Of a stretch of 64,000 nt of DNA, positions 1 to 64,000 are shown one piece after another. The position numbers and the translations under genes were made by a program. The notes beneath the pieces are model-generated. The model saw only the letters and a list, made by a program, of their open reading frames with translations, did not search any database and had not been told where the DNA came from. Each line of letters begins with the position of its first letter. Position 1 is the first letter of the stretch. This stretch comes from Chryseobacterium sp. JM1 (GTDB lineage Bacteria > Bacteroidota > Bacteroidia > Flavobacteriales > Weeksellaceae), in the NCBI RefSeq assembly GCF_000737715.1, contig NZ_JPRN01000010.1, positions 124,001-188,000 on the forward strand, in the 5' to 3' direction.

Positions 1-234
1 AATGGTGAATTTATTTTTTAAAATATGAGTAAAAGAATCTGCATTTTTCATCATTGAGCTTCCGGGGCCTCCTGATAAAAAGAGAAGTATCGGCTTAGTG
101 GAATCATCTGTTTTAATTTCGATGGCTTGTTTTATTCCGCCAATTTCGGGGGTGAGAATAGTGTCAACTTTTACGGCTTGTGCTAAACAAAATACTGATA
201 ATAGTAAAAGAATAAACAGGGCTGTTTTTTTCAT
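1..234 (-). CDS. alpha/beta hydrolase, N-terminal part (cut by window edge)
   Basis: The first 78 codons of a minus-strand gene that runs off the left edge. It starts with a typical secretion signal (MKK, then a Leu-rich core ending near CLAQA). After it comes a short beta-rich stretch and LFLSGGPGSS, which resembles the HGGPG oxyanion-hole segment of prolyl-iminopeptidase-like alpha/beta hydrolases. The Ser-Asp-His triad would lie outside the window, so the enzyme class is inferred from this one motif. An exported hydrolase or peptidase is likely; the substrate is unknown. Confidence 0.6.
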   Translation of the reverse strand, partial: MKKTALFILLLLSVFCLAQAVKVDTILTPEIGGIKQAIEIKTDDSTKPILLFLSGGPGSSMMKNADSFTHILKNKFTI

Positions 235-298
235 GATTTCTAAATTTTAATAATCTGATGCAAAGATGAATCAGAAAATTTTTAGAAAAGTCCGGATA

Positions 299-339
299 AA
301 AAAAGTCGAACTGATTTTAACGGATAAAATGAGTTCGAC
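299..339 (-). terminator. Rho-independent terminator after the phosphoesterase gene
   Basis: On the minus strand, arms GTCGAACT and AGTTCGAC enclose an AT-rich loop and are followed by seven T. It lies about 75 nt beyond the stop of the gene ending at 413. A third GTCGAAC-like arm sits at about 354-361. Confidence 0.6.
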
Positions 340-412
340 CTTCTGTAAAACAACGTTCGACTATTTACAAAATACTAAAAATCAATCATTTGAATTTATT
401 TTAGGAAATATT

Positions 413-1165
413 TCAGAGCATCAAAGCTTTTTCATTTCTTAAAAAATCAGCATAATAATTCGGAATTCCGCTCTCTTCTATGGCATGAACGGTTTCTTCA
501 AGCGGGTAAGCGATCTGTACGATTTCCGGAATAATCTGTTCTTCGCCCATCGTTAAAACCAAGTAAGAAGCTAAACGGTTCTCTTCTTTGGAACGGCCTA
601 CAGAACCACAGTTTATGGCCCATTTATTATTTTCAAAAGATTTCCTGAACGACAAATGAGTATGCCCCATAACAACAATATCGGATTGAGATTCCTTGAG
701 CATAGCTGCAAAAACCTCATCATTCTCCGATTCATACAAATAAGTATCATTGCTGGACAGACTTGAATGCACAAGCTGAATATTCCACTGCTTTTTCCCT
801 ACTTTATAGTTTAATTTTAAATGAAAAGGAAGTGCGGATAAAAACTTTTTGTTCTCTTTCGTAATATGCTGTTTGGAATAGTCAATCGCAATGAATCTGG
901 CCTCTGTTTCTTCCTGAGAATGTTTTGATAAAGGAACTACCGGGATATCAAAAGCAATTCTTTCATCGTGATTCCCCATCAGGCAGGGAATGTTGAGATG
1001 TTTTATCTTTTCAGTGACTTCATTTCCCCACGGAGCAAAATCTACCAGATCTCCCAGACAGAATTTCTGCTGTATCCCTCTTTTCTCCATATCCTGCAAC
1101 ACCGCATTCAGCGCAGGAAGATTTCCATGCACATCACTAAAAACCGCAATCTGTATCATATCCAT
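413..1165 (-). CDS. metallophosphoesterase (calcineurin-like, YfcE/MPP type)
   Basis: A phosphodiesterase-type protein of about 250 residues with the family's metal-binding blocks in order: SDVHGN near residue 10, GDLVD, GNHDE, and GHTH in the C-terminal half. These bind a dinuclear metal centre; the substrate cannot be read from sequence. The frame stays open to 1228, but the domain begins immediately after the Met codons at 1165 and 1159. The extra upstream residues have no family counterpart, so the start at 1165 (or 1159) is preferred. It is cytosolic, with no signal peptide once trimmed. It reads away from the mdaB-like gene. Confidence 0.8.
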   Translation of the reverse strand: MDMIQIAVFSDVHGNLPALNAVLQDMEKRGIQQKFCLGDLVDFAPWGNEVTEKIKHLNIPCLMGNHDERIAFDIPVVPLSKHSQEETEARFIAIDYSKQHITKENKKFLSALPFHLKLNYKVGKKQWNIQLVHSSLSSNDTYLYESENDEVFAAMLKESQSDIVVMGHTHLSFRKSFENNKWAINCGSVGRSKEENRLASYLVLTMGEEQIIPEIVQIAYPLEETVHAIEESGIPNYYADFLRNEKALML

Positions 1166-1313
1166 TCTATTATTCCTAACAAATTTACTGGAGACGTAGG
1201 ACAATATAACCAATAAGCTGTATGACATTTCACATGAATGACAAAATTTAAACTATCAGTATTCTAATACTTAGATATAATTCATGCTATTTTTATTATA
1301 CAACAGCCCGAAC

Positions 1314-1321
1314 TAACTTTG
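1314..1321 (+). promoter_or_regulatory. Bacteroidota -7 box (TAACTTTG) for the mdaB-like operon
   Basis: Matches TAnnTTTG and sits 29 nt before the ATG at 1351. No clean TTG is seen at the -33 position, so this is a moderate-strength call. Confidence 0.45.
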
Positions 1322-1350
1322 CATCATAAAATTTAAACAATCATAAAAAA

Positions 1351-1965
1351 ATGAAAAAAGTATTGATCATTAACGGAGGACAGAATTTCGGACATTCCGG
1401 AGGAAAATATAACGATACCATTGCTCAGAATACTTTGGAAGTACTAGAGAAATTCGGAAATATAGAAGTTAAGACCACTCAGGTTTCAGAAGGTTTTGAC
1501 AAAGATGAAGAGGTTAAGAAATTTGTATGGGCAGATTTTATCATCTACCATACTCCAATCTGGTGGTTCCAGCTTCCCAACGGTCTAAAAAAATATTTCG
1601 ATGATGTTTTCACAGCCGGCCATGCCAAAGGAATTTACATGAGTGACGGAAGAAATGCAGAAAATCCGGAAATCAATTACGGAACAGGAGGAATGCTTGG
1701 TGGAAGAAAATATATGATAACAACCAGCTGGAATGCTCCTGAAACAGCTTTTACGCTTCCCGGAGAATTCTTCAATGAAACAAGTGTAGATAATGGACCT
1801 TTATTTGGTTTCCATAGAATGAATGCCTTCGTTTCCTTAGAAAAAATGGAAAGTTTTCACTTCCATGATGTAGAGAAAAATGCCAATATAGAACGTGACA
1901 TGAAGCTTTACAGAGAGCACCTTGAACAGGTTTTTGCACAGGAATTAAAACCACAGTTAGCTTAA
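1351..1965 (+). CDS. mdaB: MdaB-like NAD(P)H:quinone oxidoreductase
   Basis: A 204-residue flavodoxin-fold protein close in length and pattern to E. coli MdaB (modulator of drug activity B). Matching features are the N-terminal LIINGGQNFGHS FMN-phosphate loop, WADFIIYHTPIWWF, KKYFDDVF, and the YGTGG...YMITTSWNAP segment. The family reduces quinones by two electrons using FAD and NAD(P)H. It is the first gene of a tight plus-strand cluster: the SDR gene begins 1 nt after its stop. That suggests co-transcription and a role in quinone or electrophile stress. Confidence 0.85.
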   Translation: MKKVLIINGGQNFGHSGGKYNDTIAQNTLEVLEKFGNIEVKTTQVSEGFDKDEEVKKFVWADFIIYHTPIWWFQLPNGLKKYFDDVFTAGHAKGIYMSDGRNAENPEINYGTGGMLGGRKYMITTSWNAPETAFTLPGEFFNETSVDNGPLFGFHRMNAFVSLEKMESFHFHDVEKNANIERDMKLYREHLEQVFAQELKPQLA

Positions 1966-1966
1966 C

Positions 1967-2851
1967 ATGAAAAGAGTATTTATTACAGGAATTACCGGTT
2001 ATATCGGTGGTACTGTTGCCAAAAAGTTATTAGACAAAAACTACAGTGTGGCAGGACTTGTCCGTAATGAAGATTCGGCAGAAAAGCTACAACAATTGGG
2101 AATTGAACCCATTATAGGGAATATCCACGATGAAGCCATTTTGAAGGCTGCGATTTCCCAGGCTGATGCCATTATCCACACCGCAGATTCTGCTGATGAC
2201 GCCTATGCAGCAGACAGCATTATCAATGCACTGGAAGGGACAGGCAAGACGTTTATTTTCACCTCAGGTTCTGCTATTTTCGGAGGAAAAGAAAATGGGG
2301 AAAAAAGTGATTTTGTTTATACAGAAGATATTCCTCTGGATCCAAGACTGGAAATGGCTTCAAGGGTATTGATCAACAATTATGTTCTTCAGTCTGCTAA
2401 AAAAGATATAAGAAGTATTGTTATTGTACCCACAATGGTTTACGGAGAGGGTCTGGGACTGAAAAAGGACAGCATTCAGCTTCCGGCTTTGATCAGTTTT
2501 TCTAAAGAAAAAGGGTTTGGAACCTATTTTGGAAAAGGTGAAAACATATGGTCCAATCTCCATATTGAAGACCTGGCAGATCTGTATGTACTCGCATTGG
2601 AAAAGGCAAAATCAGGCGCTCTTTATTATGCAGAAAACGGATCTTCAACGATCAGAAATCTGGCAGAAAATATCAGCAGACAGTATCATTTACAACCCGC
2701 GCAATCTGTGAGTATACAGGAAGCCGTGAATACTTTTGGTCCGGCAGGCGGATATTTTGGATTTGCATCCAACAGCCAGTGTAATTCAGACAAAGCAAGA
2801 ACAGAACTGGGCTGGAAACCGCAATATCAATCCATTGAAAAATTTATTTAG
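1967..2851 (+). CDS. NAD(P)-dependent epimerase/dehydratase-like protein (atypical SDR)
   Basis: A 294-residue Rossmann-fold protein. The glycine-rich TGITGYIG motif lies near residues 7-14, the ADAIIHTAD segment near residue 65, and FTSGSAIFGG marks the active-site strand. The classic YxxxK pair is not evident at its expected place (NNYVLQSAKK is the nearest), so catalysis may differ from standard extended SDRs. It lies 1 nt after the mdaB-like stop and 2 nt before the ABM gene, in one operon. Substrate unknown. Confidence 0.75.
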   Translation: MKRVFITGITGYIGGTVAKKLLDKNYSVAGLVRNEDSAEKLQQLGIEPIIGNIHDEAILKAAISQADAIIHTADSADDAYAADSIINALEGTGKTFIFTSGSAIFGGKENGEKSDFVYTEDIPLDPRLEMASRVLINNYVLQSAKKDIRSIVIVPTMVYGEGLGLKKDSIQLPALISFSKEKGFGTYFGKGENIWSNLHIEDLADLYVLALEKAKSGALYYAENGSSTIRNLAENISRQYHLQPAQSVSIQEAVNTFGPAGGYFGFASNSQCNSDKARTELGWKPQYQSIEKFI

Positions 2852-2853
2852 TT

Positions 2854-3141
2854 ATGAAAATTTATCTTACAGCAATAATCAAAGCAAAAGAAGAACACCG
2901 TACTGAAGTTCTGGACGTTCTTCAGAATATGGTCAAAGAAACCCGAAAAGAAGATGCGTGCGAACTGTACAGCCTTCACCAGGGAATCGAAGACAAAAAC
3001 CAGTTTATATTCTACGAAATCTGGAAAAGCGATGAAGGACTGGCACAGCATAACCAGCAGCCATACATTCAGGCTTTCGGAGCTATCGTTGACGAAAAGC
3101 TACAGGAAAAACCACAAATTTACACTACCCATATTCTTTAA
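2854..3141 (+). CDS. antibiotic biosynthesis monooxygenase (ABM) domain protein
   Basis: A single-domain 95-residue protein of the dimeric alpha/beta-barrel ABM/YgiN type. It has an N-terminal beta strand, the CELYSLHQGIED segment, FIFYEIWKSDEGLAQH, and the C-terminal half of the barrel. Relatives such as YgiN oxidise quinols without a cofactor and often sit beside MdaB, as here. Pairing MdaB with a YgiN-like protein suggests a quinone redox cycle, which is an inference from gene order. Its stop is 1 nt before the next ATG. Confidence 0.75.
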   Translation: MKIYLTAIIKAKEEHRTEVLDVLQNMVKETRKEDACELYSLHQGIEDKNQFIFYEIWKSDEGLAQHNQQPYIQAFGAIVDEKLQEKPQIYTTHIL

Positions 3142-3142
3142 T

Positions 3143-3895
3143 ATGAAAAAATTAGCATTTTTATTGGTAACCCTATTGACGATAGGATTTGTTCAGGCAC
3201 AACACCAAAAAACTCAACGTATGAAAAAGAAAATTTTATTCGTCGTGACCAGTCATGATAAAAAAGGAGACACGGGAGAAGATACCGGATATTATCTGGG
3301 TGAAGTTTCTCATCCATGGGAAGTTCTGCACAAAGCAGGATATGAAATTGATTTTGTAAGCCCAAAAGGCGGAACTCCACCGGTAGACGGATTTGATTTA
3401 AAAGATCCTGTCAACAAAGAATTCTGGGAAAACAAAGAATATAAAAATAAAATCGATCATTCTTTACAGCCTTCTCAGGTGAAACCGGACAATTACAGTG
3501 CTGTCTTCTACGCAGGAGGTCACGGTGCGATGTGGGATTTTGCGGACAATACGGAATTAGCAGATATCGCTTCAAAAATTTATGAGAATGGCGGTATTGT
3601 AGCAGCGGTATGTCATGGTCCTTCCGGTTTGGTCAATATCAAACTGAACAACGGAAAGTATCTGGTAGACGGCAAAAAGATCAATGCCTTCACCAATGAA
3701 GAAGAAGCTGAAGTAAAATTAACCAATGTGGTTCCTTTCCTTCTGGAAGATAAACTGAAAGAAAGGGGCGCAAAATTTGAAAAATCAGGACTTTGGCAGA
3801 ACCATGTGGTGAGTGACCAGAGAGTAATCACAGGACAGAATCCTCAATCTGCAAAAAGTGTAGGTGAGGCGATCTTAAAGGAACTTAATCAATAA
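3143..3895 (+). CDS. secreted DJ-1/PfpI family protein (Hsp31-like)
   Basis: 250 residues from the ATG at 3143; upstream in-frame codons overlap the ABM gene and have no family match. A signal peptide (MKKLAFLLVTLL...QAQ) is followed by a class I glutamine amidotransferase-like fold. The nucleophile is Cys157 in VAAVCHGP, Glu54 in YLGEVSHP is in the acidic position of DJ-1, and FYAGGHGAMWD lies ahead of the elbow. Relatives act as chaperones, glyoxalases or deglycases. Export is unusual for the family but common for Bacteroidota members. It is the last gene of the mdaB operon. Confidence 0.82.
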   Translation: MKKLAFLLVTLLTIGFVQAQHQKTQRMKKKILFVVTSHDKKGDTGEDTGYYLGEVSHPWEVLHKAGYEIDFVSPKGGTPPVDGFDLKDPVNKEFWENKEYKNKIDHSLQPSQVKPDNYSAVFYAGGHGAMWDFADNTELADIASKIYENGGIVAAVCHGPSGLVNIKLNNGKYLVDGKKINAFTNEEEAEVKLTNVVPFLLEDKLKERGAKFEKSGLWQNHVVSDQRVITGQNPQSAKSVGEAILKELNQ

Positions 3896-3908
3896 TCTTT
3901 TTTTTAAA

Positions 3909-4120
3909 ACCACAAAAGTCACAAAAATATTTTAACACTTAAGTTATTTGAAGTTGAAATGCTTTGCGAACTAGAAGATCACATAAGTTTAAAAAAAATC
4001 AAAGATTTTCAGCAACGTGTTTGGTGTGGAATAAACGGTATTCAATTTTATCGCAGATAAAATCTTAGCGCCTTAAAGCATTCGAATTAGAAAAAAAATT
4101 GCGTGTTTGCGCTTACCAAC
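3909..4120 (+). repeat. long intergenic repeat, copy 1 of a tandem pair
   Basis: A 212-nt unit beginning ACCACAAAAGTCAC and ending near ACCAAC. It is repeated with about 90% identity 262 nt downstream. The left end is the same word that forms the inverted repeats around the GxxExxY gene at 20130-20617. The TTTTATCGCAGATAAAAT / GCGCCTTAAA block recurs at 31.2 kb and 21.6 kb. There is no convincing ORF. Confidence 0.8.
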
Positions 4121-4170
4121 AATATGCATTAACATCTGTGAAAATCTGTGAAATCCGTGGTGAAAAAATA

Positions 4171-4382
4171 ACCACAAAAGTCACAAAAGTATTTTAACAC
4201 TTAAGTTGTTTGAAATTGAAATACTTTGTGAATAAGAAGATCACATAAGTTTAAAAAAAATCAAAGATTTTCAGCAAGATGTTTGGTGTGAAATAAACAG
4301 TATTCAATTTTATCGTAGGTAAAATCCTAGCGCCTTAAAGCATTCGAATTAGAAAAAAAATTGCGCCTTCGCGATCACCAAC
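4171..4382 (+). repeat. long intergenic repeat, copy 2 of a tandem pair
   Basis: Second copy of the 212-nt unit at 3909-4120, in the same orientation. The 50-nt spacer carries the words ATCTGTGAAAATCTGTG and CCGTGGTGA, typical of Bacteroidota intergenic repeats. The pair fills most of the 529-nt gap between the PfpI gene and the aldo-keto reductase gene; nothing else is seen there. Confidence 0.8.
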
Positions 4383-4424
4383 AAAATACTTTGCACTTTA
4401 AAATTTAAATAAATAATCAAAAAA

Positions 4425-5408
4425 ATGGAATACAGAAAATTAGGAAATACGGAACTGGAACTGTCTGCAATTACTCACGGAGCCTTTGCTATCGGAGGAA
4501 ATATGTGGGGCGGCAATGAAAAACAGGATTCCATCAATTCAATTCATGCTTCTTTGGATCACGGCGTAACTTCCATTGATACGGCACCTTTTTACGGTTT
4601 CGGACTCAGTGAGGAAATGATCGGGGAAGCGATTAAAGGAAAAGACCGGTCAAAAATTCAGTTATTAACCAAATTCGGTTTGGTATGGGACGGCAGCAAT
4701 AATGGGAAAGGTGAATTTTTCTTCGATGCAGAAGACGAAGGCAAAACACTTCCGGTTTACAAATATGCTTCAAAGGCCAATATTATCAAAGAAGTGGAAG
4801 AAAGCTTAAAAAGGCTGGGAACAGATTATATCGATCTTTTACAGCTTCACTGGCCGGACGGCACAACCCCTATCTGCGAAACCATGGAAACCATGGAACT
4901 TCTGATCCAGCAGGGAAAAGTGCTTGCAGCAGGTGTCAGCAATTATACTGTTCCACAAATGCAGGAAGCCAACAGAACACTGCATTTGGCGAGCAATCAG
5001 GTTTCATACAGCATGCTGAACCGAGCTATTGAAAGCGATCTTGTCCCGTATGCTTTGGAACACAATTCAGGAATCATCGTCTACAGTCCTATGGAAAGAG
5101 GTCTTTTGACCGGTAAATATTTCAAAGAGGATAAATTAAAGGACAATGACCACAGAAACGGTTATTTTTCACAGTTTGATTTAAGTAAAGTAAAAAAATT
5201 CTTAGACAAAATAGAACCTATTGCTCAGGAAAAAGGGGCTTCCCTTTCACAATTGGTATTAAGATGGACCACCTTGCAGCCGGCTATTACCGTAGTTTTG
5301 GCAGGAGCCAGAAATGCACAGCAAGCCATTGATAATGCCAAGGCAATGGAAATAAATCTTTCTCAGGATGAATTGAATTTTATCAATACAGCGCTAAGCG
5401 AAATTTAA
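4425..5408 (+). CDS. aldo/keto reductase
   Basis: A 327-residue TIM-barrel NADPH-dependent oxidoreductase. The catalytic tetrad is readable: Asp and Tyr in SIDTAPFYGFGLSE, Lys in LLTKFG, and His in LLQLHWPDG. The NADPH-binding C-terminal end (VVLAGARNAQQAIDN) is also intact. Length is normal. The preceding AATCAAAAAAATGG context gives a plausible start. Substrates of this group are broad (aldehydes, ketones). It stands just upstream of a secreted cyclase gene and may be co-expressed with it. Confidence 0.88.
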   Translation: MEYRKLGNTELELSAITHGAFAIGGNMWGGNEKQDSINSIHASLDHGVTSIDTAPFYGFGLSEEMIGEAIKGKDRSKIQLLTKFGLVWDGSNNGKGEFFFDAEDEGKTLPVYKYASKANIIKEVEESLKRLGTDYIDLLQLHWPDGTTPICETMETMELLIQQGKVLAAGVSNYTVPQMQEANRTLHLASNQVSYSMLNRAIESDLVPYALEHNSGIIVYSPMERGLLTGKYFKEDKLKDNDHRNGYFSQFDLSKVKKFLDKIEPIAQEKGASLSQLVLRWTTLQPAITVVLAGARNAQQAIDNAKAMEINLSQDELNFINTALSEI

Positions 5409-5485
5409 TCTTGTATCATCAGTAAACTTTCTCTTTGGGACGGTTTACTGATCTTCTCTCTTTTACACCCTATACAATAAAAAAA

Positions 5486-6457
5486 ATGAAAAAGAATCTG
5501 ATCAGAATGTTCGGGTTGGTCATTCTATTGGCCATCAGCAACATCGACATAAAAGCTCAAAACCTCAGCGTTAACCCTGATGATAAATCCTGGTATCCAT
5601 CTGTTTACGGAGCTAAAGATGAAATAGGAGCCGCCAATCTATTAACTGCAGAAGTTGTCAATCAAGCTGTAGGACTGGTAAAACAAGGCAAAACACTTCC
5701 GTTAGCTGTTCCTATTGACAAAAATCTGCCGGCTTTCAGACACAGAAGTTTTAATCTGTACAATATCCAACCCGGTGAACAGGGCGGAAAGAGCATCGGT
5801 CCCAATAAATTCACCTTCAATGATGAACTTGTGAACGGATGGACAGGCGTTGGAACTCAGCTTAACGGCATCGGACACATCGGAATTGATAACATCTACT
5901 ACAACGGAAATAAAGCCGTTGATTTTGTAACAGTGGAAGGTGTCAAGAAATTAGGCATTGAAAAAGTCCCTCCTTTTGTGACCCGCGGTGTAGTTTTAGA
6001 TATGACCGCTCATTACGGAAAAGACATCGTTCCGGGTGGTACGGAATTTACAACAGCAGATATTAAAGCCGTTTTAAAGAAACAAAACATTACCCTCAGA
6101 AAAGGAGATATTGTACTGTTCAATACCGGATGGCTGGAACTGATTGGTAAAGACAACCAAAAGTTTTTAGAAACAGAACCGGGAATCGGTATGGAGGCTG
6201 CGCAGTGGCTTGCCGAGCAGGGAATCGTCGCTTTCGGAGGCGATACATGGGCATCAGAAGTGTACCCCAACCCAAAATCTAAAGAGGAATTCCCAATCAA
6301 CCAGTTTATGCTGGCAAAAAAAGGAATTTACAATCTGGAACTGATCGACAGCCGTCCATTGGTGAAAGATAAAGTCTGGGAGTTTTTATTCGTTCTGGGA
6401 CAGCCTTTATATGTAGGATCTACCCAGGTCAATATCAATCCTGTCGCTATTTATTAA
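5486..6457 (+). CDS. secreted cyclase family protein (kynurenine-formamidase-like fold)
   Basis: 323 residues from ATG 5486. The frame is open from 5435, but the signal peptide MKKNLIRMFGLVILLA...KAQ begins at 5486. It belongs to the PF04199 cyclase/hydrolase family. The metal site is the GTQ.NG.GH variant (VGTQLNGIGHIG) instead of HxGTHxDxPxH, a variant known in part of the family. FVTRGVVLDM and the late FGGDTWASEV block also fit. Probable periplasmic amide or lactone hydrolase; substrate unknown. Confidence 0.75.
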   Translation: MKKNLIRMFGLVILLAISNIDIKAQNLSVNPDDKSWYPSVYGAKDEIGAANLLTAEVVNQAVGLVKQGKTLPLAVPIDKNLPAFRHRSFNLYNIQPGEQGGKSIGPNKFTFNDELVNGWTGVGTQLNGIGHIGIDNIYYNGNKAVDFVTVEGVKKLGIEKVPPFVTRGVVLDMTAHYGKDIVPGGTEFTTADIKAVLKKQNITLRKGDIVLFNTGWLELIGKDNQKFLETEPGIGMEAAQWLAEQGIVAFGGDTWASEVYPNPKSKEEFPINQFMLAKKGIYNLELIDSRPLVKDKVWEFLFVLGQPLYVGSTQVNINPVAIY

Positions 6458-6485
6458 ACTTATTTCTTCTAATTTTTATAACAGA

Positions 6486-6516
6486 AAAGAGCTCTTCACC
6501 AAATGAAGAGCTCTTT
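6486..6516. terminator. bidirectional terminator between convergent genes
   Basis: A perfect 12-bp stem, AAAGAGCTCTTC and GAAGAGCTCTTT, with a 7-nt loop. It lies between the cyclase gene (plus) and the CMD gene (minus). It can serve both strands. Confidence 0.7.
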
Positions 6517-6541
6517 GTCGTAAATAACGTTAAACGGAAAA

Positions 6542-6985
6542 TTATTTGGCAACAGGTAAGTGTGTACTTATAGCAATTCTGTTCCATGCATTGATGGTAA
6601 CAATCGCCATAATGATTTGTGCAATCTGTGCATCATCAAAATACTGTTTTGCCTTTTGGAAAGTTTCTTCTGAAAGTCCGTTCTGGCTGATCAGGGTAAT
6701 TTCTTCCGTCATCGCTAAAAGCACCTGCTCTTCTTCCGTGAAAAATTCTTTGGCTTCTCTCCATCCTTCAAGAATGAAAATTCTCTGCGTGGTTTCTCCG
6801 TATTTAAGAGCATCTTTCGTGTGCATATCAAGGCAGAAAGCACATTTGTTGATCTGTGAAGCTCTGATTTTAATTAATTCCTTTTGAATGTGATTTAATG
6901 AAATCGTCTGAAGATATCCTTCCAATCCCATCATTGCTTTGTAAGCAGCTGAATCTACTGTGGCAATATTTAATCTTGCGCTCAT
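6542..6985 (-). CDS. carboxymuconolactone decarboxylase family protein (AhpD-like)
   Basis: A 147-residue helical protein with the redox motif CAFCLDMHTKDA, i.e. the CxxC plus downstream His/Asp proton-relay pattern of AhpD/YnjA-type alkylhydroperoxidases. The family reduces peroxides or disulfide partners and usually forms oligomers. It ends a likely three-gene minus-strand unit: Crp/Fnr regulator, DoxX membrane protein (4 nt upstream), and this gene. Confidence 0.85.
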   Translation of the reverse strand: MSARLNIATVDSAAYKAMMGLEGYLQTISLNHIQKELIKIRASQINKCAFCLDMHTKDALKYGETTQRIFILEGWREAKEFFTEEEQVLLAMTEEITLISQNGLSEETFQKAKQYFDDAQIAQIIMAIVTINAWNRIAISTHLPVAK

Positions 6986-6989
6986 AATA

Positions 6990-7424
6990 TTATTTATTTT
7001 TGTTGGTTAAATGATCTATACTAAAAGAATACTTTGGCTGAACGGCCAGTAAAAATGCTCCGGCACTTCCTACCCAGACCGAGTAATCCAAAGGAGCTTT
7101 AACGCCTAATGCCATGGTCATGGACAAAGCAAAGACCAGCAGAAGAAATCCCGCTCCGTAAGCTCCAATCCTGGTTTTCCAGCCTATAAGAAGCATCAGT
7201 GGAAAAAGTATTTCAAAAAAAGTCGCGGTATAAGCTGAAAACGTACTTAAACCTTCGGGAAGAAAAAAAGTAAGTTTTCGGGTGTATGTTTCAAAATTCT
7301 CCCAGTTTCCCCAGGCTGAATTTTTGCCCCAGAAACCGAACCGGTCTGCCACTGCGGAAAGCATGGTCACAGAAATGGCAAGTCTTAAAAATAATTGCGG
7401 AAACTGAACGTTTTTGTCTGTCAT
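6990..7424 (-). CDS. DoxX family membrane protein
   Basis: About 144 residues with four predicted membrane segments: LFLRLAISVTMLSAV, the FSAYTATFFEILFPLMLLIGW helix, YGAGFLLLVFALSMTMAL, and VWVGSAGAFLLAV. This is the DoxX/SURF4-like layout. The start is uncertain: Met codons occur at 7445 and 7424, and 7424 precedes the MTDKNVQFPQ segment. The gene lies between a Crp/Fnr regulator and an AhpD-like gene. DoxX with peroxidase-like partners is common, which suggests redox stress at the membrane. Confidence 0.75.
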   Translation of the reverse strand: MTDKNVQFPQLFLRLAISVTMLSAVADRFGFWGKNSAWGNWENFETYTRKLTFFLPEGLSTFSAYTATFFEILFPLMLLIGWKTRIGAYGAGFLLLVFALSMTMALGVKAPLDYSVWVGSAGAFLLAVQPKYSFSIDHLTNKNK

Positions 7425-7487
7425 GATATTGGCTTTTAATAACATGACAAATCTCCGACTTATTATCGGTAAAAATCTTAAACTGGT

Positions 7488-8060
7488 TTAAGAACGTAAT
7501 TTTGCCCTGATTTCACTGAGATATTCCGGGGTAAGATTTAAAAAAGAAGCGATCAGATATTGAGGAATCCTCTGAATAAACCATGGATACAAAGTACTGA
7601 AATGCACATACAGTTCTTCTCTTGACATTTCATACAGATAGCGGATTCTTCTCTCCGAAGCAGCATAAGCCCTTTGATAAATCATTCTGAAATACCTTTC
7701 CATGATCGGATGTTTCTGCAGCAAAAGTTCCTGCTGCTGAAGGTCAATCACCAGAACCGTAGAACGCTCTACCGCCTGAATACAGAAGTCTGATTTCATC
7801 TGTCTTTCATACGCGAAAGTATCCGTGATCCACCAGTTTTCTATAGCAAATTCGGTGGTTTGTTCTGCCCCTTTCTCATTCACAAAAAACTTTCTCAAAC
7901 AGCCCACAGACACAAAATACATCGATCTGCAGATCTCGCCACTAAGCATCAGACTCTGCTTTTTTTTCACTTCTATTTCCTGAAAAAAAGAAAATATAGA
8001 AGCATATTCTTCATCGGTGACTGTAACAAATTTATTTAAATGCGCTTTGAAAGTATCCAT
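7488..8060 (-). CDS. Crp/Fnr family transcriptional regulator
   Basis: A 190-residue protein with an N-terminal cyclic-nucleotide-binding beta-roll (SLMLSGEICRSMYFVSVGCLRKF, then the TEFAIENWWITD turn), a dimerisation helix, and a C-terminal helix-turn-helix (YLIASFLNLTPEYLSEIRAKL). No Cys cluster for an Fe-S centre is visible. Effector unknown. It is probably co-transcribed with the DoxX and CMD genes downstream and may regulate them. Confidence 0.85.
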   Translation of the reverse strand: MDTFKAHLNKFVTVTDEEYASIFSFFQEIEVKKKQSLMLSGEICRSMYFVSVGCLRKFFVNEKGAEQTTEFAIENWWITDTFAYERQMKSDFCIQAVERSTVLVIDLQQQELLLQKHPIMERYFRMIYQRAYAASERRIRYLYEMSREELYVHFSTLYPWFIQRIPQYLIASFLNLTPEYLSEIRAKLRS

Positions 8061-8125
8061 CTTTGCAATTGAATACCCAAACTTAACTTTATTTTTTTAG
8101 TTTTACAATTACAAAATCGTAAATC

Positions 8126-8515
8126 ATGGAACTCGTTGCTAAAATTCTCATCGCCATTGTTGCGCTGGAACATATTTATATCCTGTGGATGGAAATGTTC
8201 GCCTGGGAAACCAAAGGAAAGGAAGTATTTAAAGCGGCACTGCCGGCTGAAATGTTTAAACCGACAAAAGGGCTGGCTGCCAACCAAGGGCTGTATAATG
8301 GTTTTCTTGCTGCAGGACTGATCTGGTCATTATTGATTGAAGATTTGAAATGGCAAACCAATGTTTCACTATTTTTCCTGAGCTGTGTGGCGATTGCCGG
8401 AATTTATGGAGCTGTTACAGCGACAAAAAGAATATTTTTCGTACAGGCATTGCCGGCAATATTGGCGATCATTGCAGTAGTTGTGAATCATTGTTTTCAG
8501 CTTATACAGAGATAA
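8126..8515 (+). CDS. DUF1304 integral membrane protein
   Basis: A 129-residue protein with four hydrophobic helices. Signatures of the DUF1304 family are ALEHIYILWMEMFAW near residue 18 and LAANQGLYNGFLAAGLIW near residue 50. The family has no assigned function. It is transcribed divergently from the Crp/Fnr gene across a 65-nt gap, so it may be a target of that regulator (inference). Confidence 0.8.
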   Translation: MELVAKILIAIVALEHIYILWMEMFAWETKGKEVFKAALPAEMFKPTKGLAANQGLYNGFLAAGLIWSLLIEDLKWQTNVSLFFLSCVAIAGIYGAVTATKRIFFVQALPAILAIIAVVVNHCFQLIQR

Positions 8516-8543
8516 TTTTTAACGATAAAATTGAATACTTACA

Positions 8544-8625
8544 GTCATTGCGAGGAGCGTAGCGACGAAGCAATCTCAGAAAAAAGATAGATTTGAGATT
8601 GCTTCACCTAAAGGTTCGCAATGAC
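8544..8625. repeat. REP-like 82-bp palindrome, copy 1
   Basis: Imperfect hairpin: GTCATTGCGAGGAGCG...GAAGCAATCTCA on one arm and TGAGATTGCTTC...TTCGCAATGAC on the other. The arms differ in the middle (GGAGCGTAGCGACG versus ACCTAAAGG). Three more copies occur at 10750, 21624 and 31135. Confidence 0.85.
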
Positions 8626-8729
8626 AAATAATTCCGCGCAGATCGCACAGATAACACAGATCTCTTCTTTGAAGAATAGTCTTTGACCCCAAATCTTTAA
8701 ATTCTTCAATACTTAAATCCTTAAATCAA

Positions 8730-9107
8730 CTAACTCATCGACTCTTTGATCTTCTCCCGATGGATAATTCCCCAATTCACCAGCGTTTCCGTCACCGGGA
8801 AAACTGATTTTCCATATTCTGTAACCGCATAAGCCACCGTGATAGGTTTTGTGTCCTGAATGGTTCTTGTGATGAGAAGATTTACTTCCAATTCTTTCAA
8901 TTCTTTGCTGAGCATTTTAGCAGATATTCCTGTAATACCCCGCTGCAGCTTTTTGAAATGAATCTGCTGATCGGTTCTGTTGGTCAGATACCGGATAATC
9001 ATCAGTTTCCATTTTCCTCCTAAAACATCCAGACTGTCACGCATTGCAAATAATTCTTCGGTGCAGTTGGCTTCTCTTTCTATTCCATTTTCTATGATTT
9101 TTGCCAT
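8730..9107 (-). CDS. HxlR family winged-helix transcriptional regulator
   Basis: 125 residues from ATG 9107. Typical HxlR layout: the AMRDSLDVLGGKWKLMIIRYL opening, the RGITGISAKMLSKELKELE recognition region, then the TEYGKSVFPV wing. The frame is open to 9137, but that start would put codons over the 14-bp palindrome at 9122-9135, so 9107 is preferred. It is divergent from an MDR oxidoreductase gene. HxlR proteins often sense electrophiles or quinones and control such divergent genes. Confidence 0.87.
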   Translation of the reverse strand: MAKIIENGIEREANCTEELFAMRDSLDVLGGKWKLMIIRYLTNRTDQQIHFKKLQRGITGISAKMLSKELKELEVNLLITRTIQDTKPITVAYAVTEYGKSVFPVTETLVNWGIIHREKIKESMS

Positions 9108-9121
9108 AATAGTTTCATTAA

Positions 9122-9135
9122 GGTAACTAGTTACC
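9122..9135. promoter_or_regulatory. candidate HxlR operator
   Basis: Perfect palindrome GGTAACTAGTTACC in the 91-nt divergent gap, followed by a half-similar AGTTAACTGGTA. Position and symmetry fit autoregulation by the dimeric HxlR protein. The binding itself is inferred. Confidence 0.5.
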
Positions 9136-9173
9136 AATAGTTAACTGGTAGCAAATATAAACTATTCTCTTTT

Positions 9174-9181
9174 TACATTTG
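9174..9181 (+). promoter_or_regulatory. -7 box (TACATTTG) for the MDR oxidoreductase gene
   Basis: An exact TAnnTTTG match 17 nt before the ATG at 9199. It lies about 38 nt downstream of the HxlR-type palindrome. Confidence 0.5.
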
Positions 9182-9198
9182 TCTGTCAAATTACTCAT

Positions 9199-10188
9199 AT
9201 GAAAGCCATTATATTAAATGAAAATTTCCAGCTCGGAGAAGCTGAGATAGAAAAACCTACACCGAAAAGTCATGAAGTTTTAATCCAGATCAAAGCCAGC
9301 GGTTTTAATCCTATCGATTATCAGATGATTGAAAACGAGCTGGAACGGAAACTGCTCAAGTCACCAATTTTAGGTCGGGAAATGTCGGGAATTGTTGTTG
9401 AAAAAGGTACAGATGCCCATCAGTTCAACATTGGAGACGAAGTATTCTGCGGAAGCGGCTCGATGGGAAGTAACGGTTCTTACGCTGAATATATTGCCGT
9501 TCCTGAAGCTATTGTTGCATTTAAAACTAAAAGCATTTCTTTCGAACAGGCCGCTGCGATTCCTTCAGCTGGACTTACAGGTTTACAGACCGTCAACCGT
9601 TTAAAACTCAACGAAAATGACACGGTCTTAGTGACAGGTGCGACAGGTGGAGTCGGTTCTTTTGTTATTAAATTTTTAATCGCGAATCAATTTAATAAAG
9701 TTACAGCGACAGTCGGAAGTGAAGAAAACAAACAGATTCTCCTCGGATTGGGCCTTAAAAATCATCAGATCATCAATTATAAAGATGAAAACCTTGCCGC
9801 CAGTCTTTTAAAAGCCAATAATGGTCAGCTTTTCGATTTCGGGATTGATCTTGTGGGAAACTATATGTCTGAAATCACGGCGGATGTTTTGAAAATCAAC
9901 GGTACTTATGTAGATGTAACCGCATTAATCTCGAAAGATGCTCATGAAACCCTTTTCAATAAAGGAACCGTGATCATGAATATCTCCAACTACTCCTACA
10001 GCATGAACAAAGACTATCAGTATTACAAAGGAAATTTAGAGAAGATTTCAACACTTATTGAAAACGGAAAAATCAGTGCTCCCAATTATAAAACGGTAGG
10101 AGATCTTTCTCTGGATACGGTTTTAAAAGCCCATTCCCTTCTTAAAAACAATCAGACCCAAGGTCATAAACTGATCATGAAACATTAA
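9199..10188 (+). CDS. MDR-family NADPH:quinone reductase / zinc-type alcohol dehydrogenase-like
   Basis: A 329-residue medium-chain dehydrogenase/reductase. The GroES-like N-terminal domain includes FNPIDYQMIE, LGREMSGIVVEKG and IGDEVFCG. The Rossmann domain has VTGATGGVGSFVI near residue 150. The Zn-binding Cys set of true alcohol dehydrogenases is missing, so a quinone- or enone-reductase role is more likely. It is divergent from the HxlR gene and followed 3 nt later by a cupin gene. The three probably form an inducible electrophile-response unit (inference). Confidence 0.85.
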   Translation: MKAIILNENFQLGEAEIEKPTPKSHEVLIQIKASGFNPIDYQMIENELERKLLKSPILGREMSGIVVEKGTDAHQFNIGDEVFCGSGSMGSNGSYAEYIAVPEAIVAFKTKSISFEQAAAIPSAGLTGLQTVNRLKLNENDTVLVTGATGGVGSFVIKFLIANQFNKVTATVGSEENKQILLGLGLKNHQIINYKDENLAASLLKANNGQLFDFGIDLVGNYMSEITADVLKINGTYVDVTALISKDAHETLFNKGTVIMNISNYSYSMNKDYQYYKGNLEKISTLIENGKISAPNYKTVGDLSLDTVLKAHSLLKNNQTQGHKLIMKH

Positions 10189-10191
10189 TAT

Positions 10192-10662
10192 ATGAACACA
10201 ATACCCAGACGCGTTGTAACAGGAATCAAAGACGGAAAATCTGTCATTATAGAAGATCAGCAGACAGAAAATGCCCTGGAACATCTTCCGGGCCTTATTA
10301 TTTCAGATATCTGGAACACTCAGAAAATGCCCGCAGGATTGGATCTTGAAACCCGGATCCCCAACACCGGATTTCCACAAACTCCCAAAAACGGAACCTA
10401 TTTCCGTTACGTAGTTATTCCACCGGATAAAGACCTCTGCGTTGAATTTAAAGCAGGAGAACCCCATCCGATGATGCATCAGACTCCAACGCTGGATTAT
10501 ATTATTATCCTTTCAGGAGAACTTTATCTGATCATGGATGAAGGCGAAACGCTTCTTAGACCAGGAGACATTGTTATCCAGAGAGGAACCAATCATGCGT
10601 GGAGCAACAGATCGGATGAGCCTTGTATTCAGCTCGCTGTACTTATTGATGCGGGAATTTAG
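10192..10662 (+). CDS. cupin domain protein
   Basis: A 156-residue protein with one cupin barrel in the C-terminal two thirds. HQTPTLDYIIILSGELYL is cupin motif 1, and LRPGDIVIQRGTNHAWSN is motif 2 with its Gly-Asp and His. Some motif-1 metal ligands are replaced (H.T..LDY), so metal binding is uncertain. It is translationally close to the MDR gene. Cupins in this position may bind or modify small organic substrates; function unknown. Confidence 0.8.
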   Translation: MNTIPRRVVTGIKDGKSVIIEDQQTENALEHLPGLIISDIWNTQKMPAGLDLETRIPNTGFPQTPKNGTYFRYVVIPPDKDLCVEFKAGEPHPMMHQTPTLDYIIILSGELYLIMDEGETLLRPGDIVIQRGTNHAWSNRSDEPCIQLAVLIDAGI

Positions 10663-10749
10663 ATTTAAAAATTGAAGAATTTAAAGATTTAAAGATTTTT
10701 CGGCAGTTTAAATATTTCACAAGAGAGCAAAATCTGTGTAAAACCGTCT

Positions 10750-10831
10750 GTCATTGCGAACCTTTAGGTGAAGCAATCTCAAATCTATCTTTTTTCCTAG
10801 ATTGCTTCGTCCCTTCGGTCCTCGCATTGAC
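10750..10831. repeat. REP-like palindrome, copy 2 (inverted relative to copy 1)
   Basis: GTCATTGCGAACCTTTAGGTGAAGCAATCTC on the left and GATTGCTTCGTCCCTTCGGTCCTCGCATTGAC on the right. It lies between the cupin gene and the thioredoxin gene, where it could also form a terminator-like hairpin. Confidence 0.8.
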
Positions 10832-10841
10832 CGTAAAACCA

Positions 10842-11303
10842 TTACAAAGCAGAAATTTCCAGAAGTTTCTGCTTCATGGTTTCAGGGGTCAATAGCCCTT
10901 CATGATAATACACCAGCTTCTGATTCTTATCAAGAACAATCCACAAAGGATAAACAGGCTGATTTTTATTTTTAGACAAAGCCAGCGCCAGCTCATGAAT
11001 CCCGGCACTTCCATTGGAGAGATACCCAAATTCACGGCCCTGGAATTTGATCTTTTCTTTTGTTTTTTCAGCTTCAAAATTGACCATATAAAAATGCTCA
11101 TTGATCAGATCAACCATTGCCTGATCTTTGTTTAAGGCATGCTTTTCCATTTTACAGACCGAGCACCAGTCTGTGTACAGATGGATAATAACAGGTTTCG
11201 GATCTTTTTTCATCGATATTTCAAGATCAGAAAAAGTGCTTGTCTTCATCTGAGACAGATAAAAACAGGGCACTAACATTAAAAATAAAATAAAAGTTTT
11301 CAT
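10842..11303 (-). CDS. secreted thioredoxin-family protein
   Basis: 153 residues with an N-terminal signal (MKTFILFLMLVPCFYLS) and a thioredoxin fold whose active site is WCSVCK (Cys47, Cys50). The segment after it (KHALNKDQAMVDLINEHF) is typical of DUF255/thioredoxin_7-like proteins. It probably acts as a periplasmic disulfide reductant or chaperone. It overlaps the upstream TonB receptor gene by 4 nt (ATGA type), so translation is coupled. That receptor's plug has a CSVC pair, a possible redox or metal partner (inference). Confidence 0.8.
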   Translation of the reverse strand: MKTFILFLMLVPCFYLSQMKTSTFSDLEISMKKDPKPVIIHLYTDWCSVCKMEKHALNKDQAMVDLINEHFYMVNFEAEKTKEKIKFQGREFGYLSNGSAGIHELALALSKNKNQPVYPLWIVLDKNQKLVYYHEGLLTPETMKQKLLEISAL

Positions 11304-13369
11304 TTCAAAGTATATTTTACCCCCAGAAAACCTCTGATTCTCTGCATCGGCGCGTAGCCGTAAGCGGTGTCAAAAGTATAATGGTTCGGGTTGCTTATCG
11401 GATCGTCTGCATATTTATCAAACGGGTCAAACGGTCTCATCAAAGGATCTTTCGGTGTAAAATTGAACAGGTTTTTAATTCCGCAATACACTTCGAAGCC
11501 GGATTTGAAACTTTTTGAAACCTGAATATTGGCTAAAGAATAGAATGGCGAATATTCCGGGCGGTAGTCATTCGGAAGCACCGGAAGCCTCATGGGTCCG
11601 TAGAATTGTCCTGTGAAATCTAAGGTCAGATCATTGGTAAATTTGTACGAAAGATTGTAGGTCCCACTCCATTTCGGGGCGTGTAGCTGCTGGGATTTTT
11701 TATTGTTATCATCAAATTTCTGATAAACGTCGAGATAAGTTACCCCCAAATTGACACTCAAAGGAAAGCTGAAACTGAAATCCACATTCATCGAAGCTCC
11801 TCTGGAAATTCCATATCCGTGAAGGTTATCGTAAATAATTTTATCCGGATCGGTATCAAAATCTCCCACAATTTTATTGCTGAAATACGTATAAAAGGCT
11901 GAAGCATCCAACTGAATCATCCGGCTTCCCACCGGAATTTTCCAGATGTAGTTTAAATTTCCGTTGACAGATTTTTCAGGTTTTAAATCCGATTTAATTA
12001 AAACTTCTCTGGAACCGGTCAATGCTGCATGATCTTCCGTAAATAGGTTCACCACTCTGAATCCTGTTCCGAAATTGAACCTTAATGTATGATAAGGGTT
12101 CGGGGAGAATTTCCATGCAAACCTCGGTGAGTGCACTTCATGATGGATTTTATCATAATCAAAACGGTAACCTACCAGTAAAGTATGCTGATCACTTATT
12201 TCCCACTGATCCTGAACAAATGCTCCCCAGATCGGCGATTTCATCGGTGCATTGGTGATTCCGTCGCCAGATAAAGTTCCCGGTGTATTGTCATCATAGA
12301 ATGTTCTTTTGAAAGTCACACCTCCCGTCAGATCATGTTTTCCTAGTTTTTTGCTCCAATAGGTCTGTGCAAACGCTACTTTCTGAAGGGCATCGTACGG
12401 ATTGCTCCCATAAAAAGAATTCTGATCATGGTAATTATAGGAGAACTGAGTAACGATATATTCTTTTAAAGGCCATTGATACAGCCCGAAAACTTCCGCC
12501 CTGTTGGTATAAATACTTTCACCGTACACATCACTGCTTCCACGGTGAGATCTGTCCCACTGCATTTCTCCGCCAAAACGGTCCTCATATAAATACCTCA
12601 AAGCAAAGCTTGCCTGACGGTTTTCTTTTCGCTGAAAATTCCACTTATTAAAAACTGAAACTCTGCTCTGCAAAGCTGAATCTGTGAAATTATCTTTATT
12701 CTGGTCTATCTTTTCCTTAAAACTGAAGTAATTTAAGCTTAACAAAGACGCTGCATTCTTCCCAATATTAAATTTCGTTGAAACATCAAGATTATTTTCA
12801 CTCCAGGTGCTGGTCATCATGTCAACGCTCAGTTTTGGTGCGGTCAGGGCATTTTTGGTGATAATATTGATCACTCCACCCATCGCTTCTGAGCCGTAAA
12901 TAGAAGAAGCCGGACCTTTTACCACTTCAATTCTGTCGACAAGACTGTTAGGAATTCCACTCAGTCCGTACACCGTAGAAAGTGAGCTTACAATAGGCAT
13001 TCCATCGATCAGGATCATCGTATAAGGACCTTCCAGGCCGTTGATATGAATATCTCCCGTGTTACATACTGAACAGTTCAGCTGAGGTTTTACGCCATTT
13101 ACCATGGCGATTGCTTCAAAAATGCTCGGTGTAGGATTTTTTTGAAAAAATTTCTGGCTGTAAACCTCTACGGCTACAGGACTTTTTGATCTGCTGAAAG
13201 GTTTTATCGTTCCGGTAAGAACCACATCATCAATGGTGCTCATCTTGATTTTCGGTTTTGAAATGACAGATGAGTCCTGTTTTATTTGGGATTGTAAACT
13301 CAGACTGTCGGTCTCCTGAGAAAAACAATAAGAGGATAAAAGAGTAATAGAAAATAGTATTCGCTTCAT
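11300..13369 (-). CDS. TonB-dependent outer-membrane receptor (metal/siderophore type)
   Basis: 689 residues from ATG 13369 with signal peptide (MKRILFSITLLSSYCFS). A TonB box-like stretch lies near DDVVLTGT. The plug domain has GPYTMILIDGMPIVS, IEVVKGPASSIYGSEAMGG and VINIITK. A 22-strand barrel with several Arg/Tyr-rich strands follows, and the C-terminus ends in an aromatic-type strand (GFLGVKYTLK). The plug has an unusual CSVCNTGDIHINGLEG stretch in place of a plain loop. It is followed by the thioredoxin gene with 4-nt overlap. The operator palindrome over its promoter suggests metal-responsive repression. Confidence 0.88.
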   Translation of the reverse strand: MKRILFSITLLSSYCFSQETDSLSLQSQIKQDSSVISKPKIKMSTIDDVVLTGTIKPFSRSKSPVAVEVYSQKFFQKNPTPSIFEAIAMVNGVKPQLNCSVCNTGDIHINGLEGPYTMILIDGMPIVSSLSTVYGLSGIPNSLVDRIEVVKGPASSIYGSEAMGGVINIITKNALTAPKLSVDMMTSTWSENNLDVSTKFNIGKNAASLLSLNYFSFKEKIDQNKDNFTDSALQSRVSVFNKWNFQRKENRQASFALRYLYEDRFGGEMQWDRSHRGSSDVYGESIYTNRAEVFGLYQWPLKEYIVTQFSYNYHDQNSFYGSNPYDALQKVAFAQTYWSKKLGKHDLTGGVTFKRTFYDDNTPGTLSGDGITNAPMKSPIWGAFVQDQWEISDQHTLLVGYRFDYDKIHHEVHSPRFAWKFSPNPYHTLRFNFGTGFRVVNLFTEDHAALTGSREVLIKSDLKPEKSVNGNLNYIWKIPVGSRMIQLDASAFYTYFSNKIVGDFDTDPDKIIYDNLHGYGISRGASMNVDFSFSFPLSVNLGVTYLDVYQKFDDNNKKSQQLHAPKWSGTYNLSYKFTNDLTLDFTGQFYGPMRLPVLPNDYRPEYSPFYSLANIQVSKSFKSGFEVYCGIKNLFNFTPKDPLMRPFDPFDKYADDPISNPNHYTFDTAYGYAPMQRIRGFLGVKYTLK

Positions 13370-13378
13370 GAAATTAAA

Positions 13379-13416
13379 ATTGTTAGACAAATCTAACAAT
13401 TATTTTTGAATTACAA
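13379..13416 (-). promoter_or_regulatory. promoter with overlapping perfect operator palindrome for the TonB/thioredoxin operon
   Basis: On the minus strand, TTG (13416-13414), an 18-nt spacer, then TAGATTTG (13395-13388) gives a good Bacteroidota promoter. Superimposed on the -7 box is a perfect palindrome, ATTGTTAGA-N4-TCTAACAAT, at 13379-13400. A repressor bound here would block RNA polymerase. The TTAGA/TCTAA core resembles DtxR/MntR-family sites, but the regulator is not in the window. Confidence 0.6.
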
Positions 13417-13490
13417 AACACCATGACAAATGTTGTTAGAATCAATTCACGAAAAATGATTAAATTTGAGAAACTAGATATAAAAGTACT

Positions 13491-14678
13491 ATGAGATATC
13501 ATCAGGCGGGAAACATCCCACAAAAAAGACATACGATTTTCAAATCACCGGAAGATAAATTTTACTATGAACAGCTTTTCGGAACGGAAGGTTTTCACGG
13601 AATTTCATCACTGCTTTATCATACTCACCGCCCTACACAGATCAAATCTATCGGGGAACCGAAAGATGTGACGCCAAAAATTGCGGTAGAAAAGAATATT
13701 GCTCCGAGAATGTTTAAGGGAATGAATGTAACGCCGGAAGATGATTTCATGGACAGCAGAAAGATCCTTCTGATGAACAATGACCTGAAAATGGGATTGG
13801 CGAAACCCAGAAAGTCGATGGATTATTTCTACAAAAATGCTGAATGTGACGAACTTTTATATGTTCACAACGGAACCGGAATTCTGAAAACTTTTGTAGG
13901 AGACCTTGAATTTGTCACAGGTGATTATCTTATTATTCCGAGAGGAACCATTTACCAAGTGGAAGTGAACTCAGAAGACACTGTATTTTTTGTCCTTGAA
14001 AGCCACTCGCCTATCTATACTCCGAAACGTTACAGAAACGAGTTCGGACAGCTTCTTGAACATTCTCCGTTCTGCGAAAGAGACATGATCGCACCGGTTT
14101 TCAAAGAGCCTAAAGATGAAAAAGGAGAATTTTTAATTAAAGTAAAAAAAGAAAACCAGATCACAGATTTCATCTACGCGACACATCCGTTTGATGTCGT
14201 AGGATGGGATGGATATTTTTATCCTTATAAATTTAATATCAAAAACTTTGAACCCATCACCGGAAGAATTCACCAACCGCCACCGGTACATCAGAATTTT
14301 GAAGGTCATAATTTCGTAGTGTGCTCGTTCTGTGCAAGAATGTACGACTACCACCCAATGGCTATTCCGGCTCCTTACAACCACTCCAACATTGATTCTG
14401 ATGAGGTTCTGTTCTACACGGAAGGAGATTTCATGAGCCGTAATCACATCGACCTTATGGACTTTACTTTACACCCAGGAGGAATCGTTCACGGACCTCA
14501 CCCGGGCGCTATGGAAAGAAGTATCGGTAAAAAATTCACTGAAGAATATGCGGTAATGGTAGACCCTTTCCGTCCGTTGAAAATCACGGAAGAAGCTTTG
14601 AAAGTAGAAGATCCTTCTTACAAAACTTCGTGGCTGGAAGAATCAGACAAAACCATGGAAGACCGTTCCCAGGAATAA
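13491..14678 (+). CDS. hmgA: homogentisate 1,2-dioxygenase
   Basis: Opens the aromatic ring of homogentisate to maleylacetoacetate, using Fe(II) and O2. The 395-residue protein begins with the family's MRYHQAGNIPQKRH. It carries the metal-site region HSNIDSDEVLFYTEGDF followed by LHPGGIVHGPHPGAMERSIG; these supply the His/Glu/His ligands and the active-site His. It is the first gene of the tyrosine-degradation cluster. A TAAATTTG -7 box at 13461-13468 precedes it by 22 nt. It is cytosolic. Confidence 0.93.
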   Translation: MRYHQAGNIPQKRHTIFKSPEDKFYYEQLFGTEGFHGISSLLYHTHRPTQIKSIGEPKDVTPKIAVEKNIAPRMFKGMNVTPEDDFMDSRKILLMNNDLKMGLAKPRKSMDYFYKNAECDELLYVHNGTGILKTFVGDLEFVTGDYLIIPRGTIYQVEVNSEDTVFFVLESHSPIYTPKRYRNEFGQLLEHSPFCERDMIAPVFKEPKDEKGEFLIKVKKENQITDFIYATHPFDVVGWDGYFYPYKFNIKNFEPITGRIHQPPPVHQNFEGHNFVVCSFCARMYDYHPMAIPAPYNHSNIDSDEVLFYTEGDFMSRNHIDLMDFTLHPGGIVHGPHPGAMERSIGKKFTEEYAVMVDPFRPLKITEEALKVEDPSYKTSWLEESDKTMEDRSQE

Positions 14679-14705
14679 AAAAATCATTCATAAAAAAATT
14701 TCATT

Positions 14706-15980
14706 ATGTACAATTATATTAGTGCAGAAGAAGCTATATACACTGTAAAAAGCGGAAACCGCGTATTTTTTCACGGGAGTGCATGTACTCCGAATCATCT
14801 TATTGACGAGCTGGCAAGACAGTCTCACCGTCTGGAAAACGTAGAAATGGTTTCCATTACCCAGCAGGGAAATGTGGAAATTGCCAAACCTGAATACAAG
14901 AATAGTTTCTTTGTCAATTCTCTGTTCGTATCCACTCCTGTGAGGGATGCTGTGAATTCTGAACGTGGAGATTTTGTTCCCGTTTTCTTAAGCGAGATCC
15001 CTATTCTATTCAGAAAAAACATACTGCCGTTAGATGTGGCATTGGTAACGGTTTCACCACCGGACAAACACGGTTTCTGTACGTTGGGAACCTCTGTAGA
15101 CATCGCAAGAGCAGCCGTAGATACCGCAAAACTTATTGTAGCTATTGTCAATCCTCTGATGCCGAGAACCCATGGAGACGGAATGATCCACATCAGCAGA
15201 ATCCATAAACTGGTCTGGCATGAAGAGGAACTTCCTACAGTAGACTATGGCTCAAAAGTAGGTGAAGTAGAAATGCTTGTTGGTAAAAATGTAGCTGAAC
15301 TGATCGATGACAGATCTACACTTCAGATGGGCATCGGAACGATTCCTGATGCTGTTTTGAAATGCTTAACGAATCACAAGGACCTCGGTGTACACACCGA
15401 AATGTTGAGTGATGGAGTGATTGATCTGATTCAAAGCGATGTTATTAACAATAAGTACAAAGGCTACCACGATAACAAAACGATCACAAGTTTCTGTTTC
15501 GGAACCAGAAAACTCTATGATTATGTAGATGATAATACTGTTTTTGACTTTAAAGATGTAAGCGATGTGAACTTCCCGATTAATATCATGAGGAACAAAA
15601 AGATGGTTGCCATCAATTCTGCCATTGAAATTGACCTTACAGGACAGGTTTGTGCAGATTCTATCGGAACCTTGCAGTACAGCGGAATCGGTGGTCAGAT
15701 GGACTTTATGAGAGGCGCTGCATTGAGTGAAGACGGAAAACCGATCATTGCGATCACATCAAGGACTAAAAAAGGCATCTCAAGAATAGTTCCTTTTCTT
15801 AAACAGGGTGCCGGAGTCGTGACAACAAGAGGACACATTCACTATGTGGTGACAGAATATGGTACTGCTTATTTATATGGTAAAAATCTCCGTCAGAGAG
15901 CTCAGGAGCTGATAAGCATCGCACACCCGGATGACAGGGAAATGCTGGAAAGAGCTGCCTATGAACGGTTTAAACAATAA
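14706..15980 (+). CDS. acetyl-CoA hydrolase/transferase family CoA-transferase
   Basis: 424 residues in the Cat1/Cat2-like class I CoA-transferase family. It has an N-terminal domain with GSACTPNHLIDEL and a C-terminal domain with GIGGQMDFMRGA and VVTEYGTAYLYGKNLRQRA; the Glu in VTEYG is the CoA-ester-forming residue. Family substrates include 4-hydroxybutyrate, acetate and succinate. It lies 27 nt after hmgA, in a pathway that yields acetoacetate and fumarate. A role in activating the acetoacetate product is reasonable but is only an inference. Confidence 0.82.
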   Translation: MYNYISAEEAIYTVKSGNRVFFHGSACTPNHLIDELARQSHRLENVEMVSITQQGNVEIAKPEYKNSFFVNSLFVSTPVRDAVNSERGDFVPVFLSEIPILFRKNILPLDVALVTVSPPDKHGFCTLGTSVDIARAAVDTAKLIVAIVNPLMPRTHGDGMIHISRIHKLVWHEEELPTVDYGSKVGEVEMLVGKNVAELIDDRSTLQMGIGTIPDAVLKCLTNHKDLGVHTEMLSDGVIDLIQSDVINNKYKGYHDNKTITSFCFGTRKLYDYVDDNTVFDFKDVSDVNFPINIMRNKKMVAINSAIEIDLTGQVCADSIGTLQYSGIGGQMDFMRGAALSEDGKPIIAITSRTKKGISRIVPFLKQGAGVVTTRGHIHYVVTEYGTAYLYGKNLRQRAQELISIAHPDDREMLERAAYERFKQ

Positions 15981-15991
15981 AAATAGAAATA

Positions 15992-16032
15992 CTGCGTTTT
16001 TCCCATGCATCATCTTCGTGGGAAAAACGTAG
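15992..16032 (+). terminator. hairpin after the CoA-transferase gene
   Basis: Stem CTGCGTTTTTCCCA and TGGGAAAAACGTAG with a 13-nt loop, 11 nt past the stop. The run of T after it is poor, so termination may be partial. Confidence 0.5.
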
Positions 16033-16079
16033 ATATTATCAACAAAAACAAGACAAATCTTAAAAAAGCTTTAACATTT

Positions 16080-16095
16080 TGGCAGTGTTTTTGAT
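16080..16095 (+). promoter_or_regulatory. sigma-54-like promoter element
   Basis: TGGCAGTGTTTTTGAT matches the -24 element (TGGCA) and the TTG of the -12 element with the correct 10-nt GG-to-G spacing; the usual final C is A. A near-identical copy occurs at 48930. It lies 24 nt before the TTG start at 16120. Confidence 0.4.
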
Positions 16096-16119
16096 AAACT
16101 CATTTAAAACCAAGGGAAA

Positions 16120-16914
16120 TTGAAAACGATATATAATTCGATACGGGAAGAAGTTGAAAAACATTCTAAAGTACGGAATTCTGTTTTGGGGAATGTGAGT
16201 GAATGGAAAAGAAGCCATTATATTATTCTTTCCGAAATTATAAAAGATGAATTATCTGACGCTGAAGAACTGAAAGGCGGAAAAAAATTTGAAATAGGAA
16301 ATACGATATCGCATGTTACTTTGCAGCGTTTTTTCGAAAATGATTATCAGGATAAAACCCATAATGATCTCAGGTTCCTGAAAACACTGGATAAGATCTG
16401 TATTTTCCTCGGTTACAAAGATTTAAACGACTACATACAGTCTGTAAAAGTAAAAAACACCGAGAAGGAATTAGGAGATGGCCTTGAATTTCTGACGAAA
16501 ATGGTCTATGATTATTGTGCTACAGCATTTGAATTTTACAAACATTTTCCGGAACACAAAACGGATATTTTTAAAGAACTGGTCTTTGACGGTTCCCCAT
16601 TTCTGGAAAGAACCTCACAGTTCAGCAGAGAATTGTGCGAACGAGATTTCCAGCTGGTGACCAAAAACAACCGTTCCAACTATGAAGTTTTTGATATTCA
16701 TCTCGTTACGGATGAACCTGATAAAAAGATATTGGAAACCCAGGAATTCTGGAATCTGTTATTCAAAGTAGGAGAAACCGGAGAGGAACATTTTGTCAAT
16801 CAGCTTAATACACAGATCTATTTTATCCGTAAAATAGATAATGTATGGAAGATCTGGGACAATTATAATCCTGATGCAGGAAGACTGAACAGGAAAGTCG
16901 ATATAGAAAAATAA
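16120..16914 (+). CDS. unrecognised protein with Bacteroidota-type N-terminal domain, TTG start
   Basis: A 264-residue protein, cytosolic by lack of a signal. Residues about 1-110 have a pattern seen at the N-terminus of many uncharacterised Bacteroidota proteins: an amphipathic opening, then ISHVTLQRFFENDY, then LKTLDKICIFLGYKDLNDYI. This may be a small DNA- or protein-binding module. The second half (FEVFDIHLVTDEP...YFIRKIDNVWKIWDNY) could be an NTF2-like or lipocalin-like sheet; I do not recognise it. The start is TTG, unless an ATG further in is used. It sits between the CoA-transferase and hppD genes behind its own sigma-54-like element, so it may regulate the tyrosine pathway (speculative). 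Confidence 0.6.
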   Translation: MKTIYNSIREEVEKHSKVRNSVLGNVSEWKRSHYIILSEIIKDELSDAEELKGGKKFEIGNTISHVTLQRFFENDYQDKTHNDLRFLKTLDKICIFLGYKDLNDYIQSVKVKNTEKELGDGLEFLTKMVYDYCATAFEFYKHFPEHKTDIFKELVFDGSPFLERTSQFSRELCERDFQLVTKNNRSNYEVFDIHLVTDEPDKKILETQEFWNLLFKVGETGEEHFVNQLNTQIYFIRKIDNVWKIWDNYNPDAGRLNRKVDIEK

Positions 16915-16916
16915 AG

Positions 16917-16943
16917 AAAGCCGTAGAAGTTCTACGGCTTTCC
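16917..16943 (+). terminator. terminator after the 16120 gene
   Basis: Perfect 12-bp stem GAAAGCCGTAGA and TCTACGGCTTTC with a 3-nt loop, immediately after the stop codon. The trailing T run is short. Confidence 0.6.
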
Positions 16944-17148
16944 TGTTTCGAAAATATTTTTCTTTTTCACTTGTTCTTTGTAATAACAAATGTAGACATC
17001 CCTTTTCATTATAAATAAACTTAAATATACTTAAATGAACACTTCTTTAATTTTATGTTAAGTATATTCAAGGAATCCATTTGAATGTTTTCGCTATTTA
17101 TAAGATTTTTGTAATTTGCATACCATTAAAAAAAGTAAAAATAGAAAT

Positions 17149-18279
17149 ATGTCAACACTTACATTTGCCGAAAAAATTGCTCAAGCTGAGAATTTTTTAC
17201 CGATCAACGGTACAGATTACATTGAGTTTTATGTAGGAAATGCTAAACAGGCTGCCCATTATTACAAAACCGCATTCGGTTTTCAGTCTGTAGCATACGC
17301 GGGTCCTGAAACAGGAGTAAGAGACCGTGCTTCTTATGTTCTTCAACAGGGGAAGATAAGATTGGTATTAACAACAGGGCTTAAATCCGATTCACCTATC
17401 AGCGAACACGTAAAAAAACACGGTGATGGAGTGAAAATTTTGGCACTTTGGGTAGATGACGCTTATCAGGCTTTCGAGGAAACTACTAAAAGAGGTGGAA
17501 AACCTTATTTAGAGCCGGTAACTTTAACTGATGATCAGGGTGAGGTAAGAATGTCCGGAATTTATACTTACGGAGAAACCATCCACATGTTCATCGAGAG
17601 AAAAAATTACAAAGGTGCTTTCATGCCTGGCTACGAAAAATGGGAAAGTGCTTACAATCCTGAAGATGCAGGTTTATTATACGTAGACCACTGTGTAGGA
17701 AACGTAGACTGGAACAGAATGATTCCTACTGTAGAATGGTACGAAAAAGTAATGGGCTTTGTGAACATCCTTTCTTTTGACGACAAGCAGATCAATACAG
17801 AATATTCTGCATTGATGTCTAAAGTAATGTCCAACGGAAACGGATTTGCAAAATTCCCTATCAATGAGCCTGCAGAAGGTAAAAAGAAATCTCAGGTAGA
17901 AGAATACCTTGATTTCTACGAAGGAGAAGGTGTACAGCACATCGCAGTAGCCACAAGAGATATTATCCACACTGTCACTGAATTGAAGAAGCGTGGTGTA
18001 GAGTTCTTATCTGCTCCGCCGGAAGCATATTACGACATGGTTCCTGAAAGAGTGGGTCATATTGACGAAGATCTTAAAAAATTACAGGACTTAGGCATCC
18101 TTATTGATCATGATGAAGAAGGATATCTGCTTCAGATCTTTACGAAGCCTGTAGAAGACCGTCCTACCCTGTTCTTCGAAATCATTGAAAGACACGGTGC
18201 ACAGAGTTTTGGTGCCGGAAACTTCAAGGCATTGTTCGAAGCCCTTGAAAGAGAGCAGGACAGAAGAGGAAATCTTTAA
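17149..18279 (+). CDS. hppD: 4-hydroxyphenylpyruvate dioxygenase
   Basis: Converts 4-hydroxyphenylpyruvate to homogentisate with Fe(II) and O2, the step before HmgA. 376 residues from ATG 17149; codons from 17116 lie in the leader. It has two vicinal-oxygen-chelate domains. The ligand His residues are in LYVDHCVGNVDW and GVQHIAVATRDI, and the Glu ligand is in LFFEIIERHGAQSFGAGNFKALFEA near the C-terminus. The C-terminal helix that gates the active site is complete. Confidence 0.94.
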   Translation: MSTLTFAEKIAQAENFLPINGTDYIEFYVGNAKQAAHYYKTAFGFQSVAYAGPETGVRDRASYVLQQGKIRLVLTTGLKSDSPISEHVKKHGDGVKILALWVDDAYQAFEETTKRGGKPYLEPVTLTDDQGEVRMSGIYTYGETIHMFIERKNYKGAFMPGYEKWESAYNPEDAGLLYVDHCVGNVDWNRMIPTVEWYEKVMGFVNILSFDDKQINTEYSALMSKVMSNGNGFAKFPINEPAEGKKKSQVEEYLDFYEGEGVQHIAVATRDIIHTVTELKKRGVEFLSAPPEAYYDMVPERVGHIDEDLKKLQDLGILIDHDEEGYLLQIFTKPVEDRPTLFFEIIERHGAQSFGAGNFKALFEALEREQDRRGNL

Positions 18280-18296
18280 TTTTACAATAGAATAAT

Positions 18297-18335
18297 AAGT
18301 TTTGTCAGGATGAAAAGTCTTGACAAAACTTTTTT
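18297..18335 (+). terminator. Rho-independent terminator after hppD
   Basis: Stem AAGTTTTGTCA and TGACAAAACTT (11 bp) with a 13-nt loop, followed by TTTTT. Confidence 0.8.
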
Positions 18336-18350
18336 ATAAAAACACAACGT

Positions 18351-18809
18351 ATGAAAAAAATTTTTATTGGGATTTTATTTTTCGGAGCATTAGGGCTTAA
18401 AGCTCAATATGGAACCCTGAATGAAATCCTTAACCGACTGGAAGAAAGAAAAGGCATTAACCAAAATCTTGAAAGTGTCAATATCGACAACAAGAAGTTT
18501 GTCTTCATTAAAGATGCGGAAGACCACACGGAAAGAGATTTTATCATTATCAAAGGAAATGAAGCGACCTACGTAGAAGTTTTTGATGACAAAGCTACCG
18601 GCGAAAGCAGTTCAAACGTTTTTACGGGTGATATCGTCAGAAGAAAAAACATCGTTTCCCTGCGTGCAGACAAGCTTGAGAATAAAAAAGTGCCGCTTCC
18701 TGTGACCAAAACTTTGCTGCTCACCAAGCAGAAAGACATTCTGTATCTTATTGATGTCAATACAAAAGACAGATGGATCGATGAAGCCTCTTATTCCAAA
18801 AAGAAATAA
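18351..18809 (+). CDS. small secreted protein of unknown function in the tyrosine cluster
   Basis: 152 residues with a signal peptide (MKKIFIGILFFGALGLKAQ). The mature part is rich in Asp, Glu and Lys, with alternating beta-strand pattern (KFVFIKDAEDHTERDFIIIKG; KTLLLTKQKDILYLIDVNTKDRW). No known domain was recognised. It lies between hppD and fahA, but a terminator separates it from hppD, so the link to the pathway is positional only. Confidence 0.7.
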   Translation: MKKIFIGILFFGALGLKAQYGTLNEILNRLEERKGINQNLESVNIDNKKFVFIKDAEDHTERDFIIIKGNEATYVEVFDDKATGESSSNVFTGDIVRRKNIVSLRADKLENKKVPLPVTKTLLLTKQKDILYLIDVNTKDRWIDEASYSKKK

Positions 18810-18876
18810 ATTCTTTTCAGACAGCAAATCATGAGGGATTTGTTATCTTACACCTTAATTTAATTCCAAAAAAATT

Positions 18877-20124
18877 ATGAAATCATTTGTAGAGTATTCT
18901 TCGGATTCAGACTTTTCTATACATAATATTCCTTTCGGAGTAGCAGTTTTTAATAAAGAATATATCGGATGCTGTACAAGGATCGGAGATCAGGTAGTAG
19001 ATCTTGCGACCCTTTACGATCTTGGGTATTTTGAGGGTATTCAGGGATTAGACGACAATATCTTTGAAGCCTATACCATCAACGAGTTTATCGAGCTGGG
19101 AAAACCCATCACCAATGCGGTACGTGTGAGAATCCAGGAACTTCTGCAGGAAGGTTCAACATTGTCAAAAGACGAAAAAACAATTGCAGACGCATTCTAT
19201 GACCTGGATCAGGTAAAAATGATGATGCCGGTACACATCCCGAATTACACGGATTTCTACAGCAGCATCGAGCACGCCACTAACGTTGGAAAAATGTTCC
19301 GTGATCCGGAAAACGCATTGCTTCCCAACTGGAAACACCTTCCTGTAGGTTATCACGGAAGAGCTTCTTCTATCGTGGTTTCAGGAACAGAAATCAACCG
19401 TCCTAAAGGTCAGACGAAACCTGCAGATGCAGAAAAACCACTTTTCGGACCAAGCAAGCAGCTGGATTTTGAACTGGAAATGGCCTTTATCCTGAACAGA
19501 AACTCAGAAATGGGTGAAAGCATTTCCACAAAAGAAGCTGAAGAAGCCATCTTCGGTATGGTGGTATTCAACGACTGGTCAGCAAGAGATATTCAGGCTT
19601 GGGAATATGTTCCACTGGGACCATTCCTTGGTAAAAACTTTGGATCATCTATTTCTCCTTGGGTGGTTACCCTTGAAGCACTGGAACCTTTCAGAACAGC
19701 TTCTCCAAAGCAGGAACCTGAAGTTTTAGACTATCTAAAATTTGAAGGCGATAAAAATTACGACATCAATCTTGAAGTCTATTTACAACCTGAAAACGGT
19801 GAAGAAAACCTGATTTCAGAAAGTAATTATAAATTCATGTACTGGAATATGACTCAGCAACTGGCTCACCATACGATAAACGGATGTAATGTAGAAGTTG
19901 GAGACCTATACGCCAGCGGAACTATTTCAGGAAGCGATCCAAAATCTTTCGGATCTATGCTGGAACTAACATGGAGAGGACAAAATCCTTTACAGTTAAA
20001 AGACGGCCAGGAAAGAAAATTCATCGAAGATAACGATACCGTTACGATGAAAGCATGGGCTGAAAAAGACGGAGTGAGAGTAGGTTTCGGTGATGTTTCC
20101 GGTAAAATTATTCCAACGGTTTAA
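18877..20124 (+). CDS. fahA: fumarylacetoacetase
   Basis: The last step of tyrosine degradation: hydrolyses fumarylacetoacetate to fumarate and acetoacetate. 415 residues with the N-terminal SH3-like domain (GVAVFNKEYIGCCTRIGDQVVDL) and the catalytic beta-roll. Key segments are DFYSSIEHATNVG (catalytic His), YHGRASSIVVSG, LDFELEMAFIL (metal Glu), VVFNDWSARDIQAWEYVPLGPFLGKNFG and GSDPKSFGSMLELTWRG. Length is normal. Maleylacetoacetate isomerase is not encoded next to it. Confidence 0.95.
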   Translation: MKSFVEYSSDSDFSIHNIPFGVAVFNKEYIGCCTRIGDQVVDLATLYDLGYFEGIQGLDDNIFEAYTINEFIELGKPITNAVRVRIQELLQEGSTLSKDEKTIADAFYDLDQVKMMMPVHIPNYTDFYSSIEHATNVGKMFRDPENALLPNWKHLPVGYHGRASSIVVSGTEINRPKGQTKPADAEKPLFGPSKQLDFELEMAFILNRNSEMGESISTKEAEEAIFGMVVFNDWSARDIQAWEYVPLGPFLGKNFGSSISPWVVTLEALEPFRTASPKQEPEVLDYLKFEGDKNYDINLEVYLQPENGEENLISESNYKFMYWNMTQQLAHHTINGCNVEVGDLYASGTISGSDPKSFGSMLELTWRGQNPLQLKDGQERKFIEDNDTVTMKAWAEKDGVRVGFGDVSGKIIPTV

Positions 20125-20129
20125 TATTC

Positions 20130-20151
20130 TTAACCACAAAAGTCACAAAAG
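20130..20151 (+). repeat. left 22-bp terminal inverted repeat of the GxxExxY unit
   Basis: Begins TTAACCACAAAAGTCAC. Its exact reverse complement occurs at 20596-20617, on the other side of the GxxExxY gene. The core word also starts both tandem repeats at 3909 and 4171. Confidence 0.85.
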
Positions 20152-20156
20152 ATTTT

Positions 20157-20565
20157 ATGATTACACAGTCATATTTAACTGATCTGACGTATAAGATAAA
20201 CGGCGCCTGCATAGAAGTTCACAAAATTTTAGGCGCCGGTTTATTAGAAAGTGTGTATCATAAATGTCTGGAAGAAGAATTTACACTTAGAAACATTAGC
20301 TTTAAATCCAGAGATGAAGGTCCCTTTAATCTATAAAGGAAAAGAAATCAAATGTGACTTTTTTTGTGACTTTCTTGTTGAAGATTTAATTGTTGTCGAA
20401 TTAAAATCAGTCGTTGAGTTCAATGATATTCACCGATCTCAAATTTTAAATTATATTAATTTAATGAAGAAACCCAAAGGAATCTTAGTCAATTTTAATG
20501 TAAAAAATCTGTATCATGAAGGACAGGAAACTTTTGTAAATAAATATTACAATATGCTTTTTTGA
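20157..20565 (+). pseudogene. GxxExxY protein (PD-(D/E)XK superfamily), frameshifted
   Basis: Two overlapping frames together rebuild one GxxExxY-family protein (PF13366 type). Frame 1 from ATG 20157 gives KINGACIEVHKILGAGLLESVY, which contains the GxxExxY signature, and ends at TAA 20334. Frame 2 carries EMKVPLIYKGKEI, the nuclease-like core CDFLVEDLIVVELKSV (D...ELK), and QILNYINLM. Skipping one base at about 20310 (TCC-A-GAG) joins them exactly at the expected family position. It is therefore a single-base insertion, a sequencing error, or a frameshift site. The gene is enclosed by perfect 22-bp inverted repeats, and the downstream frame is otherwise undamaged, so the change is recent. Confidence 0.8.
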
Positions 20566-20595
20566 ACTTAAAAAACAGCTTATTTTATCTTAAAG

Positions 20596-20617
20596 CTTTT
20601 GTGACTTTTGTGGTTAA
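20596..20617 (-). repeat. right 22-bp terminal inverted repeat of the GxxExxY unit
   Basis: CTTTTGTGACTTTTGTGG and onward is the exact reverse complement of 20130-20151. The two ends define a 488-bp unit that begins 5 nt after fahA and stops 9 nt before the flavin reductase gene. Confidence 0.85.
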
Positions 20618-20626
20618 AAATAAAAA

Positions 20627-21451
20627 ATGAAAACAGTTATCCCATCCGAATTATCCCCCGTCCAGCTTCAGACCATCATGCAGACCGCAGTGTCTCCGCG
20701 TCCGATTGCTTTGGCTTCTACGGTAGATAAAAACGGAACGATCAATTTATCTCCATTCAGTTTTTTTAATATGTTCAGTACAGTTCCTCCGATATTGATT
20801 TTTTCACCATCGAGGAGAGTACGCGACAATACAACTAAACATACACTTGAAAATGTTCTGGAAGTTCCGGAAGTAGTAATCGGAACGGTAAATTTTCCAA
20901 TCGTACAGCAGATTTCTTTAGCATCTACAGAATATGAAACCGGAATCAATGAATTCATCAAATCCGGACTGACCATGAAAGATGCAGACCTGGTGCAGCC
21001 TAAACTGATTGAAGAATGCCCGGTTAACTTTGAATGTAAAGTTTTAGAAGTTAAATCTCTGGGAGATCAGGGAGGCGCAGGAAATCTGGTAATCTGTGAG
21101 GTTCAGAAAATTCATATCAGAGAAGAGTATCTGAATGAAGCCGGGAATTTAGATCAGCAAAAACTGGATATGGTGGCCCGTTTAGGAGGAAACTTTTACT
21201 CCAGAAGCAATGAGAACAGTATTTTTGAAGTACCTAAACCTTTGGTCACAAAAGGAATTGGGTTTGATCTGCTTCCAGATTCCATTAAATACAGTAAGAT
21301 ATTTACAGGAAACGATCTGGGAATGCTCGCCAATGTAGAAATACTTCCTGCAGGAGAATTCCATGCGGATGAAAATGTTCATACAAACGTTCAGAAATTA
21401 CTCTTGGAAAGTAAAATTGAAGAAGCCTGGACGCTTTTAACAATAGCATAA
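20627..21451 (+). CDS. flavin reductase family protein (FMN-binding split barrel)
   Basis: 274 residues. The N-terminal half has the flavin-reductase-like split-barrel pattern: SPRPIALASTVDKNGTINLSPFSFFNMFST, then PPILIFSPSRR and the NFPIVQQISLAST helix. The family binds FMN and acts as an NAD(P)H:flavin reductase or a ring-cleaving partner. It follows fahA, separated by the GxxExxY unit. Gene order suggests it belonged to the aromatic-degradation operon before that unit was inserted; this is an inference. Confidence 0.82.
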   Translation: MKTVIPSELSPVQLQTIMQTAVSPRPIALASTVDKNGTINLSPFSFFNMFSTVPPILIFSPSRRVRDNTTKHTLENVLEVPEVVIGTVNFPIVQQISLASTEYETGINEFIKSGLTMKDADLVQPKLIEECPVNFECKVLEVKSLGDQGGAGNLVICEVQKIHIREEYLNEAGNLDQQKLDMVARLGGNFYSRSNENSIFEVPKPLVTKGIGFDLLPDSIKYSKIFTGNDLGMLANVEILPAGEFHADENVHTNVQKLLLESKIEEAWTLLTIA

Positions 21452-21549
21452 CATAAGCTTATACAAAACAAAACCAGCCTTATTACAGGCTGGTTTTTAT
21501 TTATTTCTTAGCTATAAAATCTAAATTTTCATACATTCCGCTTCATCAA

Positions 21550-21623
21550 ATCTACCTGTTGATTTCCTCTTCAAATGCTTTAAGGCGTAATGATTTTATC
21601 TCAGGTAAAACTGAATCCCGATG
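21550..21623 (-). repeat. fragment of the GCGCCTTAAA/TTTTATC composite repeat
   Basis: Reverse complement reads TTTTACCTGAGATAAAAT, then CATTACGCCTTAAAGCATT. This matches the block next to the REP element at 31.2 kb and the tandem repeats at 3.9-4.4 kb. REP copy 3 follows directly. Confidence 0.6.
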
Positions 21624-21701
21624 GTCATTGCGAGGAGCGCAGCGACGAAGCAATCTCAAAAAAAACGCTTTAGATTACTTCACCTAAAGGTTCGCAATGA
21701 C
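21624..21701. repeat. REP-like palindrome, copy 3
   Basis: Same orientation as copy 1: GTCATTGCGAGGAGCG...AAGCAATCTCA and the opposing TTCACCTAAAGGTTCGCAATGAC arm. It separates the flavin reductase gene and the convergent lipoprotein gene. Confidence 0.85.
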
Positions 21702-21725
21702 AGATAGATTTTTACAGTCTAGATT

Positions 21726-22238
21726 TTATTTAGACTTCAATGCATCAGTAACCGTAATTTTCCCTTTCTCAGCAAAATCGGTTACTTTTCCATTTTTATC
21801 AATAGACACATTCAGATTATCGTTCTTGGAATCATAGAAGATAGACGTTGAATATCCCGGGCAGTCATGCTGCTTACAACCTGTTACTTTATAAATTCCG
21901 TTCTCAGATATAATTGGAGATTCTACGTTGAAATTCTTAAGCATTTCATCATATTGCGCTCCGGTAAGTTTTTTAACCCGGTCTGCAAAACTTTTATCTT
22001 CAAATAGCTTAATATCATGAGGGTATTTACCCGTATTTTTAGTAATGATATTATCTGCGGAAGCCGTTACAGCAGGTGTAGAAGCTGCTGAGTCTGTTTT
22101 AGGTGCCGTTGCAGAATCTTTCGGCATGACGGTCGTTACAGAATCTCCGGTGGCGGGTACATCTGTTTTGGCTTCTTTTTTACATGAGATTACGGCGAAT
22201 AATGAAAACGCACAGACGCTTACAATCAATTTTTTCAT
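21726..22238 (-). CDS. putative lipoprotein, unknown function
   Basis: 170 residues with a lipoprotein signal (MKKLIVSVCAFSLFAVISC, lipobox Cys19). A Ser/Thr/Ala/Pro-rich low-complexity linker to about residue 65 follows. The remaining globular part has two Cys in VTGCKQHDCPGYS. No domain recognised. It is probably anchored in the inner or outer membrane facing the periplasm. Homologues with the CKKE start are common in Flavobacteria. Confidence 0.75.
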   Translation of the reverse strand: MKKLIVSVCAFSLFAVISCKKEAKTDVPATGDSVTTVMPKDSATAPKTDSAASTPAVTASADNIITKNTGKYPHDIKLFEDKSFADRVKKLTGAQYDEMLKNFNVESPIISENGIYKVTGCKQHDCPGYSTSIFYDSKNDNLNVSIDKNGKVTDFAEKGKITVTDALKSK

Positions 22239-22302
22239 AATAATTTAATATGGTGATTAATAATTAGAACGTCAGTATTCAAATTTTATTCCACTATTAA
22301 CC

Positions 22303-23145
22303 TTATTTCATATTTTTATTAATAAAATCAATACACTTGTCAGTCACGATTTTTAAGTTTTCTGGAAGCTCTTTTTCAGTCCACGGTTCCTTTGATCCGA
22401 AGGTATGATCTGCATTTTCAACTAAGAACAATTCTGAATTGGGATTCAGGATATGAAGATGTTCCGCATTTTTTACGCTTACACTTTCATCATTCGTTCC
22501 ATGAATAATCAGCACATACGCTTTGGCCATTTCTGTTGCTCTTTCTACATCAAAACGGTGTACATTATTTTCAAAATCTTCATAAAACTGGTAATAATGT
22601 GGCATTTCCTGTTTTGTACGACCGTTCAGCACATAGTATACGCCATCTTTTTTCCAGTTTTCAAGTGCTTCATTCTTTGGAAAACGTTCCAGGGTATCTA
22701 CACTAGCCAGTGTGATCAGTCCGTTGATTCTTTCGTCTTCAAAAGTCTTGATGATGGAAATCCCTCCTCCTCTGCTGTGACCGATCAGAACAATCCTCTG
22801 ATCATCCACATTAGGATATTTTACAAAATGATCAATCACCACCCCCAAATCTGAAAGTTCTTTTGAATAATTATTATTCCCGAACGCCTCTAAATCAGCA
22901 AAATTATGGGGATCTTCCACTGTAGTTCCATTATGGGAAGCATTGAATTTCACAAAGAAAAGACCGGCTTCAGCGAACTTCTCCGCCATCAGATTCCATG
23001 CACCCCAGTCTTTATAGCCTTTGTAGCCATGAACAAAAATCACCAACGGTAATTTTTCATCCGTTTCGGGATACAATGCATCTGCCAGAAAATCTCTGGT
23101 TTCGGGGTTTCCAAGCTTTATATTAATTTCTTTTATCAATTTCAT
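22303..23145 (-). CDS. alpha/beta hydrolase (dienelactone hydrolase/S9-like)
   Basis: 280 residues, cytosolic. The oxyanion-hole HGYKGYKDWGAW is near residue 38. The nucleophile Ser lies in LIGHSRGGG, the acid Asp in IIHGTNDESV, and the His in ENADHTFG near the C-terminus. Length and triad spacing are normal. Substrate unknown. It stands alone: the neighbour upstream (HipA-like) is divergent. Confidence 0.85.
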   Translation of the reverse strand: MKLIKEINIKLGNPETRDFLADALYPETDEKLPLVIFVHGYKGYKDWGAWNLMAEKFAEAGLFFVKFNASHNGTTVEDPHNFADLEAFGNNNYSKELSDLGVVIDHFVKYPNVDDQRIVLIGHSRGGGISIIKTFEDERINGLITLASVDTLERFPKNEALENWKKDGVYYVLNGRTKQEMPHYYQFYEDFENNVHRFDVERATEMAKAYVLIIHGTNDESVSVKNAEHLHILNPNSELFLVENADHTFGSKEPWTEKELPENLKIVTDKCIDFINKNMK

Positions 23146-23278
23146 ACAATTAAAACTTTTATTTAGTCTTTGTGGTATTTCGCACCACTCTAAATTAATG
23201 AAAAAAACTTTAGCGCTTTTGTTTTCATCTTATTTTCGTTCTCATCCGTACAGATCACAACTTATCAAAAAATAACCT

Positions 23279-23286
23279 TAATTTTG
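23279..23286 (+). promoter_or_regulatory. -7 box (TAATTTTG), predicted leaderless start of the HipA-like gene
   Basis: The box ends 4 nt before ATG 23291, so transcription would begin at or next to the start codon. The same spacing is found for the ABC ATPase gene and for recR. Confidence 0.5.
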
Positions 23287-23290
23287 CAGT

Positions 23291-24064
23291 ATGCTGGATT
23301 TAAGAACGGTAACCGTCATGCGTTACATCCTGCCCCTGAGGGAAGGCGGATCTCTTCCTGCTTTGGCAGAAGCTGATGATGATTTTAAATATGTACTGAA
23401 ATTTCGCGGCGCTGGCCACGGAGTAAAAATGCTGATCTCCGAACTTTTGGGCGGTAAGATCACAGAAGCTTTGGGACTGCAGATTCCTGAGCTAGTATTT
23501 GTAAACCTTGATGTTGACTTCGGAAGAACGGAAGCCGATGAGGAAATTCAGGAACTGCTGAAATTTTCAGAAGGCCTGAATCTGGGGCTTCACTATCTTT
23601 CAGGTTCTATCACGTATGATCCGGGTGTAAAAGTGGATCCGCTTCTGGCCTCAAAAATCGTTTGGCTGGATGCATTCATCACGAATATCGACCGTACTTT
23701 CAGGAACACGAATCTTCTGATGTGGCATAAAGAGCTTTGGGTCATCGACAACGGAGCATCGTTTTATTTCCATCATTCGTGGCAGAATTTTGATGCAGCA
23801 GCCAAAACACCTTTCAAATATGTGAAAGATCACGTCTTGCTTCCGAAAGCCAACAGGCTGGATGAGGCCGATCAATTCGCCCACGAGGTATTGAATGACA
23901 CGTTATTCAGGGATATCGTCAATTTAATTCCTGAAGACTGGCTCCAGTGGAATGACGCCGATGAAACACCGGAGGAGATTCGTGAGATCTATTTCCAGTT
24001 CATGAAAACCAGGTTAGAAAATTCTCAAATCTTTGTAAACGAAGCGAAAAATGCAAGAGGATAA
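23291..24064 (+). CDS. HipA-like protein kinase (HipA_2 type)
   Basis: 257 residues with a HipA-type kinase fold but no HipA N-terminal domain. Lys37 in YVLKFRGAG may bind ATP. The catalytic segment is DAFITNIDRTFRNTNLL (Asp134, Asn139), and the metal-binding Asp153 is in WVIDNGASF. There is no HipB-like antitoxin next to it. The downstream DUF3037 gene overlaps it by 14 nt. The pair is conserved across bacteria to my knowledge, without an assigned function. It is probably a Ser/Thr kinase; the target is unknown. Confidence 0.8.
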   Translation: MLDLRTVTVMRYILPLREGGSLPALAEADDDFKYVLKFRGAGHGVKMLISELLGGKITEALGLQIPELVFVNLDVDFGRTEADEEIQELLKFSEGLNLGLHYLSGSITYDPGVKVDPLLASKIVWLDAFITNIDRTFRNTNLLMWHKELWVIDNGASFYFHHSWQNFDAAAKTPFKYVKDHVLLPKANRLDEADQFAHEVLNDTLFRDIVNLIPEDWLQWNDADETPEEIREIYFQFMKTRLENSQIFVNEAKNARG

Positions 24065-24434
24065 AATATACGAATACGCCGTCATCCGCCTGGTACCGAA
24101 GGTTGAAAGAGAAGAATTTTTCAACATAGGACTCGTGATGTTTTCTAAAAAAGAGAAGTTTATCCGCGTAGAATTTCATCTGTGTCCGGATAAATTTAAG
24201 CTGATGCACAATAAAATTGATTACGACGACATCATTCAAAATCTGGAAAGCTTCCAAAAAATTGCAAACGGTGACAAAAAAGGAGGCCCAATTGCACTGA
24301 TGGATATTCCTGAACGATTCCGCTGGCTAACGGCTGTAAGAAGCTCTGTCGTTCAGACATCAAGACCTCATCCGGGAAAATCTAAAGACCTGGAAAAGAC
24401 TTTTGGTAAACTTTTTGAGGAGTTAGTAAAATAA
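24051..24434 (+). CDS. DUF3037 domain protein, partner of the HipA-like kinase
   Basis: A 127-residue cytosolic protein. It matches DUF3037 by its opening YEYAVIRLVPKVEREEFFNIGLVMF and by the FRWLTAVRSSVVQTSRPHPG segment in its second half. The 14-nt overlap with the kinase gene implies translational coupling. Function unknown; a regulator, antitoxin or substrate of the kinase are all possible. Confidence 0.82.
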   Translation: MQEDKIYEYAVIRLVPKVEREEFFNIGLVMFSKKEKFIRVEFHLCPDKFKLMHNKIDYDDIIQNLESFQKIANGDKKGGPIALMDIPERFRWLTAVRSSVVQTSRPHPGKSKDLEKTFGKLFEELVK

Positions 24435-24457
24435 CACGCCACTACAAAAAGTATCCT

Positions 24458-25480
24458 ATGAAATCATTAACGAACAACATATCAATCTACAGGTTTTTCA
24501 CAAACCTGTTTTTTGTTTTTTCTTTAAGCTTATTTAGTTTAGGTTATTCACAAAATCAACTCGAACCCAAAACCGGGAAAAGCACCCTACTTCCGACCTT
24601 ATCAGCAGTCAAAGAAAATGTAGTCTACAAAACCAATGAAAAGGGAAATCCTCTTTTACTGGACGTTTACAGCCCGAAAAATGTTTCCTCTGAAAAAACA
24701 CCTGTGGTCATCTATGTGCATGGAGGTGCGTGGGTAAAAGGAGATAAAACGGTAAGAGACGGAAGTTATATAGAAACCTTCATTTCAAAGCTTCTTGATA
24801 AAAAATATACAGTCATCAGCATCGATTATACGCTTCTGAATGACAGTATTCACTTTCCGCTTCCTTTGCAGGATACCAAAGATGTGGTGAGATGGGTGCG
24901 AAAAAATGCTGCTGCCTATCACTTCGATCCTGATAATATCGGGTTTTTCGGAGCTTCATCCGGAGCTCACCTTTCAATGCTTGCAGCCTATACTCCGGAT
25001 ACCGAATTTCCGGGAAGTCCAGAACTTTCTTCCTATTCTGCAAAGGTCAATTATGTGGTGGATCATTATGGACCTTCAGACCTCAACAAACTTTTGCATA
25101 CACGCCTAGGAAAAGTCCCGGTATTCTTTTTCGGTCTGGCGGCTCAAAAAATTGTCGACCTCAGAACGAACCTTGTTAGAGGACTGTCCGGATATGACAT
25201 TAAAAAGGAAAAAAGAAAAACAATTGACTATTTCAAGACGATTTCTCCGCTGACCTATGTTTCAAGCGGCGTCCCTACTTTGATTATGCAGGGAAATAAA
25301 GACAAAGTAGTTCCGATGCAACAGTCCAAAAAGCTGCACAGAAAACTGAAGAGAGAAAATATTCAAAACAGCCTGATCATTGTGAAAGACGGTACTCATG
25401 GTTTCGGAACCACGGATAAAGCTTATATGGATCAACTGACGGATCAGATGGTTGAATTTATTGAGTCTCAGAGAAAATAA
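24458..25480 (+). CDS. secreted alpha/beta hydrolase / carboxylesterase (BD-FAE-like)
   Basis: 340 residues with a long signal peptide (hydrophobic FFVFSLSLFSLGYS). Esterase motif HGGAWVKGD is near residue 91. The nucleophile Ser is in GFFGASSGAH, the acid Asp in GNKDKVVP, and the catalytic His in DGTHGF. This is the pattern of the BD-FAE/hormone-sensitive-lipase-like esterases. It starts 23 nt after the DUF3037 gene and may be co-transcribed, though a functional link is not obvious. Confidence 0.83.
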   Translation: MKSLTNNISIYRFFTNLFFVFSLSLFSLGYSQNQLEPKTGKSTLLPTLSAVKENVVYKTNEKGNPLLLDVYSPKNVSSEKTPVVIYVHGGAWVKGDKTVRDGSYIETFISKLLDKKYTVISIDYTLLNDSIHFPLPLQDTKDVVRWVRKNAAAYHFDPDNIGFFGASSGAHLSMLAAYTPDTEFPGSPELSSYSAKVNYVVDHYGPSDLNKLLHTRLGKVPVFFFGLAAQKIVDLRTNLVRGLSGYDIKKEKRKTIDYFKTISPLTYVSSGVPTLIMQGNKDKVVPMQQSKKLHRKLKRENIQNSLIIVKDGTHGFGTTDKAYMDQLTDQMVEFIESQRK

Positions 25481-25527
25481 GGTTTAGTATTAAAACTTGA
25501 GAGTAAAATAAATAAATGAATACTATC

Positions 25528-25560
25528 AAACCTTATAGGTTTTAAAAACCTATAAGGTTT
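25528..25560. repeat. 33-bp perfect palindrome, copy 1
   Basis: Arms AAACCTTATAGGTTTT and AAAACCTATAAGGTTT around a single central A. An identical copy lies at 63711-63743, and both are preceded by ATC. The 556-nt gap 25481-26036 contains this, the repeat at 25589-25717 and AT-rich DNA, and no gene. Confidence 0.9.
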
Positions 25561-25588
25561 CGTTATATAAAAATATACTTTTTTTAAA

Positions 25589-25717
25589 ACATTAAGATCA
25601 ATGAAGGAGGTAAGGTAAGGTTAGTTAAGAAAAAATCAAATGATTTTTTAAGCTGTACGTTTTAAAGCAAAGCTAAAAATTAATATTCTTACAATCTTAA
25701 TTAGCCTTAATGGTTTA
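25589..25717 (+). repeat. CATTAAGATCAATGAAG...CTTAATGG repeat, copy 1
   Basis: A repeat of about 130 nt that opens with CATTAAGATCAATGAAG and closes with CTTAATGGTTTAAA. A related copy in reverse orientation occurs at 46581-46702. The ends are imperfectly inverted, giving a palindromic unit. Confidence 0.6.
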
Positions 25718-26036
25718 AAATTTTTATCCCGATTATATGGATAAGCAGATAATCAAAAGTAAAAATCTGCATCATCTGACTCATCTGCGAAAAATTTTTA
25801 AAATCACATGATTTGAAAAATAACACCATATATACAGTTCCAAACACATAATAAATTAAAATATTAAAATTCAATGTTTTAATATTCAAAAAAACAAATT
25901 TAAATTACAAATTTGCTAGATTAGTATACATATCATCATTTTTTACGTCTAAAATAATTAACTTGGCTTTTGTTTAAATTATTCTTAACAAAATATCCAA
26001 TATTTTTAATTATTCACTCTTAAAAAAACAAATGGT

Positions 26037-27878
26037 ATGGATTTTCTGAATAACACCAATGCACTTACCCTGATCTTCGTATCAGTCCTTATTTTTGCGA
26101 TCGCCTATCGTTTTTATGGTATTTTCATTGCCAATAAAGTACTTAGGCTTAATGATAAAAATACAACGCCTGCTGTAGAATTTGCAGACGGTAAAGATTA
26201 TGTGGCCACCAATAAAAATGTTCTTTTCGGACATCATTTTGCGGCGATTGCTGCAGCGGGACCTTTGGTGGGACCTGTTTTGGCTGCGCAATTTGGATAC
26301 CTTCCCGGTGCATTATGGATCCTGATCGGATGCGTATTGGGTGGTGGTGTGCATGATATGGTGGTTTTATTCGCTTCCGTACGACATAAAGGACAAAGTC
26401 TTGCTACTATTGCTTCCAAAGAAATTGGAAAGACTACTGGAACAGTGGCTGGTTTTGCTATTTTATTCATACTGATTCTTACGCTGGCTGGTTTATCATT
26501 AGCCTGCATCAATGCGATGCATGAAGCTTCGTGGTCACTCTTTACGGTTGTAATTACCATGCCTATTGCGGTGATCATGGGATTGATCATGAGATACAGA
26601 AAAAACAGTGTTCTTTTTGCCAGTATTTTAGGAGGTATTCTTTTAGTGGCAGGGATTATCGGTGGCCACAGCTTAATGCAGAACGAAACGATGAATAACC
26701 TATTTACATGGGATATAAAAACCATTTCGATTGCTATTCCGCTGTATGGTTTTCTGGCTTCTGTGCTTCCGGTTTGGTTGCTTCTTGTACCTAGAGATTA
26801 CCTTTCAACTTATTTAAAAATAGGAACCATCATTATGCTTGCTGTCGGTGTGATTGTGATTCACCCTACGATTCAGATGCCTGCCCTTACAGAATTTATA
26901 AACGGTGGCGGTCCTGTCATTGGCGGTCCTGTACTTCCTTTTATTTTTATTGTGATCGCCTGTGGAGCCATTTCAGGTTTCCATGCTGTGATTGCAACAG
27001 GAACAACCCCGAAGATGCTTAACAAAGAAAAAGAAATTCTTTTTGTGGGCTACGGAGCGATGCTGGTAGAAGGTTTTGTCGCTTTAATGGCTTTAATCGC
27101 AGCATGTACACTGATGCCGGGTGATTATTTTGCTATCAATACTCCGAAGGAATCTTATGATGCTTTCCTGGCAGCACATCCTTCCCTGCACGGCGTAGAT
27201 ATTGATTATTATTCACAGAAAATAGGCATTGAGCTTCACGGAAGAACGGGTGGAGCGGTGTCTTTAGCCGTTGGAATGGCTCATATTTTCAATAAAATCC
27301 CGTACATGGATCAGCTGACGGCTTACTGGTATAATTTTGCCATCATGTTTGAAGCGGTGTTTATCCTTACCGCCATTGATGCAGGAACAAGAGTCGGCCG
27401 TTTCTTTTTACAGGAAATGCTGGGTTCTGTAATTCCCAAATTCAATGATAAGAACTGGATTCCGGGAATTATTATCAGCAGCCTCTTATTTACTTTTGCC
27501 TGGGGTTATCTGGTATTTACGGGAAATGTCAGCAGTATCTGGCCGCTCTTTGGAATCAGTAACCAGCTATTGGCAGCCTGCGGACTCATTGTCTGTACAA
27601 CGATGCTGATCCGGATGAACAGGGGGAAATATGCCTTATGTTCAGCCATTCCGGGGGTTTTTATGGCTGGAATTACTTTCTGGGCCGGTTATATCCAGGT
27701 TACCGCGATCTATCTTCCTAAAGAACAATACTTGTTGGCAGCTTTAGCGGTAACAGCCATGGTTCTGATGCTGATTGTATTCATTGGCGCATTTATCAAA
27801 TGGTACCAGCTTCTGCAGATTAAAACCACCGTGACGGATTATTATGGAGAACCTGTGAAAGAGCTTGTAGAAAGATAG
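26037..27878 (+). CDS. cstA: carbon starvation protein CstA family transporter
   Basis: 613 residues with about 16 hydrophobic helices. CstA-family marks are FGHHFAAIAAAGPLVGPVLAAQFGYLPG near residue 65, GGVHDMVVLF, ISGFHAVIATGTTPKML and the late DAGTRVGRFFLQEM. Relatives import peptides or pyruvate during carbon limitation. The ATG at 26037 is used; the one at 26032 is out of frame. A long AT-rich leader precedes it with no clear promoter match. It ends 55 nt before the TPP promoter, so the thiamin operon is separate. Confidence 0.88.
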   Translation: MDFLNNTNALTLIFVSVLIFAIAYRFYGIFIANKVLRLNDKNTTPAVEFADGKDYVATNKNVLFGHHFAAIAAAGPLVGPVLAAQFGYLPGALWILIGCVLGGGVHDMVVLFASVRHKGQSLATIASKEIGKTTGTVAGFAILFILILTLAGLSLACINAMHEASWSLFTVVITMPIAVIMGLIMRYRKNSVLFASILGGILLVAGIIGGHSLMQNETMNNLFTWDIKTISIAIPLYGFLASVLPVWLLLVPRDYLSTYLKIGTIIMLAVGVIVIHPTIQMPALTEFINGGGPVIGGPVLPFIFIVIACGAISGFHAVIATGTTPKMLNKEKEILFVGYGAMLVEGFVALMALIAACTLMPGDYFAINTPKESYDAFLAAHPSLHGVDIDYYSQKIGIELHGRTGGAVSLAVGMAHIFNKIPYMDQLTAYWYNFAIMFEAVFILTAIDAGTRVGRFFLQEMLGSVIPKFNDKNWIPGIIISSLLFTFAWGYLVFTGNVSSIWPLFGISNQLLAACGLIVCTTMLIRMNRGKYALCSAIPGVFMAGITFWAGYIQVTAIYLPKEQYLLAALAVTAMVLMLIVFIGAFIKWYQLLQIKTTVTDYYGEPVKELVER

Positions 27879-27903
27879 GAAGTCATAAATCCTTTCTGAG
27901 TTT

Positions 27904-27933
27904 TTGCCTGCTCTGATAATTTTTATACATTTG
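27904..27933 (+). promoter_or_regulatory. promoter of the thiamin operon
   Basis: TTG (27904-27906), a 19-nt spacer, then TACATTTG (27926-27933): a close match to the Bacteroidota consensus, placed just at the riboswitch 5' end. Confidence 0.7.
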
Positions 27934-28018
27934 TTTTGCTTTAGGGGTATTCTGAAAAAGAATTGAGAGAGTCCCTTTGAACCTGATACGGCTGACACCG
28001 ACGTAGGGAAAAGCAAAA
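27934..28018 (+). promoter_or_regulatory. TPP riboswitch (THI element)
   Basis: P1 arms TTTTGCTT and AAGCAAAA close the element. Inside are AGGGGTATTCTGA, then the conserved GAACCTGATACGGCTGACACC core and GACGTAGGGAA. This matches the THI-box consensus. It binds thiamin pyrophosphate and should switch off the thiM-thiE-thiD-tenA operon, whose first start codon is about 60 nt further on. The downstream T-rich region could form the expression platform. Confidence 0.93.
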
Positions 28019-28079
28019 TGACATTGTTGACAGTGTACTTTTTGTTTTGGATTTTTTCCTGAAGCTATTTTTATTTTAA

Positions 28080-28886
28080 ATGATAATCATGGAAAAAATT
28101 CTTTGGGAACAGGTACAGCTCGTCAGACAACAGTCTCCTTTGGTTCATAATATCACCAATTATGTGGTGATGAACAATACCGCCAATGCCCTTTTGGCTG
28201 CAGGAGCCTCTCCTATCATGGCACATGCAAAATCCGAAATTCAGGAAATGATCGGTATCGCACATTCGGTGGTGATCAATATTGGTACTCTTGATGAATA
28301 TTGGTCGGAATCTATGATCCTGGCCGCTAAAACGGCACATTCAACCGGAAAGCCTTGGGTTTTAGATCCTGTAGGTGCCGGAGCCACTTCTTTTAGGGAT
28401 GAAGTTTTACATCAATTATTACAACATCAACCTACCGTTATCAGAGGAAATGCTTCTGAAATTATTGCGCTGGCCAAAGCCAATACCACCGCTACCAAAG
28501 GAGTAGATAGCACTGCACAGAGTAATGAAGCTATAAATGCTGCCCGCAGTCTCGTTGACCAATACGGCACAATAGTCTGTATCTCCGGTGAGACCGACAT
28601 TATTCTGAATAAACAACAGGAAATATTCATTAAAAACGGGCATCCGCTTATGACGAAAGTAACCGGTTTGGGGTGTTCTGCCACAGCTTTAATCGGTGCA
28701 TTTATAGGAATTACAGAGGATAAAGTAATAGCCGTAGCTGCTGCTATGGCATTCATCGGGATTGCAGGGGAACTGGCTGCTGAGGAAAGCAAAGGTCCCG
28801 GAAGTCTTCAGGTGAACCTCATCGATAAGCTGTATACAATCACTGAACAGGAATTTTCCAACCGTTTAAAGATAGAGCGAAGATGA
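28080..28886 (+). CDS. thiM: hydroxyethylthiazole kinase
   Basis: Phosphorylates 4-methyl-5-(2-hydroxyethyl)thiazole for thiamin salvage. 265-268 residues of the ribokinase-like fold. Marks are SPLVHNITNYVVMNNTANALLAAGASP, WVLDPVGAGATSFR, VIRGNASEI and the catalytic TGLGCSATALIGAF. Starts at 28080 and 28089 are both possible; 28089 (MEKILW) gives the usual family N-terminus. It overlaps thiE by 4 nt. Under TPP riboswitch control. Confidence 0.93.
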   Translation: MIIMEKILWEQVQLVRQQSPLVHNITNYVVMNNTANALLAAGASPIMAHAKSEIQEMIGIAHSVVINIGTLDEYWSESMILAAKTAHSTGKPWVLDPVGAGATSFRDEVLHQLLQHQPTVIRGNASEIIALAKANTTATKGVDSTAQSNEAINAARSLVDQYGTIVCISGETDIILNKQQEIFIKNGHPLMTKVTGLGCSATALIGAFIGITEDKVIAVAAAMAFIGIAGELAAEESKGPGSLQVNLIDKLYTITEQEFSNRLKIERR

Positions 28887-29518
28887 GTTTAAATCCTTTT
28901 CCCTATCAGCTTTATCTGGTCATTTCTGAGGCTGACTGTGCTGGTCGAAATTTCCTACAGGTGGCCGAGCAGGCTATCCTCGGAGGAGTTGATGTGATTC
29001 AACTGAGAGAAAAAAACAGCAGTACAGATTCCTTTCTTACAAAAGCCCAACAGCTTATTGAATTGACAGATAAATATTCTGTTCCACTCATTATTAACGA
29101 TAACATAGAGGTTGCAGAAAAGGTGAATGCAGCAGGTATTCATGTGGGAAACAGCGATGCTTCACCGGTTTATTTAAGACAACAGCCTCTTCTCCATCAT
29201 AAAATCATTGGTTATTCGATTGAATATCTTTCCCAGCTTGACAATGAACAGACCGCCGTTTCCGATTATCTCGGAATCAGCCCCGTTTTCAGAACGGATA
29301 CAAAAACGGATACGATAACAGAATGGGGACTTGAAGGAATTAAAACGATCAGACAGCTTACGGACAAACCTTTAGTCGCCATTGGCCATATTCATTTAGG
29401 AAATGCAAAGGAGGTGATGAATGCAGGAGCAGATTGTCTTGCTGCCGTTTCCGCGATTTGTGGTGCTCCTGATCCTCAAAAAGCAGCCTATCAATTAAAA
29501 AACGAAATCTTAAAATGA
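28883..29518 (+). CDS. thiE: thiamine-phosphate synthase
   Basis: Couples HMP-PP with thiazole phosphate to thiamin phosphate. A 211-residue TIM barrel with DVIQLREKNSSTDSFL, the PLIINDNIEVAEKVNAAGIHVGN motif, LGISPVFRTDTKTD and LVAIGHIHLGNAKEVMNAGADCLAAVSAI. All phosphate- and substrate-binding blocks are present. ATGA-type overlaps with both thiM and thiD mean a coupled operon. Confidence 0.93.
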   Translation: MSLNPFPYQLYLVISEADCAGRNFLQVAEQAILGGVDVIQLREKNSSTDSFLTKAQQLIELTDKYSVPLIINDNIEVAEKVNAAGIHVGNSDASPVYLRQQPLLHHKIIGYSIEYLSQLDNEQTAVSDYLGISPVFRTDTKTDTITEWGLEGIKTIRQLTDKPLVAIGHIHLGNAKEVMNAGADCLAAVSAICGAPDPQKAAYQLKNEILK

Positions 29519-30348
29519 AAAAATACACTTATCCATCGGTATTAACGATTGCCGGATTTGACGGAAGCGGCGGCGCTGGCATTCAGGCAGATATTAAAAC
29601 GGCTTCTGCTTTAGGATGTTTCTCAACATCCGTATTAACGGCTTTACCGGTACAGAATACGCAGGGTGTAAGAACAATATATCCTATTCCGGTAGAAGCT
29701 GTGGCGGATCAGATCGAAGCTATTCTGGATGATATTTTTCCGGATGCCATAAAAATCGGGATGGTTCATACTCCACAACTGGTCGAAACGATTGTTTCAA
29801 CTTTAGGAAAGTATAAAAAAATACCGCTTGTATTTGATCCCGTCATGGTTGCCACAAGTGGTCACCGCCTGATCGAAGAGGATACGATAGCAGCCATTAC
29901 AGAGAAAATTTTCCCGATAGCTGACGTGATTACCCCCAATATGGACGAAGCTTCCATTTTAGCAAAGATGAAAGTCGAGACCCTTGAAGATCTGTATACT
30001 GCCGGAAAAGAAATAAAAAAGCTGGGCTGCCGAAGCATTCTTTTGAAAGGCGGACATCAGGAAACCTCAACAATCACATCATTATTTTATGATGAACATG
30101 AGAAATTTCATTCTTTCGAGACGGTGAAATTTAACACCAACAACACCCACGGCTCAGGCTGCACGCTTTCTTCTACCATTGCGTCCTATCTGGCTCAGGG
30201 CAAAACTTTATACGATGCCGTTTCTTTGGGACAGGAGTACGTTTATCAAGCCATAGAACACGGAAAAGACGTACAAACAGGACATGGAAACGGTCCGCTT
30301 AATCACTTTTTTAATCCTCAAAAACTTATCAAAAATGAAATGGTCTGA
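29515..30348 (+). CDS. thiD: hydroxymethylpyrimidine/phosphomethylpyrimidine kinase
   Basis: Phosphorylates HMP and HMP-P. A 277-residue ribokinase-fold protein with TIAGFDGSGGAGIQADIKT, ALPVQNTQGV, the VFDPVMVATSGHRL block, and the catalytic NTNNTHGSGCTLSSTIAS. It overlaps thiE by 4 nt and tenA by 14 nt. No thiC is present in the window, so the operon reads as a salvage pathway. Confidence 0.94.
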   Translation: MKKYTYPSVLTIAGFDGSGGAGIQADIKTASALGCFSTSVLTALPVQNTQGVRTIYPIPVEAVADQIEAILDDIFPDAIKIGMVHTPQLVETIVSTLGKYKKIPLVFDPVMVATSGHRLIEEDTIAAITEKIFPIADVITPNMDEASILAKMKVETLEDLYTAGKEIKKLGCRSILLKGGHQETSTITSLFYDEHEKFHSFETVKFNTNNTHGSGCTLSSTIASYLAQGKTLYDAVSLGQEYVYQAIEHGKDVQTGHGNGPLNHFFNPQKLIKNEMV

Positions 30349-30985
30349 ACACACCTGGCAAGCTATAGAACAACGTTATGAATCTATTCTGGACATGGCG
30401 TTTATCAAAGAATTATCAGATGGAACTTTACCGCAGGAGAAATTTAGGTTTTATATGGCTCAGGATTCTTTATATCTTGAACATTTTGGGAGAACGCTCT
30501 CGCTGATTGCTGCTAAAATTCAGGATCTTCAGGATGTACTTGCGTTTATGCGATTTGCAGAAAATGCCATTGTCGTGGAAAATGCTCTACATGAATCTTA
30601 TTTTGTAGATTTTGGAGTTACAGATAAAGGGGTAGCGGAACCTGCATGTCATCATTATATTCACTTTCTAAGAAGTACCGCAGCTTTGGAGTCTGTAGAA
30701 ATTGCAGTGGCGGCAGTTCTTCCCTGTTTCTGGATTTACAGAGAGGTCGGAGATTATATTTACAGCAATCAAAACGCGATCAACAACCCTTATCAAAAGT
30801 GGATTGACACTTATGGAGGTGAGGAATTTTCTGTTGCCGTAGATCAGGCTATTGCGATTTGTGACCGACTGGCTGAGAACAGTACAGAGGAAACAAGAGA
30901 GAAAATGACCGAAGCTTTTATCATGTCCACGAGAATGGAATTCCATTTCTGGGAAGGCGCTTATGAGCTGAAAACATGGAAATAG
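30335..30985 (+). CDS. tenA: aminopyrimidine aminohydrolase (thiaminase II)
   Basis: Releases HMP from degraded thiamin (aminopyrimidine hydrolysis). 216 residues from ATG 30335; the frame is open upstream inside thiD. It is an all-helical TenA fold. Asp44 (FYMAQDSLYL), the Cys nucleophile in VLPCFWIYREVGD and the Glu in STRMEFHFWEGAY match the catalytic residues of B. subtilis TenA. Last gene of the riboswitch operon. Confidence 0.92.
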   Translation: MKWSEHTWQAIEQRYESILDMAFIKELSDGTLPQEKFRFYMAQDSLYLEHFGRTLSLIAAKIQDLQDVLAFMRFAENAIVVENALHESYFVDFGVTDKGVAEPACHHYIHFLRSTAALESVEIAVAAVLPCFWIYREVGDYIYSNQNAINNPYQKWIDTYGGEEFSVAVDQAIAICDRLAENSTEETREKMTEAFIMSTRMEFHFWEGAYELKTWK

Positions 30986-30994
30986 ATTAAAAAT

Positions 30995-31026
30995 AAAAGC
31001 GGATTCAAAAATTTAATCCGCTTTTT
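30995..31026 (+). terminator. terminator of the thiamin operon
   Basis: Stem AAAGCGGATT and AATCCGCTTT with a 9-nt loop, followed by TTTT, just after the tenA stop. Confidence 0.8.
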
Positions 31027-31043
31027 GATATGGATTTTTTTTT

Positions 31044-31311
31044 GTTGGTAAACGCAAAGGCGCAAGTTTTTTTAATATGAAACTGTTTTTAAGGCGCAAG
31101 AAAATCATAGATTTTCAGCTATTTTTATGCCTCTGTCATTGCGAACCTTTAGGTGAAGCAATCTCAAATTATTTAACAATACCTTTTTTTGAGATTGCTT
31201 CGTCGCTCTGCTCCTCGCAATGACAGCGATACTCAATTTTATCGGAGATAAAATCCTTGCGCCTTAAAACGTAATGCATTCAAATATCTTGCGCCTTTGC
31301 GTTTTTCCAAC
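31044..31311. repeat. composite palindromic repeat with nested REP element
   Basis: Outer arms GTTGGTAAACGCAAAGGCGCAAG (left) and CTTGCGCCTTTGCGTTTTTCCAAC (right) are inverted copies. Inside lies the AATCATAGATTTTCAGC word, REP copy 4 (31135-31224), then TTTTATCGGAGATAAAATCC and GCGCCTTAAAACG. The outer element is the same family as the tandem repeats at 3.9-4.4 kb. It fills most of the gap between tenA and the TonB receptor. Confidence 0.75.
31135..31224. repeat. REP-like palindrome, copy 4, nested
   Basis: GTCATTGCGAACCTTTAGGTGAAGCAATCTC and the opposing GAGATTGCTTCGTCGCTCTGCTCCTCGCAATGAC arm. Inverted relative to copies 1 and 3. It sits inside the composite repeat 31044-31311. Confidence 0.85.
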
Positions 31312-31343
31312 CAGAAAATGTGATTTTTAAACTGGCTTATGAT

Positions 31344-34070
31344 TTAAAAATTAAAATTAAGTCGTGAGAATACATATCTTCCATTCTGCCCAAACTGAGA
31401 CGTAGAACGCGAATACACGAACTGGTCATTATTGGTAGATGCCGGAAGGTTTTTATCAGGATAAATATCAAACAGATTGTTAACCCCGATGGTTAATCCT
31501 ACATTTTTTGTAAACTGGTAAGCTAATGAAAGATCAGTAATGATCTTGTCTCCGATCTGCTGATGCTCATTGAATCCGATAATTCCGTCACCGTTGGCAT
31601 CAATCACATCTGCCCCCGTTACTTTTCCGAAATAGGTATTTCTAAGATACACACTTGCCTTTTTCCATGAAAGCGTGTGGGATAAACTTGCTTTTACCCT
31701 TGGAACCGCTTCTTCCAGATACACTCTTGACTTTTCTGAAAAATAAATTTTCTCAAGATTTGGAGACTGCAAAAGTCCTGAAGAGTGCGTATCCCCTACT
31801 TTTCTGGTCTCACTTACATTGATCGCAAAATTATTGTCCAGTTTTATTCCTGAAAATCTTGCATTGTGAGAAATCACAACGTCTATACCTTTTGTTTCCG
31901 TATCAATGGCATTGGTGAAGAACTGAGCTCCATTAACTCCCTGTGCATCAAAAGCGGCCTGTGCAGCGACTGGTACATCAGCTCTTAAGAACTGATCGGT
32001 AAGGATAATCCTGTTGTTGATTCTGGTAAAATATCCATCTGCGGTAAAAGTCAGGCTCGCAGAAGGAATTCTGTAGGTAAATCCTACGCTGGCAGATTTA
32101 GAAGTTTCCTGCTTCAGTTTTGGCATTTCCAGCAGTCCTGCAATCTGTGAATCATTACTGAAGGTTCCCACTTCCAGAAGCTGGCTGTTGGTAAACAAAG
32201 TTGAGGTCACATTATAATAGATCTGGTGGATAGAAGGTGCTCTGAATCCGGTAGAACCTGCTAATCTTACATTAAAATTGGGAGCGACTTTGATTCTTGA
32301 CGCTAATTTATAGTTAAAGGTAGAACCAAAATCTGAATAATTTTCATACCTCGCTGCGGCATCCACTAATAACCAGTTGGTGAAATTAAATTCAACATCT
32401 GCGTAAGCTGCTACTGCCTGCCTGTTTTTATCGATCGCATTCACCGGCTTAAATCCTCCGAAAACCTGTGATCCTCCTGGAAGTGCATTTCCAAAGAAAT
32501 CCGTAGCTCTCGGGCTTGTATTATTCCACACATTTCCTGCAGCATCATAGGTCGTGTAGGAAGCTTCGTCACCCTGCGTTATTTTAAAATTTTCGTAACG
32601 GTGTTCGGCTCCAAAAGCGACATTGATTCCACTCCAGACATCATATTTTTTAGAGAAATCTAAATTGATGGTATTCTGGGAAAATCTTAAACCTCCTGCA
32701 TCAAATTCTTTCGGGGATGCAAAACGTAAAGATGTATTTCCTGTGTTCTGAATATTATAACTGAATGAATTCTGTCCGAATGTATTGCTTAAATCAATAT
32801 TCCAGCCGTCCCAGTTTCCTTTGATTCCTGCGGAAAGCGACAGGTCCTGAATATCAGTTCCGATCTGTGGTAAATAACCGTCTGAATACAGCCCTGTAAA
32901 CGTTCTGCTCTGGTTCGGCTTTCTGTAAAATCCTCCTGAAGTTCCGTGTCTGAAGCTATAACCTCCGAAAGAATATACTTTCCAGTTATCATTAATAGGA
33001 ACCTCGATATTAGCAAAAAGCTGATTGTTGTTCAGTTTCGACTGTCCCACCTGCATATTGAAATCTTTTCTTTCCTGCCCTCTGTAAGCGAGTTCCTGAT
33101 CTGTAAAATCTCCCTTCAAAAGTCCCTGTAAAACTCCGATGCTGTTGGCTCCCTGAATCTGGTTCTGCAGATCCTGAGAAAAATAACTTACGCCCTGAGC
33201 ATATTGATGGATGTAATTGACAAGCTGCTGGGAATTTGGCACGTTATTGATATTTGAAAAAAGGGAAGATAAATTCACTCCATCGTTTTGTGCACGTCTT
33301 TCAATCGCATTGTAAGCATTGTAGATTGAGCCACTTTCAGCACCGGCTCTCGAAGTCGGGTTTCTGAACTGTGATGACCAGGTGATGTTATAGAAACCTC
33401 CTTTATTTCCGATTTTATTTCCGTAATTAAGGTCAACCTGAATATTCTGTCCGTCGAAATTTCCGGTATGGTCATTGGCAGTTGGCGTTAAATTTCCTCC
33501 GTAACTTACCTGTCCGGTTAGTTTTCCGATGTCTTTTTTCAGTTCAAGGTTGATCACTCCGGCAATCGCATCAGATCCATATTGGGCTGAAGCACCGTCA
33601 CGCAGGACTTCAATTCTGTTTAAGGCAAAGGAAGGAATTGAATTTAGATCCGTTCCTACCGTTCCTCTTCCCGGAGTTCCGTTCACATTGACCAATGCTG
33701 AGGTATGTCTTCTTTTTCCGTTAACCAAAACCAATACCTGATCCGGTCCCAATCCTCTCAACTGAGCAGGATCCAAATGGTCCGTTCCGTCTGAATTCGT
33801 CTGGATGGTAGAAGTGAAAGAAGGTGCTACCGCATTTAAAATCTGTCCTATACTGGACTGCGGAAGAACTACTGAAGATTCTTTTATATTGAAGACATCC
33901 ACAGGAACCGGGCTGTCTGTTTTAGATCGGGCACCGGCTCTTGAGCCCAGCACCACTACTTCTTCTACATTATTGGTTTTCACACTGTCTTTTTCTTTTT
34001 CCTGTCCGAAAGCATACGTTCCGAGGAAAAAAAGAACAGAAGCTGATACGATAGTCGTTTTATTTTTCAT
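31344..34070 (-). CDS. TonB-dependent outer-membrane receptor, large
   Basis: 908 residues with signal peptide (MKNKTTIVSASVLFFLGTYAFGQ). The TonB box is near EEVVVLGSRAG. The plug has PDQVLVLVNGKRRHTSALVNVNG and IEVLRDGASAQYGSDAIAGVINLELKKD. A long barrel has many aromatic strands and TGFRAPSIHQIY, and the C-terminus ends with Phe (VFSRLNFNF). There is no carboxypeptidase-regulatory domain and no SusD partner, so it is not a glycan-uptake (Sus) pair. Ligand unknown; the nearby thiamin operon is transcribed from the other strand. Confidence 0.88.
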   Translation of the reverse strand: MKNKTTIVSASVLFFLGTYAFGQEKEKDSVKTNNVEEVVVLGSRAGARSKTDSPVPVDVFNIKESSVVLPQSSIGQILNAVAPSFTSTIQTNSDGTDHLDPAQLRGLGPDQVLVLVNGKRRHTSALVNVNGTPGRGTVGTDLNSIPSFALNRIEVLRDGASAQYGSDAIAGVINLELKKDIGKLTGQVSYGGNLTPTANDHTGNFDGQNIQVDLNYGNKIGNKGGFYNITWSSQFRNPTSRAGAESGSIYNAYNAIERRAQNDGVNLSSLFSNINNVPNSQQLVNYIHQYAQGVSYFSQDLQNQIQGANSIGVLQGLLKGDFTDQELAYRGQERKDFNMQVGQSKLNNNQLFANIEVPINDNWKVYSFGGYSFRHGTSGGFYRKPNQSRTFTGLYSDGYLPQIGTDIQDLSLSAGIKGNWDGWNIDLSNTFGQNSFSYNIQNTGNTSLRFASPKEFDAGGLRFSQNTINLDFSKKYDVWSGINVAFGAEHRYENFKITQGDEASYTTYDAAGNVWNNTSPRATDFFGNALPGGSQVFGGFKPVNAIDKNRQAVAAYADVEFNFTNWLLVDAAARYENYSDFGSTFNYKLASRIKVAPNFNVRLAGSTGFRAPSIHQIYYNVTSTLFTNSQLLEVGTFSNDSQIAGLLEMPKLKQETSKSASVGFTYRIPSASLTFTADGYFTRINNRIILTDQFLRADVPVAAQAAFDAQGVNGAQFFTNAIDTETKGIDVVISHNARFSGIKLDNNFAINVSETRKVGDTHSSGLLQSPNLEKIYFSEKSRVYLEEAVPRVKASLSHTLSWKKASVYLRNTYFGKVTGADVIDANGDGIIGFNEHQQIGDKIITDLSLAYQFTKNVGLTIGVNNLFDIYPDKNLPASTNNDQFVYSRSTSQFGQNGRYVFSRLNFNF

Positions 34071-34109
34071 ACCCTTACATCAATTTATAGTTTATGTTTT
34101 TTTGAGTGG

Positions 34110-34151
34110 CAAATGTAAAGTTAATTCATTAGTCTACAAAATTAATAGACT
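34110..34151 (-). promoter_or_regulatory. promoter and possible operator of the large TonB receptor gene
   Basis: On the minus strand, TTG (34139-34137), a 19-nt spacer and TACATTTG (34117-34110) form a near-consensus promoter. Inverted words AGTCTA (34131-34136) and TAGACT (34146-34151) flank the TTG, with a third AGTCTA at 34181-34186. This may be an operator over the -33 region. Confidence 0.5.
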
Positions 34152-34246
34152 TTAATTTTGTGAAAATTTAAGATAGTTTCAGTCTATTATTTTAAACACG
34201 ACTGATTAAAACTCAAATATATTGGTCTTTTGAAAGCATTTTTTTT

Positions 34247-34446
34247 AAACACGAATGACACAAATACTTTCACAAATGCCACTAAGCCGCCGAAGCTATT
34301 TGTGTTATTACTGAAAAACATTCGTGCAATTTGTGTTTTGAGAGCGTTTTTTTAAACACGAAGGACACAAATACTTTCACAAATGGCACTAATGCCGCCA
34401 AAGATATTCGTGTTATCCGTGAAAAACATTCGTGCAATTTGTGTTT
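34247..34446. repeat. tandem pair of 92-nt palindromic repeats
   Basis: Two copies (34247-34338 and 34354-34446) at a 107-nt period, about 90% identical. Each opens with AAACACGAAkGACACAAAT and ends with CATTCGTGCAATTTGTGTTT, so the ends are inverted. No ORF. Together with the terminator next to it, it fills the 454-nt gap 34071-34524. Confidence 0.75.
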
Positions 34447-34450
34447 AAAT

Positions 34451-34480
34451 AAAAAAAACGGACCCTAAATAGAATCCGTT
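34451..34480 (-). terminator. terminator of the helicase gene
   Basis: On the minus strand, AACGGA and TCCGTT arms surround a 12-nt loop and are followed by eight T. Confidence 0.65.
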
Positions 34481-34524
34481 CTCAATTTTATTATTTCCAG
34501 TTTTTACAACTGAAAAACTTGCTT

Positions 34525-36855
34525 TTATATTTTCGTAAGCTTCGCATACTTCAGGATAAGGTTTTTCTCTCCTTCATGAATGAAAACTACTTTGGCTTTG
34601 ATATTCTGAGGATCCGTACCATCCAGGAAAGAAACTTCCCCGATTCCGAAACGGTCGTGTCTCACTTTATCTCCTACCTCAATATCCTGTGAAGAAGCTC
34701 CGCTTGGATTGATAATTTTCGCGGTACTGACCGGTTTTAGTTTTCTGACTTCCGGGGCAGGTTTTGAATTGTCACCTTTATCAATCGTTTTCTTTTCAAC
34801 TCTTCTGAACGCTTTCTGTTCGGAAGGATGTTCATCAAAGATATTTGACTTGATTCCGGTATTATTGATAAATCTCTTTTCCAGAGCCGGGTTTAAGAAC
34901 TCAATATACTGATCATCAATTTCACTCAAGAATCTTGAAGGCTCCGCATCTGTAATTTTTCCCCATTGAAAACGGGAAACCGCATAAGAGAAAAAGACCT
35001 GCTTTTCGGCTCTTGTCAACGCTACATAAAACAGACGTCTTTCTTCCTCCAGATCTTCTCTGGTTGCGGAACTCATAAAGCTCGGGAAAAGGTTTTCTTC
35101 AAGACCCACAAGGTGAACCACCGGGAATTCCAGACCTTTCGACAGGTGAATCGTCATTAACGAAACCATATCCTCCTCTAAATTTTTATCCTGAGTATCT
35201 GCAGAAAGGGCAATATTCTCAAGGAAATTCGGAAGACTAGGATCACCATCTTCAAGCTGGATCTGCTCTTCAATGAATCCCTGCATGGAATTCATCAATT
35301 CCTGAACGTTTTCTACACGGGAAATTCCTTCCGGAGTCTGGTCGTCTTTTAAAAACTTGATCAGACCGCTTCGTTTGGCCACTTCCATTGCAACGCTGTA
35401 AGCTGTATCGGTTTTCAGCAATACCTGGAATGCTTTGATCATGGACCAGAAGTCATTCAGTTTGGTTAAAACACCATTGTTCAGGCCTAATTGAGGCGCA
35501 TACATGGGTAAATTACTCAATACCTGTGAAATGGTCACATTATGGGAATCTGCAAAAACGATCAGCTTATTCTGGGTCGTTTCCCCGATTCCTCTTGTAG
35601 GATAATTGATAATTCTCATCAGGGCTTCCGAATCATTTTCATTGATCAGAAGACGCAAGTAAGCGATAAGGTCTTTTACTTCTTTTCTCTGATAGAAAGA
35701 AAGTCCACCGTAAACCTTGTACGGAATATTTTTACGTCTCAGCGCATCTTCAAATGCTCTGGTCTGTGAGTTCGTTCTGTATAAAATCGCAAAATCACTG
35801 TACTTTCTCTGGTCCGTATTTCTGAGCTCCCAGATATTTCCGGCCACGAAATTCGCTTCATCGGCATCGGAAAGAGAACGGTATATTTTGATCTTATCCC
35901 CTTCTTCGTTATCACTGAAAACATTCTTCTTGAACTGCTGAAGGTTTTTTGAAATGACAACGTTAGCTGCATTCACAATATTCTGGGTGGAACGGTAATT
36001 CTGTTCCAAAGAAACCGTGATTGCGTCAGGATAATCTTTCTTAAAGTTTAAGATGTTATAAATATTGGCACCACGGAAGGAGTAAATAGATTGTGCATCA
36101 TCCCCTACCACGCAGATATTTTCAAATTTTGAAGCCAGTGCTTTTACAATAAGGTACTGGGAGTGGTTGGTATCCTGGTACTCATCTACCATGATGTATC
36201 TGAATCTGTCCTGATATTTGGCCAGTACTTCCGGAAAACGGGTTAGTAATTCGTTGGTCTTTAACAATAAATCATCAAAATCCATCGCTCCGTTTTTGAA
36301 GCATGCATCCACATATCTCTGGTAGATCTGCCCGATGAATTTCATATTTGCCTTTTCATCAGCTTCCATCAATTCAGGATTGTTAAAATAAGCTTTTACC
36401 GTGATCAGGTTGTTTTTATAGGTTGAAATTCTTGCCTGAACTTTTTTAGGTTTATAAAGATCAGCATCGATATTCATGTCTTTTAATACTTTTCTGATGA
36501 CATTCAGGGCATCCTGCATATCATAGATTGTAAAATTGGATGGATAACCCAGGTAATGACCTTCAATTCTCAGGATTCTTGCAAACACCGAGTGAAAAGT
36601 TCCCATCCATAAGCTTCTTGCATTGCTGTCTCCTACCACTTTGGCGATACGGTCTTTCATTTCGCGGGCGGCTTTATTGGTAAACGTCAGGGCCAGGATG
36701 TTGAAAGGGTCCACACCGTTGTGGATCAGGTGGGCAATACGCATGGTCAGCACACGCGTTTTTCCGGAACCGGCTCCTGCAAGTACCATTAAAGGTCCCT
36801 GTAGAGAGGTAACGGCTTCATATTGTGATTCATTGAGTCCTTTCAGATAATCCAT
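34525..36855 (-). CDS. pcrA: ATP-dependent 3'-5' DNA helicase (PcrA/UvrD)
   Basis: Superfamily 1 helicase for repair and replication, 776 residues from ATG 36855. The extra upstream codons to 36909 have no counterpart in the family. Motifs are in order: VLAGAGSGKTRVL (I), TFTNKAAREM (Ia), MVDEYQDTNHSQY (II), VGDDAQSIYSFRGA (III), QNYRSTQNI (IV), TIHLSKGLEFPVVHLVGLEE (V), and RRLFYVALTRAEKQ (VI). The C-terminal Tudor-like domain (VGDKVRHDRFGIGEVSFLDG) is that of PcrA. A CAAAATTA on the plus strand (36880-36887) is a -7 box for it. Confidence 0.93.
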   Translation of the reverse strand: MDYLKGLNESQYEAVTSLQGPLMVLAGAGSGKTRVLTMRIAHLIHNGVDPFNILALTFTNKAAREMKDRIAKVVGDSNARSLWMGTFHSVFARILRIEGHYLGYPSNFTIYDMQDALNVIRKVLKDMNIDADLYKPKKVQARISTYKNNLITVKAYFNNPELMEADEKANMKFIGQIYQRYVDACFKNGAMDFDDLLLKTNELLTRFPEVLAKYQDRFRYIMVDEYQDTNHSQYLIVKALASKFENICVVGDDAQSIYSFRGANIYNILNFKKDYPDAITVSLEQNYRSTQNIVNAANVVISKNLQQFKKNVFSDNEEGDKIKIYRSLSDADEANFVAGNIWELRNTDQRKYSDFAILYRTNSQTRAFEDALRRKNIPYKVYGGLSFYQRKEVKDLIAYLRLLINENDSEALMRIINYPTRGIGETTQNKLIVFADSHNVTISQVLSNLPMYAPQLGLNNGVLTKLNDFWSMIKAFQVLLKTDTAYSVAMEVAKRSGLIKFLKDDQTPEGISRVENVQELMNSMQGFIEEQIQLEDGDPSLPNFLENIALSADTQDKNLEEDMVSLMTIHLSKGLEFPVVHLVGLEENLFPSFMSSATREDLEEERRLFYVALTRAEKQVFFSYAVSRFQWGKITDAEPSRFLSEIDDQYIEFLNPALEKRFINNTGIKSNIFDEHPSEQKAFRRVEKKTIDKGDNSKPAPEVRKLKPVSTAKIINPSGASSQDIEVGDKVRHDRFGIGEVSFLDGTDPQNIKAKVVFIHEGEKNLILKYAKLTKI

Positions 36856-36974
36856 ACTGCAAAAAAAATTTTGGGAACACAAAATTAATGTATTCAAAGG
36901 ACAATTCAAATTATGAGTTTAATTTATAGAAAGTAAAAAAATTAAGATGAGCATTCTGCCGGATCAGAAGAGGT

Positions 36975-38057
36975 TTAATCATTAAAGTTTTTCGTGACTG
37001 TCCATTTTCCGTTTTCGTATTGATAATATTTTACGGGTCGTGAAAAATATCCGGATTTGGGATCCGAGAAACTAAGCATAATAAGCAAACCTAATTTTAA
37101 ATCCTTATCATATTGTGCCGCTATAGAAACTCCGAAACTTATTTCCTGCAGATCAACAAATTTATTATCTTTTCTGACGATTGATAATTCTTTGACCGGC
37201 TTTTGAGGTGATGCATAATAAAAATTGCTTTTCTTTCCGTCATCAGTGATTTTTCCTTTATAAAAAGGAGTATTTCCTGTAGTAACAAAAAAATTACTTT
37301 CCTCATTTTCCCAGCCGAAAAAAAGCTCTCCACCACCAAACAAAGTTGAGACAGGAATAATAATCCCGTTTCCTGTTTTCTTCCTGAATTTGGCGAAATT
37401 ATTCCTGTTCCAAAGTTTATCAAAAATATCCGTGCCGATTAGTTTTTCATAATGTTTACAGTCGTAGTAACGATCATTTCCACATTCAGGTCCGCCACCA
37501 ATGATGGTTTTTCTCAAAAAAAGCACTTTTTTAGGTTTTAAAAAGAATCTTTTAAAATCCGGATCTCCACATATCAAATCAAAAAGACTGTCGAAATTCA
37601 TTTCACCAAGCTGTTCAACGTTTTTTTCGTAGCGCATTTTTTCTTCTTCATATAGTTTTCCGCAGTCTCTTTTACGTGGAGGACACCCCTGATTTTCTAC
37701 CATTCCCGGCAACGTAGGACATGCATCATCTTTATCCAGAATTCCGTCTCCGTCCGTATCAAGCCACGGACAGCCATTATTTTCAAGGGGTCCTGCTACA
37801 TCCCGACATTGATCATCCTTATCCAAAGCTCCATCTTTATCTTCATCCGGCCATGGACAGCCATTATTCTCAGGTGATCCCTGTTCTTTAGGGCACTGAT
37901 CCATATAAAAAGGAATTTCGTCCCCGTCTTCATCGGAAAGACAAGTCTTTTTATTCCATTCTTTTCTGCATTTTTTTAATCTTTCCTGATCTACAGTTGC
38001 CTGCGCCTGCATCAGAAAAAAGGAGAAAAGAAAAAGTAAAGTAAAATAAATTCTCAT
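36975..38057 (-). CDS. secreted protein with thrombospondin type 3 repeats
   Basis: 360 residues from ATG 38057 with a signal peptide ([19 protein letters not shown]). Residues about 25-110 carry three Asp-rich Ca-binding TSP3 units with the repeating core [21 protein letters not shown]. The rest, from about residue 125, is an unrecognised domain with [14 protein letters not shown] and YYASPQKP. The OmpA peptidoglycan domain that usually follows TSP3 repeats in Bacteroidota is missing. It is likely a cell-envelope protein. Confidence 0.78.
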
Positions 38058-38166
38058 AGTGGAGTTAAAGAGTTTACAAATAAACAAAATTTTAAAAAAA
38101 AGTAGAGTAATTATGTAACAAATACCGTATTTGCCCTACTAATTGGTACAAAACAATTTCTACTTT

Positions 38167-39480
38167 ATGAAAAAGCGACTTCTTTCTGTTGCAGCAGCAT
38201 CTTTCTTCGGAATGGTACTGAATGCACAGCAAATTAAATTCGAAGAGTATGACCTGCCAAACGGCCTTCACGTAATTCTTCACCAGGATAATTCTGCGCC
38301 GGTAGTTACTACAGGGGTAATGTACCATGTAGGTGCGAAGGATGAAGTAAAAGGAAGAACAGGTTTTGCCCACTTCTTCGAACATCTTTTATTTGAAGGA
38401 ACACCTAACATCAAAAGAGGTGAATGGTTCAAAATCGTTTCTTCAAACGGAGGACAAAATAACGCTAACACCACGAATGACAGAACGTATTATTTTGAAA
38501 CGTTCCCTTCGAATAACGAGCAGCTTGGGCTTTGGATGGAATCTGAAAGAATGCGTCACGCCGAGATTAATCAGGTGGGAGTAGATACTCAGAGAGAAGT
38601 TGTAAAAGAAGAGAAAAGATTAAGAATGGACAACCAGCCTTATGGAAACCTTTTCCCTACCATTCAGAAAAATTTATTTACCAATCACCCGTACAACTGG
38701 CCTACCATCGGTTCTATGGAAGATCTTAACTCTGCAAAGCTTGAAGAATTCCAGGCTTTCTATAAAAAATACTACGTTCCGAACAATGCTACATTGGTAG
38801 TTGCAGGAGATATCAAACCTGAGCAGACTAAGAAGTGGATTCAGGAATATTACGGAGGTATTCAGAAAGGAACTCTTTATCCAAAAGACTTCCCGAAAGA
38901 CGCTCCTATCACTCAGGAAAAAGAGGTAACGGCTACAGACCCGAACATTCAGCTTCCTGCGTATATTTTCGCGTACAGAACTCCGGCTAACAAAGAGAAA
39001 GACGCTTACGTACTAGATATGCTTTCGTCTTATCTGAGCAACGGTAAATCTTCAGTTTTATATAAAAAATTAGTTGACCAGGATAAAAAAGCGCTTGCTG
39101 TACAGGCTTTCAACCAAGGGCTTGAAGATTACAGTATTTTCGCATTCTTCGCGATCCCGATGGGACAGACTACAAAACAGACTTTACAGGCTGACATTGA
39201 TGCTGAAATCAAAAAGCTGCAGACAGGTCTGATCTCTGAGGAAGATTATCAGAAACTTCAGAACCAGTATGAGAATCAGTTTGTGAACGCCAATTCAAGT
39301 ATTCAGGGGATTGCTGCTTCATTGGCAACCAACCACGTACTGATGGGGAATACCAATCTGATCAATAAGGAAATCGACATCTACAGATCAATCACAAGAC
39401 AGGATCTGCAGAACGCGGCTAAGAAGTATTTGAATTCCAATCAAAGAGTAATCATTAATTATGTTCCTGAAAAAAAGTAA
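38167..39480 (+). CDS. M16 family zinc metallopeptidase (catalytic partner)
   Basis: 437 residues from ATG 38167 (Met 9 of the open frame), where the signal peptide MKKRLLSVAAASFFGMVLNAQ begins. The inverted zinc motif HFFEH is near residue 70 (RTGFAHFFEHLLFEGT), and the downstream Glu (EREVVKEEKR) is present. It is a pitrilysin-type periplasmic protease. The gene after it encodes a second M16 protein without the zinc motif; such pairs form heterodimers in other bacteria and in mitochondria. Confidence 0.88.
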   Translation: MKKRLLSVAAASFFGMVLNAQQIKFEEYDLPNGLHVILHQDNSAPVVTTGVMYHVGAKDEVKGRTGFAHFFEHLLFEGTPNIKRGEWFKIVSSNGGQNNANTTNDRTYYFETFPSNNEQLGLWMESERMRHAEINQVGVDTQREVVKEEKRLRMDNQPYGNLFPTIQKNLFTNHPYNWPTIGSMEDLNSAKLEEFQAFYKKYYVPNNATLVVAGDIKPEQTKKWIQEYYGGIQKGTLYPKDFPKDAPITQEKEVTATDPNIQLPAYIFAYRTPANKEKDAYVLDMLSSYLSNGKSSVLYKKLVDQDKKALAVQAFNQGLEDYSIFAFFAIPMGQTTKQTLQADIDAEIKKLQTGLISEEDYQKLQNQYENQFVNANSSIQGIAASLATNHVLMGNTNLINKEIDIYRSITRQDLQNAAKKYLNSNQRVIINYVPEKK

Positions 39481-39534
39481 TCATTTAAAACTTTCAGGTT
39501 TAAAAAATGATTATTAAAAATTAAATTTTTACAA

Positions 39535-41565
39535 ATGAAAAAGCAATTAACATATATAGCTGCAGCGTTTTTTATCGCAGGAACGATTTCAGCACAAAAA
39601 ATTGATCTTAACGCAATGCCGAAACCGGGACCTACTCCTGCGATCAACATTGCAAAACCAAAAACTTTCCAACTGAGCAACGGTCTTACGGTAATGGTTG
39701 TGGAAAACAACAAACTACCAAGAGTAAACACAACGCTTTCTATGGACAGACCTCCGTTCAACGAAGGAAGCGTAACGGGAGTAAGCTCTATCATGGCTGA
39801 ACAGTTCGAAAACGGAACGACTAATTTAAGCAAAGACGATTTCAACAAAAAAGTAGATTATCTGGGCGCTACCCTGAACTTTTCGTCCAACGGTGCCGCT
39901 TCGAATTCTCTTTCCAAATATTTCCCTGAGGTATTAAGTTTAATGGCTGATGCGATCATTAATCCTAAATTCTCGGCTGAAGAAATTCAAAGTTCAAAAG
40001 AAAGAGCTTTAGAAGGCCTGAAATCCGGAGAGAAAAATGCTTCAGCGATCGCTTCAAAAGTTTCCAATGCTTTAATGTATGGTAAAAATACAGCAAGAGG
40101 TGAGTTTGAAACTGAAGAATCTATCAACAAAATTCAGCTTGCTGACGTACAAAACGTTTATAAAAAATACTACGCTCCGGACAATGCTTATTTAGTGATT
40201 GTAGGAGATGTGAAATTTGACCAGATCAAACCTTTGGTGGAAAAAGCATTCAGCGGATGGAAAAAGGCGAATACGCCTATCGTTCCTTTGGAGCCGACAG
40301 CCAATGTTGGTAAAACGGAAATTAATATTGTAGACGTCCCTTCAGCGGTACAGTCTGTAGTTTCTGTAAGCAACCTGAACAATCTTAAAATGAAGGATCC
40401 TAATTATTTCGCGGCTACTATGGCTAACTACATCTTAGGGGGTGGTGGTGAAGCGAGACTTTTCATGAACCTTCGTGAGAAAAACGGATTCACTTACGGA
40501 GCGTACTCCAGTATGAGTGCTGATAAGTATTCTTCTGAATTCTCAGCGGATGCCAGCGTAAGAAATGAAGTTACTGATAAAGCCGTTAAGGAATTCATGA
40601 ATGAACTTAACGCGATTTCTACGGTAAAGCCTGAAGAACTGGCAAATGCTAAGGCTAAACTGAAAGGTTCTTTCATCATGTCATTAGAGAAACCGGAAAC
40701 GATTGCAAAATTTGCTTTAAACCAAAAGGTTCAGGATCTTCCTTCTGATTTCTACACGAACTATTTAAAGTCAATAGATAAAGTAACTGCTGCCGATATT
40801 TCCAATGCAGTAAAAGCGAATATTCTTCCTAACCAGAGCAGAATTTTCATCGCCGGTAAAGCATCTGATATTTCTGAAGGACTTGAGAAATTAGGATATC
40901 CTGTAAAATATTTCGACAAACAGGCTAATCCTGTAGCTAAAGCTGCTGCACAGAAAGTAGACGCAGCTGTAACTACGGCATCTGTTGCTGATAAATACAT
41001 CAATGCCATCGGAGGTTTGGCAGCGGTTCAGAAAATCACTTCCATTACGACTGATGCTTCTACAAAGGTTCAGGGAATGGAAATGAATATGAAACTGGTT
41101 CAGGCCAAAGGCGGAAAAATGCTGATGGATATGAAAATGATGGGCAACACGGTACAAAAGATCGTTTTTGACGGTAAAGAGGGGTATATTGAAGGTCAAG
41201 GCAAAAAAATGCCTTTAACTGATAAGCAGAAGGCTGATATGGCTGATCCGGAATTGTTCCCGGAACTTGCTTTTGCTAAATCTGCAGATTACAAGGTAAC
41301 AGGAATCGAAAAGTATAACAACGAAGATTCTTATGTAGTGAAAGGACCAAAAGACACCTATTATTACAGCGTAAAAACAGGACTTAAAACGGGGGAAACA
41401 AAATCCAGCGAAGGAGGTTCTATCCCTACAAGCTTTGCAGATTACAAAGAGGTTTCAGGGGTAAAGTTTCCATTCACGATCATCCAGAACATGGGTGGAA
41501 TGGATATCAACCTGACGGTAAAATCCCGCGAGGTGAACCTGGCTAGAGATTCTGATTTTAAATAA
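39535..41565 (+). CDS. M16-family protein, non-catalytic subunit with C-terminal extra domain
   Basis: 676 residues with a signal peptide (MKKQLTYIAAAFFIAGTISAQ). The M16 fold covers about residues 35-450. The zinc motif HxxEH is replaced by IMAEQFENG, while the Arg/Tyr pair in GEARLFMNLREKNGFTYGAY is kept. This is the non-catalytic partner pattern. From about residue 490 there is an added beta-rich domain (YINAIGGLAAVQKITSITTDA, KMPLTDKQKADMADPELFPEL), similar to LolA-like lipoprotein-sorting folds. It lies 54 nt after the catalytic M16 gene, in the same operon. Confidence 0.85.
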   Translation: MKKQLTYIAAAFFIAGTISAQKIDLNAMPKPGPTPAINIAKPKTFQLSNGLTVMVVENNKLPRVNTTLSMDRPPFNEGSVTGVSSIMAEQFENGTTNLSKDDFNKKVDYLGATLNFSSNGAASNSLSKYFPEVLSLMADAIINPKFSAEEIQSSKERALEGLKSGEKNASAIASKVSNALMYGKNTARGEFETEESINKIQLADVQNVYKKYYAPDNAYLVIVGDVKFDQIKPLVEKAFSGWKKANTPIVPLEPTANVGKTEINIVDVPSAVQSVVSVSNLNNLKMKDPNYFAATMANYILGGGGEARLFMNLREKNGFTYGAYSSMSADKYSSEFSADASVRNEVTDKAVKEFMNELNAISTVKPEELANAKAKLKGSFIMSLEKPETIAKFALNQKVQDLPSDFYTNYLKSIDKVTAADISNAVKANILPNQSRIFIAGKASDISEGLEKLGYPVKYFDKQANPVAKAAAQKVDAAVTTASVADKYINAIGGLAAVQKITSITTDASTKVQGMEMNMKLVQAKGGKMLMDMKMMGNTVQKIVFDGKEGYIEGQGKKMPLTDKQKADMADPELFPELAFAKSADYKVTGIEKYNNEDSYVVKGPKDTYYYSVKTGLKTGETKSSEGGSIPTSFADYKEVSGVKFPFTIIQNMGGMDINLTVKSREVNLARDSDFK

Positions 41566-41584
41566 GAATAGTCATTTTATTATA

Positions 41585-41616
41585 GAAAAAACGGCAGCCG
41601 ACACTGCCGTTTTTAT
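41585..41616 (+). terminator. terminator of the M16 pair
   Basis: Perfect stem AAAAACGGCAG / CTGCCGTTTTT around a short loop, followed by a T tract. Confidence 0.8.
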
Positions 41617-41643
41617 TTTTACTAACATTTACCGCGATCTTCT

Positions 41644-41673
41644 TTGTCATTCGGTAAAAAAAGATTAAATTTG
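41644..41673 (+). promoter_or_regulatory. promoter of secG
   Basis: TTG (41644-41646), a 19-nt spacer, then TAAATTTG (41666-41673). Near-consensus, with a leader of about 20 nt. Confidence 0.65.
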
Positions 41674-41698
41674 CCCATTCAAAAAGATATCAGAATTA

Positions 41699-42052
41699 AT
41701 GGATACTATATTTACACTATTGATGGTTCTTGTTATGATCGCCAGCATCTTATTGGTAATCATCGTTATGGCTCAAAATCCTAAAGGAGGAGGTCTCTCC
41801 AGTACTTTCGGAGGTGCATCACCTGCACAGTTTGGAGTACAGAGAACCAATGATTTCATGGAAAAAGCAACATGGACTCTGGGCGCAGTAATCATCGTTC
41901 TTATTCTTATAAGCGTTGTGATCACAGGGAAGCCTACAACAGCAGCTCCTGCACAGCAGCAGCCTATTAAGAAAGAAGCTCCGGCTAAGCAAACAGCTCC
42001 GGCAGCTACAACTACTACACCGGCTCAGGCACCTGCAGCTCCGGCTAAATAA
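41699..42052 (+). CDS. secG: preprotein translocase subunit SecG
   Basis: A 117-residue inner-membrane protein of the SecYEG complex. There are two membrane helices: TIFTLLMVLVMIASILLVIIVMAQ and WTLGAVIIVLILISVVIT. The conserved cytosolic loop NPKGGGLSSTFGGASPAQFGVQRTNDFMEK lies between them. The tail is Ala/Pro/Gln/Lys-rich low complexity, as is usual in Bacteroidota SecG. Own promoter and terminator: a monocistronic unit. Confidence 0.94.
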   Translation: MDTIFTLLMVLVMIASILLVIIVMAQNPKGGGLSSTFGGASPAQFGVQRTNDFMEKATWTLGAVIIVLILISVVITGKPTTAAPAQQQPIKKEAPAKQTAPAATTTTPAQAPAAPAK

Positions 42053-42076
42053 TAACAGACCTATCTTATATACAAC

Positions 42077-42104
42077 AAAAGCAGTTCAAATTGAACTGCT
42101 TTTT
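42077..42104. terminator. bidirectional terminator between secG and the glycosyltransferase gene
   Basis: Stem AAAAGCAGTTCAA / TTGAACTGCTTTT with almost no loop, T run on the plus side. The minus-strand gene stop lies at its edge. Confidence 0.75.
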
Positions 42105-42937
42105 TATTTTAGCTTTATTTTCTCAATCTTATGCCGAAGCTTCAGCCCAGCTTTTAAGAACGAATACTGCATCGGTTTAGATTCTCTGTAGTATTTATCA
42201 ATAAAGATCTGCATCGCTCCATAAAACCGGTTAAGATACACTTCATCTTTAATCGTGCTCTCCCCTTTATGATGAAGAAGAGAAGCTTTTCCGTAGTAAT
42301 AATTTTTGTAGCCATTTCTCAACAATGTATAACAGAGGTCAATATCTTCCCCGTACATAAAATACGCTTCATCCAATCCTCCGATCTTTTCGTAAACATC
42401 TTTTTTAACCAGTAGAAATGCTCCGGTCACGACATCTACTTCTGCAATGTCATCTTCCTCAATATCACTTCTGTAATAAGATTTTGAATTGCTTCTTTTA
42501 AAATTCGTAAACAGCTTCTCAAAGGAATTGAACATATCCGGCACAGAACGTTTGCTTTCAGGAAGAAAAACACCTTCCGCGTCATGCATCCTTACGCCAA
42601 GACATCCGAAATCTGCTTTAGAATCAGCAAAATCCAGAAGATCTTTCATATAATAGCCTTCCAGTTCAGTATCAGGATTCAGGAGTAAAACATATTCTCC
42701 TGCTGCTGTATTGATCGCTTTATTGTTGGCAATTGCGAAACCATCATTATGTTCTGAAGATATAAAACGTACTTTAGGAAATTCCGGGATAAGATCACCC
42801 CAGGAAGCATCCGTAGACGCATTATCCATAACGATCACTTCATAGTCCTCTCCTTCCGTATATTTCTGAATAGACAAAAGGCAGTTTCTCAACAGCCTGG
42901 TGACATTATAATTGACAATAATTATCGACAGCTTCAT
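42104..42937 (-). CDS. family 2 glycosyltransferase
   Basis: 277 residues with a GT-A fold. The nucleotide-binding start is SIIIVNYNVTRLL, VIVMDNASTD follows, the acidic motif is VLLLNPDTE, and the acceptor region has VTGAFLLVKKDVYEKIGGLDEAYFMYGEDIDLCY. This matches rhamnosyl- or galactosyl-transferase-like GT2 enzymes in cell-surface glycan assembly. It begins 2 nt after the recR stop, so the two are co-transcribed. Confidence 0.85.
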   Translation of the reverse strand: MKLSIIIVNYNVTRLLRNCLLSIQKYTEGEDYEVIVMDNASTDASWGDLIPEFPKVRFISSEHNDGFAIANNKAINTAAGEYVLLLNPDTELEGYYMKDLLDFADSKADFGCLGVRMHDAEGVFLPESKRSVPDMFNSFEKLFTNFKRSNSKSYYRSDIEEDDIAEVDVVTGAFLLVKKDVYEKIGGLDEAYFMYGEDIDLCYTLLRNGYKNYYYGKASLLHHKGESTIKDEVYLNRFYGAMQIFIDKYYRESKPMQYSFLKAGLKLRHKIEKIKLK

Positions 42938-42939
42938 AT

Positions 42940-43551
42940 TTAATCCTTTTCGTTGTAGGGTAATCTGTTCATAATAGATCTCCCCAAAGATACCTCATCT
43001 GCATATTCCAATTCATCTCCTACTGAAATTCCTCTCGCAATGCTTGAAAAATTAACATTGGAGTTCTTAAATTTCTTGTAAATATAATACGCTGTGGTAT
43101 CTCCTTCCATCGTAGCACTTAATGCGAAAATAAATTCTTTCACTCCGCCTTCATTCACTTTTCTTTCAATGCTTGGAATATTCAGCTGATTCGGCCCTAC
43201 TCCTTCCATCGGTGATATTTTTCCACCTAAGATCAGGTATTTTCCTGTAAATTTTCCTGTATTTTCAATGGCAATCACATCACGCACGTCTTCAACGATG
43301 CAGATCACTTCGCTGTTTCTTTTTTCATTACTACAAATCTCACATACTTCAAAATCTGAAAAATTGTGACATTCTTTGCAGTATTTTATTTCGTTGACAA
43401 GGTTGATTAATGAGTTTCCAAGACTTACCGCTCTGGAACTGGGTTGTTTTAACAGATGTAGCGCTAATCTCAAAGCTGTTTTTCTGCCGATGCCAGGCAG
43501 CCCTGAAATTTCGTCTACGGCTTTTGCTAAAACTTTACTAGGGTAATCCAT
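42940..43551 (-). CDS. recR: recombination protein RecR
   Basis: A 203-residue protein for RecFOR-dependent repair. The N-terminal HhH (ISGLPGIGRKTALRLALHLL) is followed by the four-Cys zinc finger (YCKECHNFSDFEVCEICSN), the Toprim domain (ICIVEDVRDVIAIE), and the Walker-B-like end with ISPMEGVGPNQLNI and ARGISVGDELEYAD. Length is normal. A -7 box (TATTTTTG) ends 4 nt from its ATG, which predicts a leaderless mRNA. Confidence 0.95.
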   Translation of the reverse strand: MDYPSKVLAKAVDEISGLPGIGRKTALRLALHLLKQPSSRAVSLGNSLINLVNEIKYCKECHNFSDFEVCEICSNEKRNSEVICIVEDVRDVIAIENTGKFTGKYLILGGKISPMEGVGPNQLNIPSIERKVNEGGVKEFIFALSATMEGDTTAYYIYKKFKNSNVNFSSIARGISVGDELEYADEVSLGRSIMNRLPYNEKD

Positions 43552-43572
43552 AGTACAAAAATAAGGAATATT

Positions 43573-43800
43573 GTTGAGAGTTGAGGGTGTTTATGAGTTG
43601 GAGAGTCGGAGGGTTTTAGAGTTTGTGAGTGGAAAAAAGTTGCTGGTTAACGGTTGCTGGTTCGAATCCCAAAACTCGTATCCCGGAACATGCCTGAAAT
43701 TTTGATTGACTTCGTCGAACTGACGTTTCTTAATTCTTGAATCCAGCATTCACCATTCACTTGCGAAGCAAAATTGACCATTGACCTCTCGCCCCGCCAA
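43573..43800 (+). repeat. composite intergenic repeat A (TGCTGGTTCGAATC family)
   Basis: In order: GAGTTGAG/GAGAGTCGGAGGG words, TTGCTGGTTCGAATCCC, AACTCGTATCCCGGAACATG, CTGAAATTTTGA, and finally ATTCACCATTCACTTGCGAAGC and TGACCATTGACC. Three more copies with the same word order are at 49733, 54450 (inverted) and 59848. It fills the divergent gap between recR and the next gene. Confidence 0.75.
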
Positions 43801-43817
43801 CATTCTAAAAAAACCTC

Positions 43818-43825
43818 TATCTTTG
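43818..43825 (+). promoter_or_regulatory. -7 box (TATCTTTG) for the 43853 gene
   Basis: TAnnTTTG match 27 nt before the ATG. A 5-codon reading frame (ATG at 43835, stop TAA at 43850) fills the leader and abuts the main ATG. Confidence 0.45.
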
Positions 43826-43852
43826 GGATCTAATATGAAAAAAATAGACTAA

Positions 43853-44458
43853 ATGGTACTTAAGAATCTAAATTATCCTCTGGATTTCAAATTTAAGATC
43901 TCAACTCTATCGAGTGACTTCAATATTACTGACAAAAACGGAAATTATGTAGCGTATGTACGTCAGAAAATGTTCAAACTGAAGGAAGATGTGATCGTTT
44001 TCAATGACGAAAGCAAAACTAAGGAGCTTTTCAGAATCAAAGCCAATCAATGGATCGATTTCAATGCGTCTTATTCTTTAAATGATCTTACCGACAACAA
44101 AAACTACGGAAGACTGGCCAGAAAAGGAATGCGTTCTCTGTGGAAATCTACCTATGATATCCTGGATTCAAACGACCAACCTAAATTCATCGTTACAGAG
44201 GATAATGGATGGACAAAATTCTTTGACGGAATGGTAAGCGAGATTCCAATCATAGGAATGTTTACAGGATACTTTCTTAACCCGGCTTATACGGTAAGAG
44301 GCATAGACGGAAAGGAATATTTTAAACTAAAAAAAATGCCTTCATTCTTTGGAAGAAGATTCCAGCTTGACAGAGTGATTGATATTGATGACGAAGACGA
44401 AAGTTTAGTGATCCTGTCGTTACTGATGATGGTTCTTCTGGAAAGAGCAAGAGGCTAA
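43853..44458 (+). CDS. LURP-one/tubby-like beta-barrel protein, unknown function
   Basis: 201 residues without a signal. The beta-strand pattern recalls LURP-one-related/scramblase (tubby C-terminal) folds: FKISTLSSDFNITDKNGNYVAYVRQKMFKLKEDVIVFND, KQWIDFNASY, and the central helix IPIIGMFTGYF, with a hydrophobic C-terminal helix (LVILSLLMMVLLER) at the end. This is a weak fold-level call. It is the first of two plus-strand genes, the second encoding a lipoprotein. Confidence 0.6.
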   Translation: MVLKNLNYPLDFKFKISTLSSDFNITDKNGNYVAYVRQKMFKLKEDVIVFNDESKTKELFRIKANQWIDFNASYSLNDLTDNKNYGRLARKGMRSLWKSTYDILDSNDQPKFIVTEDNGWTKFFDGMVSEIPIIGMFTGYFLNPAYTVRGIDGKEYFKLKKMPSFFGRRFQLDRVIDIDDEDESLVILSLLMMVLLERARG

Positions 44459-44479
44459 AACAATAAAACCCCACAGACA

Positions 44480-44971
44480 ATGAAATATCTAATCATTTTA
44501 TTTTCAGCGCTCCTTTTGACCGCCTGTAAAAAAGATAAAGAAACCGTTAAGGATAGTGCTTCAACAGATTCTTTGAACATTGTTAAGGATTCTGCTAAAA
44601 CAAATGCTGCATCAGGAAAAGTGCAGGTAGACATTATTCCTTTTCCGAAAGAGATCAAAGAATGTTCATGCTATTTTGCAAGAAATAAAGCTGATTTTGA
44701 GGCCGAAAAGTATATCTATGCTGATGATGCCGGAAAAACAGCCTATATGAAACTGGATGGCCAAAGACTGGCAATGAATCTTATTTCCTCCAGCGACATG
44801 GAAGTGGATGAGGAACTGACCAAAGAAATTGAGAGCGACAACTATAAGATCTCTGTAAAAGGTAAAAAAATAAAGCATGAAGAGGCTTTACTGTTCGAAG
44901 GTACACTGACGATTGAAAAACCGGACGGTACTGTAGAAACCATGCCTATTTATGGCGAATGCGGATGCTAG
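44480..44971 (+). CDS. putative lipoprotein, unknown function
   Basis: 163 residues with a lipoprotein signal (MKYLIILFSALLLTAC, lipobox Cys16), then a charged Ser/Asp/Lys linker. The globular domain has KECSCYFARNKADFEAEKYIYADDAGKTAYMKLDG and ends GECGC. The Cys pairs (CSC and CGC) near both ends may be disulfide-linked. No known domain. It follows the 43853 gene by 21 nt. Confidence 0.75.
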   Translation: MKYLIILFSALLLTACKKDKETVKDSASTDSLNIVKDSAKTNAASGKVQVDIIPFPKEIKECSCYFARNKADFEAEKYIYADDAGKTAYMKLDGQRLAMNLISSSDMEVDEELTKEIESDNYKISVKGKKIKHEEALLFEGTLTIEKPDGTVETMPIYGECGC

Positions 44972-45016
44972 AAAAACGAAAGGGCTAAAAAATAAATTTA
45001 CCCTTGTACTCCTTAT

Positions 45017-45050
45017 AAAAAATGCTTTCGGATTCACGGAAGCATTTTTT
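45017..45050 (+). terminator. terminator after the lipoprotein gene
   Basis: Imperfect stem AAAAATGCTTTCG / CGGAAGCATTTTTT, loop GATTCA, T tract. Confidence 0.75.
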
Positions 45051-45080
45051 ATTTTGTAATTTTGATAAAAATAAAATTTC

Positions 45081-46523
45081 ATGGAATTATCTAATATAGA
45101 ACCGCAGATTATCTGGAAAAATTTCTCCAAATTAAATGCAGTTCCAAGACCGTCTAAAAAAGAAGAAAGAGTGATTGCCTTCATCAAAGGATTTGGTGAA
45201 GATTTAGGGTTGGAAACTACTGTAGATGAAGTAGGAAACGTGATCATCAGAAAGCCGGCTACAGCAGGTATGGAAAACCGCAAGTCTATCGTGCTTCAGT
45301 CGCATCTGGATATGGTATGTCAGAAAAACAGCGATACCAATTTTGATTTCGATACGGAAGGAATTAAAATGGAAGTTGACGGTGACTGGGTAAAAGCAAA
45401 AGGAACAACTTTAGGTGCTGATAACGGTTTAGGAGTAGCGACAATCATGTCTATCCTGGAAAGTTCAGATATTCCTCACCCGGCTTTGGAAGCTCTTTTT
45501 ACCATTGACGAAGAAACGGGAATGACGGGTGCTTTAGGTTTGAAGCCGGGACAATTAACCGGAGAAATCCTGTTAAACCTTGATACGGAAGAAGACGATG
45601 AGATCGATATCGGTTGTGCAGGTGGTGTAGACGTAACGATTACTCAAAACTACGGAACGGAAGCAGCAAAGGGACAGATTGTAAGACTTGAAGTGAAAGG
45701 CCTTCAGGGAGGACATTCAGGCATGGATATCCACAAAGGTTTCGGAAATTCCAATATTATTTTAGGAAGACTTCTTTACACTGGTTTAGCCAATCAGAAT
45801 ATCCAACTGATCTCTGTAGATGGCGGTGGATTGAGAAATGCCATTCCAAGAGAAGGAGCAGCCCTTATTTCCGTGAGAAATGCTCATGAATTCATTGAAG
45901 CGGCAACCGCTCTTAAAAAAGATATCTTAGAAGAATTTGCTACGGTAGAACCTGGTCTTCATATCAATATTGAAAACTCTACAACATCTGACTTAGCTGT
46001 TTCTGAGGAAGATTCAAAAAAGATCATTCTTACTTTAAAATCTCTTCACAATGGCGTTTACAGAATGAGTCCTGACGTAAAAGATCTTGTAGAAGCATCC
46101 AACAATGTTGCAAGAGTTGAATTAAAAGGAGGTGAGCTTAAAATTTTAAACCTTACCAGATCATCTGTAGATTCATCTAAATATTCTGTGGCAGAACAGT
46201 TAAAATCTGTGGCGGAATTAGCAGTAATGAACGTTGAATTCAGTGGTTCTTATCCTGGATGGAAACCAAAACCGGGGTCTGAGATCGTACAGCTGATGGA
46301 GAAAATCTACACCGAAAAATTTGGCGAAAAACCTCACGTAGTTGCTTGTCATGCAGGACTGGAATGTGGAATCATCGGAGCCAATTATCCTGAAATGGAA
46401 ATGGTAAGCTTTGGACCTACCATCAGAGGGGCACACTCTCCGGATGAAAAAGCGAATATCCCTTCTGCTCAGAAATTCTGGAGTTTCACCAAGGATATTT
46501 TAGCGAATATTCCTTTAAAATAA
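45081..46523 (+). CDS. pepD: aminoacyl-histidine dipeptidase (PepD, M20)
   Basis: 480-residue cytosolic zinc dipeptidase. Active-site blocks are present: VLQSHLDMVCQ (His/Asp), TLGADNGLGVA (bridging Asp), FTIDEETGMTGALGL (Glu-Glu), LLNLDTEEDDE, and the late GLECGIIGANYPEMEMVSFGP block with HSPDEKA. Length fits E. coli PepD. It acts on Xaa-His dipeptides. Monocistronic, with a hairpin at 46545-46574. Confidence 0.93.
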   Translation: MELSNIEPQIIWKNFSKLNAVPRPSKKEERVIAFIKGFGEDLGLETTVDEVGNVIIRKPATAGMENRKSIVLQSHLDMVCQKNSDTNFDFDTEGIKMEVDGDWVKAKGTTLGADNGLGVATIMSILESSDIPHPALEALFTIDEETGMTGALGLKPGQLTGEILLNLDTEEDDEIDIGCAGGVDVTITQNYGTEAAKGQIVRLEVKGLQGGHSGMDIHKGFGNSNIILGRLLYTGLANQNIQLISVDGGGLRNAIPREGAALISVRNAHEFIEAATALKKDILEEFATVEPGLHINIENSTTSDLAVSEEDSKKIILTLKSLHNGVYRMSPDVKDLVEASNNVARVELKGGELKILNLTRSSVDSSKYSVAEQLKSVAELAVMNVEFSGSYPGWKPKPGSEIVQLMEKIYTEKFGEKPHVVACHAGLECGIIGANYPEMEMVSFGPTIRGAHSPDEKANIPSAQKFWSFTKDILANIPLK

Positions 46524-46544
46524 AAAGAGAAAATTACTATATTG

Positions 46545-46574
46545 AATATCCAAAGTCGTATGATTTTGGATATT
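46545..46574 (+). terminator. terminator of pepD
   Basis: Stem AATATCCAAA / TTTGGATATT, 8-10 nt loop, followed by TTT. Confidence 0.6.
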
Positions 46575-46580
46575 TTTAAT

Positions 46581-46702
46581 TTAAACCATTAAGTTTTTTA
46601 AGTCGTTAAGATGATTAAGAATTACGGATGTCGGGCTTAAAAATATCTTTGATATTTTACTTAATTTTACTTAATTTTCCTTTCTTCATTGATCTTAATG
46701 GT
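46581..46702 (-). repeat. CATTAAGATCAATGAAG...CTTAATGG repeat, copy 2 (inverted)
   Basis: Read on the minus strand it opens CCATTAAGATCAATGAAG and closes CTTAATGGTTTAA, as in 25589-25717. It fills the pepD-LOG gap. Confidence 0.6.
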
Positions 46703-46731
46703 TCAGAAATTATTTAATAAGATTTACAACA

Positions 46732-47313
46732 ATGAAAAGTATAACCGTATTCTGTGGCTCAAGTTTCGGCACAGATGACATTTATAGAGAACAGGCCTTC
46801 CTGCTTGGCGAAACACTGGCTAAACAACACATACAATTGATCTATGGCGGTGCAGATACAGGTCTGATGGGAGCTGTTGCAGACGGAACCTTAAGCGCAG
46901 GAGGAAAAGTCACGGGAATTCTCCCCCACTTCCTGCAATCCAAAGAAATTGCCCATAAAAACCTCACTGAGCTGATCATCGTAGAAACCATGCACGAAAG
47001 AAAAACGAAGATGAATGATCTCTGCGAGGGCGTCATCGTTCTTCCCGGCGGCTATGGAACCCTGGAAGAGTTTTTTGAAATGATCACCTGGGCACAGCTC
47101 GGACTTCATAAAAAGCCGATCGGGATTTTGAATATTGACGGGTTTTACGATGATCTGATAAAACTGATTCAGACCATGGTAGATAAAGGATTTTTAAAGC
47201 TGGTGAATCGTGATATGCTTTTGATAAGCGAAAACATTGATGAGCTTTTGGAGAAAATGAAAAATTATGAGGCGCCTACTGTGGGGAAATGGATTTCGAA
47301 GGGTGAAGTTTAG
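46732..47313 (+). CDS. LOG family protein (nucleoside 5'-monophosphate phosphoribohydrolase-like)
   Basis: 193 residues of the TIGR00730/LOG Rossmann family. N-terminal FCGSSFGTD is followed by QLIYGGADTGLMGAVADG. The signature PGGYGTLEEFFEMITWAQLGLHKKPIG is preceded by MHERKTKM, which supplies the catalytic Arg/Glu set. Plant and bacterial relatives release cytokinin bases from nucleotides; other members hydrolyse purine nucleotides. The substrate here is not known. Confidence 0.87.
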   Translation: MKSITVFCGSSFGTDDIYREQAFLLGETLAKQHIQLIYGGADTGLMGAVADGTLSAGGKVTGILPHFLQSKEIAHKNLTELIIVETMHERKTKMNDLCEGVIVLPGGYGTLEEFFEMITWAQLGLHKKPIGILNIDGFYDDLIKLIQTMVDKGFLKLVNRDMLLISENIDELLEKMKNYEAPTVGKWISKGEV

Positions 47314-47346
47314 CTCTTTTATATTTTTCACATGAATAACTATAAC

Positions 47347-47382
47347 AAAACCGCCCGGAAATTTCCAGGCGGTTTTTTTATA
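47347..47382 (+). terminator. terminator between LOG and ferredoxin genes
   Basis: Stem AAAACCGCC-CGG...CC-AGGCGGTTTTTT with a small loop and T tract. It serves the plus strand best. Confidence 0.75.
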
Positions 47383-47402
47383 TTAATTAAATTTAATATA
47401 GT

Positions 47403-47732
47403 CTAAGGATAAGGAGCAATCGCCACTTCAAGACCTTCCATGGAATCCATCATATGCAGCTGGCATCCCAGTCTGCTGTTGTCTTTTACGTGGTAAGCTT
47501 CCGCCAGCATGGCATCTTCTTCATCTCCCATAGGCTCAAGGCCCGGATCATTGATCACATATACCTGACAGGAGGCGCACATCGCCATTCCGCCACAAAC
47601 TCCGATAGTTCCTTCTTCCGCCAATTCATAAGAACGGATGATCTCCATAAGGTTCATAGACATATCTGTAGGTGCTACAACATCATGGGTGATCCCCTCC
47701 CGATCGGTGATCTTTATATTAATATCTGACAT
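47403..47732 (-). CDS. 2Fe-2S ferredoxin
   Basis: A 109-residue [2Fe-2S] protein of the adrenodoxin type. Cluster Cys are in GVCGGMAMCASCQVYV and LGCQLHM (C-x5-C-x2-C-xn-C). It transfers single electrons. It lies 12 nt downstream of the ferredoxin-NADP reductase gene, so it is the natural redox partner. The pair may feed Fe-S assembly or monooxygenases; this is not shown by sequence. Confidence 0.9.
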   Translation of the reverse strand: MSDINIKITDREGITHDVVAPTDMSMNLMEIIRSYELAEEGTIGVCGGMAMCASCQVYVINDPGLEPMGDEEDAMLAEAYHVKDNSRLGCQLHMMDSMEGLEVAIAPYP

Positions 47733-47744
47733 AATAATGCAAAA

Positions 47745-48800
47745 TTAGTCAATTTTTTTCACAACTGCCTTTTCTGCTTCTTTACGGCTACCGTCAAATC
47801 CGTCTACACCGCTTACTGTCGTATATTTAAGTACAAATTTTTTCCCTGGATTCAGTCTGTTATACACACTCTGACACATCAAAGTCGCTTCGTGGAAACC
47901 GCAAAGGATCAGCTTTAGCTTACCCGGATACGTATTGATATCACCGATTGCGTAGATTCCATCGATGTTCGTTTGATAATCAAGTGCGTTGTTGACAACA
48001 ATTGCATTTTTCTCGATATTCAGTCCCCAGTTTCCGATCTCACCCAATTTTGGAGTCAGTCCGAATAAAGGAATGAAATAATCTGTTTCAATATCGTAAG
48101 CGTCCTGCCCTTCAATCTCAACGGTAATCGCTTCTACTTTTCCGTCACCTTTGATACCGGTCACTTCAGCAGGCGTGATTAATTTAATTTTTCCCTGGTT
48201 TTTAAGATCCTGCACTTTTTCTACAGAATCCAAAGCTCCTCTGAATTCATTTCTTCTGTGGATCAAAGTCACTTCACTTGCAACATTCGAAAGGAAAACA
48301 CTCCAGTCCAAAGCAGAATCTCCACCTCCGGCGATCACTACTTTTTTGTTTCTGAAATGTTCAGGTTCTTTCACGAAATATTCAAGACCTTTCTCTTCAT
48401 AGTCAGCTACATTCTCGAAAGTAGGTTTTCTAGGTTCAAAAGTTCCCAATCCACCGGCAATAGCAATCGCTTTACATCTGTGAACCGTTCCTTTGTTGGT
48501 GATCACTTCAAACCATTCGTCATCTACCTTGGTATAAGAAACTGCAGTTTCTCCCAAAGTAAATCCCGGTTGGAACTGCTTGATCTGCTCCATCAAATTA
48601 TCTACTAATTCTCCTGCATTCACAGAAGGATATCCCGGAATATCGAAAATAGGTTTTTTAGGATAAAGCTCAGCTAGCTGTCCTCCCGGCTGTGGAAGCG
48701 CATCAATAATATGGCACTTCATTTTTAATAAACCTGCTTCAAAAACAGCGAAAAGCCCGGTAGGTCCGGCACCTATGATCAATATATCAGTGGTTATCAT
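47745..48800 (-). CDS. ferredoxin-NADP+ reductase (thioredoxin-reductase-like FAD enzyme)
   Basis: 351-residue FAD/NADPH flavoprotein of the bacterial FNR2 type: thioredoxin-reductase fold without the active-site CxxC. FAD motif IGAGPTGLFAVFEAGLL, NADPH motif VIAGGGDSALDWSV, and the C-terminal IYAIGDINTYPGKLKLILCGFHEATLM. It transfers electrons from NADPH to ferredoxin. It heads the two-gene operon with the ferredoxin gene. Confidence 0.9.
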   Translation of the reverse strand: MITTDILIIGAGPTGLFAVFEAGLLKMKCHIIDALPQPGGQLAELYPKKPIFDIPGYPSVNAGELVDNLMEQIKQFQPGFTLGETAVSYTKVDDEWFEVITNKGTVHRCKAIAIAGGLGTFEPRKPTFENVADYEEKGLEYFVKEPEHFRNKKVVIAGGGDSALDWSVFLSNVASEVTLIHRRNEFRGALDSVEKVQDLKNQGKIKLITPAEVTGIKGDGKVEAITVEIEGQDAYDIETDYFIPLFGLTPKLGEIGNWGLNIEKNAIVVNNALDYQTNIDGIYAIGDINTYPGKLKLILCGFHEATLMCQSVYNRLNPGKKFVLKYTTVSGVDGFDGSRKEAEKAVVKKID

Positions 48801-48929
48801 AATAATAAGATAATTTAATTATACATGTAACTGCAAATTTACTAATTTTAATGCGAAGCATATTTAATTGATTCTAAATAAAAACCTGAGATTTATCAAA
48901 TCTCTGTAAATCATTAGGATTCTTAAATT

Positions 48930-48945
48930 TGGCAGTGTTTTTGTT
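48930..48945 (+). promoter_or_regulatory. sigma-54-like promoter element
   Basis: TGGCAGTGTTTTTGTT is almost identical to the element at 16080 (TGGCAGTGTTTTTG shared). The predicted start site falls about 2-3 nt before ATG 48958. Confidence 0.4.
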
Positions 48946-48957
48946 AAATGTCATATC

Positions 48958-49728
48958 ATGAAGAAAATTTTAAGTTTTTTTGCAGTATTTACGTTCCTGC
49001 TGAGTTACGCTCAGATCGATAATATTGCTGATGGTGAGTCTATTACCTTTAGAATCCACTACGGAATTCTGAATGCAGGAACCGCCAATCTAACCGCCAA
49101 AAAAACAACTTATATGGGCGCTCCCCATCTCTACGTAAAAGGTACAGGACAGACTACGGGAGCTGTAAAAGCCTTCTTTAAAGTAGAAGATCTCTATGAA
49201 AGTTTCATCAATACAGATACCGGACTTCCCAGCTTTTATGTGAGAAATGTACGTGAAGGCAGCTATCGCCAGCATTTTGAGACTGTTTTCAACCACGATA
49301 ATCATACGTTGATATTAACGGATAAAAAAACACCTGCCAATGGCTCAAAGGTCTTGAAATCCATCAAAGGGGTTCAGGATATGCTTTCCTGCTTTTATTA
49401 TCTGAGAAGTAAAGGGACAGGCGAGCTGAAAGTAGGAACCGTGATTAATATGAATGTCTGGATTGATGATGAAATGTTTCCGTTTCAGCTGAAAGTAACG
49501 GGCAATGAAGATCTGAAGACAAAATTCGGGACTATCAACTGTCTTAAAATTATTCCTTCTGTAAAAAGCGGAAGAGTTTTCAAGGAAAAAGAAGGGGTAA
49601 CGATGTGGGTGACCAATGATGCGAACCATATCCCGATGCTTCTGAAAGCCGAACTGGCTGTAGGATCTCTGAAAGCAAGTATCGACGATCTTAAAAATGT
49701 GAAATACCCTTTGAAGTATCTTAAATAA
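48958..49728 (+). CDS. DUF3108 domain protein, secreted
   Basis: 256 residues with a signal peptide (MKKILSFFAVFTFLLSYAQ). DUF3108 pattern: GESITFRIHYGILNAGTANL near residue 25, VLKSIKGVQDMLSCFYYLR in the middle, and LKIIPSVKSGRVFKEKEGVTMWVTNDANHIPMLLKAELAVGSLKA at the end. A periplasmic or outer-membrane-associated beta-rich protein; the role is not established. It has a sigma-54-like element directly upstream. Confidence 0.8.
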   Translation: MKKILSFFAVFTFLLSYAQIDNIADGESITFRIHYGILNAGTANLTAKKTTYMGAPHLYVKGTGQTTGAVKAFFKVEDLYESFINTDTGLPSFYVRNVREGSYRQHFETVFNHDNHTLILTDKKTPANGSKVLKSIKGVQDMLSCFYYLRSKGTGELKVGTVINMNVWIDDEMFPFQLKVTGNEDLKTKFGTINCLKIIPSVKSGRVFKEKEGVTMWVTNDANHIPMLLKAELAVGSLKASIDDLKNVKYPLKYLK

Positions 49729-49732
49729 GGTG

Positions 49733-49931
49733 GGGTTGAGAGAATTTTGGGTTTTGAATTTTGAATTTCAGTGTAAGAGAGTTGCTGGTTCGCATCTCGG
49801 AACTCGGAACTCGTACCCGAAAGATTTCTGAAATCTGCTATCTTGGCTATTACCTTCTTATTCCCGCATTCACCATTCACTTGCGAAGCAAGATTCACCA
49901 TTGACATTTTCTGATGTCTGAAATCTGATGT
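49733..49931 (+). repeat. composite intergenic repeat B (TGCTGGTTCGAATC family)
   Basis: GTTGCTGGTTCGCATCTCGG, AACTCGGAACTCGTACCC, CTGAAATCTGC, ATTCACCATTCACTTGCGAAGC, TTCACCATTGAC, then TGATGTCTGAAATCTGATGTC. Same word order as copy A, in the same orientation. It lies between convergent genes. Confidence 0.75.
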
Positions 49932-49957
49932 CAAAAAAAATAAAATCATCTACCATA

Positions 49958-49993
49958 TAAAAAGGAACTGTTTAAAACGGTTCCTTTTTTATT
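49958..49993. terminator. terminator for the outer-membrane barrel gene and the DUF3108 gene
   Basis: Stem AAAAAGGAAC-TG / CG-GTTCCTTTTTT with loop TTTAAAA. Usable on both strands. Confidence 0.7.
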
Positions 49994-50001
49994 TTTAATC
50001 G

Positions 50002-50550
50002 TCAAAACCTGTAGGATACGCCTCCTTGGACAATTCCTTTCATCCCTATATTGGTTTCCAGAAAAACACTCAGATCACCTCCATATTTAAGCCCTACAGG
50101 AACAATATTATACCCAAAACCGGTATCTGAATCTTTGCTCTCCTTTTTATCTTTTCCTGTATATGTAGTATTCACAATGCTTATGCCTGCACTTAAACCG
50201 GAGTATAAACCCAATTTTTCTTTATTTAACCAGAAATAATCCACCTTTGGAAGCACGGCCCATATGTTCTGCTTTGAAACAGATTCTGTTTTGCTGAAGA
50301 ATTCATTGGTAACATCTATTCCATAACGCCACTTCATATTTCCGCTGTACATCATTACACCTACAGAAGCAACTCCTTTGCTGGAAGGATCCTCCTCACT
50401 GGAGTTGACGAAAGCATTGACTAATACAGATCCTAAAGAATATGTAGCCCCATACACAGAAGGCGCTCCATAGCTTGCTGAAACTTCAATTTTTTGAGCA
50501 CTTACAGTACTCACCACCATTAAAAGTGGAAACAATAATAATTTTTTCAT
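50002..50550 (-). CDS. outer-membrane beta-barrel protein, unknown function
   Basis: 182 residues with signal peptide (MKKLLLFPLLMVVSTVSAQ). Alternating amphipathic strands (WRYGIDVTNEFF, YFWLNKEKLGLYSGLSAGISIV, VGLKYGGDLSVFLETNIG) end in a C-terminal aromatic strand, GGVSYRF. This is the OmpW/OmpX-like small-barrel layout. No ligand or partner suggested. Its 379-nt upstream gap (50551-50929) holds a small hairpin near 50762-50780 (ACCACA/TGTGGT) and the pheS terminator, and no confident gene. Confidence 0.72.
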   Translation of the reverse strand: MKKLLLFPLLMVVSTVSAQKIEVSASYGAPSVYGATYSLGSVLVNAFVNSSEEDPSSKGVASVGVMMYSGNMKWRYGIDVTNEFFSKTESVSKQNIWAVLPKVDYFWLNKEKLGLYSGLSAGISIVNTTYTGKDKKESKDSDTGFGYNIVPVGLKYGGDLSVFLETNIGMKGIVQGGVSYRF

Positions 50551-50899
50551 ACTTAGTTGTTAATAAAAATTAATATTGTAAAATTATATAAAAGCAGGGC
50601 CTGTTTTACAGAAGGACCTCTGTTTAACATTTAATCGTTACAATTCATAAGCAATACTCCGAACCGAGAAAATTATTTTCTTTTTTTTCAAAACTCTGTA
50701 ATAGATTTTTAATATGGATTGTCTTACTAATAGAAGCAGATATGAAGGATACTTCAAAATACCACACTGTACATGTGGTTTGGAAAGAAGAAAAAGTGTT
50801 TTTTTATGTCAGTTGATAAAAAAGACAATACACGTTGTACATTTTCAATAAAATCGTTTTTAATTACGTTTTGTTTCTTAGGTCAGTAATTAAAAACAA

Positions 50900-50930
50900 A
50901 AACCTCCGGAAATTCCGGAGGTTTATTTTT
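50900..50930 (-). terminator. terminator of pheS
   Basis: Stem AACCTCCGGAA / TTCCGGAGGTT, nearly loopless. The minus side has an A/T-rich tail (TTTTTGTTTTTAATTAC), so it fits termination of the minus-strand gene ending at 50930. Confidence 0.65.
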
Positions 50931-51940
50931 TATAGTGATTTAAACTGTTCTAAAGTTCTGATATCATTTTCGAAGAACATTCTGATATCGCTCATCTGGT
51001 AAAGAAGCATCGTGATTCTTTCAATACCCATTCCGAAAGCGTATCCCGAATATTTCTCAGCATCGATATTCACATTTTTCAGAACCGCAGGATCTACCAT
51101 TCCGCAACCCATGATTTCCAGCCAGCCTGTTCCTTTTGTAATTCTGTAATCGGTTTCAGAGTTTAATCCCCAATATACATCGATCTCAGCACTAGGTTCC
51201 GTGAACGGGAAATAAGAAGGTCTCATTCTGATCTTAGATTTTCCGAAAAGCTCCGTCGTAAAGAACTGGATGGTCTGCTTAAGATCTGCAAAACTTACAT
51301 TCTCGTCAATATACAAACCTTCGATCTGATGGAATATACAGTGTGAACGTGAAGAAATAGCCTCATTTCTGAATACTCTTCCCGGAGAAAGAATTCTGAT
51401 CGGCGGCTGGTTTTCTTCCATATAACGGATCTGTACAGAAGAAGTATGCGTTCTTAAAAGGACGTCAGGATTCTGTTCGATGAAGAAAGTATCCTGCATA
51501 TCTCTTGCCGGATGGTATTCAGGAAGGTTAAGCGCTGTAAAGTTATGCCAGTCATCCTCTATCTCAGGACCATCGGCTACTGCGAAACCTATTGATTTGA
51601 AAATCTCAATAATTCTGTTTTTCACCAGATTGATCGGATGTCTGGACCCAAGATCCAATGGAAAAGCAGGTCTTGTAAGATCTTCTTTTTCTGTGACAAT
51701 AGCAGACTGGGAAGAATCTTTAAGATCTTCCAGTTTTCCTGCAACAGCCTGTTTCAAAGAATTGATCTTCTGTCCGAATTCTTTTTTCTGGTCGTTTGGA
51801 ACTTCTTTAAATTTTTCAAAAAAATCATTCAGAACACCTTTTTTACCATTATACTTAATCCGGAAGTTTTCAATTTCCTCTTTAGACGTAGCATTGAAGC
51901 TGTTTACTTCGGTAAGTAGTTCTTCTATCTTTTCTATCAT
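50930..51940 (-). CDS. pheS: phenylalanine-tRNA ligase subunit alpha
   Basis: 336 residues. The N-terminal coiled coil (residues about 1-90) is followed by the class II synthetase catalytic domain. Motif 2 is in [43 protein letters not shown] comes next, and the C-terminal motif 3 is [15 protein letters not shown]. PheT is not in this window, so the two subunits are encoded apart. A TATTTTTG -7 box lies at 51973-51966 on the minus strand. Confidence 0.95.
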
Positions 51941-52066
51941 TGTTTTACCCTTTCAAAATGTTTTGCAAAAATACGTTTTTTAAGTTTAATAATGAATCTG
52001 TGATAAAAAAATCTGCCCCTTTATGGGAGGCAGACTTCAATCACTTATTTCACTTAAATAAAAAAA

Positions 52067-52726
52067 TTATTTCTTTTCTAAAGCTTTAACGCTGATCTGA
52101 AGAGTTACATCATCCTTGATCACGCCGTTTTCAGCAGGAGCCTGGAACTTTACGCCAAACTCTTCTCTTTTAATATCCTTAGGCTCGGTAGCTACGCTTA
52201 CTTCTCCGTCTTTCACAGAGACATTAGCCTTAAACTGAACCGGTTTTGAAATGCCTTTGATCGTTAAATTACCATCAAGAAGCGTATTGTAATCTCCTTC
52301 TGTAGAAGGGGTCACTTTCGTAATTTCAAATGAAGCCGTCGGGAATTTTTCCACTTCGAAGAAATCTCCGCTCTTCAGATGACCATTCAGTTTGCCTAAC
52401 TGTTCAGCATCATCTTTCAGATCTACAGATGTCAGAGAAGCCATATCAGCAACAAATTTTCCGCTTTCAAGCTTTCCATCTTTTACTGTCACATCACCAC
52501 TTTCAAACTTGATGGTTCCGAAATGGCTTGTGCTTTCAGACTTGAATACTTTATATCCTTTCCACTCCACTTTACTGTTTAATGTATCCAGTGTGTACTG
52601 GTTCCCGTCTTTTGTAGTTGCCACCTCATTGCTTTCGCTGGTAACCGGTTTGTCTTTTTTACAAGAAACCGCTACAGCTGCCACAAATAAAGCAGGAATA
52701 GCTAAAGAAAACAGTTTTTTTCTCAT
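52067..52726 (-). CDS. YceI family lipoprotein
   Basis: 219 residues with lipobox signal (LFSLAIPALFVAAVAVSCKK, Cys22). The YceI lipocalin-like barrel begins YTLDTLNSKVEWKGYKVFKSESTSHFG. It includes GKFVADMASLTSVDL, the FFEVEKFPTASFEI strand, and the late EEFGVKFQ and DDVTLQISVKALEKK. Members bind amphiphiles such as polyisoprenoids in the periplasm. As a lipoprotein it would be membrane-tethered. Confidence 0.87.
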   Translation of the reverse strand: MRKKLFSLAIPALFVAAVAVSCKKDKPVTSESNEVATTKDGNQYTLDTLNSKVEWKGYKVFKSESTSHFGTIKFESGDVTVKDGKLESGKFVADMASLTSVDLKDDAEQLGKLNGHLKSGDFFEVEKFPTASFEITKVTPSTEGDYNTLLDGNLTIKGISKPVQFKANVSVKDGEVSVATEPKDIKREEFGVKFQAPAENGVIKDDVTLQISVKALEKK

Positions 52727-52789
52727 TTTTGATATATTTTTATTACTTCCGCTAATATAATAAAAAATTTTATTTTTTCATAAAAACCT

Positions 52790-52797
52790 TACATTTG
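52790..52797 (+). promoter_or_regulatory. -7 box (TACATTTG), predicted leaderless start of the ABC ATPase gene
   Basis: It ends 4 nt before ATG 52802. No TTG at -33. The same TAnnTTTG-N4-ATG spacing is seen for the HipA-like gene and recR. Confidence 0.5.
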
Positions 52798-52801
52798 TAT
52801 T

Positions 52802-53737
52802 ATGCTATTAGAAATAAACAATTTATATTTTTCCCACACCAAAGATAATCCCCTGTTTCAGAACCTTAATCTGGGTTTTGAGGAAGGCAGAATCATTGCT
52901 CTTGCAGGAGAAAGCGGATGTGGAAAGTCTACAATGCTCAATCTTATTTACGGACTTCTGGACTGGGAAAGCGGTGAAATTGTTTTTAACGGAAAGCGTC
53001 TTTTGGGACCGAAAGGAAACCTTGTTCCCGGAGAAGCGGAAATGAAACTGGTTGCTCAGAATTTTGATCTGATGCCTTACGCTACCGTTGCCGAAAATGT
53101 GGGTAAATTTATTTCCAATATTAATTTATCTCAGAAAAAAGAAACCGTCATGGAACTTCTTGAAGTGGTAGGTCTTCAGGAGTTCGCTCATATTCTTCCT
53201 AAATATTTAAGCGGTGGCCAGCAGCAGCGTGTTGCTATTGCCAGAGCCCTTTCTGTACTTCCAAAGTTGCTTATTTTAGACGAACCTTTCAGTAATCTGG
53301 ATTTTTCAAGAAAAATAGAACTTCGCGAAAGACTTTTCAGATATGTGAAACAGCATCAGATTTCCCTGATTATTTCTACCCATGAACTTCAGGACATCAT
53401 GCCGTGGCTTGACCAGATCGTTATTCTGAAAGACGGAAGGCTGATCCAGAACGACAGTCCGGAAGAAACGTACAAAAATCCTTACAATTCTTATGTAGCC
53501 AAACTTTTTGGTGAAGTCAATATTTTCAGTGAGGACGAAAAAGCAACATTTCAGATTTCTAAATTTTCATATTATCCTAAAGAAATAAAAATTTCCGAAG
53601 ATGGAATTGAAGCCGATCTTGTGGAGAGCAGATTTGCAGGAAATCATTACTGGAATAAAGTCAAAGTCCACAGTAAAGAACTTATCGTCTATACGGATGA
53701 AAAGTTAGCTGGAAATATTAAAATTTCATTTGTTTAA
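52802..53737 (+). CDS. ABC transporter ATP-binding protein with C-terminal TOBE-like domain
   Basis: 311 residues. The ABC ATPase domain (about 1-220) has Walker A GESGCGKST, the Q-loop VAQNFDLMPYATV, signature LSGGQQQRVAIARAL, Walker B LLILDEPFSNLD and the H-loop STHELQD. After it, residues about 235-311 form a beta-rich TOBE-like tail, as in PotA/MalK-type importers. No permease or binding protein is adjacent on either side, so its transporter is encoded elsewhere or it has a regulatory use. Confidence 0.87.
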   Translation: MLLEINNLYFSHTKDNPLFQNLNLGFEEGRIIALAGESGCGKSTMLNLIYGLLDWESGEIVFNGKRLLGPKGNLVPGEAEMKLVAQNFDLMPYATVAENVGKFISNINLSQKKETVMELLEVVGLQEFAHILPKYLSGGQQQRVAIARALSVLPKLLILDEPFSNLDFSRKIELRERLFRYVKQHQISLIISTHELQDIMPWLDQIVILKDGRLIQNDSPEETYKNPYNSYVAKLFGEVNIFSEDEKATFQISKFSYYPKEIKISEDGIEADLVESRFAGNHYWNKVKVHSKELIVYTDEKLAGNIKISFV

Positions 53738-53849
53738 AGCAAAGAAAGAAGCCTGTTTTGTCATCCGTCTTTTCACCGTTCTCAGGACTCAAAAGCCATC
53801 ATTCAAAAAATCATAACTCCTACATTTCCTTACACTTATTGTTAATATG

Positions 53850-54005
53850 TGGATAAAAAAAATACAAATGTAAGAAGCCCGTTTAAAACTTTTTCTTACA
53901 TTTGTATTTCCACAGCATAAGGAAATTTTTGGTTAATTCTCTTTCTGCCTTGAGACGGACATTAGCACCTCCCTGCAATCAAGTCTTTTTGAAAGATTAC
54001 ACTGT
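53850..54005 (-). ncRNA. candidate structured RNA ending in a strong terminator
   Basis: On the minus strand, a rod-like hairpin (54000 to 53932) stacks three helices: GTAAT/ATTAAC, CTTTC/GAAAG, and CTTGA/TCAAG. The apical part is GGGAGGTGCTAATGTCC. It is followed by a perfect 17-bp terminator stem (arms at 53893-53909 and 53860-53876) and eight T. It lies between convergent genes, downstream of yjdM, so it is either a small RNA or a structured 3' UTR. A stacked rod with internal loops recalls 6S-type RNAs. No promoter was confidently found. Confidence 0.4.
53853..53909 (-). terminator. 17-bp terminator stem on the minus strand
   Basis: Arms AAATACAAATGTAAGAA and TTCTTACATTTGTATTT enclose 16 nt. 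On the minus strand the stem runs into eight T, while the plus strand has only three. This points to termination of a minus-strand transcript coming from yjdM or from the RNA rod before it. Confidence 0.7.
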
Positions 54006-54041
54006 CCAATTTTTTCCTTTTTTTATTTTTTGCAATAAGCC

Positions 54042-54386
54042 TTACGCTTTCTTAACAAACTCAGATTTCAAAGCCATAGACCCGAAACCATCAATTTTAC
54101 AATCGATATTATGGTCGCTGTCCGGTCTTAAACGAATATTTTTCACTTTAGTCCCCGCTTTCACTGGTTTTGGAGCTCCTTTTACAGGAAGATCTTTAAT
54201 TACTACTACAGAATCTCCGTCCTGAAGCTCGTTTCCATTCGAATCCAAAATTTTCCCTTCACCAGCTGTTTCAGCAACCGCTTCTTCAGGACTCCATTCA
54301 TAAAAGCATTGTGAACAGGTCATCATATTATCTGTTGGATAGGTAAATTCAGAGCCGCATTTCGGACAAAGTACAGTATCACTCAT
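54042..54386 (-). CDS. yjdM: YjdM/PhnA-type zinc-ribbon protein
   Basis: 114 residues from ATG 54386; codons upstream to 54461 have no counterpart. It matches E. coli YjdM (formerly PhnA): zinc ribbon [26 protein letters not shown] near the start and the SH3-like end with [16 protein letters not shown] and [12 protein letters not shown]. Once linked to phosphonate use, but its true role is unclear. A TACCTTTG -7 box (54408-54401 on the minus strand) lies 14 nt before the ATG. Confidence 0.93.
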
Positions 54387-54449
54387 ATTTTTGATTTTTG
54401 CAAAGGTAGGATTTTTGGGATAAAAAGAAATTTTAGGCTTTAGATTGCA

Positions 54450-54735
54450 AATTTCAGACACAAGACGTAAGACTGAAAGAGGAAGACGTCAATGGTGAAT
54501 TTTGCTTCGCAAATGAATGGTGAATGCTAGAATTTAGATTTTAGACATCAGATTTCAGACATCAGACATATTTCGGGATGCGAGTTCAGGGTTTCGAGGT
54601 TCGAACCAGCACCCGTCAACTAGCAACTAGCAACTAGCAACTCTCAAACTCTCCGACTCTCAAACCCGTACCCCATATCTCGTAACCCTTAAAAACCCTC
54701 CCACTCTCAAACTCATCAACCCGCTCCTCAACTCT
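54450..54735 (-). repeat. composite intergenic repeat C (TGCTGGTTCGAATC family, inverted)
   Basis: Read on the minus strand it has GAGAGT words, GTGCTGGTTCGAACCTCG, AACTCGCATCCC, ATGTCTGAAATCTGATGTC, then ATTCACCATTCATTTGCGAAGC and CACCATTGACG. Three TAGCAAC units are tandem at about 54617-54640. It fills the 395-nt divergent gap between yjdM and the next gene. Confidence 0.75.
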
Positions 54736-54748
54736 CAACTATAATTCG

Positions 54749-54756
54749 TACTTTTG
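54749..54756 (+). promoter_or_regulatory. -7 box (TACTTTTG) for the RsmB-like gene
   Basis: TAnnTTTG match 25 nt before ATG 54782. It lies just outside the composite repeat C. Confidence 0.5.
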
Positions 54757-54781
54757 CAGATTCAAACAGCGAAGCAAATTT

Positions 54782-55987
54782 ATGGAACTTATTCACAGAA
54801 ACTTAGCGATCGGAATTCACGATGCTTTACAGGAAACATTTTTCGAGAAAAATAAATACGCCGATAAGGTGATCGAAAGACTATTAAAAGCCCACAGAAA
54901 ATGGGGAAGCCAGGACAGAGCCGTTGTTTCTGAGATTTTCTATAATATTATCCGCTGGAAAAAACGTCTTGAATATTATATGGGTGAAGGGGTAAAACCT
55001 ACCAATATCTATAAACTGATGATTGCGTACCTGCTTTGGAGCAAGACCAATTATAAGAAATTTGAGGAATTTGACGGAATCAAAATCGCCGATATCCTTA
55101 CCAAACTTAAAAAGAATACCGTTCCTACGAAAGCTATCGAGCATTCTATTCCTGAATGGCTGGCTGAAACTCTGGAAAAAGAATTAGGTTCCGGATGGGA
55201 AAAAGAAATGCACGCTTTAAATGAGCAGGCTGCTACGGTATTAAGAGCAAACAGTCTGAAAACAACTCCTAAAGAATTGATCTCTGACCTTTCTGACGAA
55301 GGTGTTGTTGCTTATACGGTAAGAAATTATCCTGATGCTGTACAACTTGAGGAAAAGAAAAATGTTTTTCTTACAACCGCTTTCAAAGAAGGTTTGTTTG
55401 AAGTTCAGGATGCTTCTTCGCAGAAAATAGGATATTTCCTTGATGTAAAAGAAGGCCAGCGAGTGGTAGATGCGTGTGCTGGAGCAGGTGGAAAAACACT
55501 TCACTTAGCTGCATTGATGGGAAATAAAGGTCAGATCGTAGCTTTAGATATTTTCGAATGGAAACTGGCTGAACTGAAGCGTCGTGCCAAAAGAGCAGGT
55601 GCCCACAATATCGAAACCCGTATGATCTCTGACAACAAGGTGATCAAGCGTCTTCATGATAAAGTAGACCGACTTCTTATTGATGCCCCTTGTTCAGGAC
55701 TTGGTGTTTTAAAGAGAAACCCGGACAGTAAATGGAAAATTGATCAGGATTTTATCGACAGAATCAAAAAAGAGCAGCAGCAGATCCTTCAGGATTACTC
55801 CAAAATGCTTAAAGTAGGAGGGAAAATGGTGTATGCCACATGTTCTATCTTACCATCTGAAAATAATTTACAGGTAGAAGAATTTTTGAAAAACAATGCG
55901 GGATACAAAATGGTTAAAGATGACAAAGTAATGCCTAGTCAGGGTTACGATGGATTCTATATGGCATTGATTGAGAGAGTTTCTTAA
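54782..55987 (+). CDS. RsmB/NOP-family RNA m5C methyltransferase
   Basis: 401 residues. The N-terminal NusB-like helical region covers about residues 1-130. The Rossmann methyltransferase domain has VVDACAGAGGKTLHLAALMGNKGQIVALDI for AdoMet. The two catalytic Cys are in LIDAPCSGLGVLKRNPDSKWK and MVYATCSILPSEN. This is the RsmB/NSUN layout: 5-methylcytosine in rRNA (or tRNA). Length and domain order match RsmB, though the exact target site is not shown. Confidence 0.9.
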   Translation: MELIHRNLAIGIHDALQETFFEKNKYADKVIERLLKAHRKWGSQDRAVVSEIFYNIIRWKKRLEYYMGEGVKPTNIYKLMIAYLLWSKTNYKKFEEFDGIKIADILTKLKKNTVPTKAIEHSIPEWLAETLEKELGSGWEKEMHALNEQAATVLRANSLKTTPKELISDLSDEGVVAYTVRNYPDAVQLEEKKNVFLTTAFKEGLFEVQDASSQKIGYFLDVKEGQRVVDACAGAGGKTLHLAALMGNKGQIVALDIFEWKLAELKRRAKRAGAHNIETRMISDNKVIKRLHDKVDRLLIDAPCSGLGVLKRNPDSKWKIDQDFIDRIKKEQQQILQDYSKMLKVGGKMVYATCSILPSENNLQVEEFLKNNAGYKMVKDDKVMPSQGYDGFYMALIERVS

Positions 55988-56011
55988 TCGGGCTCCATCT
56001 AAATATATACA

Positions 56012-56038
56012 GCTGCTCTATTTCAGGGCAGCTTTTTT
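56012..56038 (+). terminator. terminator of the RsmB-like gene
   Basis: Stem AGCTGC / GCAGCT with a loop of about 11 nt and seven T. Confidence 0.7.
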
Positions 56039-56186
56039 TGTTAAAAAATTTAATTGGAGTAATATTTAAAGTAAATGTAACATCTGCTTCACTAATCCCT
56101 ACTTATTATTATATTATAGAACCGTTTCAAAACCATGCAGAACTTAGCATAAATATTAGAACTATTTCGCAGAAAACCTATCTTAT

Positions 56187-57854
56187 ATGTATAAAACAAC
56201 GCTATTCAATTTCTTCGCCTTATTCTTATGCTGTCTGGCATATGCACAAACTTATGAGATCCAGTACACCAGTTCTTACAATGGAAAAATTCTTACGGAG
56301 CAGTCTCCTACCCTTGTCTGGGCAGATGCAAAAGAGAATTTTATTCTGAATAATACAATCCGGGAGCAGAAAAGCGAATATCCATATGAAATTACCAAGA
56401 TCGAGAAGCCTTCCAATACCGTTGTTTCCTATGCTTTCCTGAAACCGGGAGAAATCATCTCTTCTTCAGATGCAGAATCCATCGGAAAACAATCCTTCGA
56501 ATTAACCAATGAAACAAAAAAAATTCTGGGCTATACCTGTAAAAAGGCAGTCACAAAAATCAATTCCAATACCATCGAAGTCTGGTACACGAATGATTTA
56601 AAAATCAACGGTGGGCCATCTGTTTTAGGGCAGAACTTAGGTTTTGTATTAGAAATTGAAAGAAATAAAAATTCATTAATCACTGCGAGCTCGATTAAGA
56701 AAGTAAAGAAAACGGAGATTGATGCTATTATAAAAGGATCTGTAAACTCTACCGATCTTTTAGGCTATAAAGATCTGCTTTGGAAAAGCCGTTTTACCAC
56801 ACTGAAAGTTTTTGACAATGAAACCATCAATTTTTCAGATGAATCCAAATCCAATGAAAACGTAAAGAAATTCGCCAACGGAACGATTATCCTTAAAAAA
56901 ATAAAATTTCCTGTCATCAAGGAAGGTGAAAATATATTTGTAGAAGTTAAGCAGCAATCCAATGGTGATGCCTACGACAGAACGGGAACCGTATTTTTTA
57001 TACCTCAGGATAAAACGTCTTCTTTTTTTGACGGACTGGAAAAAGGAGCTAAAACGCTTCCTTTATATGACAATGGAAATGGAAAGCAATATTTCGGAGT
57101 AACAGCCACTGAAAATTATAGCCCTGCGATAGAAATGATGAGATTTTTTACCGCTTTCGGGATTCAGAAATTCAATCATATTCAGCTGAAAGGAAAAGAC
57201 TGGCAGACGGTGAGCCCATACCGTCAGGATATCACGGAATTAAAACCGTCGCTTTCAGAAAAAGAACTTTGGGTGGGAGCCTTTATTGGAAACTATGATA
57301 AAGGTGGCCATAAAATAAGTCTGGACATCACCATTCATAAAAGTGATCAGACTGTGTATAAAAACAATACGGTGATTCCTCTTTTCAACACTTTAAATAT
57401 TATGGAAATGGCCGGTCAGGATTATTCAACGATGTTCGATAAGGATAAAGGTCTTTTTGTAGAATTTACCTTAAAAAAAGATCTGAAAAATGCTCAATTG
57501 AGATACATCACTACCGGACACGGAGGCTGGGAAAACGGTGATGAATTTGTTCCGAAAGCCAATTCTGTATTTTTAGACGGAAAAATGACCTTTTCGTTTG
57601 TTCCATGGAGATCAGATTGTGGTTCTTACCGTCTTTACAACCCTGCATCAGGAAATTTCCCGGACGGACTTTCGTCTTCAGACCTCAGCAGGTCAAACTG
57701 GTGCCCCGGAACCGTTACGAATCCTAATTTCATACCACTCGGAGATCTGAAAGCGGGAACACATACGATACAGGTAAAAATCCCTCAGGGAGCTTCAGAA
57801 GGCACAAGTTTCAGTTCGTGGAATGTCTCCGGAGTTCTGTTAGGGTCCCAATAA
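56187..57854 (+). CDS. GLPGLI domain fused to PNGase F-like domains (putative peptide:N-glycosidase)
   Basis: 555 residues with signal peptide (MYKTTLFNFFALFLCCLAYAQ). Residues about 22-190 are a GLPGLI-type domain (YEIQYTSSYNGKIL, GYTCKKA near 117, GGPSVLGQNLGFVLEI at the GLPGLI position). Residues about 205-555 align with the N- and C-terminal jelly rolls of PNGase F from Elizabethkingia: YDR at 263-265 fits catalytic Asp60-Arg61, Glu453 in NGDEFVP fits Glu206, and SRSNWCPG at 502-508 fits RAGWCPG. The position of Glu118 seems to be Phe. It may act on N-glycoproteins; substrate inferred. Confidence 0.8.
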   Translation: MYKTTLFNFFALFLCCLAYAQTYEIQYTSSYNGKILTEQSPTLVWADAKENFILNNTIREQKSEYPYEITKIEKPSNTVVSYAFLKPGEIISSSDAESIGKQSFELTNETKKILGYTCKKAVTKINSNTIEVWYTNDLKINGGPSVLGQNLGFVLEIERNKNSLITASSIKKVKKTEIDAIIKGSVNSTDLLGYKDLLWKSRFTTLKVFDNETINFSDESKSNENVKKFANGTIILKKIKFPVIKEGENIFVEVKQQSNGDAYDRTGTVFFIPQDKTSSFFDGLEKGAKTLPLYDNGNGKQYFGVTATENYSPAIEMMRFFTAFGIQKFNHIQLKGKDWQTVSPYRQDITELKPSLSEKELWVGAFIGNYDKGGHKISLDITIHKSDQTVYKNNTVIPLFNTLNIMEMAGQDYSTMFDKDKGLFVEFTLKKDLKNAQLRYITTGHGGWENGDEFVPKANSVFLDGKMTFSFVPWRSDCGSYRLYNPASGNFPDGLSSSDLSRSNWCPGTVTNPNFIPLGDLKAGTHTIQVKIPQGASEGTSFSSWNVSGVLLGSQ

Positions 57855-57861
57855 AACAAAA

Positions 57862-57892
57862 CCTTCTTGCAAAGAGAATTGCAAGAAGGTAA
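57862..57892 (+). terminator. terminator of the PNGase-like gene
   Basis: Stem ACCTTCTTGCAA / TTGCAAGAAGGT with a small loop, just after the stop. Beyond it the 57893-58124 stretch is AT-rich and without a gene. Confidence 0.7.
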
Positions 57893-58124
57893 AAACACAA
57901 ATGATGAAAAAAAATTATTTCGAGCCACAAAGTAAGGGCTAAAATTCATATAATAAATTACCATATATTAATAATTATTTCATTTTAATTTTGTATAGGA
58001 TTTAGACCTTATTTTCCCTCAGCGAAAAAAATTAATTAAATACGTGATAATCGATCGAAATAGTTAATATTTTTCGTTTAAACAAACTAATAAGTTAAAA
58101 ATATTAATTTTTATTTATTTTTTA

Positions 58125-58155
58125 TTGTTATTTTTAAACATCAAAGCTAATTTTG
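58125..58155 (+). promoter_or_regulatory. promoter of asnB
   Basis: TTG (58125-58127), a 20-nt spacer, TAATTTTG (58148-58155). The ATG is 18 nt further. Confidence 0.65.
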
Positions 58156-58173
58156 CTTCAAATAAGTAACAAT

Positions 58174-59847
58174 ATGTGTGGAATAGTATGTTTGTTTGAT
58201 GCCAAACAAAAGACCGAAATACTGAGACCTCAGGTCTTGGAAATGTCAAAAAAGATCCGTCACCGTGGTCCGGACTGGAGCGGAGTATTTCAGGATGAAA
58301 AAGTCGTATTTTCTCATGAGAGGCTGGCTATCGTAGATCCTACTTCAGGAAAGCAGCCTTTATTCACCAAAGACGGAAAGATCGTTCTTGCCGTGAACGG
58401 AGAGATTTACAACCATAGAGAATTAAAAGAAGAATTTCCTGATTTTGAATTTCAGACCCAATCAGATTGTGAAGTGATCCTTGCCCTGTACGGAAAATAC
58501 GGAAAAGATTTCATCGAGAAACTGAACGGAATCTTCGCATTTGCCCTGTACGATATAGAAAAAGGTATTTATCTGATTGCCCGTGACCATATGGGAATCT
58601 GCCCTCTTTACCAGGGATGGGACAAAAACGGAAACTATTATGTAGCTTCTGAATTAAAAGCATTGGAAGGCATCTGCAAAACCATAGAAACATTTCTGCC
58701 GGGACACCTTCTATATAGTCCGGACGGCACAGAGCTTCAGCAGTGGTATAAAAGAGACTGGGAAAGCTTTGACAGCGTAAAAGATAACGAAACCGATATT
58801 TCAAAAATAAGAAAAGGCCTTGAAGATGCTGTTCACAGACAGCTGATGAGCGATGTTCCTTATGGTGTCCTTCTTTCCGGAGGATTAGATTCATCCGTTA
58901 TTTCAGCAGTTACTGCGAAATTTGCAAGACAGAGAGTGGAAAGTGGTGATACTCAGGAAGCGTGGTATCCGAGACTTCACAGTTTTGCAGTAGGATTGGT
59001 AGGATCTCCTGACCTGGCCGCCGCAAGAAAAGCAGCAGACCATATCGGATCTGTACACCATGAAGTAAATTTCACAGTTCAGGAAGGTCTGGATGCCGTA
59101 CGTGATGTGATTTATCATCTTGAAACGTATGATGTAACCACCATCAGAGCCTCCACGCCGATGTATCTTCTGGCAAGAGTGATCAAATCTATGGGAATTA
59201 AAATGGTTCTTTCGGGAGAAGGTTCAGATGAACTTTTCGGAGGTTATCTGTATTTCCACAAAGCACCTAACGCAAAAGAATTCCATGATGAAACGGTAAG
59301 AAAATTGGGCAAGCTCCATTTATATGACTGTTTAAGAGCGAACAAAGCATTGATGAGCTGGGGAATCGAAGGAAGGGTTCCTTTCCTTGATAAAGAATTC
59401 ATGGACATTGCTATGGCTGTGAACCCAAAAGACAAAATGATCAACGTGGCAGAAGGAAAAATAGAGAAATGGGTATTAAGAAAAGCCTTTGAAGACGTTC
59501 TTCCCGATGCTATCGTATGGAGACAGAAAGAACAGTTTTCAGATGGTGTAGGTTATTCCTGGATTGATACTTTGAAAGAAGTTGCAGAAAAAGAAGTCAC
59601 TGACGAAATGATGACCAACGCGAGATTCAGATTTCCGCTCAACACCCCTCAGAACAAAGAAGAATACCGATACAGAACCATCTTCGAAGAACATTTCCCA
59701 AGTGAAACGGCAGCGGCGACAGTGCCTTCCGTTCCTTCGGTAGCCTGCTCCACGCCTATTGCTTTGGAATGGGACGAAGCTTTCAAAAAGATGAATGATC
59801 CGAGCGGAAGAGCGGTGAAGGTGCATGAGACGAGTTATGGTTCGTGA
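58174..59847 (+). CDS. asnB: asparagine synthetase B (glutamine-hydrolysing)
   Basis: 557 residues from ATG 58174, chosen because the mature enzyme needs Cys2 (MCGIVCLF) as N-terminal nucleophile. The amidotransferase domain has HRGPDWSG and the AVNGEIYNH motif. The synthetase domain has the PP-loop VLLSGGLDSSVIS near residue 232 and LSGEGSDELFGGYLYF, with RVPFLDKEF later. It converts aspartate to asparagine with ATP and glutamine. Monocistronic with a good promoter. Confidence 0.95.
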   Translation: MCGIVCLFDAKQKTEILRPQVLEMSKKIRHRGPDWSGVFQDEKVVFSHERLAIVDPTSGKQPLFTKDGKIVLAVNGEIYNHRELKEEFPDFEFQTQSDCEVILALYGKYGKDFIEKLNGIFAFALYDIEKGIYLIARDHMGICPLYQGWDKNGNYYVASELKALEGICKTIETFLPGHLLYSPDGTELQQWYKRDWESFDSVKDNETDISKIRKGLEDAVHRQLMSDVPYGVLLSGGLDSSVISAVTAKFARQRVESGDTQEAWYPRLHSFAVGLVGSPDLAAARKAADHIGSVHHEVNFTVQEGLDAVRDVIYHLETYDVTTIRASTPMYLLARVIKSMGIKMVLSGEGSDELFGGYLYFHKAPNAKEFHDETVRKLGKLHLYDCLRANKALMSWGIEGRVPFLDKEFMDIAMAVNPKDKMINVAEGKIEKWVLRKAFEDVLPDAIVWRQKEQFSDGVGYSWIDTLKEVAEKEVTDEMMTNARFRFPLNTPQNKEEYRYRTIFEEHFPSETAAATVPSVPSVACSTPIALEWDEAFKKMNDPSGRAVKVHETSYGS

Positions 59848-60135
59848 TGAGTTTGAGAGTTTAAGTGTCGGAGAGTTTTAGGGTTTGAGAGTAAGGGAGT
59901 TGTTGGTTGCTAGGTGACAGTTGCTGGTTCAAATCTCGGAACCCGGAACCCGTATCCCAAAACATGTCTAATATCTGATGTCTAAAATCTTGATTCTTGG
60001 CTCTTGGCTCCTGGTTCTCGACTCCACCATTCATCATTCACTTGCGAGCAAAATTCACAATTGACCATTTCAATCTGGTCTGAAATCTCGCGCCTCCTTC
60101 TAACTTCTAACCTCTAATCTCTAACTTCTGATTTC
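59848..60135 (+). repeat. composite intergenic repeat D (TGCTGGTTCGAATC family)
   Basis: GAGAGT and GTCGGAGAG words, GTTGCTGGTTCAAATCTCGG, AACCCGGAACCCGTATCCC, ATGTCTAATATCTGATGTC, CTTGGCTCTTGGCTC, ATTCACTTGCGAGC, TTCACAATTGACC, then CTTCTAAC/CTCTAAC tandems. It fills most of the 426-nt gap between asnB and the 60274 gene; nothing else is seen there. Confidence 0.75.
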
Positions 60136-60273
60136 CAGATTTTATCAATCCTGTAGCAATACGGGATTTTCTTTTGAATAAACGTTAATAATATAATATA
60201 ATTTAACTGACAATCAAAAATAATATCTAAGAAATAATTATATTTGGACAACGAAAATATCAATTATAAAAAA

Positions 60274-61086
60274 ATGAGAAGAAATCTTACTGTTTTATTT
60301 GCCTTACTATCCATCAGTTTTGCTTTTGGACAGGGAAAATATGGCAAATACTTAAATTCAAAAAAGCTTGCTTTATCTTATAAGACTGTAAAAGATCAGG
60401 ACAAGGATGACTATTATCAGCAGTTCTACTGGCTGGTAAAAGCAGAGCAGCTTAAAACGTATCCTCACCTTAAAGATGTAAAACCAATTGTTTTATATGA
60501 GTTCGTGAAAAAAGTAAATCCACAGAATCCTACCAAAAAACTGGATGACAGAGGAAAAGAGCTTAGAGCAACGGCTGAATTATCTTTAAATCAATATTTT
60601 AAGAACAAAAAATTCGAGAACAATTCGGTTTTGATGTACAATCTTGAAACGTATGTAGATCCGTCTAAAGGACAATTCTATACAAGGGTAGATCCTGAGA
60701 AAATCAAGGAGCTTGTTCCTAAAGAACTGTTTGCGTTCAACTCTTTAAACAGAAACTTAGGGGAAGAAAAAACCTATTATCTGTGGATCGACAAGAAAAA
60801 AGATGACTTAAATATTGTAGACATCATCCCTAGCGAAAAAGAAGATAAAGATTTCTACGTAAGACTAAAACAGTATCTTCCAGGCTATAAGTTTTCCAAA
60901 TATGTTCCGACTGTGAAAAAAGGAAACAAATCAGACAAAACAGATATCGATTACTACTATATCATGCCGTTCGAACAGAATACCGATAACATCGAGTATA
61001 AAACAAAAGATTTCAAAACTTACATCTTAAGCCAGTACAGAAAAGCCGGCAACGAATGGAAAGGAGTAGAAAAACCTAGAAAATAA
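60274..61086 (+). CDS. secreted protein, unknown function
   Basis: 270 residues from ATG 60274; the open frame to 60244 begins with a TTG inside the leader and was rejected. Signal peptide MRRNLTVLFALLSISFAFGQ. The mature part is Lys/Asp/Tyr-rich, with NLETYVDPSKGQFYTRVDPEKIKELVPKELFAFNSL and the ending DFKTYILSQYRKAGNEWKGVEKP. No known domain. Likely periplasmic or extracellular. Confidence 0.72.
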   Translation: MRRNLTVLFALLSISFAFGQGKYGKYLNSKKLALSYKTVKDQDKDDYYQQFYWLVKAEQLKTYPHLKDVKPIVLYEFVKKVNPQNPTKKLDDRGKELRATAELSLNQYFKNKKFENNSVLMYNLETYVDPSKGQFYTRVDPEKIKELVPKELFAFNSLNRNLGEEKTYYLWIDKKKDDLNIVDIIPSEKEDKDFYVRLKQYLPGYKFSKYVPTVKKGNKSDKTDIDYYYIMPFEQNTDNIEYKTKDFKTYILSQYRKAGNEWKGVEKPRK

Positions 61087-61090
61087 ATTG

Positions 61091-61123
61091 AAAAGTCCTG
61101 TGAAAATTCACAGGACTTTTTTA
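61091..61123 (+). terminator. terminator after the 60274 gene
   Basis: Perfect stem AAAAGTCCTGTG / CACAGGACTTTT plus T run. Confidence 0.85.
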
Positions 61124-61225
61124 ATTTTATATGAAATTCTTTATCTAAGAATCAGACTGTTTTAAAACAGCATTCTTTTCAATAAAAATAAATCTGGAAA
61201 TCATTGTATTTTCAGTCTACACCGA

Positions 61226-62629
61226 ATGACAGAAACAAACCCGCAACAGATCTCTGTAAAAAAAATACTTCCACTCATCCTGGCCACTGCGATCTTTATG
61301 CAGATGCTGGATTCCACGATCCTGAACACTTCCCTGCCCTCCATTGCCAAGGACCTTCATGAATCTCCGCTCAATATGCAGAATGCCATCATCAGTTATG
61401 TACTGACATTGGCTGTCTTCATGCCTGCCAGCGGTTTCCTCGCGGATCGGTTTGGAACCAAAAAAGTATTTATTTTTTCACTGATTCTTTTCAGCTTAGG
61501 TTCACTGTTCTGCTCCATGTCGCAAAATCTTACGCATTTGGTTATTTCAAGGGTGATTCAAGGCGTCGGGGGAAGTTTGATGACACCTGTAGGAAAACTG
61601 GCTCTGATTAAAACATTTGATAAAAGTGAATTACTGAAAGCCATGAACTTTGCGATCATTCCGGCACTGATTGGGCCTGTACTTGGTCCGTTGGTCGGTG
61701 GCTATATGGTAGATTATCTTTCGTGGCACTGGATTTTTCTGATCAATATTCCCATCGGAATTTTAGGAATTGTTTTGGGGTTAAAATATATGCCGGATTA
61801 CAAATCCACCGATGTCGATTTTGATTTAAAAGGATTCTTAATCTTTGCGGCAGCATCGCTTCTGCTCTCTATTTCACTGGAACTGTTCGGGGATATGCAG
61901 AATATAAGTCCGGTACTTTTTGTATTTATTTTGGGCTTTTTATTCCTTTACTATTATTACAAACATGCAAGAAGAGGAGGAAATCCTATTTTCCCGCTGG
62001 ATCTTTTTCAGGTGAGAACTTTCCGGGTAGGCATTGTCGGAAACCTGGCGACCAGATTAGGAATCAGCTCAGTTCCACTCTTGCTTCCTTTAATGATTCA
62101 GATTGCTTACAAACAGTCGGCGGTGACTTCCGGATGGATCATTGCTCCGATGGCCCTGACCGCTATGTTCGGAAAATCATCGGTCATCAAAATTTTAGAT
62201 AAATACGGCTACCGACAGACACTGATGGTAAATACCTTCATCATCGGAACCCTGATCTGTCTTCTCGCCATTCCCGATATTCATGCCTCTTTATATTGGT
62301 TTGTCCCCATTATTGCCATATTAGGATTTTTCAACTCTATCCAGTTCACCTCAATGAATACCATTTCCATTGCCGATCTCAGAAATTTCCAGACCAGCAG
62401 CGGGAATTCATTAATATCCGTTAATCAGCAGCTGGCCATCGGTTTCGGAATCGCCTTCGGACTGATTGTATTGAAACTGTTTGAGAATTCTGAATTTATT
62501 GAAGGTGAAATTCATAACGCTTTCCGCTATACTTTCCTTACTGTCGGAATTCTGACGATTATCTCCGGTTTTGTTTTCAGAAGACTTCACATTTCGGATG
62601 GAAAAAACATGAAATCTAAGGAAGAATAA
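61226..62629 (+). CDS. MFS transporter, DHA2 family (MdtD/HsrA-like)
   Basis: 467 residues with 12-14 hydrophobic helices. It begins LPLILATAIFMQMLDSTILNTSLPSIAKDL, which closely resembles E. coli HsrA and MdtD. MFS motif A is GFLADRFGTKKVF. The antiporter motif C region is IGPVLGPLVGGYMVDYLSWHWIFLINIPIG. It is a proton-driven drug exporter type. No MFP or TolC partner is near, so it probably works alone in the inner membrane. Substrate unknown. Confidence 0.87.
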   Translation: MTETNPQQISVKKILPLILATAIFMQMLDSTILNTSLPSIAKDLHESPLNMQNAIISYVLTLAVFMPASGFLADRFGTKKVFIFSLILFSLGSLFCSMSQNLTHLVISRVIQGVGGSLMTPVGKLALIKTFDKSELLKAMNFAIIPALIGPVLGPLVGGYMVDYLSWHWIFLINIPIGILGIVLGLKYMPDYKSTDVDFDLKGFLIFAAASLLLSISLELFGDMQNISPVLFVFILGFLFLYYYYKHARRGGNPIFPLDLFQVRTFRVGIVGNLATRLGISSVPLLLPLMIQIAYKQSAVTSGWIIAPMALTAMFGKSSVIKILDKYGYRQTLMVNTFIIGTLICLLAIPDIHASLYWFVPIIAILGFFNSIQFTSMNTISIADLRNFQTSSGNSLISVNQQLAIGFGIAFGLIVLKLFENSEFIEGEIHNAFRYTFLTVGILTIISGFVFRRLHISDGKNMKSKEE

Positions 62630-62689
62630 GAACTGGCCACACCTCTATCGAACTTAACACAGATCAATGTATCTGATTTCCCTCTACCG

Positions 62690-62697
62690 TATTTTTG
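62690..62697 (+). promoter_or_regulatory. -7 box (TATTTTTG) for the pirin gene
   Basis: TAnnTTTG match 21 nt before ATG 62719, so the leader would be about 15 nt. Confidence 0.5.
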
Positions 62698-62718
62698 TTA
62701 TATAAAATTCACAATATT

Positions 62719-63594
62719 ATGACAGCGAAAAAAGTAGAAATCGTAGTATCTCCAAAGCCAGCCCATTTTGTAGGGGACGGTTTTAGGGTTCATAATTTTA
62801 TACCAGGGGTACACGGATTGGATATGAAAAGAATGGACCCGTTCATTATGCTGGATTACAATTCAAAATTCCACTTCAACGGTTCGGAAAGACCAAGAGG
62901 CGTGGGCGTTCATCCTCACAGAGGTTTTGAAACGGTAACGATAGCTTATCAGGGGAAAGTGGAACATCATGACAGCGCCGGCGGCGGCGGAATCATAGGC
63001 GAAGGCGACGTACAGTGGATGACTGCAGCAAAAGGAGTTCTTCACAAAGAATATCACGAAACCGAATGGTCTAAAAAAGGCGGTATTTTTCAGATGGTCC
63101 AGCTATGGGTCAATCTTCCCGCAAAAAATAAAATGAGCTGCCCGAAATACCAGGCGATAGAAAATTCAGCAATGGAACGTGTTGATCTGGGTGAAAACGG
63201 TTTAGTCGAAATCATCGCCGGAGAATATAGCGGACATAAAGGTCCAGCGGAAACATTCACTCCTTTAAATATGATGAATGCTAAATTAAAGGCAGGCGGA
63301 AAAGCTGAATTCAGTTTCCCGGCCAACTTTAATACGGCAGCATTGATCATTGAAGGAAGTATTACCGTAAACGGTGAGCAAAAAGCAGCAGCGGATCATC
63401 TTGTTTTATTTAAAAATGAAGGTGAAACGTTCATTATCGAAGCTCATGAAGACAGCATAGTTCTGATCATCAGCGGAGAACCTATCAACGAGCCTATCTA
63501 TCCTCACGGACCTTTTGTAATGAATTCAAGGGAGGAAATTATGCAGGCTTTTGAAGATTACAATACCGGGAAGTTCGGTTATCTGGAAGATTAA
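62719..63594 (+). CDS. pirin family protein
   Basis: 291 residues from ATG 62719. Bicupin pirin fold. N-terminal GVHPHRGFETVTIAYQGKVEHHDSAGG carries the His/His/His/Glu metal site, GEGDVQWMTAAKGVLHKEYHE follows, and the second cupin has PINEPIYPHGPFVMNSREEIMQAFEDY. Pirins are Fe-binding; some, such as YhhW, are quercetinases and others bind partner proteins. It is not in an operon with the MFS gene (90-nt gap with its own promoter). Confidence 0.9.
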   Translation: MTAKKVEIVVSPKPAHFVGDGFRVHNFIPGVHGLDMKRMDPFIMLDYNSKFHFNGSERPRGVGVHPHRGFETVTIAYQGKVEHHDSAGGGGIIGEGDVQWMTAAKGVLHKEYHETEWSKKGGIFQMVQLWVNLPAKNKMSCPKYQAIENSAMERVDLGENGLVEIIAGEYSGHKGPAETFTPLNMMNAKLKAGGKAEFSFPANFNTAALIIEGSITVNGEQKAAADHLVLFKNEGETFIIEAHEDSIVLIISGEPINEPIYPHGPFVMNSREEIMQAFEDYNTGKFGYLED

Positions 63595-63710
63595 CAGAAT
63601 TAAATTTATCTTAATCTTACATTATTCCTTTTTTATTAACTTTATCTAATGTGTTTGGTGAAACGCAAAGACGAAAGTTCAATTGAAATGTGATGTTTAA
63701 TCAATGCATC

Positions 63711-63743
63711 AAACCTTATAGGTTTTAAAAACCTATAAGGTTT
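63711..63743. repeat. 33-bp perfect palindrome, copy 2
   Basis: Identical to 25528-25560. The pirin-to-acetyltransferase gap (63595-63821) holds only this and AT-rich DNA. Confidence 0.9.
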
Positions 63744-63821
63744 AGTGAAATAATGAAAAGCATTCTCATATTCGATCTTTTCTCTTTGCGGTCCGCCAAC
63801 CTATTTATCCTATAAAAATTT

Positions 63822-64000
63822 ATGAAACCAGAATTTGAAAATATACCGCTTGTAAAAGCAGCAACACGATTTGAAATAGAAATCGACGGACATTTTGCCT
63901 TTATCGATTACCGTGAAATGGGTCATCAGATCGCTCTGGTACATACAGAAACAGATCCCGAACTGGCCGGAACAGGAGCAGCCGTTGCTGTGGTAGAGAA
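63822..64000 (+). CDS. GNAT-like N-acetyltransferase (COG2388 type), 5' part
   Basis: 59 codons before the right edge. The sequence FEIEIDGHFAFIDYREMGHQIALVHTETDPELAGTGAAVAVVE fits the short GNAT-like YidJ/COG2388 proteins of about 95 residues. The acetyl-CoA pocket R/Q-x-x-G-x-G region is represented by LAGTGAA. The rest is outside the window. The protein acetyltransferase role is inferred from family membership. Confidence 0.75.
   Translation, partial: MKPEFENIPLVKAATRFEIEIDGHFAFIDYREMGHQIALVHTETDPELAGTGAAVAVVE

Follow-up and report, generated by a model that had tools for sequence, protein, structure and literature searches.

MITEs are short, non-autonomous inverted-repeat units found in intergenic DNA, and the intervening sequences of 23S rRNA are units in which a small protein gene is enclosed by inverted arms. 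A REPtron consists of a RAYT (TnpA_REP) gene flanked by REP or TIR inverted repeats, with gene-less palindromes also occurring genome-wide (PMC3733652; see also PMC3116915 and PMC2817692). The GxxExxY, or PDDEXK_3, family (PF13366, TIGR04256), to which the genes studied here belong, is defined by its protein only. In the open-access literature (subscription papers and preprints being outside the scope of our search) we found no description of repeats or word arrays around GxxExxY genes and no known function for the protein; the open-access papers that use the name mention it in passing, and PF13366 also appears in PMC9756366. Our proposal, which we hold tentatively and at slightly less than an even chance, is that GxxExxY genes and the word arrays that flank them form a two-part system of enzyme and repeat, the mechanism of which we infer.

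The starting point was a 64,000-nucleotide stretch of the genome of Chryseobacterium sp. JM1 (hereafter the window), in which a 488-bp unit begins 5 nt past the fahA stop codon and stops 9 nt ahead of the ATG of a flavin reductase gene, a placement that an earlier note on this DNA had given correctly. The exact 22-bp inverted ends described in that note were also confirmed, with TTAACCACAAAAGTCACAAAAG on the plus strand matched by an exact inverted copy on the minus strand (Table 1). Allowing up to three mismatches, the window contained four matches to TTAACCACAAAAGTCACAAAAG, compared to none in 100 dinucleotide shuffles. The remaining two are at 3906–3927 (three mismatches) and 4168–4189 (one mismatch), and the central 18-mer is exact at 3909 and 4171, in agreement with the earlier claim that the end word opens the gene-less tandem repeats there. 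These tandem repeats (3909–4386) are chimera-like, with a left arm of the CACAAAAG type and an inverted right arm of the CGCAAAG type. The gene inside the 488-bp unit had been described as encoding a GxxExxY protein. The family assignment stood, in that TIGR04256 matched both pieces of the gene (E 2.4e-12 and 4.5e-22; 47.2 and 78.6 bits, both exceeding the curated cut-off of 35 bits) and PF13366 matched it as two frames overlapping at ~20275–20315, but a frameshift had been overlooked. The ATG at 20158 opens a frame of 59 codons that ends at a stop at 20335–20337, and the C-terminal two thirds of the protein lie in a second frame (ORF 20251–20565), such that an intact frame, when looked for in the window copy, was absent. 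Relatives with an intact frame retain the catalytic motif in the alignment. In our reading the window copy is a dead member of the GxxExxY system, with arms that persist.

Table 1. Positions of the window features discussed in the text.
Feature	Position	Strand	Basis and remarks
Left arm, two CACAAAAG words pointing at the gene	20130..20151	+	sequence match
Frameshifted GxxExxY / PDDEXK_3 gene	20158..20565	+	ORFs and profile matches
Right arm, identical to the left arm but inverted	20596..20617	-	sequence match
fahA, upstream neighbor (stop at 20124)	18877..20124	+	name per earlier note; anchor for the junction comparison
Flavin reductase-like gene, downstream neighbor (ATG at 20627)	20627..21451	+	name per earlier note
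Gene-less chimeric repeat, CACAAAAG arm first, inverted CGCAAAG-type arm last	3909..4123	+	by eye, end approximate
Second tandem copy of that chimeric repeat	4171..4386	+	by eye, end approximate
CGCAAAG-family palindrome without a gene, another palindrome (GTCATTGCGA...) at its center	31042..31280	.	by eye; right end beyond 31280

QxxxY is the name of a motif in PD-(D/E)XK nucleases. Residues E27, D67, K79, Q91 and Y95 were invariant in 52 of 52 GxxExxY sequences, and E77 was present in at least 90% of them; both the D...ExK and the QxxxY elements of a PD-(D/E)XK nuclease with QxxxY are thus conserved. PF13366 matched three relatives at 140–151 bits (E 3e-44 to 5e-41), and a Pfam comparison of three intact relatives gave no Y1_Tnp match at E values up to 1. 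The predicted fold was confident (pLDDT 96). The solved folds that Foldseek ranked highest were those of PD-(D/E)XK nucleases, namely SSO0001, which we take to be a Cas4, and lambda exonuclease; an archaeal Holliday resolvase came in at rank 15. These matches are weak, with a best E of 8e-3 and none at E ≤0.001. A sequence search for solved relatives returned none at E values up to 10.

We then compared by eye the spacers between fahA and the flavin reductase gene, taking from the 118 genus genomes the 30 whose flavin reductase was most similar. Nine spacers, including that of the window, contained a GxxExxY gene with CACAAAAG arms (type A), and seven contained a gene with CACTTTAG-like words and a central GAAAATC...GATTTTC (type B). 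The others had no gene: six held a short palindrome (type C; in two cases the right arm was of type A), and eight held a different palindrome (type D). The type D spacers (L044, L052–L054, L056 and L062–L064) mostly carried another inverted repeat, resembling GATGCTTCGACTCCGCTCAGCATGACA. The earlier note had set against its own reading the case in which all relatives hold the same unit at this site, and that case half applies: 16 of the 30 spacers (window included) were filled, and 14 lacked the gene. The unfilled junctions hold other palindromes, and no target-site duplication, which the note had suggested looking for at filled and unfilled junctions, was visible by eye in the 30 spacers. The genes were visibly broken in 4 of the 16 gene-bearing spacers (L037, L041, L065 and L066). 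Because the type A and type B genes form one clade in the protein tree, both arms at this site appear to have switched word together. On the flavin reductase tree of the 30 genomes, the distribution of spacers called for at least 9 changes between gene and no gene and 13 changes among the four types; on the fahA tree the corresponding counts were 11 and 13. One close relative, with a FahA 99.8% identical, is gene-less and has a left arm that resembles type B (L038).

Beyond this junction, GxxExxY matches were present in 111 of the 118 genus genomes (1 to 9 each) and in 152 of the 296 Bacteroidota genomes sampled, or about half. For each gene we scored the complementarity between the 350 bp before and the 350 bp after it against 200 dinucleotide shuffles, taking the phylum loci as 30 plus 60 from the top of a score-ordered list and the genus loci likewise as 30 and 60 (L272, with too short a flank, was left out). 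The score of the locus itself was unreached by any shuffle at 64 of 92 Bacteroidota genes and 35 of the 59 genus genes listed, in 15 of 18 fahA-site readings and at 2 of the 4 other GxxExxY genes of the window genome, as opposed to 2 of 167 control genes, which were mechanical ORFs from the window genome only. Among the 30 top-scoring genus genes the fraction was 1 of 30, and a strict inverted-repeat score on these same genes had at first suggested that GxxExxY genes and arms are not associated. Wider sampling reversed this conclusion: 28 of the 30 belong to a single armless clade at one conserved genomic site (site 0), which explains the initial result. None of 38 genes in the site 0 clade had significant arms, a finding that counts against a two-part system, whereas 48 of the 67 genus genes outside site 0 did (genes of at least 100 residues). 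Possibly the clade, which includes 28 of the loci L067–L096, has been domesticated. With 64 of 92 Bacteroidota genes and 48 of 67 genus genes outside the armless clade, the link that the earlier note had drawn between a nuclease-fold protein and a dispersed inverted repeat is supported far outside this one locus.

How much these units move was examined with a tree of 105 genus genes. Nine of 12 sites, defined by neighboring genes, each formed one branch, which counts against recent hopping; the stronger statement that every genus site is monophyletic is wrong. Site 2 consisted of two clades of 7 and 5 genes and may join two places with related neighbors, and sites 8 and 13 were not single branches. 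Two possible moves inside the genus are site 9, which arises within site 8 (support 93), and site 11, which arises within the unresolved site 13. The same word class also occurs at many different sites across genera. Together with the 9 of 12 genus sites that are single branches, this distribution indicates that the units have moved over long times and have been mostly static over short ones. Of the mobile unit that the earlier note envisaged, a gene with matching ends at many different sites is supported, and recent mobility is not. Candidate recent copies at non-syntenic positions were rejected: among the pairs listed, most were 71–81% identical, and the pair at 89.8% (L077 and L107) was assigned to one site. 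A phage or plasmid vehicle was likewise rejected: relatives of the L297 protein were encoded by none of 50,697 phage records (E 1e-5) and by 8 of 72,556 plasmid records. In one 25-kb plasmid record of Bacteroides finegoldii (NZ_OY725952.1, L481), a GxxExxY gene lies between radA and the gene for an FAD-dependent protein.

These results bear on homing, a term the earlier note had used, in which the nuclease would cut gene-less palindromes and copy its own gene into them. Consistent with homing, gene-bearing and gene-less palindromes with a near-identical left arm occur at one site (L042 versus L038, by eye), gains or losses at the fahA site are frequent (at least 9 changes in 30 genomes, the direction not being given by the tree), and sites 9 and 11, branching as they do from within sites 8 and 13, may be moves. 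However, there are few genes per genome (0–9 matches) compared with many palindromes, most genes remain at fixed sites, and no site was caught with a gene that had recently entered a palindrome. The possible moves from site to site are few and weakly supported. The label of homing-like unit is not supported, and we regard homing as very unlikely.

Returning to the arms, we found that the flanks of 93 phylum genes are rich in a 7-bp word, CRCNRAK, that points at the gene from both sides. Its commonest forms in the phylum set were CACAGAG, CGCAAAG, CACAAAG and CGCAGAG, and the CACAAAAG of the window is a variant of it. Within 25 bp of these 93 genes, inward words numbered 27.1 per kb on the left and 42.2 on the right, compared with 2.6 and 3.4 for outward words, the word having been derived from the same loci in which it was counted. 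The inward excess vanished beyond ~75 bp, and successive words were spaced 8–11 nt apart, with a peak at 9–10 nt and a second bump at 19–22. At least three chained words were present at 70 of the 93 phylum genes and at 50 of 81 genes of named loci, but at only 17 of 111 genus genes, which counts against a two-part system; the low number in the genus reflects the many words that have diverged there (CACAAAAG, CATTAAG and CACTTTAG, by eye). Flanking words occur as well at genes from records labeled Planctomycetota, Cyanobacteria (Tolypothrix), Acidobacteria, Treponema and Anaerolineae, although most of the named records from outside Bacteroidota are MAGs, of which several contigs may be misbinned. 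When the two arms were aligned, word columns were 0.891 identical and spacer columns 0.730, with word above spacer in 82 of 91 comparisons (orthologous loci included). The word is thus conserved as sequence and not only as pairing.

The letters at the variable positions of the word were uniform within a locus (0.94, 0.92 and 0.98 at positions 2, 5 and 7, versus 0.68, 0.69 and 0.78 after shuffling). They also agreed between the left and right arms, at 0.96, 0.94 and 1.00 versus 0.51, 0.50 and 0.69 for shuffles in a comparison that took in orthologous loci, and at 0.98, 0.94 and 1.00 when it was repeated with one locus per site. At position 4 the left–right agreement (0.91 versus 0.81) fell inside the shuffled range. 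On a protein tree of 52 sites with one locus each, different sites being defined by neighbor similarity within 900 bp, the letters required 5, 9 and 5 changes, compared to shuffled means of 16.4, 16.9 and 10.1, and none of 1000 shuffles was as low. Adding 80 named loci, for a total of 80 sites, gave 13, 13 and 4 changes versus 25.5, 26.3 and 10.5, again below every shuffle. The distance between words fell with protein identity (Mantel rho -0.358; lowest of 1000 permutations, -0.161), and the word distance for 24 pairs of genes from the same genome (1.26) was no lower than that for 3011 pairs from different genomes (1.19). The word tracks the protein lineage, not the host genome. This statement covers the genes where three or more words are chained (70 of 93 phylum genes and 17 of 111 genus genes), the 117 of 204 genes left out including the armless clade and most loci of the genus to which the window belongs. 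The protein trees behind it have ~126 columns and 6 well-supported branches of 49, which counts against a two-part system. Alignment columns 122, 8, 7 and 113 were among those with the highest mutual information and are candidate specificity positions, for which a separate test on independent pairs had too little power. The co-variation of word and protein could also arise if gene and arms are simply inherited together, with no recognition involved.

A reading built on such joint inheritance is that the palindromes are ordinary repeats of the host, or terminators working in both directions, on which other enzymes act, and that GxxExxY genes landed inside some of them, are carried along and share only ancestry with them. 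Inheritance in the genus is indeed mostly site-bound; the switching of the fahA site between gene-bearing and gene-less states (at least 9 changes in 30 genomes) fits recombination between alleles; and the number of words in a genome is not predicted by the presence of type A. This passive linkage nevertheless leaves unaccounted for the genes of one genome that carry different words matching their protein identity, the retention of one word in both arms while the spacers drift, the presence of arms at only 2 of 167 control genes, and the Y1 genes of the same genomes, which lack these words inward. On balance it strikes us as quite unlikely.

The words also occur away from GxxExxY genes. The earlier note had suggested a search of related genomes for the end word: the window's word, as CCACAAAAGNCACAAAAG, had 1,205 copies (arms beside genes included) in 107 of the 118 genus genomes, and the reversed control had none. 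Among the matches listed, 18 of 29 neighboring CCACAAAAGNCACAAAAG pairs within 300 bp were convergent, 11 were tandem and none were divergent; 10 of the 18 convergent pairs came from one genome (G114). These convergent pairs span 130–197 bp end to end, again among the matches listed, and are therefore too short to hold the gene. The dispersed copies that we examined by eye had the form, in whole or in half, of layered palindromes around a central hairpin, and one folded as single-stranded DNA at -36.8 kcal/mol, compared with -17.8 for shuffles (z -6.3). Gene-less copies of words other than that of the window were sampled or examined by eye only. At orthologous junctions, a stub hairpin occupied the place in G097 of a 190-bp palindrome in G000 (7 of 14 genomes readable), and G017 and G062 contained palindromes within palindromes. 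At the L106 site, 2 of 29 readable genomes had the gene, and the rest had gene-less palindromes of other word families or none (by eye). Target-site duplications, sought by eye at L008 (7 of 14 readable), L017 (14 of 14) and L106 (29 of 30), were not seen. The window has one nested case, at 31042–31280, where a GTCATTGCGA...TCGCAATGAC palindrome sits at the center of a CGCAAAG-family palindrome. A GTCATTGCGAGGAGCGCAGCGACGAAGCAATCTC repeat related to GTCATTGCGA...TCGCAATGAC lies at ~21624–21701, past the flavin reductase gene.

Across the 118 genomes, the word count rose with the number of GxxExxY matches (rho 0.40, kinship ignored), and the seven genomes with no match had a median of 1 copy, compared to 9. 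The more specific idea, in which the copy number of the word would be driven by a type A gene at the fahA site, was not supported (9 genomes versus 21, p 0.31), and a gene of either type at that site, compared with none, did not predict word number in the 30 genomes (p 0.28).

The dispersed copies are also pertinent to self-regulation, in which the arrays would be operators (and transcript ends) bound by the GxxExxY protein or another factor, the gene-less copies would be decoys or relics, and nothing would be mobilized. In its favor, the words are phased near one helical turn and reach their greatest density in the 50 bp nearest the gene, before it as well as after it, and autoregulation too predicts the co-variation with the protein. 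It leaves unexplained, however, the inverted array downstream of the stop codon, the median of ~9 copies of one word per genome, often in close convergent pairs, and the nested palindromes of several word families, and we consider it unlikely.

Our best reading, by analogy, remains that of a nuclease with its own dispersed palindromes, which would work like a RAYT/REP pair with an unrelated enzyme. In such a system the GxxExxY protein is predicted to recognize and bind its own word array, and the putative nuclease would cut or open palindromes that have extruded into hairpins or cruciforms. In the repair that follows, one arm might be copied onto the other, which would keep the arms and words alike, and gene-less palindromes might occasionally be spread in trans. 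The gene, for the most part staying in place, would supply non-autonomous repeats, the role proposed for RAYTs with respect to REPs. A word that co-varies with the protein supplies a predicted DNA target for many members of the family, making function directly testable. If the proposal is true, the origin of the abundant dispersed palindromes in these genomes would lie with a class of enzymes that is not known for producing such repeats, and many natural pairs of nuclease and word would be available for studies of specificity.

No family tested here fits the GxxExxY–word system; if REPtrons are counted as a kind, the system is a variant of them. As in REPtrons, a nuclease-type gene lies between inverted repeats that also form dispersed gene-less palindromes, a likeness that holds for the window's word in this genus. 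RAYTs, however, are HUH Y1 enzymes and GxxExxY proteins are of the PD-(D/E)XK type, and REPs are short tagged hairpins whereas the GxxExxY repeats are phased arrays of a 7-bp word. In 15 chosen genus genomes (20 loci fetched of 35 listed matches), GxxExxY words pointed inward within 350 bp of Y1 genes at 0 of 19 readable loci, and other inverted repeats (score at least 17) were present at 17 of the 19. Membership among REPtrons thus fails, because the fold is not HUH and the Y1 genes lack inward words. A RAYT as mobilizer of the words was not supported either; in the 15 chosen genomes the word-rich G116 had no Y1 match and the word-free G003, G043, G098 and G117 had some. Inverted repeats of the AGTCCCGAAGGGACG type lay on both sides of five Y1 genes (L462, L464, L468, L470 and L479), a RAYT-like system that coexists with the GxxExxY one. 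Like MITEs, the gene-less units are short, inverted-repeat and intergenic, but no parent transposase with these ends was identified and no target-site duplication was seen. The Cas4-like and lambda exonuclease folds ranked first for GxxExxY, in weak matches only.

The 23S rRNA intervening sequences share the arrangement of a small gene between inverted arms, but their IVP/S23 proteins (TIGR02436; PMC11270868) are unrelated, and the GxxExxY loci are not in rRNA. TIGR02436 genes (four-helix, 23S-IVS-type) were present in 59 of 60 genus genomes. At 29 of the loci L157–L186, TTAGGT occurred 31 times inward and never outward, and NAGG/TTGG words were mostly spaced 7 (73) or 14 (33) nt apart; the period is thus 7 nt at these genes of the genus versus 8–11 nt in the phylum GxxExxY set. 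That an unrelated IVS-type family also has inward word arrays in the genus, and that the GxxExxY arms are complementary, might suggest an element acting at the RNA level, in which base pairing of the transcribed arms would go with release or processing of the gene, as in the 23S rRNA intervening sequences. Because pairing is less well kept in spacer columns than in words (0.730 versus 0.891) and the loci examined lie between protein genes, outside rRNA, we judge such an element highly improbable. A broader version of the enzyme-plus-repeat proposal, possible but doubtful, is that several phyla contain a large class of word-array elements, so far undescribed, whose enzymes are the GxxExxY proteins. 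Each protein lineage would read a 7-bp word of its own, the words being spaced about one DNA turn apart, and would use its PD-(D/E)XK site to copy, homogenize and spread palindromes made of that word; a parallel system with a 7-nt period would be run by one or more unrelated families of small proteins, including the 23S IVS proteins (TIGR02436). The inverted-arm score exceeded the 95% level of control genes at only 6 of the 29 TIGR02436 loci.
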